Assembly (NCBI GenBank): GCA_025716815.1
Contig: JAIXMN010000022.1
Coordinates: 1-64,000 of the forward strand
Reading direction: 5' to 3'
Source of the DNA: Dichotomocladium elegans
Taxonomy: Eukaryota; Mucoromycota; Mucoromycetes; Mucorales; Lichtheimiaceae
DNA: 64,000 bases
Shown: piece by piece, positions 1-64,000 of the stretch
Position numbering within the stretch: position 1 is the stretch's first letter
Layout: each line of letters opens with the position of its first letter
Program-made: the position numbers and the translations under genes
The notes under the pieces: generated by a model
The model's input: the letters and a program-made list of their open reading frames with translations, nothing else
Told to the model about the DNA's origin: nothing
Databases searched by the model: none

Positions 1-1347
1 GTTGCAGAACAGGATATTCCTCCCAACGACGCATATGCCGATTTTCAGGAGCCCCCTAACTTCTTGGTGCGTGGCGAACGGATTAATTGCCTGCTCTACG
101 CTGATGACGTGGTCCTCATTGGATCATGGTCTACCATGCCTGTTCTTCTGTCTGCATGCGAGCGACACAGCATTCAGCTCGGGTATCGCTGGAATCCCGC
201 CAAGTGCGCGGTGCTGTTCGACTCTGCTCACGCCCCAACCCAACGCCCATCCCTATGCTTGTATGGCACCGACCTCCCGCGATCGCCCTCCTTCAAGTAC
301 CTTGGGATTCCCTTTTCATCTGCTGGCCAGATCGATCACCAAGCCCTCCTTCACCTCAATACCACTGCCGCCCTCACGAGCATGCGGATGCTGCACGCCA
401 TTGGCGTCAGCCCGTATGGCTTCCCTCGCCTCCTCGCCACCCGTATGTACCAGCAATTTATACGGCCAAAGATGGAATACGGCCTCGCGCTGATCAACCT
501 CACCCGCCAAGACATCAAAACTCTTGAGCGCGCCCAAGATCAATGCCTTCGCATGATCTTTGGGGGACACAAGACCGCCTCCACTGCCGTCTTCCGCCAC
601 CTCACCCGCCTTCCCCACATGGTCGACCGAGTTGCCATCCTCCAGGCCAAGTTTGTGCACCGTGCATACAACTTGCCTGACGACACCCTCCATTCCGCAC
701 TCCTCCCTTCCATCAAGCAGCCCAGACACCTTTGGCCAAAGTTGCATCGCTCTTCGGTGTGGGTGGCCCTTTCTCGTCATAGGCATCAAGCCTCAAGAGT
801 GGACTTGAAAGGTGCCATCCGCAGCTGTTTGCAAGACCGCCTCGCCGACCAGCTCGCTTCCTCCCGCGCCATCCTCCTAAGCGCATGCCGTCCACGCCTT
901 GGCATTGACCCGGTCATGTACTTGCCAATGACGAATAAGGAACGCAGCCGCTGCATCCGCTGGCGTATGGGCTGGCTCCCTGGCCGCCCTAAACCATGCT
1001 GGTGTAAGCATGATCACACAAGCCGCCGTCACCTCATTTTCTGCCTCAACATGCACGCTCGGTTGAGGGTCGCCAATGATGATGATCATCGCGATCCGCT
1101 CTCATTGGTCCTCAACCAGCTGCCATGCTCTGAGATCACCTCCTCCTCCCGCATCAAATACTGGCAACGCACATGGCCAGTGGTGTGCCAGATCCTCCTC
1201 GAGGTCGACATGGCGTGTCACCTTGATGAGGATTTCTCCGCCTCGCAAGACCCCGACCTCGGTGGATCTTTTCTCCGTTGGCTCGAGCGTTCTGTCCCTG
1301 TTCCTGCAACTGAAGCAATCCTGGATGATTTCGTTCCTGCTCCCTAA
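1..1347 (+). CDS. LINE (non-LTR) reverse transcriptase, 3' part, truncated by window edge
   Basis: The frame is open from the first base to the TAA at 1345-1347 (about 448 residues), so the true start lies outside the window. The reverse transcriptase catalytic motif YADD is at 97-108, followed by the thumb and connection region typical of LINE ORF2 proteins. Near the C terminus a cysteine/histidine cluster (CWC, then HDH, H and C, about 997-1041) resembles the zinc-knuckle-like end of many LINE ORF2 proteins. No RNase H or LTR is seen. The protein would copy the element's RNA at a nicked target site. A broken copy of the same family lies inverted at 2336-3179. The visible reading frame has no internal stop, so this copy may be young, but whether the 5' half is intact cannot be seen. 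Confidence 0.9.
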   Translation, partial: VAEQDIPPNDAYADFQEPPNFLVRGERINCLLYADDVVLIGSWSTMPVLLSACERHSIQLGYRWNPAKCAVLFDSAHAPTQRPSLCLYGTDLPRSPSFKYLGIPFSSAGQIDHQALLHLNTTAALTSMRMLHAIGVSPYGFPRLLATRMYQQFIRPKMEYGLALINLTRQDIKTLERAQDQCLRMIFGGHKTASTAVFRHLTRLPHMVDRVAILQAKFVHRAYNLPDDTLHSALLPSIKQPRHLWPKLHRSSVWVALSRHRHQASRVDLKGAIRSCLQDRLADQLASSRAILLSACRPRLGIDPVMYLPMTNKERSRCIRWRMGWLPGRPKPCWCKHDHTSRRHLIFCLNMHARLRVANDDDHRDPLSLVLNQLPCSEITSSSRIKYWQRTWPVVCQILLEVDMACHLDEDFSASQDPDLGGSFLRWLERSVPVPATEAILDDFVPAP

Positions 1348-1401
1348 CCATCACTTTCTCTTTGTAACTCCCACTCTCCTTTAGATAGCTTCTTCTTCTC
1401 T

Positions 1402-1893
1402 CATATTGTCGACCCCATTGCTCCCTTTTTATCTCTTTCTCTTTTTCTTTTCTCTCTTCTTGCCCCTTCATTTTCCCCAGCCAACCTGGGTTTTTCATGC
1501 CGCAGCCACCTTGTTGATCTGGCGAGAGCGAACGCTCTATAGAGCACACGTTCCATACCGCCTTCTCTCAAAATAAACAGTTTTGTCTATACCAAGGGAT
1601 CTTTTTGTTCCTGTAGCCAAAGGAATCGTCAATGATTCCTTTCTAATCCTAATCCGTTCTTTCTAATGTAATTCATTGTTAGCGCGCATTTCCCCTTCCA
1701 TATTCTCGATTACATTGCTCTTTTTTTTTTCTTTCTCTTCATTCCTTCTTGCATTTTCCCTTTTCCCAAGCAACCTGGGGGGTTTTCATGCCAGAGCCAC
1801 CTTGTCGGTCTGGCGAGAGTGACCGCTCTGTAGAGCACACATTCCATACCGCCTTCTCTTTCAAATAAACAGTTTTGTCTACATCAAGGAATC
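1402..1893 (+). repeat. LINE 3' tail present in two tandem copies
   Basis: The segment from about 1402 to 1603, just after the reverse transcriptase stop codon, is repeated with small changes at about 1701-1893. Both copies run from a CT-rich tract through 'caacctggg', 'gccaccttgt', 'tctggcgagag', 'ctctgtagagcacac' or close variants, 'ccataccgccttctct' and 'aaataaacagttttgtct'. The 'aataaa' near the end of each looks like a polyadenylation signal. The spacer (about 1604-1700) is unrelated. The second copy could be a severely 5'-truncated LINE insertion next to the first, or a duplicated 3' UTR. Confidence 0.8.
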
Positions 1894-2062
1894 AACTTGC
1901 TCAGCTGCACATATCGATACATGCATGTTGGTAACCTAAAAGGATTGTCACGTGACACCATGCATAATGGGGCGGTTTTGACATGTCATACCCGATGAGG
2001 TCTTGCTTCTAGTGCAAGCTTTTATCATCTGAGGGGGGGGGAAAGAAAGAAGACTATTTTGT

Positions 2063-2200
2063 TATACACCATTATCCAAAATTGAAGTCGTGCCTTGGCA
2101 GTTCTGAAGTCGCAAAATCACAAGAATAAAAAGTCAGGTTTTGTCCAGGAATCTTTACGCGTGATGAACAAAAGCAAAAAGTCGTACAAAAAGCTTAGTA
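2063..2200 (+). repeat. 5'-end fragment of the Tc1/mariner-like family
   Basis: The stretch starts 'ttatacaccattatccaaaa' and contains several 'gaagtcg' or 'aaagtcg' words and 'tctttacgcgtgatga'. The same series occurs at 29992 onward and 32998 onward, where it leads into a transposase reading frame. Here that frame is missing. The homology ends at about 2200, so this is an isolated terminal fragment. A short open frame at 2095-2280 crosses it but is not considered a gene. Confidence 0.6.
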
Positions 2201-2335
2201 AATCCACCTTATCAATGTTTATCAGCGGAGAAATCCTTGTCAAGGATGATGCGCCCATGTCGACCTTGAAGAGGACCTAGCACACCACTAGTCAGGTGCG
2301 ATGCCGGTACACTGGATGCGAGAGGGGGGGAGAGT

Positions 2336-3179
2336 TCAGTGCATGGCAACTGGTTGAGGAACAATGAGAGTGGGTTCGTCGTCGTTGGCTACCCTCAACC
2401 GAGCGTGCATGTTGAGGCAGCGGCTCGTGTGGTCGTGCTTACACCAGCATGGTTTTAGGGCGGGGGCCAGGAAGCCAACACACATACGCCAGCGGATGCA
2501 GTGGCTGCGCTGCTTGCTTGTCATTGGCAGGTACATGACTGGAATCCGATGGCCGAGGCCGGGGGACGACAGGTGCCAAGGAGAACGAACTGGTCGGTAA
2601 GGACGGACTTGCAAGCAGCTGCGGATTGCACCTTTCGGCCTACGGTTTCTGAGCTGCTTGATGGAAGGAAGAATGGCCGAAAGGAGGGTGCCGTCAGGCA
2701 AGTTGTATGCGCAATGAACAGATTTAGCCTGGAGAATGGCAACACTTTTGACCGCATGGGGGAGGCAGGGAAGATAGCTAAAGATGGCAGTGGGTAGAGA
2801 CTCGTGTCCCCACCCCCCAAAAGATCATGCAAAGACACTGATCTGGGACGCGCTCAAGAGTTTTAGGTCTTGGCGGGAGAGCTTGATCAGTACCAGACTG
2901 TATTCTATCTTTGAGCGGATGATCTGTGTAGTGGCCCTCCCCTGGGGGGCGGGTGCGCGAGGAGGCGAGTGAAGCTATAGGGGCTGACGCCAATGGCATG
3001 CAGCGTCCGTAACCTTGTGAGGGCGGTGGTGGAGGGCTTGGTGATCTATCTGGCCAGCAGAAGGAAAAGGAATCCCGAAAAGTACGCCTGAATCTGTGTG
3101 CCTCTTTGATTTCTTCCGGCCTCGGAGTACCGAAAGGGCATCTTTGAGCAAATCGATAGACTTGACCTCTTGGATTCAT
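2336..3179 (-). pseudogene. Broken LINE reverse transcriptase copy
   Basis: Three overlapping minus-strand frames match in order different parts of the reverse transcriptase at 1-1347. The frame ending at 2778 carries the segment around 'TLERVPDQCLCMIFWG' (intact copy: TLERAQDQCLRMIFGG). The frame at about 2521-2838 carries 'LSLPSLAIFP'-like text. The frame at 2336-2701 carries 'PVMYLPMTSKQRSHCIRWRM' and the CWCKHDHTS zinc-knuckle region. At least two frameshifts separate them, and the YADD core is absent. This is a dead, 5'-truncated copy inserted opposite to the first. Confidence 0.85.
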
Positions 3180-5737
3180 TAATTACCATTTTCTTAGTGA
3201 TACTAAGGTCATTAAGTTGCGGATCTGGTCAGTCACTATTTTCTTGTTCGGGTCTTCTCGACTGAGAACCCGTCATAATATTCGAACAAAGGATCATAAT
3301 GACCTTGCTTCATCTTGATATATTCGGCACGTTCAAACAGGTGGTAATGAAGAATGGCAGCTGATCGAATCCGATATATCGTCCACCTTTTATTAACGGG
3401 TCGACGGTGGAAAAAAAAAAAGACCAGCTCACCTTGCAAAAGATGACCTTAGATCAAATGCTAGAATATCCTTTTAAGTGGCTCTCTTGAGGTTACCAAC
3501 AGAGGTTGCTTCGGTGTTATCTTTATATTAAAAATCCGGAGAGGTCTTTTCTCAGCTAGAGGTGCTGCTGTACGTACTGGCCGGAAAAGAGGATGCTCTA
3601 TGATCAGAGTACTTGATCTGAAGGATCTCCCTCCCCTCACCCAATGAGGCAGACCTGAGTACCCCAGGGATGAAGAGGGAAAACAAAGGGGTGGGGTGGG
3701 GATATACAGCAGCTCTGCATGAAATGGCTAAAAAGCAAGGAGGTAAAAAATGAAGCAATTCGGAAACGTTGACTTCATTTTTCATGCATACGCATATTCC
3801 TTACGAGGTTCATTTTTATTTTCCAATTGAATCCGGTCGGGTAGAATTACATACAAATTGCAAACATCCATCTGCAAAACTGCAGACAGTAGGTCATACA
3901 TCCAACCATGCCAATCCCTTGAACTCCCTGAACCTACGCCAGGTCATTCCCGCCCTCGCAAAGAGCTCAACAAAGAGTACAGATGCCGAGCATGGTTTGT
4001 TATTCATTATCATCGTATCTTGAAATATCCACTCCATACGTGTAGAGAATGATGCTCTGGTCACTATGTAGCTGGATATGACATACAATTCCCCCCCCCC
4101 ACAGCGTCTGGAGAGGAGAAGTCATACGCAAGCTGCTGTATATCCGTGGCAGTTTCTCTGCAGAGGGAGACATGCCAACGTGGAAAGCCGCGTCCGTTTT
4201 CTGGAAAGATGTTATCCATTCCAGATCGCCTGCTATACATATGAAAAAGGGGGTGGCCTCAACTCGTTCGAAGCCTACAGCAGCATAGGGAGAACCACCA
4301 TTTCCCCGAAAAGCAATCCTGGAGTAAATAGGACGACGGCCCTTCTGACGGTATCGGGTAATCGACAATCGAACCAACGTAACGGAATTGTTGATCCGGC
4401 GCATTTTCTATTCAGCACGATAAAGCTCAAGTATGCCTAGATCATGGACAGCTTCAAAGAAAAAGAAGGTAACATGCATGCCAAAGCCGGTTATTTCATT
4501 TAGGTTATTGATCGATCTTTTGTCCTTGGAGGTCGATCTGTCCCATTTCTGATAAACGTGGTTCAATCTTTCAGACGTCTCAGCGGAAGAGTTTCGACGT
4601 CAACTTTGATGCTAACACTACTGCAAGGCCAATAGATTGTCCCGTCTCCCCCTTTTTTAGTGTACATCCAGAGCTGCAAAATAGTTCAACTCATTGCATT
4701 AACCATTCCTATTTCATATGAAAGAAGAAAAGAGAAAGATAAACAAGGATTAGTGATACCAGGGGATTGGGTATGACCAAGACTCAAGTGAGTCCTAGGG
4801 ATGTTGATGGCGCGATAGGCCATACACACGGATAGCTCCTTATCATACGCAAACAATTGCCGTAGAGAAGAGCTCGTTGTTACTGATGGGGGATGGTTCA
4901 TGTAATGGCATCGCTAGCTCCTATATCAGATGTAGCGGGATGCCAGGTGTTCCATGCGATGAGTTCCTTTTTAATTTAATTCAGCAGCTTCTTTCCTGTA
5001 AAAACTCGGTCAAAAATGCTACGCGCGGTCGTTGCACAACGCTCAATTGTAAGTTGTTCTCGAGCGTCTAGAATAACTATTACAAACGAATTGAACAAAC
5101 ACACACACATGCGCATGGATCGGAGACCTGTAGACAGCGATCCACCAAAGAATGACCGATGTGCCATCCAGATATATAACCGTAGCGTCCCGATCAGAGC
5201 AGGTCGTACAATGGTGATAAGAGAGAAACCACCACCCCCCCCACTTCTCCTAGAAGAGGGCGCGTTTAATTCTTTGTTTATTTTTTTTTTTTTTTTTTTT
5301 GCTCCGTTGGTGTGGCTAAACTTTATCAACTTTTGTTGCGTAATAGAATCGCTATTCCTTTTTCAAAGCGGCGAGTACTCTGTGCGGTTCAAATGGTAAA
5401 TGTACATATAGATTCCGATGTCGAAACCTTATACCAGGACTTTCATTGAATGTGACCCCGAGCGAGGGCGCCAACCTTTGTCCCGGTGGTCCAAATAGAT
5501 ATGCATCATCGTCTATAAACTTGGAAAGAGTTAATTAAGAGAAGGGCTTTGGTTTTTGCTCGGGGACACTGGCTGACGAGGCGGATGCACCACAAAGACA
5601 ATATGGAATATTCAGGTCCTTTTTGGTATTATGATTATTATTGTTTATTGTTATTATGATGTACCTAATTAATGCCATACAATCAGATGAAGAATAGAGA
5701 TATAGAGGAAGCGTCGCGCGGAAACCGTAGAGGAAAG
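3180..5737. other. Gene-poor stretch, nothing recognised
   Basis: There are only short, overlapping open frames with no family resemblance. The longest is a minus-strand frame at 4000-4404 (134 residues), with no motif I recognise and no convincing splice partners. A long T tract lies at about 5279-5300 and an AC-rich patch near 5097-5110. This could be decayed transposon DNA or an extended regulatory region. Confidence 0.5.
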
Positions 5738-7565
5738 TTAGCGCCGAGACTCCTTCCTACCACGGAACAGGTCATGAACGGATCTTCGCTTGGGTTTCAG
5801 GAGCTCAGGACTCTGCTGCTGAGTAGCGGAGACCGACTTCTTGGAAGTCTTTGGTTGGGGTGGAGGTACTGTGGGCAGTGGAGGGATATCGTATCCTTTC
5901 TTGATCGAGAATTTATCAGCGTTATGAGAAAAGGCAAAGTCAGGTTCGGAAAACAATCGTTCGGAAGTCGTGACGGATGATGATGGAGGAGGCCCAGACT
6001 GGTACTTTGATTTAGGCGGAAGGGGTGCAGGGACAGGAAGGGATGAAGATCGCTTGGTGGTAACATTGACAGATGGTACACGCTGCTGCTCCTCTTCTTG
6101 CGTCTGTGGATTTGAGGAAATGGGGCTCGAGGGTGTACCCGCCGTGGAAAGGACATTGTCGGCGAACTCCTTTTTTTGTACATTGCGCTTAGTCGCCGAG
6201 AAATTGGATCGGGACATACTCGCAACAGACTCGTTATCATTGGCTATCTGTTGCGGTACCTGCAGCGGTGACACACGCTCATTCGCCTCTTTTGTGCCCC
6301 TGCTGCTAGGCTCGATTGTCTTGACAGCTGACTCGGGAACCTTTGGCTTAGAAGCAGGATTATCTGACTGTCTCGGATGCGTCTTTTGTTTTGGAGGTTG
6401 GGCATGCGCCTCCATTGATCCAGCACCATTCTTATTGGCGGCGGCGGCGGCGACAGGGACGTCGTGCTTTTCCTCTTCCACCGCCTGCGCGTCCATCGTT
6501 GGCTTGTCGGTCATTTCGGAGGTATCTTGAGCCAGATTGTCCGATACAGATGTGATGGAGTCTACCTCATTGACATTTTCATGTGAGGATGTTTCCGAGG
6601 CTTTATCGCCATTGCTTGCAGCCTTTTCGGTTGCAGGAGGCGTAATTTCCTCGTTTGAATGGTCGTGGCTTGGGACAGATGGTGTTATCTCTGTGCGCGG
6701 AGCAATTCCAGATTGCTGGTGATGGTAATGTTGCTGCTGCTGATGGTGGGCCACGCCATGGTCCACAGGGTAATAGTATTCTTCGTTCTGCTCCTCCATC
6801 CAGCTACGCTGCTTCCTACGGGCTTCCTCAAAAATACTGAACCAGTTAACTGGCACGTTGATGCGGAGTTGGCGGGTCCAAAGATGCACGGGCGGATTGC
6901 CTGCTTCATCAAACGCATCGTAAGCATCAAAGTCACCGGGAATATATCTGCAAAACAATATATCAGAGTTCGGTCAATTGCGTCTCGATACTCAGCTTCT
7001 CCAAAGGAAAATGTTTATATTCTCACCTTGCTTCAGACCACCGCATTGGAGTTGAGTCCGAGCCTAAGCGGGAGGGAGATTAATACCCTGGTTGCCATGG
7101 TACATTGGTGGAAAATAGATGTATTGTTCAACTTACGGAGGATGGCAAAGCAACACATATCATCGTCCCAACCTTCCCAGAAAAAAAAAAAAAAAACGAA
7201 AAGATGACATGTCAGAAAAGACAGCAATTGAATTTTTTAAGGAGGGGAGGAAAGATTCAGAGCTCACCTTCAAACAGGGAAAGTGCCACGTTTCTTATCT
7301 TGATGATGTACAGCGAACCTTGCCTGAGATCGTCGTGATCGATGGACTGAAGTGGCATCTCAACATACGTCGAAGGTGCCTTGGTGCTGTTTGCGGATGA
7401 CGATAGACCGCCGCCTCCGCCAAAGAATCCTTTTTTGCTTAAAGCGATTGCAGGGGGCGATGCCACGGCAGAGAATTGGGCAGCAGAATACGCTGAGCCA
7501 GACCAATGAGCCAAACTGAGGACATCCTCTGGATGTTGTTGCTGTTGTTTCTTGCTTTTACCCAT
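5738..7565 (-). CDS. Unknown protein with conserved-looking N-terminal domain and long disordered tail
   Basis: Four exons join in frame. Exon 1 starts MGKSKKQQQQHPEDVL at 7565 and ends at a GTGAGC donor near 7267. Exon 2 encodes WDDDMCCFAIL. Exon 3 encodes SDSTPMRWSEA. Exon 4 begins YIPGDFDAYDAFDEAG and runs to 5738. The folded part appears to be roughly the first 190 residues, including a Trp/Arg-rich end (WTRQLRINVPVNWFSIFEEA). The remaining 330 or so residues are rich in Ser, Pro, Gln, Ala and Lys and are probably disordered, ending KPKRRSVHDLFRGRKESRR. No signal peptide or membrane segment is seen. I do not recognise the family. The exon joins rest on frame continuity and splice consensus only. 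Confidence 0.65.
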
Positions 7566-8770
7566 CGTGTATCGGGTTTACGGTTGCAAAAGAGAAAAAG
7601 AAAAAGAGAAGGAAGGAAAATAAAAGAATGAGCGTCGGTAAGCAGATCGGAAACACAGAGGCTTCTTTTATATTTTGATATGCTGCATTGTAACCGATAG
7701 ATCATCACGCTTGTAATACCACGTATGCCATTTACATCCTTTCTGCCCAGCAGCACTTGCTCAGTCGAGCGACACAGAGAGAAGTTACATGCGGTCCCTG
7801 TACCACCACCGTCCCTAAAAGATGTTTCACCTAACTGGCGTACAACAACGCTAATAAAAGCGTCTGCCCAATGGCGGCGCCCTCCTCGCCAGGTCTAATA
7901 TTGTATTACTCAAGCGCGAATGCTTTAATTACTGTAGTTTTGGCTGAAGTGACAAATATTCCAAGCCACTTCTACCTGGAGCACAACCGTTCTGGTGTCT
8001 GAACATGGCCTGCCGTTGGTGACGATAAATGCCTTCTCGCAGAACTACCCACGAGAGAAAGAGGGAACGGAAAAAATAGAAGGTTCGACCGTTCTCCTGA
8101 TTAGCCACAATCAAACGGTCTTTCCCTTCCTCCTTGCAGGGGCAGGATTGTTCTTAGAAGTACTCTAGCAGCGAACACAAGGCCGAGCCCGAGATGAGGA
8201 GCTGCAGTTGCTATTCTCAACCTCACGCGAGAAAGAAATTACCGACAGGGAGGTCGCGAATCTCTGAACTTTGTCGTCTTCATTTTCTGACAAGAGTAAT
8301 AGCTCTCGCACTATCCATGGCCAAAAGAAGAAACCTAATTGTATATAAATCCACCGTATCTTGGCACGGTATTGGGTGGTTGTGCCTTCGCGAGAGACAC
8401 GCACGCGCGCGCGCGCGCTCTCGCTCTGCAAGGGACGTATAGTGCGAGCCCATCTCTTCTTTGCTTTGGCTGCTATCCGTATCAACAATCGCTCCACACT
8501 TCTTGCCGAACTTTAAGCTGCCGGGAATGCATCCAACCCACGGCCCCGCTTATGGGATGTGCAATTAAACTTCCTGTCAGCCATTGTTGTTATCTACCTA
8601 TGACACAAATATCCTTTTGCGTATGGTGCTTATCTGCCCCCACCCCCCCTCGATTGCTTTTGTGCATTCGGCAATTAGAATGAGAATGAGAATTCCTCCG
8701 AATAGATGCCTAAACGTCTTCGTGGGGGGGGGCTGTCCAAGGGTTTTGCTTTTTCTTTCTTCAAGTTCCA
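7566..8770. other. Divergent intergenic region with TATA-like and GC-repeat elements
   Basis: This separates the minus-strand gene ending upstream at 7565 from the plus-strand gene at 8771. It contains a TATA-like 'tatataaa' at about 8341-8348 and an alternating CG run at about 8402-8420. No coding potential was recognised. The TATA-like site is about 420 bp from the 8771 start, so a link to that gene would need a long leader or a 5' UTR intron. Confidence 0.4.
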
Positions 8771-9520
8771 ATGGATATAACCTCTGCAGCCGATGCCTTC
8801 ATTGACCATTTCATCAACCCTCATTACCTAATCGCCCATGAGCCTGAGTTGCTGTTATTAAGCAAGAATGACGTACCACATAGTACACGCCAAGACGTCA
8901 GATACGAAGATGATGACGACGAAGACGACGATTTTCACCCTCTTCCATTCTCGGAGGCCGGGCTCTCCGAGACCGATTCTGTGTCGCTGCTCTCGGACGC
9001 GATTACAACGCCATTGCTGCATAGTTATGCAGCAGCATCGTGGGCTGCGACTGGCTCAGCCCTCGCAGGGGAGATAATCCCCGACCAAATTAGCTGCCGC
9101 ACCGCCAAGAATGCCAACGTGGAAGATGGCAGCAGACCACTGTCGATGTCAGCCCTCGATTTTATCTATCACATCCTCTTTCACGATCTTGACGAGCTCC
9201 TTTCGGAAGCTCGCCATCCATTGGCGCCAGCAACACAACAACACCAGCCATCCAAGCGAACAGGCTCAGTAACATCATCCTCTGCTAATCATAACAACAG
9301 CAGCACCAACAGCAAGCGCAGACGTGATCAGCCGCCGCATCCATCCCCTGCACCCTTTGATATGAACGCCATCTTGCGAGCTCAGCAAGAATTCATCCAT
9401 AAGCGACAAATCGAGGAGGCGCAGGCCGAGCAAAGTGGCCAGAAGATTTTGTCTTCAGTGCCCAAACGATGCAGGAAGAAAATAACAGGCCATCCTGATG
9501 GGGGCCCTCCTCAAGTTTGA
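8771..9520 (+). CDS. Hypothetical protein, 249 residues, low complexity
   Basis: A single uninterrupted frame starts MDITSAADAFIDHFINPHYL. It contains an acidic run at about residues 45-53 (EDDDDEDDD), a helical-looking segment SALDFIYHILFHDLDELLSE at about 124-143, a Ser/Asn/Gln-rich linker with a basic patch (SKRRRD), and a second helix-prone stretch (FDMNAILRAQQEFIHKRQIEEAQAEQ) before a basic C terminus (PKRCRKKITG). The basic patches could act in nuclear localisation, but that is inference. No family was recognised. The length and acidic/basic organisation favour a real gene over a chance frame. Confidence 0.6.
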   Translation: MDITSAADAFIDHFINPHYLIAHEPELLLLSKNDVPHSTRQDVRYEDDDDEDDDFHPLPFSEAGLSETDSVSLLSDAITTPLLHSYAAASWAATGSALAGEIIPDQISCRTAKNANVEDGSRPLSMSALDFIYHILFHDLDELLSEARHPLAPATQQHQPSKRTGSVTSSSANHNNSSTNSKRRRDQPPHPSPAPFDMNAILRAQQEFIHKRQIEEAQAEQSGQKILSSVPKRCRKKITGHPDGGPPQV

Positions 9521-9824
9521 GCACCACCCCCTATCCTTCTTTCTCTCTCTTTCTTTTAGTTCCCCACCATACCCTTCTTTCTTTTAGTAGTCTTTATACC
9601 TTTATTATTATTTTATTACCAGTAGCCATTCTATAATGGTGCGTATGGCTGTGTTTTTTTTTTTAAAAAAAAAAGATTGACTAGCCCGCCGAGGATTCGT
9701 GTATGTGTGTGTGTGTGTGCGTGTCCAAATTGGGACACCGCGAACAGAGAGCATTTAACGCGAGAGGGGCATACAATCCATCGCTACTATTATTTATTCT
9801 ACCTCTCCCCCCAAAAAAAACCAC

Positions 9825-11150
9825 ATGCCAAAGCCTAGGAATATCAGAAAAAAACAGATCGAGTCTGAGGATGAGCAAGAAATCCCCGATCAGGCCGGAT
9901 CGCCTTCCCAAGTCAGGTAAAGCCTGGTATACTATACAAGGTGCGTTCACAACAATCTGATCTGTAATCGGGGAAGCGAGACGATTGAAGAATTGCAAGA
10001 ATTACGCAAGTTGAGGCGCAAGCATGGTGGCATTAATACCGAAAAGCTGCTCAAGGGTACAGAAAAGAAAAAGAAGAAAAAAACGTCCAACGAGCCCTGG
10101 GGGCTTCATACACTCGATGCTGTCCGACGGTAATAAAAGAGGGGGACTGTGTGTGTGTGTGTGTGTGTGTGTGAAGAGGGAAAGAGGAGGATCATCCCAA
10201 TCTATGTGATGCGCGTCTGTATACTGACTCTTTTTTTTTTTCTTTTCTTCTTCTCTCTGCCTTTCTCTATCAAGAGGGAACGAGGATGAGGAAGGCACCG
10301 AAAAGAAACTCAAGCTCGATACCTTTACGACCCAGACGAATGCCTTGGATGTCGATAAACATATGCAAGTGTGGAAAAGCGCTCGATCGCTTTCGCAGCG
10401 GAAGACTGATTGGATGGGGACGGGTGCTTTCCATATGATAGGATGGCATACATCGAAGAACAGATGCGTAAACGACGAGGTGAAGTCGCCGAACGAGCCG
10501 AGGAAGAAAAGAAAGCACGCAACCATGGCCCCATTGATATCTATGAAGAGCTTTACCGTATTCCAGATCGATTAAAGGTGGGTAGACCAGATGCAGCAGA
10601 AGCGGCAATGACAGAAAGATTCATAGATCGTTACCATCTTTTAGCTGGACCAGAAACGGGTCGAAGAAGGCAGTGTGCAGCTGTCAACACAGATGCTTAC
10701 AGCCATCCCCGAGGTCGACCTGGGTATTGAGTAACGTGTCCATCCATTTTATACATACACACACATATATATAGAGAGAGAGATGGCTATCACTCACACT
10801 GTGTAATTAGTGTGCGGCTAAAGAATATCGAGGAGACAGAGCGTGCAAAGAGGAAGTACATGGATGAGGAAGCGGTAAGGCCTTTGCGCGGTATAAGAAC
10901 TTGGAAATCTGTCTAAATTCTTTTCTCTGCATAGGCTAAGAGCGATCGATCAGAGGACGAGGGTAATTATCACTCCATCAGGATAAATGGGAGGGCGGAA
11001 ACATTAACATGCGGTCTGGTTGTAGGGGATGAAGTTCCAGCCAATTACGAAAAGCAAATTGTCAAGGAACACAAGCATCGCCTTGACAGGCGGCAGATGG
11101 CCTCGGATGAGATCGTTGCAGAGCGATTCAAAAAGCGAATGCGTAAATAA
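9825..11150 (+). CDS. tls1: C9orf78 / Tls1 (HCA59) family splicing-associated protein
   Basis: About seven exons join in frame. The start is MPKPRNIRKKQIESEDEQE at 9825. Next comes ETIEELQELRKLRRKHGGIN near 9983, then a part ending DTFTTQTNALDVDKHMQ, then AYIEEQMRKRRGE and YEELYRIPDRLK. These are followed by STQMLTAIPEVDLGIE, RLKNIEETERAKRKYMDEEA and the last exon GDEVPANYEKQ to RFKKRMRK. The blocks 'DVDKHM-x-AYIEE', 'LYRIPDRLK' and 'AIPEVDLGI..RLKNIEETE' are hallmarks of the HCA59/C9orf78 family. In fission yeast Tls1 acts in pre-mRNA splicing of telomere and heterochromatin factors. Introns carry GT microsatellites (about 10147-10171). One junction near 10365 probably uses the second of two adjacent GT donors to stay in frame. 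Confidence 0.85.
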
Positions 11151-11169
11151 AAGAATTTGTATTGACTTT

Positions 11170-14087
11170 CTACTCAAACACATGCTTGACATATCGGCTA
11201 TAATCAAACGAATTCGAATCGGGTTCGCCGCTCAGGCGGGGCATGTCTTCTATCAAGTAATCCACGGCCTTGTCAGAGACGATACAGCGCCGCAGATCGA
11301 GCTCTGTCACGTAAGGCTTGTCGCCAGCAATAGTCTGGAAAGCGTCTTGAAGCTGGCCAGGCGTCGATTTGTCTTCTGTGATCGATACCATGAACTGGAT
11401 AAACTGCTCAAACGTCATTTCATCGTCGTAGTCGAACGTGTCGCCAAACAGTCGGTCCAGCTCGTAGTCGTCATAAAACTTTCCGAGGCTGGCGAGAGCT
11501 GCGGTGAAGCCTTCAATCGAAAGCGTGTTGGTCTGATCATCCGCAAAATGACGGAAGGCATGCTCAAATTCTTCGAGCTGGGCGGGGGTGAGGTTCGTCA
11601 TATTGCGTGCGACGCTCTATAACAATATCCGTATCATCTCGCCAGTATAAGCCTCTTCGTCATCCCTCCCAGCTATTTATATACGCCCTTCAAATTACCT
11701 GATTCTGAATGAAGGCGATCTTTTTTCGTATTGCCTGCTCCACCATGCTAAGCTCAAAAGTAAGATCCTCGACTGAATAGACCGTATAATCGTTCTCTTC
11801 CGTGTTTGCCTCCAAGCATGCCTGATCAAGCAGTTCAATTTGAATCATGTCCTTCTGTAAAGGCGCAATCTTGCGAGCAATACTATCAACTGCACTCATT
11901 TGATGCTCCAAGTCACCGTCGAGGGCCGCCAAATCCGCCGAGATCTTATCTAGCTGCTTTTGGAAATTGTTTGCTGCTTGTGCGTAGGTTTTTCGAAGGC
12001 TCTCCTTGATCCTAAACATGGACCATTCCCGCCCACAAATTAGGTATCGCTTATTGTTGGACGTTTATATTGCGAACTTACTCTCGCATCTTGCTGTTAA
12101 TGTTCCGGTAATATACTGCTTCATTTTTTAGAAGATCTTGCCATATAATATCGAGATCCTAGCAGATGTATCATCCACACCCGTTTCGATATTAATCCAC
12201 ACGATGCGTGTCATTGTAACTCGAGGCTTACACGTAATGTCAGTCCCTCTGGTGGATAGTATGGCTTCAAATTATACGTTTTCAGCTTTGTCTGGATATT
12301 TCCGAGAAGGGTATCCAAATCACGCCGGTCAGCCACCCACTCTCGTTTTTGTGTGCTTTTATAGGCTACAAACTCAAGCCCCTTTTGCTTGACGTCTTGG
12401 TACGAATCCGGCAGCACCGCCGTCTTCCAGTGCTTTTGTATGCTCTGCACTGCTTGTATCAGCTATGTACGCAAAGAGATACGGCGTGTGAATAAGATGC
12501 ATTTCTATAACCCCGGGCAACTGGTAAACTTACGGCCAGCGCCTTTTGCTCGTAGCTATTCTTGGAGATCCAGATCGAGTCCATGACCTCTGCAAACTTT
12601 AAAACTCTTCTTCCTGCTGTCTCATCTTTGTCTAGAAATTAACCGTAAGAGGGCAGCTTGAACCAGAGTGGACCGGACCGTATATGATTTACCTTGAGAT
12701 GAAAAAGCATGGAAATACTGAGCCACATAGGTCATGATCGATCGCTCATCCGGCTTATCAATATTGCAAACGTCCTCCACATCAAGTAGTTTCTATTGTT
12801 GTTGCAGCAGCAATGTAGCAACACCCCCCCCCAAGTTCGATCGATTAGCATACACATGCTTCTAACCCTCCTTTCTCGCACGCTTTACCGGGATATTCAG
12901 ATAGTTCTCGGCAATGTCGAATGCGAGCTTAGTGTTTTCCTCCGGGTTATTCTAGGTTATGTCAAAGAGAAGGGATTATTAGCATGGCCCCGTTCACCAT
13001 AGACTAGTGTTCCAGGCAATCAGCCTTACAAAGTCCAGATCGTGATAGTTTATCAAATCGGGTCGATGCCGGTGGATCAGCGCGCAGCTTTATCGAACGC
13101 GGCAGAGTGTTAAATCACCATAGCTCTCCTCTCTCCCCCCCGGGCAAATAACTCACAAGGCCAACCCACTTTTCCAACTGTAGGTGAAATCTTTCACGTC
13201 AACTTCCTTGTACGGCTGAGTCTTTCGCTGACACCAGAGCAGTAGTCCGTCCTTTGCGCTCTTTCCATCCTGGCTATAGATGGACAGGGTCTTTAGCCCT
13301 TTTGCTCTCCCATCGCTCCCCTCAGACACATCCAGGCTCTTCTTTCCTCCTGCCTTACTTGATGTCGCTAATAGAGAACCTGGAGATGAGCGTCCAGAGC
13401 ATTCCAAGGATAAGCTTAAGATTGCTATCAACAATGTCTGAATGAAAACGGCGGGGATGAGTCCGAGAAGGAAAGTACAACCGTTTGTTATTCTACCCCT
13501 GTCCTTTTTGCAGACGAGTGCACCTACCTTCGGCCCCAATATTGCAGAGCGAGTATCCCCGTGCTCGGATAAAATTGATGGCTGTATTGGCATTCTCAGC
13601 TTTCTGGATTCGCATGCGCGGAGTGGTGCTGTATCGACCAAGTTTAGTGTTGCTGATGATTTCCTACAATAACAAATACCGCATTTGGTATATCGTTCTC
13701 TTTAACAGAGATATACGGAGAAACAATCATTGCTACCAAAAGTTGAATAAGTCGCACACCATCCGAAAGATCCGTGCGCAAGTCTTTGATATGTGGGATG
13801 TTGCCCAGATCGAGTTTCATGTTGACCCTATAGAAGCGGACACCTCGAGGCGGTTAGATATTTTTTTTTTGCCATCGGTAAAAGCACCGCAGAGAGCGAC
13901 ACAAGGGAATAACGAAATAGACGCCGAAGGGATCCCATAGGCTATCGAAACCCAACTTGCCATTTCGTGAATGCTAATGAGCGTGCAAGAAGATAAATCG
14001 TGTGAGAGAGCTTGCACTTGTACATGCAGAAAGCAAAGTTTTGCGGAGCGAGGACCCACTTTTAGTTTGAATAGCTTCCCAAGCCAT
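11170..14087 (-). CDS. ain1: Alpha-actinin (CH-CH-spectrin-EF hand actin cross-linker)
   Basis: This is a many-exon minus-strand gene. Joining exons gives MAWEAIQTKTFTKWQVG, then NMKLDLGNIPHIKDLRTDL SDGVRLIQLL, then EIISNTKLGRYSTTPRMRIQ and ARGYSLCNIGAE, the first calponin-homology domain. The second CH domain is visible as SAKDGLLLWCQRKTQPYKEV and FTYSWKSGLA, then HRHRPDLINYHDLDF. Spectrin-like coiled segments follow (for example MQSIQKHWKTAVLPDSYQDV and the frame at 11690-12019). The C terminus (11170-11601) is an alpha-actinin EF-hand module, MTNLTPAQLEEFEHAFRHFA onward, whose first loop lacks several calcium ligands. Product: F-actin bundling at cytokinetic rings and cortical actin. The span suggests a rod shorter than the four animal repeats. 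Exon 2 is only 22 nt (13952-13973). Confidence 0.88.
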
Positions 14088-14804
14088 AGTAGGAGCAAGG
14101 AGCGAGTAAAAGAAAGGTGGTATCTAGGAACAAAGCAGAAAAAAATAGAAAAAGGGCCGGTTCAGTAAGCAACAAAAACAACAACAACAATAATAATAAT
14201 AACCTATATGCAGCATAATGGGGAACTCACACCCCAAACCACCACTACCACCACCACCGCCCCTCATGGGCAATTCATTGTCTTTTCAATTTTGCTCTCA
14301 TCAATATGGATGCTGATGTTTGTGGGACAAGAGACAAGGTTCGTGCAGACATGCTGGTACCCGGGTGCATCCGTTTGTCTTCACCTTTTCTCTCGTCTCG
14401 TTCTTCCTCGCTATGTCTTGATCTCCGCAACCTCGCTCTCATTAGACTACCCGGCGGGTCTGGAAGATACTCACCTTTGGGCACAAGGCTCTCCTGAGAA
14501 CAAAAGGATCGATGCATCAAGCAGATCGTCATATCTTCGACATCGGCGTCATTCACCCTTGCCGTGGTTGTTATAGAGTTCTGATTTGACCGTATTTTAC
14601 TCGAAGCGGTATTCGTCGTATCCAGCAAAGTAGTCCGGAAAACACTTGGCTTGATGTATCTGCTCACTTCCCACAATCCCCAACAAGAATCGAATAGGTG
14701 ATCTCGAGTATATAATCTATTACGCTCAGTGGAGATGCTACAATAAAATAAAAGTGATAGAGAAAACCAAAAGGGAAAATTCTAACCAATAAAGGGATTG
14801 TAGT
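14088..14804. other. Intergenic region upstream of alpha-actinin
   Basis: This lies between the alpha-actinin start and the SERCA stop, both on the minus strand. It contains ACA/AAT simple repeats near 14170-14200 and a CCA repeat near 14240-14262. A minus-strand frame of 134 residues (14275-14676) was examined. It shows no recognised family, overlaps a plus-strand frame of equal quality, and was not called. Confidence 0.4.
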
Positions 14805-18227
<3,423 letters not shown>

Positions 18228-18985
18228 TAAAGCAACGGAGAAAAGAAATTACGGAAGAAAGGAGAGAAAGAGGGTGCTATCGGCTGCTGCCAAGTAGGAC
18301 CGATTTTGAAATCCAGAGGACAAACGCAGCCTTCACCATGCCTCTCACGTCTGCTTTTCTCGAATGTTTTAAAACAATAGCACAGATAATGGATGGATAC
18401 AACCAACCGTACTGCCTTGCTTTATGGCAAAGGAAACCGTACATGACCCATAAGCTCAATGATGGCTATAATGAACGGATGGTTTTATAAAGCGGTGTAG
18501 GGCCTTTCGTCAGTCGATGTGCTGGACGATTGTGATTTGTTCCAGCAATTTTTCTTGCCCAGCCCAGCCCAGTCGCTTCGCTCCGTCTCCAGGCCTTCTT
18601 TAGATCATTTTCTGGATTCTGACTAATTTATTTTCTCTCCGTTCCTTAACTGCGTGTAATTACTTCGCCTCGGTATGCCGTACTATATTCGCTAATAATA
18701 CAGCAATTACTGCAAAAAAAGGAAGAGCAATTGCAGAACGCAAATAAACAGGAGCTGAAATAAATGATAGCTTCGTAACTATGCGTATGATAATCCGAAT
18801 CCAGACCTCGGGAGAATATGGATGAGGGATTTGGCTCGGTACTAATTTATCCGCAGCTCTCCCCTTTCTTGTTTATGCCGTTTCTGCGGACCTTTCTCAG
18901 TCGCGTCAAACATGACTCTGTATTAAAGGTAAATGCTCTGCTCAAAGCTATGGTTTAATATGCTCATTGTGTTTATCGGATCTAG
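18228..18985. other. Divergent promoter region between SERCA and the XRCC2-like gene
   Basis: No gene was recognised. A probable 5' UTR intron of the downstream gene is suggested by the donor 'gtaaatg' near 18929 and the acceptor 'gatctag' directly before the ATG at 18986. A C-rich patch 'cccagcccagccca' lies near 18560. Confidence 0.4.
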
Positions 18986-19582
18986 ATGGTGGACACGCGG
19001 CAAACACTGCAATGTCCTATACCTGAATTGGAGGAATGGATTTGCGACAAGACCAGGAAGGACGGGATTCGCATGGGCGATACTGTGAATTTCTACGGTC
19101 CTTCTGGTGGGGGGAAGACTTGGGCCGTGAGTGTCATGGCGGATCAAGAGCTAGCACATTCTTTAAGGAGCGTGGTCGTGTTCGACTTGGACGGCCGATG
19201 GAGTACGATCCTCCCAGATCGACCGCGCTTTCATCTTTTTCAGCCGACGACACCGACGCAATGGTTTGCAGCTGCATATTGTTTTGAAGAGTGGCTTTAT
19301 GAACATTCGCAAGAGCTTGTCAGTCTGGTAATCGTTGACGGTATTATGCACAACACCTTTGACGACAATCTCGCCCGTGTTTTTAAAGAACTCCAGCAGA
19401 GGTGGAAATTTTGCTTGATGACAACCTCGATTGGCTATGTCCAAGCCTCCAACCCCGGATTATTCCAATACGACTATTGCCTGCATGTCGCCAAAGAAGA
19501 TGAAAACGTGAAGCTAAAAATGATCTGGCCTGTCGTGTCATCTGGTCTGCTGTTTCCGGTCCCCAACCGACTTCTGTCTTGA
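18986..19582 (+). CDS. RecA-fold ATPase, XRCC2-like RAD51 paralogue
   Basis: A 198-residue intronless frame. A Walker A motif GPSGGGKT lies at residues 38-45, after a short region that ends MGDTVNFY. A strand plus acidic residues, VVVFDLDGRW, stands where XRCC2 has 'VLFIDTDYHF'. The Walker B-like strand LVSLVIVDGIMHN follows after a helix with aromatic residues. This order (Walker A, hydrophobic strand with DLD/DTD, 'RF.LF' segment, Walker B-like strand) matches XRCC2 better than bacterial RecA or core Rad51, and the protein lacks a DNA-binding N-terminal domain. XRCC2 acts with other RAD51 paralogues in homologous recombination repair. Similarity is read by eye, so a different RecA-superfamily ATPase remains possible. 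It converges with the methyltransferase gene at 19662. Confidence 0.55.
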   Translation: MVDTRQTLQCPIPELEEWICDKTRKDGIRMGDTVNFYGPSGGGKTWAVSVMADQELAHSLRSVVVFDLDGRWSTILPDRPRFHLFQPTTPTQWFAAAYCFEEWLYEHSQELVSLVIVDGIMHNTFDDNLARVFKELQQRWKFCLMTTSIGYVQASNPGLFQYDYCLHVAKEDENVKLKMIWPVVSSGLLFPVPNRLLS

Positions 19583-19661
19583 ACCAATTGATTTTGAAAC
19601 AAACAAGCCAGAAGGCCATATACTTTATTGAATACATTTGATATCAGCAAATGCAAGACAG

Positions 19662-20534
19662 TTATTTGCGTTTCCAAACACTCATCTTCTCTCTGCCGAT
19701 ACGGTTGGGATGCCCACGAGCATCGGCAAGATAAATGTTTTCGAAGTTGTCACCCAGCAATTCCATGTACCTATGGCAGCGTAAGCGATATCACAACAAG
19801 TCAATCTGTTGATCAACTCACACTTCCTCAGACAACCCGAAGGGTGGACCACCTTCGCGCTCCTCCAGTGGATACATTAAAGCAATGAGCACACCACCGG
19901 GTCTGATAATCTCAGCCATTCTTGAACTCCATTGAGGTCTCATGACTGGTGGCATGGCACATAAAAACCTTTTGTGGTGTTTTTTTTTCGCGTGTCAGAA
20001 TAGATTGTGTACTCAACCTCCATCAACCCATAGTGTCTCTCTGGTTACGTGTAGTCGTAGACGAGATCATAACCCCTTTGCGGGATCTGGAATTTATAGA
20101 AGTCATCACAGATAAAGTCGTAATTGCCTTCGGGATAATCCTTATGTCATCGGCAGGCAGCACATTATGAGTTGATATATCAATGGCGTTCAATTACTAA
20201 TTTGCCTTTTCTCTACCTTTTTGACTTTGGCAATACAAGTGGGGCTCATATCCAATCCTGTCATATGACGATCCGGCGTTGACAATAGCAGAACGTCATA
20301 GCCTTCCCGGTCCCCATGCCACCCATAATCGATAAGGTGACACGCTATATTCGTACAGCTATTCACGAACGTACCTGCACCACAACCGGGAACAAGACCA
20401 ATGCCTTGACTGGGGATCAAGTCACCGTGGTCTTTCAGAAACGAAACTAGCGCCGGACTTGCTCTGCCCTTGTCCCACAAGGTATCTGCAATCTGCCATC
20501 GCTTTTCCCAATCGCAAGCAGTCGTCGTAGTCAT
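19662..20534 (-). CDS. TPMT-family thiol/halide methyltransferase (HOL-like)
   Basis: Exon 1 starts MTTTTACDWEKRWQIADTLW at 20534 and contains WDKGRASPAL and the SAM-binding glycine motif LVPGCGAG. Later exons give DVLLLSTPDRHMTGLDMSPT, then LPADD and NYDFICDDFYKFQIPQRGYD LVYDYT. These are followed by FLCAMPPVMRPQWSSRMAEI, IRPGGVLIALMYPLEEREGG PPFGLSEE, and the last exon YMELLGDNFENIYLADARGH to SVWKRK. The Trp/Asp start, the 'VPGCGxG' motif, the 'GLDxSPT' motif and 'GPPF.LS' before the C terminus are family marks of thiopurine/thiocyanate methyltransferases. The enzyme would transfer methyl from S-adenosylmethionine to thiols, thiocyanate or halides. About five exons, soluble, no targeting signal seen. 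Confidence 0.8.
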
Positions 20535-22631
20535 TTCGGAAGGTGGGGAGGAAGAAAAAAGTGGCGCGCCGAAAAAGAACGCAGGGGGGGAGGCGCGAGG
20601 GACACATTTCTCATGGGGTGTAATCGGGATATTAATCGCTATTGTTTATTTTAAACGAACGCATTTGTTGACATATCTGCGGAAAAAAAAACTCTTGAAG
20701 CAGGACAGGAGAGTCTGACTGTCCAGGAGAAAGGGAGAAAACAATGTAGTGTGTATCTACGACACATGAAGAGTATCTCCGTGCGATGAACAGAAGAGAG
20801 GAGGACACAAAATTCTCGTTCCACACTCTCCGTGTCGTTGGGCTATGCTGCATCTATGGCTGTATGACAAGCAGATAAAGGCACGAGATGCGTCGCTTTA
20901 CTGATTTTGCTCATTGTTGCGGATTTAGATCCCCAATTCTCATAAAGCACATGGTAAATCAAAAGGCTTGGCTCATATGAATTTAGCCGCGTACTCATTC
21001 TTTTGTCGATGATCGGCAGATGAACGAAAACGATCCTTCCATTTCCATCTTGTGCACCGGAAACGCCCATCATCCGGCCGGCGGGGAAATGAAACCCTTT
21101 TTTTTTTAAATGAGGAAGAGGAATGCCACCTTTTTTCATCCCGTCGAATTTTGTCAGGTGCCATATAGAGATCATTCAAGAATTCCTCCTTTTTAGCGAT
21201 GAACATCATGTTTGTAGAGATCATCCGATCTCCTAAATGACGTTTTCCCACTCTGTTGTTCCATTGACTCACTAGGCAATAGTAATATTTGCTACGGACC
21301 ATTTTGTGAAACGATGGCAATTAACCTAGATCCTAGGTGCAGCAGCATGCGTTGTCATTCTCATTCAAATTATGATACTGCTAAAAATGGATGCGCCTGC
21401 TCAATGACTTTAAAAGGGATACGGAATGTCATACGGTCAGTAAGACGGGTTTATTAAAACCGGTGATACAGTACATAGCATGATAGGGTTTTAGTACGTA
21501 CCAACCATTGTCAGTCGATTCCATCTCGTACTCCCCAACCGTTTTCACCTGTTACATACCTGTTGTAAGAGCCGAAAATAAAGTTCCTCGGACTAACAAA
21601 AAAAGTCTTATCGTCCCTTTTTTTCTAAAAGAAATTGAGTAAATCTCAATTACAGAGGAACAGCTGGAAAAGATTTCGTTCCGTATGTTATAGTCGCATC
21701 ATGATGATGATTCGTCCACTTCAGATGTGGTCTGTTATAGACAACGCGCTCTACCAAAATTGTGCAAATTGCGTGGGGCTTATCCTCCGCACTCGCTTTC
21801 TTTCCAGCTTTTCGGCACTGTCATCCAGCAGATATAATATTTTTTTTTATAAATAAACAAGTCCTATTCTTGCATGCATTTAGCGATTTTAAGATCTGCG
21901 AGGTTCGGAAACGTATCGGGTAACATGTCGCCGAAAAGTCATGTCCGGAGAACGAGGTGATGCTCCATTGAAGGACGGTGGGCTATTGCGGGGTTTCAAT
22001 TGTTTTTTTTTTTTTTTTTTTTTAGGGCATTGCAGGATTCAGAGTCATTAATTTTACCAATAAACCCAAAAGAGGCGCGCCAGAAAGAGAGGAAGAGATG
22101 GAGCGCACATCTTATTTAGATATATTTATATGTTACTTATGCAATAATATGAATTGCAATTCTTTCAAAAAAGAATCATTGCCATCTGGGTCCTTTTGTT
22201 TCGAAGTAATTGAAGAAGGCGAATTAACGCAGCTCTCATGTCGTAGTAAAGGGTTCATGTAACAACGTATGTAGTATAGGACGGGATTTAATGTGAGGCA
22301 CGAGGGTTTTCTCCAGACAGTGTAACCCCAAATTTAAACATGCCCTGTCTGGGCGGGTAAACACGTTTGGGCCATGTGCGCAACAGACGAGCCAAATACA
22401 CACACACACACGCACGTACTCAGAGAGTAAAAGAGTGAGAAATATGCTACACTGCTAGAGAGCGAGTCCATTTGTCTCTATAAATACCCTTCATTATTCC
22501 GGCACCAATGTCGAGCTTCCTCCTCCTCTCTTCTCTTTATATTTCATTTTTCATATTTATCCTTATTGCTTTTATTTCATTCACACACATACATATATAT
22601 CCCAAACGAAAAAATCCAAAAACAAAAGAAG
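20535..22631. other. Intergenic, AT-rich, no gene recognised
   Basis: A long T tract (about 22003-22023) and scattered short frames occur, none with family resemblance. Minus-strand frames at 20843-21175 and 20973-21320 overlap each other, which argues against coding. The distal part is the promoter of the Zn2Cys6 gene. Confidence 0.4.
22479..22486 (+). promoter_or_regulatory. TATA box of the Zn2Cys6 gene
   Basis: A 'tataaata' sequence lies about 150 bp upstream of the ATG at 22632. The intervening leader is CT-rich, which is common in fungal promoters. Assignment rests on consensus and position. Confidence 0.5.
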
Positions 22632-23429
22632 ATGAAGACAATCCACCATATGGCTACCGACAAGACCCGCCGCAAGCGCCTCAAGGTGGTGAGTGCTTGC
22701 AGTGAGTGCCGCCGGAAAAAGACCAAGTGCAATGGCGAATCGCCCTGCAGTGGTTGTATCAAAGCTCGAGTCGAATGTCGCTACGTGACCTCTGTCAATA
22801 AGCCTCGGCCTGCTGTTGCTCGACACCATGCCTCAGCAACGGTAACGGCCGCCGCGGCATCGACCCAGCACCATCACCATCGTCACCAAGAAGGTACTGG
22901 TGCACCAAACAGCGCTCAGCACCATCTCAACAGTGTGAGCCATAGCGCCAACAGCAACAATCGAACGACCATCGAGGCTATTGAGCACCGGCTCACCATG
23001 ATCGAGGATATCCTCAGGTCCCTGCTGAAAGATCGTGCCGCACAAAACAACGGTGCTACGCCGCCCATGATGATGATGGCGCCCATGCAGCAACAACAGC
23101 ACCAGCATGCTTCTCATGCCCATAATTGGAACATGCCACGGCCCTCCTCGGCCTTCCTGCAGTTGCCGCCATTGCGAAGATCGTCCCCTCCGTTGGTGCA
23201 GCCCCCAAGCAGCAGCAACAGCAACAGCAGTAGCCCAATTAGCAGCAGCAGCGCGTCTCCGCCATCGTCCATCCGGAGCCTGCTGAACGACCAGGACGAT
23301 CTGCCAACGCCGCCGCCCTCAGCGACGTTCTTCCACCATTACCCCCAAAACCACCACCACCATCACCACAAAGAAGAATTCATCGGCCGACAGCATCACT
23401 TTTACCCCGAGCTGCACATGACACCCTGA
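22632..23429 (+). CDS. Zn2Cys6 fungal transcription factor
   Basis: A single exon of 265 residues starting MKTIHHMATDKTRRKRLKVV. The binuclear zinc cluster is at about residues 23-49 with spacing C-x2-C-x6-C-x5-C-x2-C-x6-C (CSEC, KC, PCSGC, EC), preceded by a basic stretch (RRKRLK) that fits DNA contact and nuclear import. A predicted helix at about residues 117-140 (TIEAIEHRLTMIEDILRSLL) suits the dimerisation coiled coil that usually follows the cluster. The rest is His, Gln, Ser and Pro rich, and no fungal_trans middle homology region is seen. A longer in-frame start at 22566 would add a hydrophobic leader and seems unlikely. Target genes cannot be inferred. Confidence 0.88.
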   Translation: MKTIHHMATDKTRRKRLKVVSACSECRRKKTKCNGESPCSGCIKARVECRYVTSVNKPRPAVARHHASATVTAAAASTQHHHHRHQEGTGAPNSAQHHLNSVSHSANSNNRTTIEAIEHRLTMIEDILRSLLKDRAAQNNGATPPMMMMAPMQQQQHQHASHAHNWNMPRPSSAFLQLPPLRRSSPPLVQPPSSSNSNSSSPISSSSASPPSSIRSLLNDQDDLPTPPPSATFFHHYPQNHHHHHHKEEFIGRQHHFYPELHMTP

Positions 23430-26407
23430 AATCCCCCCCGTCCATCGTTACGAGGGTCTGTGGGTCTTGCAAGTCTCCCCAAAAAAGAAATAATGCTGGC
23501 CAATTCTTTGTTCTAAAATCCCACCTTTTCTCATAATATGATACCCACCCAAACCCTATCAAATCTTCTTCTTTGACATGATATCTCTTTTCGTCTTTAA
23601 CAAACGTACGTATGCCCTTCCTTTCACTTCTTGTATCTCCACGTATTTAGAGTTTAACATCTCTTTTGAAATCTGAAAATATCCTTTGATTTTTGTGAAT
23701 GAAATAATAAAGTAAATAAAAGAGAAACCACAAACTGTATTCCTGTCAAGCCCGCACATCCTCGCACGAAACACACTGCCCACTTGCTTCTTGTGTATCC
23801 CGAGCTTGTTTAGAGAAAGAGAGGGGGGAACGATAAATTTTCATTTATCCAATCAGTTCTACGGCATATTAAGTCTTCCATATCAATACCATCATTTTAT
23901 TAGATGCATCAATCGTGTTGTGTATCCCCCTACTCTCATGGGCATACTACGAAAATCTCCCTCCTTTTTTTTCTCACACGCAGAGCACACGCAGCATATG
24001 TCCATGTCCTCTGTTTATCCACCCCGCCCACCCATCCGTGTTTTCACATGTCCCTTTCGTCTCCCGTACTCGTTCGCATTCTTCAGAACACGATCATCTA
24101 TTGTCCTCAGTTACATTGCGCATAGCAATCATTCACCTCCCAAAGGCTCCCTAGAGACCCCTGATCGCGAATGGATGTCACATTCGTTGTTCTTGCCCTG
24201 TTCTCATGACGAGGGTCAACCGCGAGTCTGGCAAGTTCCCTTTTTCTTTTTAAGAAAAAAGTGCCCCGGCCCTAAGAACAAGAAGAAAAGATCAGGTCAT
24301 GGAAGCTATCACTGAAAAAAAGTGGGGGGGGGAGGGAGGTAATGTACGTAGCATCCGATTGTAGCATCGCATGCCACAACCTCCGCTTCATCTCTTATGA
24401 TGAAGGGACTGGGTCACCGGGCCAACGATGTAAAATAAGTGCACTGACCCATTCGTTCAGTGGCGCAAAAGACACCAAAGTGTCACGTAGACACATCTAC
24501 TTACAGCAAGGGCCATCACCCCGCTCTTTTTCCATCCCCCCCATTGTACCGGGTCCGGTGAACGGTCCAGTTTGTTGTTTGTTTGTCGGTCATGCTCACA
24601 AACGCAACAAGGAATATCACGACCGGCTGTATGGGTCGGGCCCTGAACCGCTCATCGAAGCATCCATATACCGTCGCCACCCGAGAAGAGAATTGGAATA
24701 GAAGAAGGAGAGCAAGAGCCAGGACGGCTGCGGAAAGGACCTATTTGAAAGACATGGACACGCATTCCGGGACGTTCGCGGAACACACACGCGGACACAT
24801 ACACAGAGAGAATGGGTCGATCTGAATGGGATGTGAAATTGCAAATTCAGGATGTACATCACCCTGTCCTTTCTCTTATTCTACCAATATCTGGGGGACA
24901 GTATAGCAATCTAAGCAATTTCCTATTTTTTGTCCCGGTACCTTTGTCGTTCACAGTAAAAACGACTTGGGACCTATTTACGCTCCTTTGCGGACACAGG
25001 ACACAAGACTTGCGGAGCAGTTTTTTTTTTTCGCGCGCACACACACACACATACACACACGCATAGGATTTGGAATGATGTACCACCAACCGAAGAAACG
25101 GTCACCGTCCGCCGCAGGTTGCATGGGCTGTCCTACTTGAGATCAGTATGTGAAATCATGAGTCGCAAAGGTCGCCACATTGTCACTCGCGTAGCGCACT
25201 TGGCTCAGCTTGGTCGTAAATGCCGCAGCACCTTATCAAACTCAGATAAAAAGATGACGTCAATCACGTATGCGCAAAGTTGTGCGCATAAGTGCAGACA
25301 ATATATTCACTCATCACGCCATTGAACCCTACGCAGATATGTTCAACAGCTAGTCTCGGCAATGACCCATACAGATTTAATGCCAAGGATGGCAACAGCT
25401 CCCAAGCTATAGTTTCTTTTTTTAGTATATTTGCGGACGCCAATCGTTCGCGAGCTTGGTGGTAGATCCCATCAATGATCGGGGCTATATCTGAGTAAAT
25501 TGTCCCAACGACTACTCCGCTTTGGATGAGCACTCTTTAATCAAGCCGTTTATTCACTGCAGAAATCATCTTTGACCGGTCGATCATTCAATATCTCTAT
25601 TTCTGACAATCCGTCCCCAAAAGATTGTATGGCAATATTGGTAGTTATTAGAATTTGGCATATACTTTTTCATGCAAGAGACATTGTAGAATGATGGAAT
25701 GCTGTACCGCTTCACTCTCGTCGGATATCTGTCTACGAACGGTCCACGTTCGGTTGCATGGTTATCTATACTATGTACCTTATTGATCTTTGGGACTATT
25801 GTCCCTCTCAGCTTGGGGGAAAAAGGTTCTCCTTGTTGCGGCATCCTGAAACAAGTAAGAAACAGTTTTTCAATTCCGGTCCTGATGATGGATTCTCAAA
25901 CTATTATAGGTCATCCTTGCTCCTCCACGTGGGTCTTTAATAATGACAGTGTTCATACCTTATCTGTCCGGAATTGATCCGGCTACTATTATCCGTATCA
26001 TCGGTGATATTCAGAAGCACTTGCTCAAAGGACGATGCAGACGAATGGAGAGGTCGATGCATGTGTACATCGAACGCTCATAATGATGAGTATTCCAAAT
26101 CTTGAGGATGGTGGCCAAACAACCGGGGCTGGACCTTAAAAAAATGGAAGTGTACGTACGTAGCAGGGTGCAGGATTTCAATTATCAAGGCGCCGCTTTC
26201 GCCTTTTTTTTTGTATTCCTATATATATATCTTATTCGTACTTTTTCTTCTGGTAATCACTTGCAAAACGAACTGCCCCTGGCAACAAAGGCAGGAAAGA
26301 AGAGACCCTCTTCTTCTATTATTTATTTATTTCTTTACTACTGCCACTACTTCTTTTCTATCAAACAAAAACTTAGAAGAGCGTGAGTGAGGGGCTTGCT
26401 GCACACA
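23430..26407. other. Gene-poor stretch between the Zn2Cys6 and FYVE genes
   Basis: Contains CT-rich tracts, CA microsatellites (about 25038-25062) and overlapping low-complexity frames on both strands. Minus-strand frames at 25264-25533 and 25584-25844 were checked and match nothing recognised. A TA run (about 26221-26230) lies upstream of the FYVE gene. Confidence 0.4.
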
Positions 26408-27355
26408 ATGGACATTTACGCACTCACTCGCAAGAAGCGTCCAACCCATCTGACGCTTGGCCAGCCAACGAGGCCCAGTGGGCCCCCGGAAACAATGATC
26501 GATTCACCGACATTGACAGAACAGTCTTCGCTCGATTCTAAACGGCCATCGCCTTCGAGCATCTCATCTCTCTCCGATGGCGCAGTTACTGGTCCTCCTA
26601 CCAGGGACCATTGGAAGGTAAAAATTTCAACGATCTGGGATTGGAGAAAAGTCAAAAGGTAAAAAAAAAAAAAGAAAAAAGACCAACATGTGGACGATTT
26701 TCCTTCCAGCCCGATGCCGATGCGACACACTGTGCGTACTTTGGATGCCGAGCATCATTTGGCTTGTTTGAACGACGGCATCACTGTCGGAAATGTGGAG
26801 ATATTTTCTGTTCCACACACTGCTCCAACTATTTACGACTGAACCAGGCATCGCAGTTCCATCCCAAAGGGGTATTATGTCGGGGCTGTGACAGTTGCGC
26901 CAACGAGTACTTGCGATGGCAGCAACAAGAAGAGACGAAGGATACTCCGTCATCACAAAGCGCTGAAGTCGTTGTCCACGAGCGGAAGGATCATCACCAT
27001 CACCACCAAAGTTATATCAGCCGACGGCGTGCTGGCATCATGACACCTCCGCCGCAGGCCATGGAAGGCGTCACTGAACTTGGTAGAGACGGTATGTTCG
27101 TTGGAAAGCCCTCATCTGCCGCTCAAAACAGAGAAGAAAGACGGAGGAGAGTAGAAGTGTGTATGCGTGTGTAACTAATCTCTCCGGACAGACATCGTTG
27201 AGCCGTCACCTCATCCCAAAGGTGTCAATATCAAGCCTAATGTACAAGGTAAGATGACAAATGTGCCTTAGCTGGAAAAAGTCGCTGACACGACCATAGT
27301 TGCCTTTAATCCGATTCCATCTGTTCCTGCTGACTGGCAATGGTCGACCTTTTAA
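26408..27355 (+). CDS. FYVE zinc-finger protein, conserved fungal type
   Basis: Four exons. Exon 1 (26408-26617) encodes MDIYALTRKKRPTHLTLGQP to HWK. Exon 2 starts at 26710 with PDADATHC and holds the zinc finger, with FERRHHCRKCGDIFCSTHCS as the signature basic patch and C-rich knuckles, ending RGCDSCANEYL. A His/Ser/Gln linker follows. The last exons give DIVEPSPHPKGVNIKPNV and the C terminus FNPIPSVPADWQWSTF. FYVE domains bind phosphatidylinositol 3-phosphate on endosomes. The 'VP.DW.WSTF' ending is shared by a conserved fungal FYVE family. The first cysteine pair reads C-x3-C (CAYFGC) instead of the usual C-x2-C. A real variant or a different choice of ligand is possible. Confidence 0.85.
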
Positions 27356-27824
27356 ATCTGTTCTTTTCTTTATTTTGTTCTTTTTGCCACGTTCTAACCC
27401 CTCGACATGGCCTGCCTCCCTCCTCCAACGCTTGGCATGCCATGGCTACCTCTTCCACGTAAAGGCCCTTCACCCCGCCTTAAACACCTTACTGTCACCT
27501 GAGGCGCACACACTATGCACACTCTTTCATCTTTTTTCTTTTCTTATGTACTTGTAATTTTCTTTCCGTGTATCATCTATTCAAATTCAAAATGTGAAAA
27601 AGCAAGCAATTATTCATTTTGCAGCCAATTTTTTTGTGCACATATTTTACGTTCGCTATGAAAGAACATGATACCGAAGACGAGCTATTTCGCGAGACAC
27701 ACTATGCGCGCTTTGGTTATGAACGAACGTAAAAGAAATACTGACTTTCCCTTCATTTGATCTCTAACGCATAGACAGAATATTAACACAACCTCCATTC
27801 TAATCGAAAAGCAATATATATGGC

Positions 27825-29693
27825 TTGGCCCTTCTCGATTCTCACAAATCAGCATGTCTCAATCAACACCCCGACTTCCCATCCCATCGCTACGAATCCT
27901 TCCCCATCAACACGGACAACGAAAGCGATGGACAAGCCAATGTACGTAGTCGTCCGCGGTTATCGCCAACGCGCCACTTAATAATGGCGTCCTCAAATGA
28001 AATGGTCGGATTTGTCTCTCGTGAGGGTTACTGGAACAGTGTCAACATGGCGCTTGGATTGCCATTTAATCAGACCGAAATGATTGCAATGGATTGTGTC
28101 GAATACAAGGGTCAAATCCTGCTTGCTGTTGCTGCTGCTGAGGTGCGTATGTGTGTATGGATGGTTTTAGAGGATGCAGAAGCGGGAAAGAAAGAAACGG
28201 AGGATATGAGTAAAAAGAAATCATTCCCCTCTCCTGCCCGCCAACTATTGATACGTTTTCCTTTCCAGAAAGAGGCAGATAACAATAACCACGACACATC
28301 CTGTCGTTACGCGCTTTACATCTATAGCAATAGCGCCCCGTATCTCGAACAAGCACTGATCAACATCGGAGGTAAAAGCACTTTTTTTTTTGTATTTCGC
28401 ATAGACGAGCACAGAGGGTGAGGAAGATATAAAGAGAGCGCTGATGCGCCCTCCCCCCATCTTATGCTTCAGAAAACCGGCAAACAATCCCATTATTAAG
28501 TGCACCGATGCATCTGACGCACGCGTGGCAAAAGAACGGCGAACTTTTGTTTTTATTGTCAGCCATGGATGGGCAGACCCATATATACAAAATGCAGGAG
28601 CCCCAACACTTTTTCAGCGAGATTGAACAGGTCGACTCGTACTTGCCCATCATGGCCCATATTTCAGATCTGCGGATAAAGTACACATGTCCTGAAGAAC
28701 GGAAATTGATGTTATCTATTTCTTACACGCATTATTTTCTCGGATGTTTGTTGCTAGGATTCTCTTTATGCATATATACGATCGGCCAAATGGCGAGAGG
28801 GTCATATGCGCAGGTGGCCAAAACGGCGATGTGATTCTTGCATTATACGATAAAGGTTCGCAAAAAAAAAAAAGATAGAAACCAAGGCTATTATTTTACC
28901 AAAGCGGCGTAGATGGACAAGAAATCAAGCGTCATCACACCCGTGTATTCAGTCCCATTACCTCGGTACTGGTGTTTCCTCAGCGGGTTTCAAAGCTAGT
29001 ACGTCCTGACGACGAGCTCCATTTGGTGGTCACCTGTGCGATTGAGTTAGCCATAGTTTACAGGTTCAGTTCAAGGATTTTATTTGTTAACTTTACAGGG
29101 TGGCCTGACAAAGAAACGTAGATCTATCCAAAACTACGGCCTGGCTAAAAGCCGAGTATTGCCGCAATCAGGTCAATATGACAGCGTTCTCTGTTCCCAT
29201 GCCATGGACGTTGACTGGGACGGGGAGAATGAAATCATGATTGGCACCTATGGGCGTCAGATCCTCATCTACAAGCAAGGTAAAGAGAGATATGACAATG
29301 AGAAAGCACATCTTCACAACCCCATATTTCTTTTAGTGGCTGGAACACAGGACTATAACGTGCTGTGGCGACGGCAATTTGCGTACCCGATTTATCGGAT
29401 ATCCCATCTTGACATCAATCGAGATGGGCTTGACGAGCTCATTGTTTCGACAATGTATGGCGTTCACATTTTTCAGGTAAGGTCCAACAAGCAGGCGAAT
29501 CTCCTCTCCTGCCCCTTGACGCTTGTTTTCGCACATGTCTTATTGCTGTACTTAGCCAAATATGAAACGGGCACGGGAACGACTGCTCGAGGTGTTACAA
29601 CATGTGGAAGGCAACAAACGGCGAATATATGAATCGCTGGTTCGTTGGGTTGATCAAAAGAGGATGGAAAAGGAGATCGTCTTTGAGTTTTAG
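27825..29693 (+). CDS. KPTN: Kaptin (KPTN) homologue
   Basis: Exons join in frame to give HRYESFPINTDNESDGQ, MIAMDCVEYKGQILLAVAAA, YALYIYSNSAPYLEQALINI, PMHLTHAWQKNGELLFLLSA and the later blocks VICAGGQNGDVILALYDK and RVFSPITSVLVFPQ. The C-terminal part, HAMDVDWDGENEIMIGTYGR QILIYKQ, then YNVLWRRQFAYPIYRISHLD INRDGLDELIVSTMYGVHIF, matches kaptin's characteristic 'DWDG..EI.IGTYGQELL.YK' and 'LLWRR.F..P......D...DGL.EL.V....GVHI'. It ends VDQKRMEKEIVFEF at 29693. In animals kaptin is part of KICSTOR, which anchors GATOR1 at lysosomes in TORC1 amino-acid sensing. The N-terminal start is unresolved: no ATG sits in frame at 27825, so a short upstream exon (possibly near 27657) or another start is likely. 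Confidence 0.8.
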
Positions 29694-29991
29694 CGTTTAA
29701 GTGCCTGAAGACATTTATATATTGTCCTTTCTTCAAAATAAAGACACATTGGGGATCGCATTGGAGTGCGTGAGGAGATAGAGCGATAAGTGCCATTCAG
29801 CAGAACACTGCTTAGTGCTATAGACATAACCTACTTCAAAGGTATTGTAGGCAATGCCGACCGTTAGTAACTCATTTTATTATTGCATAAAATGAAATTG
29901 ATTCTTCATCCGCTATTGCTGAGATGTTCTTTTCACTTGCTTAATTTTCCCAAGCACTTGTAGTAGGTCTAGCAGGCGAATATATCCTTGT

Positions 29992-30901
29992 TATACACTT
30001 TTTTTCAAAATCAAAGTCGCGCTCTGCCAGATCTGAAATCGCAGGATCGCAAAAATATAACTCGCATTTTGCCCAGAAATCTTTACGCGTGATGACAAAT
30101 CGAATGTCACACACATACACGGAAAGATGTCGCACAAAAAAAGAAGCTTTCTCTTTTATACACTTTAACGTTCTGAAATGGGCAACCTAATTTTCTACCA
30201 AGATGGCCAAGGTCATGTCGTTGATGAGCGTGGATGCCTTGAACCTATGGACTATGCCATTGATGAGGAAATGTGCTCACTTCAACCCGTTTGTTCTCAC
30301 ACTGAATATCTGCGTAGCATATTGTGCAAAGATAACCCTGATCTTACTCCCACACACATTCCCCAGCGAAAGGATACAGACATTCGGATGAAAGAAGCTG
30401 GGATCAAGCGCAGTTACACAGCATAAACTGACCAAGGCAAGGTCAGATTTTTCAAACGGATGTTTAAGATCTTGAGTGCGTCAGCTGCTAGGTCTCCATA
30501 TTTGTTCAGCCCAGCGATGGGCATTACAGTACAAGAAGGACCCTGACAGCATCTTTAAGAAACCTAACACGGGGGGACCGTTCGCGTATTCTCAATGAAG
30601 AGCATAAGCGCATTCTTTTAGAATGCGTTGATGAAGACCCATCCATTGTTCTAGAGTAGCTGCTCCAACGATTTGAGGGTCTCAAAGCATCTAAAACGAT
30701 TTATGAAAACGTATGCAACTTGTCATTAAAAATGGTTCGGTTTCAGCCCATAGACAGGAATAATGCTGCGAAGATCCAAGAGCGCCTTGACTGAGTATGC
30801 AGATGGGGTAGGACCAACATCGACTTCAAAAGCTGCGTTTTTTTCTTTGATGAGTCTGGATTTATCTTGTTTACGACACTTAACTTTGAAAATAAAGTAT
30901 A
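29992..30901 (+). mobile_element. Tc1/mariner-like element, internally deleted, TA-flanked
   Basis: The left end reads TACACTTTTTTTCAAAATC after a TA. The right end, read on the other strand, is TACTTTATTTTCAAAGTTA before a TA. The two ends pair as imperfect inverted repeats. Inside, a frame starts MGNLIFYQDGQGHV (30178) and continues, with stops and shifts, through HTEYLRSILC, RMKEAGIKRSYTA, NEEHKRILLECVDEDPSIVL, RFEGLKASKTIYENV and VFFDESGF. The last is the segment after which Tc1/IS630 transposases carry the rest of the DDE catalytic domain. That part is missing: the sequence jumps straight to the right end. The element is therefore non-autonomous and dead. Confidence 0.75.
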
Positions 30902-31689
30902 CAATGAGCGACTCTCATCTTCATCATTTGCTAAGGCTGGTCATTAAGATATTTTTATGTTTGGGCCATTCGCATAATATATATATTCCGTCCGCGACTA
31001 TGATGCATATGGGTTGTATTCGATGTGCTCAGACGCCGCCGTGATATGAGTTTTACAAAGAAGCAAGTCGTCTCGATTTATCGTGTCACAGAGGATGCCG
31101 AGGATTTAGTACGTGGTTTATCCTGTTCTATTCATCTATGCATCCCTTGGATCCTAGAAAAGGTTAATAATCCTCATCAATAGGACAATTAAAGATTTTT
31201 TGCTAATACGCAGTAACATTTTTGTATTAGAGAATCAAGCGATTCAAATGTCTCGCCAATTCTCCTTATTAGTCCAGCTGTCCGCGCTTTTGGTCACTGT
31301 CCAGCATAGTTGATAGTATTTAAGGCTCCTGTTCTGTGCATCTCGAAGAGCCACAGTAGCGAGCTCATACATATCATTTGTATGGTAGTGCCTACGGATA
31401 TTAACAGATTTTCGCTGCTTATACCCTATCAAAAGGAAGTTGTAGCGTAGAGGATCTAAACGACTGCTGTAAGTTCCTTCCAATCTACAATTAAGTATCC
31501 ACATGAAATATAAGAGTAATCGTACGTAGCTTCGTTTTTTTGTAGCAATGTCTTTGACATCTATATCAGTGCATCCTTTCGTGTAATAATATATAACTTC
31601 TCATTCAATGCTTCATCAACGCCACGCTTTCCAATTAGGGGGTTATTTTGTTCATGAGAGCTGATGGAAATCACTCAATTGGGTTGGGC

Positions 31690-32520
31690 TCATTTGGTGT
31701 GACGGAAAATAAGCCAAACACTTGACAAACGCCCTCCTTAAGCTTATATTTATTCATTTCGCCGATTGAAGAAGCGTTAGGGAAGATGAGATAATGTCAA
31801 TCTGCAGATTCCTTACTTGCGACTTAGGGCTGATATGCTTTTACTTGGTTGGCGGCCGCGAAGCGTCAGGTTTCATTGAACAGTGTCTGATGCCAATATA
31901 GCTACCAAAGATTCTCGTTGTCTTCGGTGCTGTGATCACTGAGAGTTGTTTCTTTAGACTATCCATGCTGCCTTTCATATCAATATGGAAAAACCCAGAC
32001 TTATCAAGGAAAAATGATGTACGTACCTCTAAAATCAGTGTCGGTTTATGTCACATCGGTGTACTCATTAGGGCGCTCTCCTACAACCTCGCATTGCTAT
32101 TCCTGTCTATAGGCTGAAAAAAAGCCTTTCTAATGGCAAAAGTTGCACCCGTTTTTTTTTTGGATAGCCGAAGTCCAGCAAATTACTGCGACAGTTGATT
32201 CATAAGTTGCTCTAGAACAATGAACGGGCTCTCTTCAAAGCAGACTAGAATATCCTGATATCTATCTTTCTTAAACGTTCCATTAATGCTCTTCTCGTAC
32301 TGTAACATACATTGGTGTGCTGAGAGTACATGTATTCAGTTTTGAAAAATCGATGTTTTGTATTTGGAGTGTATATTGTGTAGATGTGCTTGAATCCCAC
32401 TTCTTTCATTAGAATGTGCGCATGCGCTCGTTTGATAGTATGCAACGCATAAGCTCAGAGCCGGCGCTGTAACGTAGTTGCAAAGATATTCTGCGTGGGA
32501 ATAAACAAACTGAAAGGACT
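31690..32520 (-). pseudogene. Decayed Tc1/mariner-like transposase
   Basis: Read on the minus strand from 32520 downward, the same family appears in pieces. FSLFIPTQNI comes first, then ILMKEVGFKHIYTIYT and ERLRKIDIRIF, then ESPFIVLEQLMNQL near 32210, and FLDKSGFFHIDMKGSMDSLKKQ with KTTRI near 31920-32000. The 'SGF.HI.MK.S...LKK' text is the conserved area following the first catalytic Asp of IS630/Tc1 transposases. Many stops and frameshifts interrupt it. Beyond about 31690 similarity fades. Confidence 0.65.
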
Positions 32521-32823
32521 ATGTTTCCTCATCAAGAAATCGATCGCTTAAATCTAAATGTTGAATACCAGTAAAGAAGTATTGGCAGGCACCGAAAAAG
32601 CTGACATCTTGCGAAAAGATCTATTATTCTTCTGCGACTTTGGTTTCAAGAGAGCGTGTATATTCGCCGTCCAGTTGAGCGAGCTTCTCAAGTCATCAAG
32701 ATGGCAACATTTTGGTACTTTAATGATGTGTTCTTGCAAGATAATTCAAGCAGTACCATAATCGGTAAACAAGGATACTATTGGTTTTCAAAGGAGGCTA
32801 GTTTTGAGTGAAAGTGATCGATA

Positions 32824-32994
32824 CAGTGGCCGCTTATTACAGTGATGCACTTGACCCCCACCAAATCATATCACTATAACGAATTATCACCAAAACGAGT
32901 TGGAATAAGCTCTGCCCAGTCAATATGTTCCGTAAAAGCGTATCACTATAGCGATATATCATTGCAACACATTCATTATAACGGGTGGTTCTTG
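32824..32994 (+). mobile_element. pogo-like MITE, left copy (171 bp)
   Basis: Flanked by TA on both sides (32822-32823 and 32995-32996). It starts CAGTGGCCGCTTATTACAGT and its right end, on the opposite strand, starts CAAGAACCACCCGTTATAAT. It is filled with short repeats of the type 'atcactataacgaattatca', typical of pogo/Tigger-type elements. No coding capacity. It aligns in the same orientation along its whole length with the MITE at 33974-34143, including the shared core 'ttggaataagc'. Confidence 0.75.
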
Positions 32995-32997
32995 TAT

Positions 32998-33610
32998 TAT
33001 ACACCATTTTTCAAAATCAAAGTCGCACCCTGCCAGTTTTGAAGTCGCAGGATCGCAAAAATACAAAACGCATTTTTGTCCGGAAATCTTTACGCGTGAT
33101 GACAAAGCAAAAGTCGCATACATACACGGAAAGATGTCGCAAATCCATCTCATCCTTATGACTCTTTCTCTTTATAAACTTTTACATTTTGAAATGAGCA
33201 ATCTATTATTTTACAACGATGGCCAAGGTCATGTCGCTGATGAGGAAATGTACTCACTTCAATCCGTTTGTTCTTACACTGAATATCTGCGTAGCATATC
33301 GTGCAAAGATAACTCTGAGTTTACTCTCACACACATTCCCAAGCGAAAGGATACATACATTCGGATGAAAGAAGCGGGGATCAAGGGCAGTTACACAGCA
33401 TACACTGATCAAGGCAAGGTCAGATGTTTCAAACTGGTGTTTGAGGAGGTATTGAGTGCATCAGCTGCAGCAAAACAGCTAGGACTCCATGTTCGTTCAG
33501 CACAGCGATGGGCATTACAGTAAGAAAAGGATCCTGACAGCATTTTAAGAAACGTAGAAGCAGGGGGCCGATCGTGTATTCTCAATGAAGAGCATATCGA
33601 GAAGACTAAG
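32998..33610 (+). pseudogene. Tc1/mariner-like transposase fragment
   Basis: The left end TACACCATTTTTCAAAATC is at about 32998. A frame starting MSNLLFYNDGQGHVADEE (33194) runs 110 residues through SYTEYLRSISC, IPKRKDTYIRMKEAGIKG, SASAAAKQLGLHVRSAQRWA and stops at about 33523. The last part looks like the helix-turn-helix that binds transposon ends. Just after the stop, the family text continues out of frame (ILNEEH). The catalytic domain and right inverted repeat are absent. The fragment sits between two MITEs. Confidence 0.7.
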
Positions 33611-33973
33611 TTTATTCTTGGAAAGAACAAAGAACTATGGGAGTGTGCTTTCTTTGTCAATGAGCCATTTAGCCTGGGGATTGTAACTCCGAAGCTGGTT
33701 ATCAAATGGAATAATGAAGTAATAGCTTTCAGGAGACTCCTGTGTTCTCATTGTAATATTCAGAGAAATTATTCATTATGTACCTACACTTTCTGAACGT
33801 ATGGATAAGGATGACAGCAGTGTCGTGTTTTGTTGTGTTGTAAGAGACTGAGAGAGTACGAAAAGAAGTACAATCTTCCTACACTACACAAGTGCCGGAT
33901 ATGTATCGGATTATTCTTGAGATGGTCTCTTGGAATTACTTGTTGGAATTGTTTGGGATTTCATTGTTGATTT

Positions 33974-34143
33974 CAGACCGCCCCTTATAGTTATACCCTC
34001 GGTTCCAGGAAATCGCATCACTATAATGAATTATCACTATAATGAATTGGAATAAGCCCTACCTGGCAATTTTGTCCTTCATAAAGTGCATCGCTATAAC
34101 GAATTATCATTATAATGAATATCACTATAACGAGCGGCTGCTG
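33974..34143 (+). mobile_element. pogo-like MITE, right copy (170 bp)
   Basis: It starts CAGACCGCCCCTTATAGTTA and its other end, read on the minus strand, starts CAGCAGCCGCTCGTTATAGT. A TA follows at 34144-34145, while the left flank is TT, so the target duplication is imperfect or mutated. It shares with 32824-32994 the same orientation, nearly the same length and the same internal repeats. It lies 245 bp upstream of the Fanzor ATG. Confidence 0.7.
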
Positions 34144-34209
34144 TAAAACCTCATTAAAGAACCCAGTGGGAAAAAGAAAAACACTATGGAGATGGATCAT
34201 TGCTGACAC

Positions 34210-34217
34210 TATAAATA
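34210..34217 (+). promoter_or_regulatory. TATA box of the Fanzor gene
   Basis: A 'tataaata' sequence sits inside the short palindrome 'cactataaatagtg', about 180 bp upstream of the ATG at 34389. The expected transcript start is near 34240. A 56-bp intron in the 5' leader (34318-34373; donor 'gtaata', branch-like 'tactaag', acceptor 'ctag') fits this arrangement. Confidence 0.55.
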
Positions 34218-34388
34218 GTGATGCTCAAGCAAGCTGTCCCTTTCCATTATCCACATACAAAACTAGAGCCCATTCAGCCTACAGAAAATAACACAGCACC
34301 ACATTTACGGTTGAAAGGTAATACGGCCGCTTTCATACTCGGCTCTGCGATACTAAGAAATAATATACCCTAGGTCTTCACCCACCAA

Positions 34389-36587
34389 ATGGCCCAACTC
34401 CACCGCCCCGTCATTCCCGAAGGCATGCGCACTGGCCACAGCATTGACCGCACTGGCCGTATAATTGGGGTGAAATCGTCCATACGGGGCATCGGCTGGC
34501 GACAGCAGTACCGTGAACGTCTGTATCAGTTGGTTGACCTTGTCCACAACACCACAACACAGGCGTACGCGTTCGCCAAATATATTTTCATCAACGAGGC
34601 AGCGCGCGATCCAACTTTTAACATCCAGGAAAACATCACGGAGAAGTTCTTTTCAGAAGTTTGGCTCTCCATGGTTAACAAAGCCGAACGCCGCACCCAA
34701 GGTGAAACTGCCCGCATCCGAGAACTAATTAACCGCCACAAGGATGAGTACCTTCGGATATCCGGATACGACAGGCCTGCGTTCCCTTATTCCCAGCAAT
34801 GTTCTTCTTACGAAGGCACCAAGATTTATACTGCTTACGTGAATAATGTCCACATGCGGTTCGGGCAACACCTTCGGCGTGTCATCAATGTCATCCTGAA
34901 TCTTCGTCAGCGAAAAGCCGACCGCAAGCGAGAGTTAATCGCACAGGGCCTAAGCCCCGATCAAGTACGCCAGGACCTTTATGAAACCATCACCCGGCAT
35001 GCCACAGGATTCAAGCTAGCAATTGCCCGTCGAGGTGTTTTGAGGGAAGACATTAACGCCGAACCTGGATTTCTTCGAGAAGCATACGATATCCTACAAC
35101 CTGTCTTAAACGCTTACCCCCGAAACCACCAATTCCAACACCAGAGTATCTATTACGACGCCAAGGCCAATCCTGTTAAGCATTTCAACGCCTTCTTCCA
35201 GCTTGCACGCGTTTGTCAACAGAACGGAATACGCGGATTCAACTGTTTTCCACTTCGTCGCTCGTGGTCACCATGCTACATGGAGATCGATACGAAAATC
35301 CTTTGCTACCATATCCTGGGCTGCAAAATGGAATCCCACACAAGCAATATGGAGTACTGGAGACGTGTTGTAAACCTGAAATCAAGAGCTTTCAAACCCC
35401 AAGAATCCGAGCTGCTCCAATTCCGTGGGACTATTCACACTGACGGCGTCGGTGTTACTGTGTTCAAGAAGACAAATGGCCTTCAATCGGGTTTCGGACA
35501 GAGATTTGGCATCCAGAGCGAAGATATCGAATACGTCACCCCACAGATACTCCGGAACGAAGACTATAGAGGACAATGGGTCACCATTGATCCTGGCAGA
35601 AGGGACCTGTTGTATTGCGTTCATGAGAACTCGTCACCCGACAACCACCAGACCTTCCGATATACAAAGCAGCTTCAAGATCATACACGGAAGACCAAAC
35701 GGTACCGCAGACTCCGAGAACGACTCAAGTTAGAGCGACCCGAGGTCGCGTTGGCTGAGCAGAATCTATCTCAATTTCAAAGTCATACGCTTTCCGTGCC
35801 CAACTACGACGGATACCTCGCCGCCAAGAACAGGGTCTCTGTAGTTCTCAAGTCTTTCTACGCGACAACCACTACGAACCACCCGAACCCGCAATTTCTT
35901 TTTCGAAAACTTCGCCTGTCAGCGTTTTACAAGAAGCAGCAAGCAGATGAAAAGCTTCTCGATTCTTTGAATGCGAAGTTTGGCAGTAGATCCGTTTTCG
36001 TGATGGGAAATTGGTCTGCGCCGCATACAAGATATCACGAGCCTATCCGTGGTGTCGGCTTCCGGCGGCTGTTGAAGAAGAACAATTGCAATATTTATTT
36101 GGTCGACGAGTACAAGACAAGCAAGTGCTGCCCTGTATGTGACAATGAAAGCCTTGCTACCTTTAAAATGGTTCCTAATCCACGCCCATATCGACGACCC
36201 GACAATCCGCTCACGATCTGCCATGGCCTGCTACGGTATGAAGGACGGGCATGTTGTGTTATACTTCCAAAAGATTATAATACAGTATTTTGATGTTTCA
36301 ATAGATGCACAAATCAAAACTGTACAGCAGGCATGGCAGAGGGTGTTTGTCAACCAAGGTTATGGAACCGGGATCTGGCGGCGGCCCTCAACATGCATCA
36401 TATCCTCCGGGGTCTTCGGGAAGATGGTATCATCCCAGCAAGGTTCCAGAGAAGAAATGCTGCACAAGCATCCGCAGCTGGTGGAAGACCACACTCACCT
36501 GAACCAGAGCAGCGCAGCGTGAGACCACGACGGGCAAGGCCAGGAAGGCCACGAGGTGCACGCTCTGGCGGGTCGAGACGACCGTAA
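34389..36587 (+). CDS. Fanzor (eukaryotic TnpB-like RNA-guided DNA endonuclease), intact, two coding exons
   Basis: Exons 34389-36235 and 36305-36587 join to 709 residues. The 69-bp intron (donor GTATGA, acceptor ATAG) contains the stop that would otherwise end the protein at 36293. RuvC-I is IDPGRRDL with Asp401. The displaced catalytic glutamate of Fanzors is Glu574 in VDEYKTSK. The C4 zinc finger is C581-x2-C584 and, after splicing, C617-x4-C622. RuvC-III is WNRDLAAALNM with Asp639. This satisfies the published Fanzor pattern D-x(125-275)-[TS][TS]-xx-C4 finger-x(5-50)-RD (Asp401 to Thr577 is 176 residues). The N-terminal 400 residues, rich in helix and basic residues, would hold the RNA- and DNA-recognition lobes, and 'HTDGVGVTVF' before RuvC-I is a family block. 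The tail (residues 650-709) is Arg/Pro-rich and may act in nuclear import. Known Fanzors cut DNA guided by an RNA encoded at the locus 3' end. Family assignment is firm; activity is inference. Confidence 0.95.
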
Positions 36588-36589
36588 CC

Positions 36590-36720
36590 CCAACCAAGAA
36601 TTTTCCGCGTCAGTTATCGCTGACGCACCCAGGATAACCACAGCCCTTCGGGGCAAGCCCCCTTCCTTTGGAAGGACGGTGTGTTGTAAGTCAACGGGAT
36701 TGGAGAAGGCGTAGTGTTTT
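36590..36720 (+). ncRNA. Candidate Fanzor guide RNA scaffold (omegaRNA/fRNA)
   Basis: Directly after the Fanzor stop, a GC-rich segment folds on paper into a series of hairpins. The first is GCGTCAG at 36607-36613 pairing with CTGACGC at 36620-36626 around loop TTATCG. The second is GCCC/GGGC around the stable tetraloop TTCG at 36643-36654. The third is CCTTCC/GGAAGG around TTT at 36661-36675. A weaker outer pairing (CACA near 36639 with TGTG near 36680) could bundle the last two. The first and third hairpins recur, with compensatory changes, downstream of the broken Fanzor copy (48801-48870). In known TnpB and Fanzor loci the guide RNA scaffold overlaps or follows the nuclease 3' end, with the guide beyond it. 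Exact ends, and overlap with the last exon, cannot be fixed from sequence alone. Confidence 0.65.
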
Positions 36721-36759
36721 CTGCTGACTAACAGGGTTTCATCCATGGATGCGAAATCT

Positions 36760-36871
36760 TTTTACCTATTGATACGACAAATTTATATAATTCTATGCGA
36801 CATTTTTCTTATCTTGTTTATGACATTATTTTATCTTGTTTACGAAATTTATTTTTGGGAATAAAGTATAA
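36760..36871 (+). repeat. Tc1-like 3'-end fragment
   Basis: The text 'tttatcttgtttacga' followed by an A/T stretch and 'aataaagtata' matches the right end of the element at 29992-30901. A second partial copy of 'ttatcttgttta' lies about 28 bp earlier. No transposase text remains. It lies just beyond the candidate guide RNA region and may mark the edge of older inserted DNA. Confidence 0.5.
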
Positions 36872-38074
36872 CGGATAGTGAGGAAGGAGAAGACGATGAT
36901 ATAACTTTCATTGAGTATGTATAGAATTTGAGCCATTAATTATCCCCCATTGCTACGGCGATCCACCCCCAAAAGAATATATCAGGACCAGTGAATGCAG
37001 CTTCATGCGTTATCGATCGTCTCAATTAGGATTGCGATACTGCCAAAAAGGGACGCTTCCTATCGAGTGAAAAGCGACGAAACTGAGCATCATGCGGACA
37101 TAGCGTAGGACTATTTCATCGTAGACAGACGGCTAGTTTTGCGTAGCAGAGACAATACTGATAGAAGAAGAAAGGTCAGGATGACTCTCACAAGGTCTGA
37201 TAAATGGAGGTCTCGACCGCTGCTCGTAGGCAGCCATGCGCGCGCCCCAACCAATCCCCGCGCGCACTCTGTTAATAATAGACCCAAAACCTTAAAAGAA
37301 AAGAACACGAGACATCGAATTCATTTCTTTTGCTAGCGGTCCCCAAATCTGACAGTGAAGGAACAACAAACCTGATCAATCAGCATCTGTACTACCGTTC
37401 ATGTAACTACTCTTTTCCACAATGGTGGCAGGAACAATAAAGGTGGCGCCGGATGATCGAAAGAGAGGATTGGAAAGAGCAAATAACAAATGAAAAATAT
37501 ACGGGAAACGGCTTGTGCCTTTTGTCTCGGTCCACTTTATGCGGTCCAGACCAGGTAGATCATTAATTCCACTTTTGTCTTTTTCTCTACCAAAAACAGA
37601 AGCAACATTCTCCTCCGACCCGAAAGAAGGGCCCCATTTCATGCACCATGCCGTGAAACGTTGAGGGCAATTACTTGGTTGTGAGAGAATGGGAAGAAAG
37701 ACGGAAAGGAAAAGGGCGCAGGAGTGCGTAAAGAGTGAACGCAAAAGAAGAGAGTGGGGAAGAGAGAAAATGAGAAATAGGCTAGGCCGAGCGAAAAGAA
37801 AAGGAGAAGGTCGCGACCCTCTGGGGTTCGTGCGCACATGCAGTCTTTATTTGCGAATGTCATGGCTTGTATCTCTTTCTTTCCTCTTTTCTTCTTCTCC
37901 CCTCTCCTCCTCTTCCTCTTCCCATCAGCAAAGCCATTAAGTCACAACAAAAAGGCATCACATTCTTTCGCACTCTTGTTCTCGCCGCTAAGAAAGAAAA
38001 AGGTGTCCCTTAGCCAGTTTCACTGTTCCGAGTCGCCTTTCGCTTCTCCAATATCAACTAAACCCTTGGCCGAC
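36872..38074. other. Intergenic, no gene recognised
   Basis: Purine-rich (GAAAGAG-type) DNA at 37680-37810 and its pyrimidine-rich continuation near 37870-37920 produce long spurious frames on both strands. It serves as the leader region of the acetyltransferase gene. Confidence 0.4.
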
Positions 38075-38875
38075 ATGGCCACCTCCGATCCGATGGCGCC
38101 ATCGCGATCATCGTCGCCATTGCTGGCCTCCGTCCACCAGCACTACACGAGCGAGGCATCTACACAAAGCAAAACTAGCACTGCTGCTACTGGACACCAT
38201 AAGAAGAAACTGGCAGGCCAAAAGCGCACGCCGGCACGGACCATCGGCACCCAGACAGAGCCTCACGGCTATTATCAACCTCGTGCCAAGGTCTTGAAAA
38301 TCAGTTCTTCCTCTCGGCGTCCTATAAAGACAGATATTGTTCATGATAGTCGATCTTGCATGTTCAAAGTCAAGTTGGATTCAAAAGGCACTCTGGGTAG
38401 GCGTCTTTTTCAGTTTTATGAACTCCACCAGAAGAGAGAGAGAAAGAGAAACATGGCCTGATCTTTATTTGGTAGCTGCATTGTGTTATTTACCAACTCG
38501 ACTCCAGTCGCTCGTTGAATTCTATCACACTGTAAATACATAACGCTTTCGATGAAGCACGAGAAAGGTTACTCACATTATGTACATAAGGAAATCCCTG
38601 TGCATTATCGCCAAATGGGATTAGGTGACATTCTGGTCAATCACGCATTTCAATGGGCAGAGCAAATGGGCCTTCTCGTAATCCCATCTTGCACATTTGT
38701 CAAGCGATACCTACAGCACCATGACGAGCATCGGGACTTGCTTGTGCGCAATGAGCAAGAAGGCATTACACGGCTTGTATTCAACCACCAGTCCGGAGCG
38801 GCCACAGTAGTAGCCGATGCATCATTATCATTATCATCATCCTCATTCTCATATTCATCATCATTATCGTCCTAG
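38075..38875 (+). CDS. GNAT-fold N-acetyltransferase, NATD1/YjdJ type
   Basis: Exon 1 starts MATSDPMAPSRSSSPLLASV at 38075, with a Ser/Thr-rich leader, and leads into VHDSRSCMFKVKLDSKGTLG. The final exon carries HYVHKEIPVHYRQMGLGDIL VNHAFQWAEQMGLLVIPSCT FVKRYLQHH, matching the compact acetyl-CoA-binding core of this family ('h.EVP..yrG.Gla..L...al......l...P.C.fv..yl..h'). The exon between them is uncertain; CT GCA TTG TGT TAT near 38474 could supply the missing strand. The C terminus is a Ser-only run encoded by a (tca/tta)n repeat. The substrate is unknown. The acetyl-CoA loop reads RQMGLG. Confidence 0.7.
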
Positions 38876-39030
38876 CATTGTATAAAGAGTACTTTTTTTA
38901 AGAATAAATTTCGTATTCATGATCAATATCTATCCAGATGGGGCATCTGGGATAGCTTCAGCTTTGCGAAAGGCGTACTACCTATTACTAAATAATGGAC
39001 CCTCTGCTTCTACACTTCTTAAAAATGATG

Positions 39031-39414
39031 TCAGGGTCTTTTTACGTACCATTCAAGGCCATCCTGTGCTGAAAGAATATAGATTCCGAGCTTTATTGCA
39101 GAAGATGATGCACCCAAAACTTTCTCAAACATCAGCTTGAACGGTCCGATCTTGTTTTGGCCAGTGTCGGTTGTAGGACCCACCTCTTCCATCAGGATGT
39201 CCGTATCAGTTCGTTCAAAACATGAGATAGCAACAGGCTTAGAGTTACCATCCCAAGGGCAGGTATTCTGCGTGGGAACAAATGGATTGAAGAGAGTACG
39301 TCCCCTTGTCAATGCGATAACCCGTAGGCTCGTCAGCACTATGGCCTTGTCCATTTTCGCAAAGGATTTGTTGCTCAGTTTAGAATGATGAATGTGTATA
39401 GAGGGAGAAGACAT
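39031..39414 (-). pseudogene. Tc1/mariner-like transposase N-terminal relic
   Basis: A minus-strand frame of 127 residues contains NPFVPTQNTCPW, ILMEEVGPTTDTGQNKIGPF and KLMFEKVLGASSSAIKLGIY. These align in order with the N-terminal region of the relics at 33194 and 30178 (SYTEYLRSISC, RMKEAGIKGSYTAYTDQGKV, FKLVFEEVLSASAAAKQLGL). The DDE domain and terminal repeats are absent. Although the frame is open, it is a fragment. Confidence 0.6.
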
Positions 39415-39796
39415 ATTTGCCGAGTGTTTCTGAGCGGCATGTCATCTCGGGAGGCATGAATTTGGGGAAAATAATGTATGTAAATTCAACCTCTTCTATT
39501 TGAAGGATGTCTGCAAGGTGACACGAATGTTTCACACGCACGCACGCACACGCACATAGACGGAACACCGTTCTCCTTTACCAGCACCGGTGGTAGTCGT
39601 ATAAGCGATGATACTCCAATAACCATTTATTTTTATTTTATAAAAATACTTTCTTCCCCCCTTCCCTTCCTTTTTTCCCTTTTCTTACTTCTCTTTCCTT
39701 CTCTCTTTCCTTGTCTCCTCACTCTCACTCTCACTCTCACCCTCTTCCACATTCTTTTCTTCCTCTCACTTATATTTCGTTACCCGTACTGTTCTC

Positions 39797-42754
39797 ATGA
39801 CAGCCGCCACCATTGCGCCACCAGTCCCTTGCCCCGACCAGTCCGACGTACACACAGGTCCTCCTAACTCATCCTACAGCCATCGCAACAAACGATCGAC
39901 TGTGGCGCAACAACCACGGGAACTGCAGCAGCAACAGCAGCCCGGGCTTCATAGACAAAAAAGTCAGCATTCCACAGTGACCGACCTTAAAAAAGACAAA
40001 AGCCAAGACAATCTTACCCGTCGGCAATCTGAGCGGCGCAAGGTCGTTCGAGTGGGCAACTATGTCATTAATCGCAAGACCATTGGGGCGGGCAGTATGG
40101 GCAAAGTTAAACTCGCCGAGTGCTTTACCGATACAGACCGGCGGCAGGTACTTCCACTTTTATTCATGTTTTACTCCTCACTTTCTCAATATTTACAAAT
40201 GGTATCGGAGCTCAGTATGCAGTGAAGATTATGCCTAAGATTAACTTGGAGTCCGGCAAAACAAGCAAGTCCAAGGATCCAAAAGACACCCCAAAAGAAC
40301 GGGAGCAGCGGACACTGAGGGAGATGGCGATGATGCAGCTTCTTCGGCACCCAAACATATGTCAGCTCAAGGAGTGGATTAGTGAAGGCGATTACTATTA
40401 CATGTTCCTCGAATACGTTGATGGTGGTCAGCTGCTCGACTATATCATTAGTCATGGCAAGTTGAGGGAGAAGCAGGCTAGGAAATTTGCGCGACAGATT
40501 GTTAGTGCTCTGGGTATGTTTTTTTTCTGTTTTGCTTTTCCTCTCTCGGACGATCATCAACATCTACCGCTTTATAGACTATTGTCACCGGAATTCGATT
40601 GTCCATCGAGGTAATTTCTCTATCTATCATTTTTTTGCCGGGATGCACGAGCTTATTGTCCTTGCAGAGAGAACATGGTCGTTTTCATCACGCACTCACA
40701 TCCCCGCCTTTTTCTACTTTTGGAACAGACCTGAAAATAGAAAATATCTTGATCACGCGTGACGAAGATGTCAAAATTATAGACTTCGGCCTCTCCAACA
40801 TATATTCTCCATCCCGCCTCCTCAGCACATTCTGCGGCTCACTCTATTTTGCCGCCCCTGAATTACTACAGGCACGTCATTACACAGGTCCCGAGGTCGA
40901 TGTCTGGAGCTTTGGCGTCGTCCTTTACGTCCTTGTGTGTGGTCGTGTGCCATTTGATGACACCAGCCTGCCGGCGCTACATGCAAAGATCAAGGCAGGC
41001 CAGGTGGACGGGTATCCTGATCACCTGAGCAAAGGCACGTTTCTTATTTCTCTCCATCCCATAGCAATAAACTCACAACATTTTCCTATATATAGACTGT
41101 GTTGATCTCTTGACGCGGGTCCTCGTTGTCGATCCAAAGCAGCGTGCTACTTTGTCCCAGGTCATGACACATCCGTGGATGAGTAAGAACTATGATGATC
41201 CCATCCAAAACTTTATCCCTCATCGCCAACCGCTCGACTCAATCGACATGGACATTGTGGAGGGGATGGGTGGCTTTGGTTTCGGTGAACCGCGAGAGAT
41301 TTATACCCAACTCGAGACCATCATCAGCAACTCCGACTACAAATTGGCTGCTTCCCAGATTGATCAAAACTATCAGCACCATCAGCATCAGCATGGCAGC
41401 AGTAATAACAACAGTAGCGGCAGTAGCGGCGGCCCGAGCTTATCTACTAAATCACGCTGGCGACGTAGCCTTCGGATTAATAAACGAATGTCCCAAATCC
41501 TCGATGATCCACAATCCCTTCCAGCTATGTACGATCCACTTGTATCCATTTATTACCTTGTCAAAGAGAAAAAGGAAGCCGACCTCCGACAGCAGCTCAT
41601 GGGCACACAACAGCAACACCTGAGTGCGTCGGTGCCCAATTTGCGACGGAGCAATAGCACGATTACCAGCCGCTCGACTAAGCTTGATCAGCAGATCTCA
41701 TCGACCTTTTTGACGAGGCGGAAAACAGACCGCATACCGAATTCGAAGAAGCTGGAGGAGGATGACAGGGCGCCTACCAACACGACGACAACCGTAACCG
41801 CGCAAGCACCCACTGCAGCGCCTGGTGAACTGGGCCGCTCCAGCAGTGTTCATTTTCCGACACGATCATTTACCCTCCTTTCGCGCAGTAAAAGCGCCGC
41901 GCGACGGTTTGGGGGTGCCATCCTGCCGAGCCAGCAACGGCAACCGCCTGCTGCTGCTGATGATAGTGTGTCACCACCTCCGTCCTCCGCTCATGCCAAC
42001 TCATCGGATCAACCAGCTTCCTCTTCCTCCACACCCCTGAAAAAGACCTTCCAGCAACTCCTGTCTTCCAAGGATGGCGAAAAGACTTTGGGCCGATCCA
42101 CCTGGCGCCGTCTCTCGATCGGTCGAGGATCGAAATATACCCGTGGCGCTGTGGAAGCGGCCGGTCTGAACGAACCAGTGCCAAGCATTCCGAGCCATTC
42201 GTCAGCTGATCAGCAGAAACCCACCATCACACCAACAAGCAGCGTAACACAAGGTATGTCTGGGCGTGTCTGTGTGTGTAAGAAAAAGGGTAATCAACTG
42301 GAAACATGGGAAATCAGATGCACCGCTGGGCGCTCACCCGAAGAGCCTGTTCAACTTCAACCGAAGGCACCTATTTAAGAGCACACCTCATAAACTCATG
42401 GAAGACCTAAATGATATGTTGTGCCTGATGCATATCCGATCAGAACACTCGACCACAGAACCTTTTGTCCTATCTTGCGAGTGTAACTATCCCGAATGGA
42501 CCCGTTTCCTGACAATGCCGGATGGTGATTCGTCTGGCCAATCAAGCCGTATTGAACCTTCCTCAGATCTTGAGGGCGAGCCTCTTCGCTTCACGATCCA
42601 GATCTATCAGGCCCGATGGGCCGGTGGGCGTCTGGGCATTAAGGTCAAGGAAGCCGAAGACGACTGGGTCCCGCATGCCAAAATTTATCGAAACCTCTAC
42701 CACACCATCCTCTACGAACTGGGCAAAATTGTCGGCAGTCGTCACCAGGCATAA
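39797..42754 (+). CDS. kin1: Kin1/Kin2-type (MARK/PAR-1 family) serine/threonine kinase
   Basis: About seven exons. After a disordered Gln-rich leader the kinase domain begins [20 protein letters not shown] (glycine-rich loop), continues [11 protein letters not shown] (catalytic Lys), [20 protein letters not shown] (catalytic loop), [12 protein letters not shown] and [14 protein letters not shown] (activation segment), and ends [15 protein letters not shown] long low-complexity middle follows. The C terminus, [20 protein letters not shown] to [20 protein letters not shown], is a KA1 membrane-binding domain. The '[13 protein letters not shown]' text and overall design fit fungal Kin1/Kin2, polarity and exocytosis kinases at the cell cortex. 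The intron at 41035-41095 appears to be a GC-AG intron, since no GT donor keeps the frame. Confidence 0.92.
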
Positions 42755-42953
42755 CTCTCACTTAACGCATACCTACATCTCCCACACCCCTTCCACTCAT
42801 CCTATACGCTCATAGTGATTGCTAATAACAAGAGCTTCGCAGTTACTTGTCTTTTACCATAAACGATATTTACTTATATATAATGCAAATGTGCGTGTGC
42901 TTGTTGTATGATCTCCTTAGCTTAGGAGAACATGAGCAGGTAGCAAAGACCAG

Positions 42954-44786
42954 CTAGTAGAAGATATCGTTCTTGATGCTATTGATAACGCATGCGTCAG
43001 AATGTGAGAACCACGTGAGGCAAAAACTTACTCTTCAGTGATGTAGAAATAGATCAGCAAGAACTTGAAAATGTCGCTCTGAGGCTATACAAACAGTCAG
43101 TATATACTGTGTGCACCACATACAAAAAAGGAGAAAGCACTTACGCGTAAAAGGGGTGGAATAACACTAGGCATGGTGAAGGTGACGTATTCCTTGAACA
43201 GATGGAAGATTATCTAACACGTTTTTTTATATCAGTCCCTCTTTTTCTTACTCTCGCAGCTTTTGCCATTTCCATTCCCTCCTCACCTCCTGATCTGAAG
43301 GAACATCATTCTCATGCGTGAACAACAACCGGAATCGCGACTGCTTCACAAGCTCTATCCCATGTTTATGAAGCAAAGGTCAGCAAAGAGAACTCTCAGC
43401 AGGGACACATAGATCCTCAATTTCTTTACCCTGTACCCGTGCGAGAATATATTTCTTTGTCGTCTCATTCTCGTATTGCGGCATCGTAAGCATCTTTTGT
43501 ACCAGAGCGACAGGAAGAGCTGCGTCATCCTATATACACGGTGAAAAGTGTTATAGTCTTTTCTCTCTCTTTGAAAGCAATATTACCATAGCCGATGGGT
43601 CACTGATCAACAATGCGAGGACGTTAACCGGGCAATTGGTGTAGGACAAACCCGTATTGGGCTGAAGCTGCTTGTCGACAAGCTCGACGGTGCGTAAAAG
43701 TGGCTTGAGAATATAATCCTTTATCCACTATAAAAACAGAGATACCCGGACACATATACGTAACCCTGGTGAATCACAGTGCTTCCAAAGTATACTTATT
43801 TTCCAGTCTGTACCAGTTGCACACGGTCATAATAGACCTTTGAAGAACGGTTGTCAAAGCGGTCCCAATTTTTATCAAAGTCGAGATACTAGTGGAACAG
43901 TTACAATCAACAACTTCATTCTAGAAGCGATGGACCTTTCCATACAATCATTTACCTGTTCCTGCCGGAATCGTTCCACGACATGCGGTTGGGGTAGCAA
44001 CCGCCACAAGGTCTTGTTCGTGCGTGTTGTTTGCACTTTCGGTGTTATATGAGCAGGACGAATCTCGTGCATGGGCAGCGCGATCTTGTAGGACGGGTCG
44101 CTGGTCGACTGGAACATATATGATGGGTACACCTTATCTTTTGTCTTGCTATTCGCTTTGATTAAAATGTTCAGTAAACCTTTTCCTATTATATATATAG
44201 TGTATATACGGCCTCTCTACCTGGAGGATTCAACGGCCCGAACCAATTCTGCTTATTTATAGGGAGCGTGGCTGCAGGTACAAGCGGTGCTGCCGATGCT
44301 GATGAGACGTTTGCCGGTGTTGGTGCTGTCGCTTTGGTAAATCCAAAGATACCGTTCCTGAACATTGCTTTTGTATCGCTAGCCAATTTGAAAATCGCCT
44401 GTTCCAACGCTCCACTTTTGAAAAGGCGATCGCGTACTGCCAATGGGAGAGGTAGATGCATTGCTGTATGGATCGCGTAGTATGAAAGCGCCAGCCATTC
44501 TAAATGAAAACGTTGAGGTCGCGTATACGTTGCGAACGTTGAATATCCGTGAAACCGACGAGATGCTTTTCTTTTCGCGGAGGGTTGCATTGCAATGATG
44601 CTTACCGAAAATGAAAATCAACCGAGACGACAAAAGTCTGTCAATCATAGGAAGCGGTAAAATGGAGAGAAGTTTGTGGGAAATGATGATAAGAAAAATC
44701 ATGGAAAGATTCTTTTTTATTTGGAATTCATTCCATGATGAGCTGGCAACGAGTTGGTTGAACATGCTGTGGAGAAAGGCGACCAT
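42954..44786 (-). CDS. TMEM209: TMEM209-like nuclear envelope membrane protein
   Basis: Multi-exon minus-strand gene. The start MVAFLHSMFNQLVASSSWNE is followed by hydrophobic segments (MIFLIIISHKLLSILPLP; EWLALSYYAIHTAMHLPLP). Then comes DRLFKSGALEQAIFKLASDT and a Ser/Ala/Pro linker. The conserved C-terminal half includes WIKDYILKPLLRTVELVDKQ, DDAALPVALVQKMLTMPQYE, IFHLFKEYVTFTMPSVIPPL and FKFLLIYFYITEDIKNDIFY. This layout (two N-terminal membrane helices, linker, then 'W....I..PL...I' and a 'FL.IYF' end) matches the TMEM209 family (Pfam CytochromB561_N), a nuclear-envelope protein linked to nuclear pores in animals. Similarity is by eye and moderate. Confidence 0.65.
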
Positions 44787-47700
44787 GGCTGGTCGTCGAA
44801 TGCGTGAAAGAGAAAAATGTATGTAAAAAAAGAAAAAAAAAATAGTCGCGGTCCTTAAATCATTCGGAGGGATCGCAAAGTATTTCAGCATTAAAAATCA
44901 CCCTCTGATGTTCAGCTCGATGTAATAATAACGTACCGGGAATGATAGGTGTGGCTCCTTTTGAAAAATCAGGGCAAGCAATGTGGACCTGGGGTGGAAA
45001 GGATTGAAACATAAAGATGTAAAAACGAAATCAGAGATCTCTAAGTCGATGTCCTTATTCATACATCGGATTATCCACAAGACTACCACCCCAACATATA
45101 AACAAGCAATGGATAGTTAAAATGCAGACGTTCATACGTCGACAATTGGACCTGGCGTATTGAAGAGACACGAAAAGGAAGTACCGCAATGCATCTATCC
45201 TCCAGAAAGTGAGGATCGTCAGTAACTAACGATGATTGACCTTGAATTATTGGAGTAAGAGTGATGTCTTCTGTCTTATTCTTGGAGAAAAGACGAAGCA
45301 AAGACAGTATTTTGCTGATGATAGTAAGTCCAATTGATAAACTCAAGTATTATCGTATTTTATTTCACACTGCAGCTGCTAACTCTGCCTTTTTTGGATA
45401 TTAACCAGCTTTTGAAGATATAACCTGATAATCAACTGGGAATTTGATCAAGGTAATTTGTCACCCGGTGTGCCCTAGAAAATTTGAAATGTATTGTCTT
45501 TCAAACTTCGGGGCAGTCTATGTATCGCAGCGATAAAATTGCCTTGCTATTGCAGTAACGATTGAAGAAGCCGTTTCCATCAGCCGGAAAAGTTCATCCA
45601 CAAATTCGCAGGTCGACGCAGATAAACTAGTCCATGGTTTTGGAAATAAAATACCAGCATGGTCTCGGAGCAATCATGGCAGCAACATCGCCAGAATGCA
45701 TTTCAATCAAGGACATGGGAGTATCTTTGGACTTAATGAGCCTCGATGTCCTTCCACCAGAAGGTTTCCAAGCTTTGTCAGCCATACCATTATCCCAAGA
45801 ACCATCAAAGAAATTATCATTGACATCGGAAAATCGAGCAACGTGTATGGTACCTTGCATTAGTGCCATCATATGAGACAGTAATCCTGCCATGTCCGCA
45901 CCAATAGTGGTTATTATTTATTCGCCGGCGTTGTGCCAATGGTATTAACATCATGAATTGCGTTTCGCTTTTTGAAGTATAAGTTCGTGGTTTATATTAT
46001 TATGTCATCAAGTTTATGTCAATTCGATGATGCGTATCACCATCAGTGCGCAGCATCTGCGCTTAAAGAGTAAAGCCGTTTGCGTCTGTGCATAGCAAAA
46101 CGTCGGGACTATTACTATGTTGTTTTGCAGCAGGTTGCTTAAATGCCGTTCTCAGCCCAGCTGGTACATTTTAGGATGTCATACCCCCTACCATGCATCG
46201 AGTGGAGATTGACCATAGCATCTTACAAAGTTTCACTTTGCGATAGCAGGGCAGGAAAATTCTTTAGGCAGAGGGTATGAGCCATCCTTTGCGCTAGCAC
46301 TTCACTCCTAACTTCTGTTCAGCAGCAGTGATCGTGCGTTTCGAAGCGTCGGGAGCTTCCAGATCATAATTACCCACCATCCTGAGAATCGGCACGCTGG
46401 AGCCGCTCCGAAGTCTCGTCTTTTGACCCAGAGGTTCGCGGGAAGCATGCTTGAAGTTGAGAACTTGCCGCTGTGCCTCGGTTCGAACGCCAGAAGCTAG
46501 ACAAGTCCCTAACCTCTTCCATGGAACTTCAAACCGTTTGGATTTGTATTACATCTGGCAAGGACAGTGCCCTTTCCGTTCGTCGGTCGTCGCATCCCCG
46601 CTCATTGAGCATTTGCCCATCTTTCGATGATATAGGCAGAGAGACACAATTTCTCATTGCGCGGATAATTGCGCGCCTCGTGGCCAGTATATTATACGTA
46701 ACAATTCATAATTCGACCATGACGCGCTCTTCCCCACCCCGCCAGTCGCTCTTTGTCAGCCTGTACTTACTATGCACGGAGGTGCACCGGTGTTATATGA
46801 GTAAATAATAGTTCTGTAGTAATCAATGCTGAGCAATGATCATTTACTTGTTTGCGACTCGATGTAGCGCCTGTACCTGGCGGGAGTCAACGGTGCTGTG
46901 GTATAGTATATCTGTGCAAAAGCCTAGCCTAGCGGATGGCGCCTTCGAGATCACAACAGACTTTGGCATCGTTGCTTATATACCGGAAGACACATCATCC
47001 TTGTTTTTCTGGCGCTACCGGTTGCGCGTATACCGCGGTATCTTGGATGACGTTGAAATCGCCGGATCATCCCATCCCATCTCATCCCATAAAAAGATAT
47101 TGCGACGGCCAGGATTAGGGAGTGGAGGTCTATTGGATTTTTCTCGGCTATTCAGCAACTGGAACTTTTTTGTTCGAAGAATATGAATATAGCTTAGCAG
47201 TGGAGTAGCCTACGAAAATTGCATTGTGCGTTGCCATCCTTGCTGCCAGCCACTGCAGGCTACGTTGTCGTTATCCCTGATATCAAGAGAGGCATCTAAT
47301 CACTGCACACCTCAGAACGCATCATTGTCAATAGCGAGGGCAGTGTTTCTTTGTGCTTCAGTGATATCTTTGTGAATATGAACATTGTCAGGTACCATGT
47401 TCACACCCCACAAACAAAGGCTTTCCTCCAATGATGACGATAGATGGGAGTTCCAACGCAGGAAGATCTTCACTGTGTAAACTATACTGTATTATACTTG
47501 GGACGGTACTTCACTCATCAGTAATATATGCTGGCTATTGATCCAAGTCATATGTTGTTCAACTTGTTGCTTGATGAAGGCAGAGACTACTGGTGGAATT
47601 TTCTCGCTGGAAACCTGTTGGCAGGGGAACGGAATTAATGTTTTGTTATTAGCAGAAGGTCGATCATCAAAAATGGCAGGAGGAGTGTTATCATTTGTCA

Positions 47701-47892
47701 AGTAGCTTCTGTTCTGAAGAGATGCTCAGGCTGGCCGTCAGCAGCATCGGTAGAACGCGTATACTACTGCGTTGGTTTTGACCTTCGATCCACCCAGTAT
47801 ACCTCTTGAGCCTTATTTACGTAATCTCAGCAAACTCTTCTCTACGTTGCACAGAACCATTGTTAGACATTGACAAAGATATGCATAAATAG
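44787..47892. other. Gene-poor region
   Basis: No gene recognised. A minus-strand frame at 45627-45893 ends with text (HSGDVAAMIAPRPCW) vaguely like the end of esterase domains. It has no supporting exons and was not called. Other frames are short and overlap on both strands. Confidence 0.4.
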
Positions 47893-47964
47893 TTGAATGA
47901 ATTCACCAGCTATCAGCATAATATAACTTGTCTGAGGTGCTTTTTGCCTTTTTCTTCGAACTCG

Positions 47965-48702
47965 ATGCACCCACAGCCGTGTACGTACACACTTGCCAAA
48001 CCCACTATTAGATCGATTATGGCCGAAGGCAAGGTCAACGTTGTCAAGACCTCTTTATTATCTGTTGGGTGGAAGCAGGAGTACCAGGAGACGCTGAAAA
48101 GTGCTGGATCCTCCTCCACGAGCTGGAGCACGACCGCGAACCTTTTTAGAGGCAAGAGGGGCAAAGTCAACCCAGTGCTTCCTTCTTCGAACTTCCTGAA
48201 TGCCGACTCATATGCACATCGACACGCAACTCCTCTCCCAGCATATATCAAGGCAGGCATTCACTAAAGCACGATCGATCGAAAAAGACAATGGAGAAAG
48301 TACTTGACCTCAAGTCCAAGGCATTCAAGGATAGGCATGGCAGAAAGTTCTTAGGAATGGTACAAATGGATGGAGTATCTATATCAATCATACTCAAGAC
48401 TCCTGACGCAAAGAGGAACTTAGTCGCAAACGAAGTCGGGCTGATGACGATGCTACGAGGAGCAAGGACACTAGGAGGAAGCAGAGCAAGCACGATCACT
48501 CTATAGATTGTTTCTACATTCATGACACAGATTCGGATGGGACACCATACTTGTCATGGGAAATTGGACTGTACCCATGGCCCGTTACCATGAGCCCATC
48601 CAGGGCAAGGATTGGCGGGAAATGTTCAAGAGGCATGCGTTCAGGGTTTATTTGATTGACGAGTACCGTACCTCCGTGACCTGGCACCTGCCAAGTCTAT
48701 AA
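47965..48702 (+). pseudogene. Fanzor relic with large internal deletions
   Basis: Three out-of-phase pieces match the Fanzor at 34389 in order. The N terminus has VVKTSLLSVGWKQEYQETL (intact copy: GVKSSIRGIGWRQQYRERL). The pre-RuvC block (48291 onward) is VLDLKSKAFKDRHGRKFLGM, then QMDGVSISIILK (intact: HTDGVGVTVFKK). The late part (48541-48690) is DTILVMGNWTVPMARYHEPI, then RVYLIDEYRTS (intact: VYLVDEYKTS counterpart). About 200 residues in the N-terminal lobe and the RuvC-I region are gone, and the zinc-finger cysteines are not preserved after DEYRTS. The coding part is dead, but the structured RNA-like segment downstream is kept. Confidence 0.85.
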
Positions 48703-48784
48703 TACACAAGGTACAGTAACTGGTGCTTCTTTGACAGGAAGTCACGAGTGCATTACTAACGCAGAAACTGACTCTCACAATCCC

Positions 48785-48905
48785 CCCTAAGGAAATTACA
48801 GGCCCTGTTATCGCAGGGTTAAGATGCGATAAGCAAGAGACTTGGGCCACCCTCCATTCAACGAATGGAGAGGAGGCACCCTATAGGTGAGTCGGGTGGG
48901 AAAAG
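48785..48905 (+). ncRNA. Second copy of the candidate Fanzor guide RNA scaffold
   Basis: GGCCCTG (48801-48807) pairs with CAGGGTT (48814-48820, two G-T wobbles) around TTATCG, the same 7-bp stem and 6-nt loop as at 36607-36626. A second hairpin, CTCCATTC (48852-48859) with GAATGGAG (48863-48870) around AAC, stands where the intact locus has CCTTCC/GGAAGG around TTT. Both are followed by a 'gtca.cggga' or 'gtcgggtggga' segment (48891 onward). The TTCG-tetraloop hairpin of the intact locus is not clearly present here. Its location downstream of a Fanzor relic supports a common ancestry. Confidence 0.6.
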
Positions 48906-49202
48906 AACCATACAGCCTGCTTTGTGGCACCAAATAGAGTCGACCTGCTAACATCCCTCTATTGAACCGAAATACTGTCTACTGATGGCGTGATACCCAT
49001 GATCGCATAACGCAAACTCGATCGACAATAAAAGTAATAAACTAAGCTATTTTCATTTGAAGGCCGCCCGATTATGTAATCAAGGCGGAGGAACGCCTTC
49101 ATATTTGCCACGGCCAACCCAGCGACGTTCCTGAGAACGCATTTTCTCATATCTCTTCCCTATCTGCAGAAGCCCTTCTCTTGCTTCCTAAATCTAAGTC
49201 TA

Positions 49203-49778
49203 ATGCAACCAGGCGATTCGGATTGGTATGGGGATCACGTCCATGACTGGCAGGAGATCTGTCATTACGTCTGTAAGTGAGTCATTTCGCTGAGCACCCT
49301 TCTCAGTCTTAAATACGAGAAGCTCAACCCAAGTGCTTTATCCACTCCACCAGCCACCAATCAAGTTCCCATGATTCGGCGTAATCGTGAGGGCCAGGCT
49401 CGATATATGTCATGGATGAAGGAGACACTTACGAAATACAACTCTATTGAGGAATACATGCTCACTGAAAAGCTCGATTTTTCTTCTCTTCCACCATCAC
49501 CCGATCCAATCCACCGTCCGGCTGTGATTATCCTGCCAAACGACTTCCCATATTCAACTGAGCCTGGCATTGTGCATATTCTTATTTGGTCACAAACGCC
49601 ACTCGTGGAAGACTATGTCCAGGAGCTTCTGGAAGCGCACTATGGTAGCTCCGCCTGGGAATGGATCTATTTTGTGAATCCACCATCAACGCAGAGCATT
49701 CGAGGATTACCCCACGTGCATGTCTTTATGCGTCCGCGTACCCTCACCGCACCGCCCCCCAAACTCCACTTAGAATAG
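49203..49778 (+). CDS. DUF3605 family protein
   Basis: Two exons. Exon 1 starts MQPGDSDWYGDHVHDWQEIC at 49203 and ends at a 'gtgagt' donor near 49275. Exon 2 begins LKYEKLNPSALSTPP and continues RYMSWMKETLTKYNSIEEYM and ILPNDFPYSTEPGIVHILIW, then WIYFVNPPSTQSIRGLPHVH VFMR. The text 'NDWPYG..PGIVHL..W' followed by 'W..NP...QS...L.H.HV' is characteristic of the fungal DUF3605 domain, which is found mostly as a single-domain protein of unknown function. Length (about 168 residues) is short but complete for the family. No membrane segment or signal is seen. Confidence 0.82.
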
Positions 49779-49907
49779 AGCGTGGATTTTTTTTTTGGTG
49801 AGAAAGGAAAAGAAAGGACAGAGTTCCCGCGTCTTTCCCTTTTTTCTTCTTTTCTTTTTCTTTACCCAAACGCGACTTGGCCCGGAAACCGAGACCACCG
49901 CGACAGG

Positions 49908-52523
49908 ATGAGCTTCTTTTGGTCATTCGGTTCAAATAACAGCAGCAGCAACAATAATAAATCTGCAAGTATTGAATATAATCCTTCAGTGTCTTTGTCG
50001 GTACAAAACCCATGTGTGCTCGAAAAGCTGATGCTCCATTTCCCTGCGACTGCTATCACATCCTGTCATGTTTCCTTTAGGAAACAACACAACCCGTTGA
50101 ACAGGTCCATCATGTTCACAAGGCAATGAATCCCGCATTCCGCAAAGGCGTGCAATATAATAGTGAGCGCATTGGGAATGGAAATAAGTGCCCACGGTTA
50201 TCAGCTCGTCCAACACTCACCCTTCTTCCTGACTAATCTGTCTGTCTCGAAAAGTGAAAGTGGTCATCCGTGGCGACGTCATGACCGGGAAGTCTGCGCT
50301 CTGTAAGCTCTTTAAAACTGGAATGCAGTTTTGCTGGTGGACAATAGGTGTATTGATGCTAGAGCTCACCATTCCTCTCGCCAGTCAACCGTCTTCAGGG
50401 CGCAGAATTTGACCCTAGCTATAGTTCTACACCCGAAATCCAGGTGGCCAACATTCCTTGGCAATACAAAGGTTGGGTTGCCTTATGTACATGTTTGGAA
50501 AGGAATTATCTGACTAACAAAGAAAGGAGGGAAATAGAGTCAAACGATATCATAAAAATTGAAATATGGGATGTGGTGGACAAGGCACACAACAAGACAC
50601 CCAAAGCAGATGCGGGCATCAAGCTTGAACATCAGCCGACACAGATGCCTGGAAACAAGTCGACCGCCACAGTTAATCCTGAAGAACCGCTCGGTTTGGA
50701 TGCATCTACTGTCAACGTATACCGGAACACGCATGGTGCGATCTTTCTCTTTGATGTGTGCAAACAGTGGACATTTGATTACGTGAATGACCACTTGGCT
50801 GATGTGCCCGAGAACATATCGATCCTTGTCCTTGCAAGTATCACAGTGTATAATATAGCGTTTATTTCTTTTTGCTTAGATTGACTAACATGGTCTCGCT
50901 CTTCCTTCCAGGGTAACTGCAGTGATAAAAGGTAGGTAAGTAGATAGACAGACAATAACTATGTGCGTGTATCTCTGCGTGCGATCCAGAGAATAAAAGC
51001 TTAAAGAATGCCATGGACGATTACAGCGACGAGCGTGTGATCACGTTAGAGCAAATTCATGCAACGCTCTACCAGCATAACCAGGATCGGATCGAGAAAG
51101 GTGCCATCAAACCTAATTTGATCCGATATGCTGAGACTAGTATGAAAACCGGTTTGGGTCTTAAGTACATCTACGATTATCTGGCGGTGCCCTTCCTTCA
51201 GCTCCAGGTACAAGAATCGCCGCTCGCAGGTCTCGGTAATAGATATTGAACGCCTTTCCTGTTTAGATGGAGACACTCCGAAAGCAGCTCGAGCTCAAGG
51301 CTGTTGAGGTCGTGGACGTGCTTGAGGCCCTTGACATGGATGACAAAGTTCCCGAGTTAATGCGACGCCGCCGTGGCCAGGATAACTTTGACCAACGTAA
51401 GACGGGTGTGCAATAGAGCGCACTCTCATCCACGACTGATATTCCCTGTGCTTGATTGACTAGCATCTGAGCCTCACCTGGCGAAACAAACAGAAGAAAT
51501 GAAACACATGTGGGATCAGGAGTTAGAATCAATCGCAATGGAACGTATGTAAGCGAAAGAAGACTTTATTCTTCATCCAGACTTACAGTAGAGGGGTCTA
51601 GATACAATACCCGAGGTACCATCCTCGTTTGTTCGGGATGATACACCACCACCACCGACCGAGCCCGTAAAAGGTCGAAGGCGCGAGGGCTCATTAGTTT
51701 CAGAGGCTGAGAGAGCACCGGTGGTAGACATATTTGATGCAGGCGAGCTCAACGATGATTGGTTCGGCGATGATTCGTCTGCACAGGTGACATCATTAGG
51801 GCATGCGAAGAGCCCAGAATCTGATAATGAGGACAGCGGTGGCGTTGGTGGTGGCAACCCCATGGTAGCTGGGGATGAAGATGTGGAACCCGTGGAATAC
51901 TACAGCACGTTCTCGGAAAATGTTGCGCCCACTAAGGAAGTAGCCATTCCTGTTCAGCTGGAGGAAATCGAAAGTGAAGACGATAACGATGTTGCTGTAG
52001 ACGGCACATACCGTCAACCATCATCGCCATCTCAGCAGACTGGCTATGTTCCTTCAGCCGCGTTCAGGAGCGAGTTCATCAACAATGTGTGGAATATCAC
52101 CAGCACGAGCGCTTCTCATCTATCGTTAAAGGGTCCTGTTGCTTCAGACAGTGATGATGATGATGATATCAACTTTGGGCGTGGGGGTACGCCAGGATCA
52201 TTCACTACTGGCATTGGCGGATATGAGGAAATAGCAGGTGACTCAGAAAATAATCCGTGGACAGACAGCGCAGCAGCTGCAGACTCTACTGATGGCCCTT
52301 CTTCATCGTGGGTTACACCAACGGATCATCAGGCTAGTGTTACTCGACGAAAAGTCATGTTTACATCTTTCTCATCTAAAAACCACAGGCAACCCCATTG
52401 GGCGATGTAGAAGAGGCGTCAGAAGACGAAAAACCAAAGACGAAAAAGAAACCGACTTCGAATGCCAAAAAGAAGAGCTCGCGTGGCGGGAAAAAGAAGA
52501 AGAAGAAAGTAGCCTCCTACTAA
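49908..52523 (+). CDS. RABL6: RABL6 (Parf) Rab-like GTPase homologue
   Basis: Start MSFFWSFGSNNSSSNNNK at 49908. The blocks NPAFRKGVQYN, MKVVIRGDVMTGKSALF (P-loop), NRLQGAEFDPSYSSTPEIQV and IKIEIWDVVDK (in place of WDTAG) match RABL6 in order. So do TVNVYRNTHGAIFLFDVCKQ WTFDYVNDHL, LVLGNCSDKR, RYAETSMKTGLGLKYIYDYL and VPFLQLQ. The Ser/Asp-rich tail contains GGNPMVAGDEDVE, near-identical to the animal motif, and ends with a lysine-rich stretch KKPTSNAKKKSSRGGKKKKK. About ten exons. Human RABL6 is a cytoplasmic/nuclear GTPase linked to the ARF tumour suppressor and to cell growth. The fungal role is unknown. The 3' end converges on the hydrolase gene, 79 bp apart. Confidence 0.9.
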
Positions 52524-52602
52524 ACTATATAAAAAGAAAAGGCAATGCGCACATAGGCACAACCAAAAAAAAAATCATACAATATAAAGAACCCAGAAAA
52601 TA

Positions 52603-54625
52603 TCATGTGGGATGTCGACTCCCGTGTATTGGATTATAGGCAATGGGAAACATGTCAAGGATGGGGCTAGTTTGTGGAGTGGGTAAACTTCTGGACGAGC
52701 TGCTGGTATTTGTGCTGATAGTGCTGCTGATGCTAGGGCGCCGATTTTTGCGGTATAAGATTGCATTGGATCGATGGAGCGAGTAGTTGCTTTTGAATGT
52801 AGGGGTGGCTGGGGGCACAGGTGTAGTTGAGAGACGAAGGATGGTTTTTGACCTTTCCAAGGATGGTTGTGGCGTTGTGGGGGGCAAGGGCGGCGGCTGC
52901 GGCGGCAGCAGCGGTGGTGGTGCTTTGCTGAGAAAGGAAGGATAGCCGTGAATATTTGGACTAGGAAGAATGGGAGGAGAATAGAAGGCCGGAAGACCGT
53001 GCGAATGGCGATGATACCCATCTGGTATGGATAGGAACTGCTGCTGCTGCTGCTCCTCTTGTTGACGATGATGATGCTGATGATGATGATGTTGTTGATG
53101 ATGATAATGATGGTGATGGCTATTATCTAGTTCTCGGCCGAGCATGCTGATGGCTAGGTGACTGACGTCTTTAATCAGCCAGTGGATGTTCTCATTATAT
53201 CTTGGATTAAACATCTGAGCATGAGCAATGGCTGTTGGCTCACATCCTGAGGGACGCCCTGCAGAAGGGTCAGAGGCCCATTCAAAAGGTTTAAAGAAAC
53301 GCATGAATAGTACGTCTTCGACTGGCAGCCGGATCAAAGGCGTATGCATCTGGAAAGGAAATGCAGGTACAAGTTATCCGCCCCCCCCCAAGGAATGAGT
53401 TTGCGAGCTAAAAATATAATGATTGCAGCCCCAGTCGCCCCTCTCTGCCCCCCTCCCTTTTTTTTTTTTACCTTGTTGTAATAACACCGGAAATGAACAT
53501 GTTTGCTGTTGATCAAATTTACAAATCTGTTTCAAATATGCTTGCATCAGCTATGGATAATTTTCTGTCATTGACATGAATTTGATTACCTCTCACTATG
53601 GGTCATCGTCTCTAATAGCTCAGCCATAAATTGTATATGGGCTTGGCGTGGGACAGAGGCATCAGAAGCACCAGCACCCGCAGCATTGCTCTTTGGCTGA
53701 AACAGATCGGAAATCATGGTGGACAATGTAGAGGAAGTCATGCCACAGAGCAAAGTGGCAAAAAATTCTGAATGATCTGGAAAGCCCGTCCAGCTATGCC
53801 GCTTGAGCCTCTCAAGACGATTTGTAACAATATCAGACCAGCTTCCTGGTGTGGCGCGCGCACGGACAAGCTTAGTCACCACATCCCAAGGCCGCTGCTG
53901 CAGGTCGTCGAGCGCCATTTTGAAAAAAGTTCGATCGAAGGAGAAAAAGGGCGTATCGAAGGTGATGAGTCCGATCACTTTGGAATGATTGAGCAAAGGC
54001 GATCTATCCAACATTTTTATGGCATCCGCAACTAAAATAAATATCTAAAATGAGCTCTTTTTTTTTGGGGGGGAGGGTGGAAGATAAGACAAAAGAGAAG
54101 AGTGATGTGGGTTTTCGTATGCTTACCCACAAGACCACCAATCGAATGGGCTAGGATAATGACGAAATTCGGTAACTGTTCATCATAGTCATTAGAGTGC
54201 CACTCATGGTCCAGCTGCTCAAGATGGTGCACAAATTCTTTAGGGGCGTCTTCGTAACCACTATTGTAGAACAAGGTCATTTCATCCACGTTGTGTCCCG
54301 CCGCCCCCCCACCGCCCCCGAGAGGTAAGGACAGATAAGTACCCTTTTGTTTCATAATCATAACAGTGATAGTCGATTTTTACATTCTTGAACTGTTCCT
54401 CTCGTTCCATATATGTCACCAACGGTTTCATGAAATCCTAATTGAGTTTTACAACGGTAGGTTGAGGAGAGTGACCAAGAATAGGAGGGATAACCTCCTT
54501 TTCTTTTCAAAAAACGACGTCGTACTTTGAACGTTCGGTCGCACTGGCCAAGAAAGCCGTGGATAAATAACAATCGCAAATGTGCATCGTATGGTGATAT
54601 TGTTGTGATGATACTGTCTGCCATA
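52603..54625 (-). CDS. Alpha/beta hydrolase (DUF676-like serine lipase/esterase)
   Basis: Exon 1 starts MADSIITTISPYDAHLRLLF IHGFLG at 54625, giving the oxyanion HGFLG. Exon 2 gives DFMKPLVTYMEREEQFKNVK IDYHCYDYETKGTYLSLPLG and later the nucleophile elbow LAHSIGGLVG (Ser). The next exon gives VADAIKMLDRSPLLNHSKVI GLITFDTPFFSF. The final exon (52603-53349) adds FMRFFKPFEWA and a very His/Gln/Pro-rich tail ending SRHPT. 'HGF.G' and 'HS.GGLV' followed by 'GLIAFDTP' fit fungal DUF676-type lipases. The catalytic Asp and His cannot be assigned safely. The low-complexity tail contains a (CAT)n repeat. Confidence 0.75.
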
Positions 54626-55266
54626 TGGTTTGAGATAGAAGCATCGACTTGTTTCCAAGCAGCAAGAAATGGGGAGAGGTGCAGGCGACAGAAGGTTAAG
54701 TGGACAAGAAGAAAAAAGAAAGAAGTAGAGAAGAAAAAAGACAAAACAGAAGAGAAAGAAAGAAGAAAAGATAACGTATGAAAAAAAAAGAGAAACACAT
54801 ACTATATCGTGGTGCAAGCAGGGTATGCCGATTTAGCCAGAACTCAACAAGGTATATGAGGTAGGTAGGTGGGGGGGGTCCTGGGGGAGAGAGTTTCGCG
54901 CGGAAGGAGGGGAACGCGGGCGCGCGCGCCGCACAATATTCCATATCAAGTTCGCTTGCTTTTTGTCTCCCCTTTTCTAGCTCTACTTTTGGGGAGGGGG
55001 GGCAGGTTGACATAGTATCACGAGAATGCTGCACTCATCATGTTTTGATTCGAAACAAAAGCGTAATAATATTTGCAGGGAGTAGAGATGAAAGATGCCT
55101 ATAGCGGACATGCATTGCTTCCCATCTCCCCTCGCGGCTCGCTCACAGACCTAAACCAGGTCGCGTGAAGCGGAGTTCAGCGCAGGTTTCAGACGCTAAT
55201 AATGCCCTTCGCTGTTTTGCGGCTGCGATTAAGCCGTCTCCCAGCTTTGTTTCTCTTGTATTAATA

Positions 55267-56353
55267 ATGGCCAATATACAACATGATCCCGATGACACAT
55301 CACAACGACTCTCGGCACGCGATCAAATCATATCTCCTTCGTCGAACATTACAGCAGCAGTGAGCGCATCAACGAGTCTCGGTGACCCGTCCGTACCGAT
55401 AACTGCAACGATAGCAACAAGCGAACTCAGACATCGGCACATGATGATGCCAACTACACGATCTATATCGGAACCAGCGAGCCCACTGCATAGCAAATCA
55501 GACGAGTTCTATGAATGTAATATATGGTAAGCAAACCGATAAAGAGAGAAAGAGAGGGGGGTATCAGAGCCTCTTTTTTCTCTTTATTATATTCTAGATC
55601 ATGTGAAATAAATCCTTTTCTTCTCTCTCTTTATCTGAACACTTCCCTTCTACTAAAAAGTTTCGATACGGCAACACATCCTGTTTTGACGCTATGTGGG
55701 CACCTGTTTTGGTAAATCTTTGCATTATTTGGTTTTTCATTGGTCTAGATGATTGAATAATGGATTACGTGCGGTTACGTTATATATGTATTTTTTTTTT
55801 TGGATTGGCGAAATGTTTTAATTTATGCTTATAGTTGGACTTGCCTTGCCCAATGGCTGAATGCCCAAGCCCGAAATCCAACGTGCCCGGTATGCAAGGC
55901 TGGGTGTGGAGAAGACAAGGTGATTCCGGTGTATGGTCGTGGTCGGGACGAAAAGGATCCCCGCAAAGACCCTGCTATACCCAGTCGGCCTGCAGGCCAG
56001 CGACCACCTGCGCTTCGTGATCCAGGCTACTCAACATCTTTTTTTAATCGTCCTTTCCGAGGATTCTACCGACAACACGGCAATGCCGGGATGTCCCTCT
56101 CGCCCACTGCAGGGTTGTTTCCATTTCCTTTTGGCATCGGGATGGTAAGTCAAAAAGTAAGAGCACAAGTAAAATGATGGACACACCCCTACTACTCTTT
56201 ATAACCATGTAGAATACTCCACTGATGAGCGAGGTCAATCCACGCGCCGGAAGACCCGCCGCAGAGTTCCAGTCTTCAGGCGAAACAACGTTCTTTTCCC
56301 GCCTGGTACTTATGCTCCTGATCTTGTTCATTGCAACAATCATTTTTTATTAA
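55267..56353 (+). CDS. RNF5: RNF5/RNF185 (RMA1) type RING E3 ubiquitin ligase
   Basis: Spliced text: FYECNIC, then FDTATHPVLTLCGHLFCWTC LAQWL, then NPTCPVCKAGCGEDKVIPVY GRGRDEKDPR, a C3HC4 RING directly followed by the RNF5 signature 'KVIPVYGRG..DPR'. After a Pro/Phe/Gly linker the C terminus, FFSRLVLMLLILFIATIIFY, is a tail-anchor membrane helix ending at the stop 56351-56353. Product: ER-membrane ubiquitin ligase in ER-associated degradation. Two introns split CNI|C and F|CW, each within a codon. The start could be the ATG at 55165 or MANIQHDPDDTSQRL at 55267. I chose 55267 because the extra 34 residues look like untranslated leader. A further intron precedes the final exon near 56150-56210. 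Confidence 0.88.
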
Positions 56354-56426
56354 ATCATCATTCAATCATCACCCTTCCCGTCTTTGTATATTAACTTCGT
56401 TGTAATACATAAATGCCCGTTAAAAT

Positions 56427-57953
56427 CTAAAGGATCTTTGAGATTCCCTGGTCGTCAGGATCCCGTTCCATCGTCGCGCCTGTCAACAGATCATCGTCAT
56501 GATCTCCACCATTGTCCGAGGAACCATCGTTCTCATTATCCAACTCTTCACGCATGACGCCTTCCTTGGTGATCCACACCTTATTGATTCCTTTCGACGC
56601 AATTTCGCCATACCACGCCGGTATCGGTTGCACCAAGATGTCCGACATCATGAGGTCCCTCAAGCCCTCCATGACATTATTTCCCTTGAGGGTAAGCTTC
56701 ATCGTGACTGGTCTATCCACCTTCAGCTGCGCATGCATGTTCTCGGGGACTTTATCTTTCATGCAGTTCAACGGGGTTTGAATGTTGATCGTCAGGTCCT
56801 CAATCCCGGATAACATGTTGAGGCCAAGATAGTTCTTAATGCCTCTGGAACGGGCCTGAAGTTCATGCCGGTCAAGAGGTACAATACGCCGCCGCTGATC
56901 GCGGGTCTGAACATAAGGCGTCTCGAGCGGTCGCTTTTTCGTAATTTGATGGTAGTCGAGAGGGTTGGCGTCAAATTGATTCAGCAATAGCTCGCTAAAA
57001 GCACCGAGCATATTGCGATTGAGAACTAGCTTGGATAACTCATCGACTTCCCAGCCTGAGAGATTATGCTCCTTGATCGACCCAGCGCCAAATGCTGCGG
57101 TGAGAACGCGCTGAAACACCTGCTTCCATCCCATGCTCGGCATCACTGCTTTTGTATCGAGAATGATATAGGGTGTGCTAGGGTATCGAATGATATATTT
57201 GATATTCCTATTCGGCGGATAGGCATTTGTATGCCGACTCTCGTAAACAGCGATGCGAATCCAGTCTGCTGAAATCGATTCGTGTGGAGTGGTCGCGACA
57301 TGCTGATTGATATTCAATTAACACGCTCATAGCAGCAATTATGCAAGACTGCTTACACATTTGTAGTAATGAGATAATTCATCTTGTATACCGCGGCAGA
57401 CAGCAGACGAATCTCGAGACGGATCGAAGAGCTCAGGGTTCCTGGGATCTAATCATTTCCTTAGTTCAAACTAGCAGCCTATTCATTGTTTTGGCTGCAT
57501 ACCTGGCACCAGTTCCCACAACACCCATTTACGTTTCTTTTTTAGGGTTGCATGACCTATCATGTTTTCTTTAACGATGAGAGTAAAGTCGGGAGGGAAT
57601 CCAGGGGAAAGCTCAGTCTTACATTCCAGGTCAATCTGGGCAATTTGAAAGGCACTAAGGCCATCCGGCTAACAACAACAATCCGAGAAAAGCATAAGCA
57701 TTTCCAAGTATAGCTAATACACGAATTCACATGCCCAATCTGAAGTGATGCGATCGATCAATAGATTCTTTCGTCGGTTCTCAATTGCCTTATAATCAGC
57801 CCAGGTCGTTGGCTGATGCTTTGGACATAGCTGCCTGATTTTAAACCAGCCTTTGACAATTTCAAGGAGGGATCCTTTGGGAATACGGTCAAGAAGCGCT
57901 CGCACCTCATCAGAATATGGGATCAGTTGACGATCAGCCTCGGTAAACTGCAT
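56427..57953 (-). CDS. chl4: CENP-N/Chl4 (Mis15)-like kinetochore protein
   Basis: Four exons. Exon 1 starts MQFTEADRQLIPYSDEVRAL, then IPKGSLLEIVKGWFKIRQLC and LIDRITSDWACEF. Exon 2 gives PDGLSAFQIAQIDLECKTEL and KKRKWVLWELVPG. Exon 3 gives PELFDPSRDSSAV and ELSHYYKC. Exon 4 gives HVATTPHESISADWIRIAVY ESRH, IKYIIRYPSTPYIIL and a helical C-terminal half ending in an acidic tail (SSDNGGDHDDDLL). The early 'IPK.SLL.IV..W' and later 'W.RI..Y ... Y.IRYP.SPYI' resemble the CENP-N/Chl4 family, which binds CENP-A nucleosomes. Recognition is by eye, so the confidence is moderate. It is read against the RNF5 gene (convergent, 73 bp apart). Confidence 0.6.
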
Positions 57954-58588
57954 AATGTTGCTAAAGACAATAAGGAACACAGTTGAATAGTGAGGCATGC
58001 TTGCGAGCACGTGAGAGAGATTTTTTCTGCAGTAACTCCGATGGAACGAAAAACAAACGCGTACGCCGTGAAAATCTGATCGACCTTCCAGATGGCTACA
58101 GTCGCAGAGGACGGTATTCCGAGCTTTACGCCATCAATAAATCGACTGAGCATAGCAAGAAAAGGGATTTGATATGGTTATAACATCTATATTTATCGAC
58201 GAATGTCATGTGCTGGAGGTAGTTCGTTGTGGGAGAGAAAACGATGGGGACGTTACTCGGGCATCCTTTTTGGTAATGCATAAAGAAATCCTGTTTTGAG
58301 GTAATACAATGACGATAAGAGAATGAAAATATCGTGTACAACCGAAGCCTATTCCCCCTTCGATTCGCTTGACGCCTCCGATCGAATTCGTCAATTGTTT
58401 CCTTTTTGACAACCAAAGGTGCCTGCCATCATGATGTAGGACAGCGATTGGCCGAGCATATTTTCCCGTGGCAGCAGATAACCGCCTCGCGAACGCGTCG
58501 CTGTCGACAGACAATTGCTTATAAAAGCACAGAAACCGTTCGCTTTTTTCAACTTATTGTCTTGTCCTTGTTCCACTCTACTTTAATC
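57954..58588. other. Divergent promoter between CENP-N-like and aminopeptidase genes
   Basis: No gene recognised, although frames at 58126-58514 on the minus strand are open. Contains the TATA box at 58520-58526 listed separately. Confidence 0.4.
58520..58526 (+). promoter_or_regulatory. TATA box of aminopeptidase Y
   Basis: 'tataaaa' lies 63 bp upstream of the ATG at 58589, a spacing that suits a short leader. Confidence 0.55.
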
Positions 58589-60413
58589 ATGAAGATCTCA
58601 ACCGCTCTCTTGACCATCGGTGCCACCTTTGCTCTTGCTGTCTCTGCAGCTCCTCACCATGGTGAAGGCCATCACGGAGGACCGCACGGTGACAAGCTTT
58701 CGCAGCGACTGCAGAATAAGATCACTCTCAGAGGTTTGACAAGACACACAAACATGTTCCAAGACCTTGCTATCCGCTACAGCAATGGCACGCGCGCGTT
58801 TGGTACGGCGGCACATAATGCCACTATCCAATACATCGCCGACCAGACAAAACATCACTACGACGTTACCATTCAACGCAAGTAGTATAAATGTTGCCAC
58901 GTGATCTGTACGCATAGCAGGAAAATGTTGACATGACTTTTTAGCTGCTGTGTTTACGTACACCGAGACTGTGAGCGAGACTGCGAATATCGTATCCGAT
59001 AACAATGCCGATCTCAAGCCTATTTTGATGACTTACAGCTCCAGCACCCCAGCAGAAGGCGTTACGGCCGAAGCCTTCATTGTTCCAAACCTAGGCTGCG
59101 ATGCTGCCGACTATGCTGGTGTAGAAGGCAAGATTGCTATTGTGTCACGTGGCACATGCGCCTTTGGCGATAAATCTGCTGCCGCCGCCAATGCCGGTGC
59201 CGTGGGACTTTTAGTTTACAACAATGAGGAAGGTGAACTCAACGGTACACTGGGTGGAGATGATATTCCCAAGGTTCCATCCGCTGGTATCACAATGGCC
59301 GACGGCCAAAGGATCGTTGAGCTGGCCTCAAATGGACCTGTCACCATCAAGTTAGTCCTCGTTGAATTCAAGGAAAATCGCAGCACTGCCAACGTCTGTG
59401 CGGAAACCAAGGTAGAGTGCCTCTCTTTCTTTGTCTGATTGCAACCCCCATGACATGCATAACATCTGAGAAAAAAAAACATTCACACACAAAAATCATT
59501 GATAGCGCGGTGACAAGCACAATGTGATTGTGATCGGTGCTCACTCGGACAGTGTCGCCGCTGGTCCTGGTATCAACGACAACGGCTCCGGTTCCGCTGC
59601 GCTGCTCGAGATTGCTCGCCAATTCCATTCAATCAAACCGACGAACGCCGTCCGTTTCTGCTGGTGGTCAGCTGAGGAGTTTGGTTTACTTGGTGCGACC
59701 CACTATGTCAGCAGTCTGACTGAGGCCCAGATTGCCGACATCAAATTGTACTTGAACTTTGATATGATTGCCAGTGAGTGATTTTTTTCCTGCACTTTTT
59801 TCGGTACGCATGGCTTGCAAATCGCTCATTTTTTTTTTTAAAAACAAATGCTAGGTCCAAATTATGTCAATGCAATCTATGACGGCGATGGTGATGCTTT
59901 CGGTGTTGCTGGCCCTGGTGGCTCGGCAGCCATCGAGAAGCTCTTCATTGATTATTTTGCACAACATAACAGCTACTCTGAACCCTCTGAGTTCGATGGA
60001 CGTAGTGACTACGGACCATTTATGGTAAGGAAACTGAGCTGTAAACATCAGTCTTCGCGGAGCTGGTTGACTCACATCATGAATAATAGGATGTCGGAAT
60101 CCCCTGCGGTGGTACCTTCACGGGCGCCGAGGGTCTCAAGACCGAGGAGCAAGCGCAGCGCTATGGTGGTACTGCAGGAGCACCTTACGACGAGTGCTAT
60201 CATGCAGCCTGTGATACGACCGAGAACTTGAACCACGAAGCGTTCTTGCTTCACTCAAAGGCTATTGCCCATGCGGTTGCTACCTACTCCATGTCAACCG
60301 CGGACGTCGATGCCCAATTAAACCGCACAATCACCAAGCGTGACGCAGCTGCTCCGCCTGTTTCATCGCAAATCGGTGCTACCTGTGGATCCAACAAAAT
60401 CGTCGCCATCTAA
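58589..60413 (+). CDS. APE3: Vacuolar aminopeptidase Y (M28 family with PA domain)
   Basis: Exon 1 starts MKISTALLTIGATFALAVSA (signal peptide, cleaved near SAA), then a His/Gly-rich stretch. A PA domain follows (LGCDAADYAGVEGKIAIVSR). The M28 catalytic core is complete: VIGAHSDSV (His and Asp), GINDNGSGSAALLEIA (bridging Asp), WWSAEEFGLLGA (general-base and ligand Glu), YLNFDMIA (Asp) and YHAACDTTENLNHEA (His). The protein ends SNKIVAI. Introns interrupt at about 58890, 59413, 59776 and 60025. Ape3-type enzymes are sorted to the vacuole and remove N-terminal amino acids. The whole chain is about 490-500 residues, as in the yeast enzyme. Confidence 0.93.
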
Positions 60414-62217
60414 TTCATACTAATTGTAGTAAATATAATACTGATCCATATCAAACTTTTTTTTTTGTTATCATTAATAAGAGTGTGTTCCTTTGAAGCG
60501 TATCCATTTGATTATTCTCATGAACTATATTTCATTGTAAGAAACAGATGATTGTAGACAGCATGCCTGTGGACATTATTTGAGGGAAGGTTGTTGTACT
60601 ATTTTTCCTAATATCCGTATACCACGATCGACAAAGTGTAATTTCCCAGGAATGTGACACAGCGCCATTTCCTCCGTTGAAGGAGCGCATGACCCTTTTT
60701 CAGAGAATCAAGACCAAACAGGGACATCGTCGTGGTAATGTCCAGGAATTCAAAAAATCGTGTAACGTATGGCTCCTTTTGGGTTATCTTATCCTTGCCG
60801 TGAGTGCCGCGGATCACAACGCAGAAAGTCGTAGATAGCAACACTGCGGCGCAACAAACGTGTCATGTTTTTTTTTGCATTTTGATAAGCAACCAATAGT
60901 TGCATGGTGACGGGGATTACCAGAAAGTACCTGATGTCGTCAGCTTCCGCCTTGAATACTACCAAGATAATATTGCTACTGAAGCATGTAGCTTACATCT
61001 TTTTACTTTCTTCTTCTTCTTCTTTACACGAGAAGAAAAAAAAATAAAGCCGTAAGCAGTCTCGATTCTTTCAAATTCTAAAGTGTTACACTAAATTTGC
61101 ATGTATAGCCGACCTGCTGATTTCGTAAAAAATTTCCTGACCTGGACAGTTGCGATGATGTTATCCGTATCAATAGGTACGGCGTACTGTGGTTGCTATA
61201 TCGGAGAAAGAAGAGCATACTTTAAAGCATCGCTATTCGTCTCTCAGTCTCCACCTAACGGAGCAACATGAGCACGCATGTGATGATGCCGTAGGGCAGA
61301 AGCAATTCATCGTAGCATAATGATAGCCACAATGCTTATCAAATGGCAATCAAGGCCCTGGAATCCTGCCCACCAATAATCATTCGTAAAATCTTAAATG
61401 GCGTGCGAGATCCCCGATCTTGCAACCATCGCACACTATGATGACTATCATCAGCTTGACGGCCAAGTAACATGCATGAGTCCCTGATGCCTCTGCACAC
61501 CACAAAGAGGGTTCCCGAGCGTAAAACTCGATCGCGGTGACAGCGTCTTGCCCGAGATATTCTTGTTTTTACGTACCATATATGCATCAATCGTGTAACA
61601 CATTCTTTTCATCAGCTTGACCAACCCTGGATAACGACGAAGAGGCAGGGCCTGGTGATATTGGCGGATCTACAGACCCATGAGGTGCTAGAGCTCTTCG
61701 GTGGCTATGTACTTTTGACACGGCATCTGTTTATAATTTGCTCACGGAACGATGGGAACAATTAAAAATGCAGTCGCTAAAATCTACGAAAAGGCGATAT
61801 TGGCGCCATCGAACACGAAATAGCAAGGTATTGCACTTTTTAATGGCCACAGGTCGAATAGGTTTTGGTATCATTTAGATTCCCCGGCGTGAAAGGAATG
61901 AATGCTTCTTCAAATTTTCCGAAATAGCTATTTCATGTTCTGGAGGTAGTTCATTCCCCAGTTTACCCGAAATTTCATGCGATATCTTTTATCTTTATCG
62001 TCTCGAGATGTTGGTTCCTAGAAAGAATGAGATAAACAGAACGTTTGACTGTCCCGATGTGTGTCCCAACCGAATGACAGAAACATAGGCAGATAAAAAA
62101 AAAAGAGTCGGGCTGTGGGCACTTGCGGGGGGGGGTGGATCACTAATAGCGGGCATTTCCGGTTGCTCTTCATTCTCGTGCTTTGTGTTGCAACGCTTCC
62201 CTTTTTTTCGCTCCACA
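60414..62217. other. Intergenic, no gene recognised
   Basis: Contains short frames on both strands (for example minus 60608-60844 and 61339-61590) without recognised families. The segment ends at the TMEM208 start. Confidence 0.4.
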
Positions 62218-63052
62218 ATGGTAAGATGGCGGCATTCGGAAAAAGTTATTTTATGTTTTAGCTTAGTCTTCAATCTCAATGTAGGCCAATTCATCGGCGA
62301 AGAAGCAAGCTATTTCAAATACCCGTATTCTCGACAATTTACGAAAGGGATTTGCTGTAGTTCATGTAAGTGGCGTCTTTAATTCGGCAGAGGGATCGGG
62401 GATGCTTAATAGGCCCAATGGGATGAATTCTTTCTGTCTCTTTTTTCATGCAGCTCTCGTTTCTCATATGGCGTGCAGGATACCATTGGGCGACATTCAC
62501 GACAAGCCAAATGATTCTCTATGTTCTGACGTCGGGTTTGTCAATCTTTTTGTACAGTACGCTGGAAAGTTCTGGACGCCCTCGGTATGATGCTACTGGA
62601 ACCTTAATTTCGGCTGGCGATGATATGAATGCCGAAGGCTTGACTGCGTAAGGAAGAAAAACAAGGACAGGGGGATGGCGGTACGAGCTAAACATGGAGC
62701 GCGCTGATGATGAATGGTGGTTTTTGTTAGCTACATGTTTGATATCATTTACGTGACTTGGTTCACGCAGGTGATGGTTGCCTTTGTGTCAAGCAAATTT
62801 TGGTACACTTACTTGGTGGTGCGTTCTGTCTCGGAAGGGGACGGGGAGGGAGAAAACCAAGCGGGCGGCTAGCTTACACCACGTTTGTAGATTCCTGCTT
62901 ATGCAAGCTACAAGTTGGGGCCCATGGCATGGTCGTTCTTGCGACGCTCTTCGGCAGCTTCTCGCGATGCTCCCCCGGAAGCAGCCAAGTCGAAGCGACA
63001 ACAGAAGATGGAGAAACGTGGAAACAAGGGACAGGTGAAATATGTGCGGTGA
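62218..63052 (+). CDS. SND2: TMEM208/Snd2 ER-targeting membrane protein
   Basis: The first exon contributes only the ATG: 62218-62220 is directly followed by a GTAAGA donor. Exon 2 reads ANSSAKKQAISNTRILDNLR KGFAVVH, exon 3 LSFLIWRAGYHWATFTTSQM with the helix ILYVLTSGLSIFLYSTL, then RPRYDATGTLISAGDDMNAE GLTA. Exon 4 gives YMFDIIYVTWFTQVMVAFVS SKFWYTYLV and the last exon IPAYASYKLGPMAWSFLRRS, ending KRGNKGQVKYVR. The N-terminal 'KKQ...N...L', paired membrane helices, 'GM/D..GL..Y..D.I..T...Q' and basic tail match TMEM208/Snd2. In yeast Snd2 works in the SND pathway for inserting proteins into the ER. Confidence 0.85.
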
Positions 63053-63366
63053 AGCTTTTCCCGTTCTTCCTCCAGCTTCTATCTATTACAGCCTAAACGG
63101 AGCGTCCAAACACAATAGCGCGGCATCGAGTCTCTGTCTCTCTCTAAGCGTATGTGGGCACGCAATACTTGTAATCCAGAGACTCCTGTTCAAAAATAAA
63201 GCCTTGCGTTCTATGTCAATCGCACTAAAACATCCCTCTGCCCCATTACTTTCTGAGCCTGGACCGCACCCCCCCTAACATGCCACTAGCATAAAATTAG
63301 ATTCCATAAATAAGAGTCAGACCCTTGCTCCTTTTCCGGGTCTTCCAACAGTAAATACTTTCCGTC

Positions 63367-63669
63367 ATGCCCACTGTCATCCCTAAACCACACACAATGG
63401 CGCCCGCCGATTGCTACGGCCGTCTCGATGAGTTCCTGTACACTCACCAGAACAACGCTACAAGCTTTTCTGTCGATGACGATAACCACGGCATGGGGCT
63501 CCTCTGCGCTCATTTACCAAACAACGAGACTCGTGCAACTACAGTCGAACTGGATAAACATCAGATTGCCGATTTCATGAAGAGCCATGGGTTTGCATGC
63601 GAGCCACCTAATGCAGCCGAGGAGTCGACTGCGATTCGGTGTGTCCGGCCCCCCATGCGACAAGATTAA
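63367..63669 (+). CDS. Hypothetical 100-residue protein
   Basis: Single frame from MPTVIPKPHTMAPADC (63367); a second start is MAPADCYGRL at 63397. It contains DEFLYTHQNNATSFSVDDDN and GLLCAHLPNNETRATTVELD. No signal peptide or membrane segment is seen, and no family is recognised. An upstream 'ataaataa' near 63305 and the Ala/Asp/His composition favour a real small gene, but chance cannot be excluded. Confidence 0.45.
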   Translation: MPTVIPKPHTMAPADCYGRLDEFLYTHQNNATSFSVDDDNHGMGLLCAHLPNNETRATTVELDKHQIADFMKSHGFACEPPNAAEESTAIRCVRPPMRQD

Positions 63670-63852
63670 CGTTTTTTTTTAAAAAAGTAAAGCGCTCAGT
63701 ATAATAAATTTCCATCGTGAAAGGGAGCTGATAGCATAGCATAAACTGGTGAAGGACAATGGTCTTATGAATGGTCTTGCCCGTCTGCCTTGGGTTCAGA
63801 AATAACAGTGATGTCGTCGAATAGAGAAAAAGAAAACTCGTCATCCATTTAT

Positions 63853-64000
63853 TCAACACACGTCGCACTGCTCCATTGTTCTAGTCACCATGGACAGCAT
63901 GTCGAAGAAGGAATTGACCGACACGCGCATCATTCGGGCAGAAACGCATTCAAATCGGCTGTGATATTTTTCATTGAGAGAGCGATCCAGTGCAGAGGGG
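63853..64000 (-). CDS. PCC1: Pcc1/LAGE3 (KEOPS/EKC complex subunit), 3' end only
   Basis: The minus strand is open from the window edge to a stop at 63853-63855 and ends LNEKYHSRFECVSARMMRVS VNSFFDMLSMVTRTMEQCDV C. The text 'L.V.F...D...LRV.VNSF.D.L.LV..TM' is the conserved end of the small Pcc1 domain. Yeast Pcc1 ends in closely similar text. The protein is a dimerising subunit of the KEOPS complex that makes the N6-threonylcarbamoyl-adenosine modification of tRNA, and is also linked to telomere length. The 5' part lies outside the window. Confidence 0.72.
   Translation of the reverse strand, partial: PSALDRSLNEKYHSRFECVSARMMRVSVNSFFDMLSMVTRTMEQCDVC

Follow-up and report, generated by a model that had tools for sequence, protein, structure and literature searches.

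Does a Fanzor reading frame that stops before its third catalytic motif belong to an intact nuclease gene, and if it does, what is the gene doing where it lies? The question is posed by a locus in a 64,000-nucleotide stretch of Dichotomocladium elegans DNA, the whole of which is here termed the window, a part of contig C38 in a genome of 39.4 Mb and 122 contigs. The host is a fungus, as the first-pass annotation of this DNA had supposed: Zn2Cys6 and CENP-N/CHL4 domains, both of fungal type, are present in the window, and a Ca-ATPase reading frame there is 75% identical to an Endogone protein, its best named match (four further proteins are at 88–90%).

The answer considered probable here is that an intact Fanzor1 gene resides in a short, recently amplified Tc1/mariner-type element which has lost the catalytic domain of its own transposase, is mobilised in trans and takes part in RNA-guided homing. 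Sequence comparison establishes an old intron between the zinc finger halves, purifying selection, a covarying hairpin near the right end and, elsewhere in the genome, intact transposase genes with a related left end. The first-pass annotation was right about the gene and its intron and missed the amplified transposon setting, the right-end hairpin RNA and the matching transposase genes.

A Fanzor1 protein encoded in two exons

Without splicing, the frame that opens with the ATG at 34389 runs to a TGA at 36291–36293 and specifies 634 amino acids. Joining 34389–36235 to 36305–36587, both on the plus strand, gives 709 amino acids and a stop, with D401, E574, C617, C622 and D639 in frame. Exon 1 holds the RuvC-I aspartate D401 (35589–35591) and the RuvC-II glutamate E574 (36108–36110); exon 2 holds the second half of the zinc finger, C617/C622, and the RuvC-III aspartate D639 (36372–36374). 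The stop at 36293, the 709-residue spliced chain, the Asp401/Glu574/Asp639 triad and the C617-x4-C622 pair had all been put forward earlier and were re-derived from the sequence, and the small ORF placed at 36333 does have its ATG there.

A RuvC-I DPG motif and a RuvC-II glutamate relocated to six residues N-terminal of the zinc finger are criteria for Fanzor1 (PMC10711439, in part). The window protein has IDPGRRD, with D401, and E574-YKTSKC-C581-PV-C584, the glutamate six residues ahead of the zinc finger. A further criterion is a four-cysteine zinc finger with RuvC-III: the spliced chain has C581, C584, C617 and C622 followed by the RD of RuvC-III (D639), and the unspliced chain lacks the complete set. 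In sequence searches, the spliced chain matched the Parasitella Fanzor1 in PDB with an E value of 1.1e-129 and SpuFz1 with one of 2.8e-52, and its predicted fold is that of the solved Fanzor1 structures. Sequence and predicted fold together thus support assignment to Fanzor1, in agreement with the Fanzor label of the first-pass annotation and with the structural comparison that it had proposed. The profile search proposed alongside gave less: against Pfam, the 634- and the 709-residue chains had sub-threshold matches only, and PF26935, a precomputed label on most homologues, was absent from the result for either chain, which makes Pfam neutral on the assignment. The D401, E574 and D639 motifs align with the catalytic motifs of SpuFz1, and the alignment can be read as pairing them one to one with the catalytic residues D383, E541 and D606 of that enzyme (PMC10432273, in part).

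In both sequence and fold, the best match is PpFz1 of Parasitella parasitica (PDB 9cf0-9cf3). The two proteins have the HGLLRC...C, WNRD and DPG motifs in the same order, and in each the second cysteine pair is C-x4-C. PpFz1 has a RuvC insertion, the FRI, which binds cyclophilin (PMC11423790, in part), whereas the window protein is presumably without it, chain residue 1001 being followed directly by 1095 in the alignment. When viral contigs were scanned with the Fanzor alignment, there was no relative among the 46 pattern matches.

An intron at a conserved position

The intron, at 36236–36304 on the plus strand, is of the GT-AG type (GTATGA...TCAATAG), is 69 nt long and contains the in-frame TGA at 36291–36293. 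Its occurrence elsewhere was counted by tblastn of both exons on 50 fetched loci of the genome, with a recount by patterns. Both exon edges were located in 47 of the 50 (the exceptions being L019, L040 and L042), and L037, which has only 25 bases and no AG between the edges, was left out of the count. In all 46 remaining loci a gap is present at the same codon. It is 69 nt in 28 of them, 65 in six, 64 in five, 68 in four, and 57, 56 and 390 in one each, so that in 16 of the 46 its length is not a multiple of 3. GT and AG are kept in 43 of 46; L007 has AT and L018 has GC as donor, and L028 has AA as acceptor. Exon 1 is more than 90% identical to that of the window in most copies and about 48–58% identical over the main stretches of L031–L037. 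Since many loci are near-identical, and the intron interiors differ among lineages A, B and C, it is the three lineages that lend the intron independent weight.

Homologues bear on the same point. In an alignment with 41 of them, those that reach RuvC-III are empty in the intron-derived columns, except for four residues in P0012. A survey of 115 homologues in public databases for an HGLLR-like motif found it in 60 (in P0069 as a chance match elsewhere) and not in 55. Of the motif-bearing proteins 34 extend as far as RuvC-III, with R followed immediately by C in 30, and 26 stop short of it, 16 of them 0–7 residues past the motif. Ten of the 16 end exactly at the arginine and five more have a tyrosine next, as would result if translation ran on from CGG into a donor GTAA (R-stop) or GTAT (R-Y). 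Contig ends may account for some of the 16 models, one carries a partial label, and there are near-duplicates among them. On the simplest reading, the intron was already at this position before these fungal lineages separated, and gene models in public databases are frequently truncated there. The intron is accordingly a possible explanation for the 16 of 60 models that end at or near HGLLR without RuvC-III.

The 69-bp GT-AG intron of the first-pass annotation is thereby borne out by its constant codon position across copies and by the continuity of homologues, and its warning that automated calls truncate the protein fits the public models. A product retaining the intron lacks RuvC-III, so that splicing would be needed for a cutting enzyme, and re-prediction is advisable before HGLLR-terminated homologues are labelled inactive. 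A literature search by title found none on a conserved Fanzor intron. The word 'intron' does not occur in the main texts of PMC3627910, PMC10711439, PMC10432273 and PMC11423790, and the main text of PMC10432273 has 'exon' nowhere and 'splice' once. [Multi-exon genes of Fanzor elements have been predicted with FGENESH (PMC3627910, in part).]

A recently amplified element and its insertion sites

Comparison of copies with unrelated flanks places the whole element, of family A, at 32998–36868 on the plus strand, 3871 bp including the terminal TA at each end. Its left terminal sequence, TATACACCATTTTTCAAAATCAAAGTCGC (32998–33026), is an imperfect inverted repeat of the right, CGAAATTTATTTTTGGGAATAAAGTA (36843–36868), as seen in TACacCATTTTTCAAAATcAAAGTCG against TACTTTATTTTCAAAAATAAATGTCG. 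At the right end the window copy reads GGG in place of the GAA of most aligned copies, a difference that may influence how well it moves itself. Allowing up to 3 mismatches, the left-end motif is present at 184 places in the genome (92 + 92) and the right-end motif at 360 (182 + 178), with 0 for the reversed control of either. The same two ends bound 2.1-kb elements with a broken transposase, and also a smaller degenerate relative with transposase remnants at 29992–30901 (plus strand).

A search of the genome with the Fanzor query gave at least 80 matches, with pieces of one copy counted apart and the best 70 of 861 candidates scored; among the matches listed, 16 are full length without stops at 98–100%. 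The complete spliced frame is present in 18 of the 50 fetched loci, namely 16 of the window family, L031 and L034. Given the many genome matches, the window copy can no longer be taken as the only one, and the rarity implied by the first-pass annotation was overstated, the window family having at least 16 intact copies. The element has been recently amplified, judged by its many near-identical copies.

Among 15 copies, picked for their open frames, the 709 codons hold 45 synonymous and 36 nonsynonymous distinct variants, where site counts predict 23:77 (binomial p 2.7e-10, without transition/transversion correction). Between L001 and L018, exon 1 has a dS of 0.063 and a dN of 0.013, and the upstream noncoding sequence differs by 5.3%. 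Measured against the window copy, 21 copies chosen as older or diverged differ least in exon 1 (2.2%), exon 2 (2.5%) and the RNA region (2.7%), and more in the intron (4.6%), the 5′ noncoding sequence (4.7%, L025 giving no data) and the subterminal part (8.8%, a value inflated by changes that only the window copy has). By these comparisons, the Fanzor protein of family A is under purifying selection.

All 22 paired copies have TA at both ends, TA being itself part of the motif searched. Position −2 is A or T in 21 of 22 copies (p 2.6e-5) and position −1 in 19 of 22 (p 1.5e-3), against an assumed 54% AT, a preference that fits either the transposase or a short TAM. An empty-site search with 20 flank cassettes, at a sensitivity that would pass over a 20-base guide match elsewhere, gave 41 matches; 39 were the sites of the copies themselves, and the other 2 fell at a single paralogous site. 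The paralogous site, L058 (C35:677950-678450), corresponds to the insertion site of L007 and has 51 extra bases between the flanks, possibly from a target deletion on insertion or from an unrelated change. No clean empty site was found, this being the sole near-empty one, and the terminal TA is accordingly a putative target-site duplication. In L015 (left end 76, right end 3980; TATATAGC..) and L016 (42, 3936; TATATAGCC..) the left end departs from the family in its first bases, which match the right flank of the same copy (TATAGCAT and TATAGCCAT). L002 and L025 show this less strongly; the cause may be a longer duplication or imprecise repair.

Transposase remnants and intact partners

Near the left end, a 129-aa ORF (33134–33523, plus strand) corresponds to the N-terminal DNA-binding part of a Tc1/mariner-type transposase, the DDE domain being missing. 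The region 33170–33595 is 70% identical over 155 residues to residues 35–189 of an intact 473-aa transposase, and the ORF has a weak match to HTH_23, below cut-off. The notion that it is a conserved regulator is unsupported: 15 of 30 loci keep it open as far as RWALQ with at least 125 aa, L002, L003 and L008 have a frameshift in it, L004 reads through, and further loci have a shorter form or none. Its dN/dS relative to the transposase is about 0.35, a value that includes its time as part of a full gene.

Stop-free transposase genes are present at C57:1663207-1664628 and C44:468254-469675, in surroundings 99.4% identical over 2490 bases. Their product has D279, D381 and E416, with 34 residues between the last two, and exceeds the cut-off for DDE_3; this is the D-D-34-E spacing of a DDE transposase. 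The triad belongs to these partner elements, the window copy having no DDE domain. The left ends of the two genes (C57:1664700 and C44:468181) differ from that of the window at 5 of 29 positions. On the C57 strand there is a right end 6.9 kb away, and none was found within the 9.5 kb fetched at the C44 copy. The window element may be moved in trans by the intact transposase; since the left ends differ at 5 of 29 positions and no right end lies beside the C44 copy, we put cross-mobilisation forward as inference only.

Other arrangements exist. In lineage B (L031, L032, L033, L035, L038 and L039), a broken transposase lies upstream of Fanzor on the same strand; in the 2.1-kb elements L051, L052 and L055 the transposase is broken and no notable Fanzor frame is present; and in L018, of the window family, the transposase-derived part is almost identical to the intact gene. 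C57:1657821-1664700 (L034, L056), termed element C, carries, besides the intact transposase gene, an inverted and likewise intact Fanzor from a third lineage, between ends that probably belong to one apparently complete element. [The window has two other transposase remnants on the minus strand, at 39000–39358 and at 31844–32545 (only 34% identical), and at 64–1347 an ORF with a weak reverse-transcriptase match below cut-off.]

A predicted hairpin RNA near the right end

Past the stop codon, an alignment of 20 right-end regions (A1) predicts an 8-bp hairpin with double changes at two pairs. In the window, hairpin 1, GCGUCAG-UUAUCG-CUGACGC, is at 36607–36626, and hairpin 2, GCCC-UUCG-GGGC, read from alignments A1 and A3 and not counted separately, is at 36643–36654. 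Both lie on the plus strand within a region, 36594–36868, that would be a putative omegaRNA scaffold running to the right end. By analogy with SpuFz1 (PMC10432273, in part), the predicted native guide would be the flank just past that end, 36869–36888 on the same strand.

Among fetched loci whose right end was recognised, the UUAUCG-loop hairpin is present in lineages A, B, C and D, usually at a distance of 183–256 nt from that end, L032 having 96 nt. Its stem is GCGUCAG/CUGACGC in A, GUGUCGG/CCGGCAC in B, GCCAUUG/CAAUGGU in C and GUCCCGG/CCGGGAC in D. The patterns did not find it at the right ends of L042 and of the small relative at 29992–30901. In a set of 16 sequences from 31 distinct ones, balanced by lineage and gathered with patterns that named stems seen before, 98.2% of the 112 cells of hairpin 1 pair, and 5 of 7 pairs have double changes. 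Of 500 shuffles, none reached the covariation score, 2 equalled the count of double-change pairs and 291 that of further pair types, and in slid controls no more than 55.7% of cells pair. On A1 alone RNAalifold showed little covariation, with a folding z-score of −1.88 and 7 of 200 shuffles folding as well. Support for the hairpin comes from the wider set, with about five independent lineages, one of them degenerate. A proposed helix between the RNA start and the right end has hardly any variation, and an Rfam search of 36200–36900 gave no match.

In element C the Fanzor gene is antiparallel to the transposase, and the hairpin is still near the right end on the transposase strand, which ties it to the end of the element and not to a Fanzor 3′ UTR. 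At least 40 lineage A copies and at least 40 of lineage D have the RNA region. L059, a 1234-bp copy of the window family, has lost most of exon 1 and kept the RNA between its two ends, in the manner of the ghost loci known from Spizellomyces punctatus (PMC10432273, in part). These features make the right-end hairpin a putative omegaRNA.

Two observations concern the same region. A 22-bp subterminal unit (window 36798–36855; L016, L002, L030) varies in copy number next to the right end, making the distance from RNA start to element end 268, 246 or 224 nt, which is odd for a rigid scaffold. At L035:419-492 (minus strand), immediately past the first right end, there is another one, degenerate and with a similar hairpin, perhaps a nested ghost element.

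Relation to known Fanzor elements

Spu-1 of S. punctatus, the element of SpuFz1, is present at 42 loci where the gene is full (19) or partial and at 134 more as ghost loci (PMC10432273, in part). Like the window element it is bounded by inverted repeats and has its RNA between stop codon and right end; it is about 2.1 kb with a single ORF, and the same account reports no transposase found between matching repeats (PMC10432273, in part). In the present genome, by contrast, transposases both intact and broken are found with related ends, and an intron splits the Fanzor gene.

The prefix PUl presumably denotes an oomycete. Elements PUl-1, PUl-4 and PGv-1, described by Bao and Jurka in 2013, contain Fanzor1 within matching inverted repeats, whether or not a Mariner transposase accompanies it, PGv being a virus of Phaeocystis (PMC3627910, in part). 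The elements described here differ from them in their fungal host, high recent copy number, inverted-Fanzor variant and resolved right-end RNA. MCi-2 of Mucor circinelloides, with 11 copies 99% identical in the Fanzor-bearing part, is like the window family a multi-copy set of near-identical Fanzor elements, but it is described as having no recognisable inverted repeats, 11–12 bp duplications and a partial Crypton gene (PMC3627910, in part). Mariner-borne Fanzor1 and a high-copy Mucor Fanzor family were thus already described (PMC3627910, in part); what the present elements add is the end-tied RNA, the inverted-gene variant and the conserved intron.

A possible mode of action and its alternatives

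In the proposed scheme, intact transposase from elsewhere in the genome would mobilise the element in trans, and removal of the intron would yield the full-length protein with RuvC-III. The spliced protein would bind the right-end omegaRNA, whose 3′ end, on the SpuFz1 and TnpB model, would be genomic flank past 36868. It would then cut the allele or sister chromatid that had lost or never had the element, beside a short TA-ending motif, and repair from the element-holding copy would restore or spread it. For 19 of 20 flank cassettes the place of origin was the sole match, in a search that would overlook short ones, so that each guide would mainly specify the site of its own copy.

Several other explanations bear on parts of this scheme. 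That the intron stays unspliced, leaving a decaying pseudogene or a truncated, catalytically dead RNA-binding protein with D401 and E574 and without RuvC-III, seems very improbable: there is an in-frame stop, and L007 and L028 have changed splice sites, yet gaps at one position with varied lengths, 16 of 46 not multiples of 3, in lineages about 50% identical argue against it, as do the low dN among variants of both exons, the 34 homologues that reach RuvC-III (30 directly) and the 16 intact family A copies. The right-end hairpin might instead serve transposase binding or end processing with no guide RNA involved, as its closeness to the terminal repeats and its presence in the transposase-only elements L051, L052 and L055 would allow. 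However, compensatory stem changes with a near-constant loop are expected of an RNA and less of protein-bound DNA, and place and neighbours match those of the SpuFz1 omegaRNA, S. punctatus also having RNA-only ghost loci (PMC10432273, in part), so that such an end feature is quite improbable.

Somewhat less remote, and still unlikely, is that Fanzor is a passenger or host-level regulator with no part in transposon maintenance, amplification being the work of the transposase alone. Transposase and Fanzor are indeed separable, as element C and the transposase-only 2.1-kb elements show, and the Fanzor role has been called unknown (PMC10432273, in part); against this, the nuclease is under purifying selection among young copies and the RNA has been kept near the transposon end in four lineages. 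A more tentative extension of the homing scheme can be entertained: that the omegaRNA is a module of the transposon right end and not of the Fanzor gene, and that a few intact Fanzors and transposases serve transposase-only, Fanzor-only and combined elements in trans, as a split homing system with guides renewed at each insertion.

Significance

The biological role of Fanzors has been stated to be unknown (PMC10432273, in part). The D. elegans genome holds young, intact and near-identical copies, intact transposase genes whose end is related, relatives that have the RNA alone or the transposase alone, and an element whose Fanzor is inverted while its RNA keeps its place near the right end. With that set of variants, whether Fanzor keeps or spreads its transposon becomes a directly testable question.
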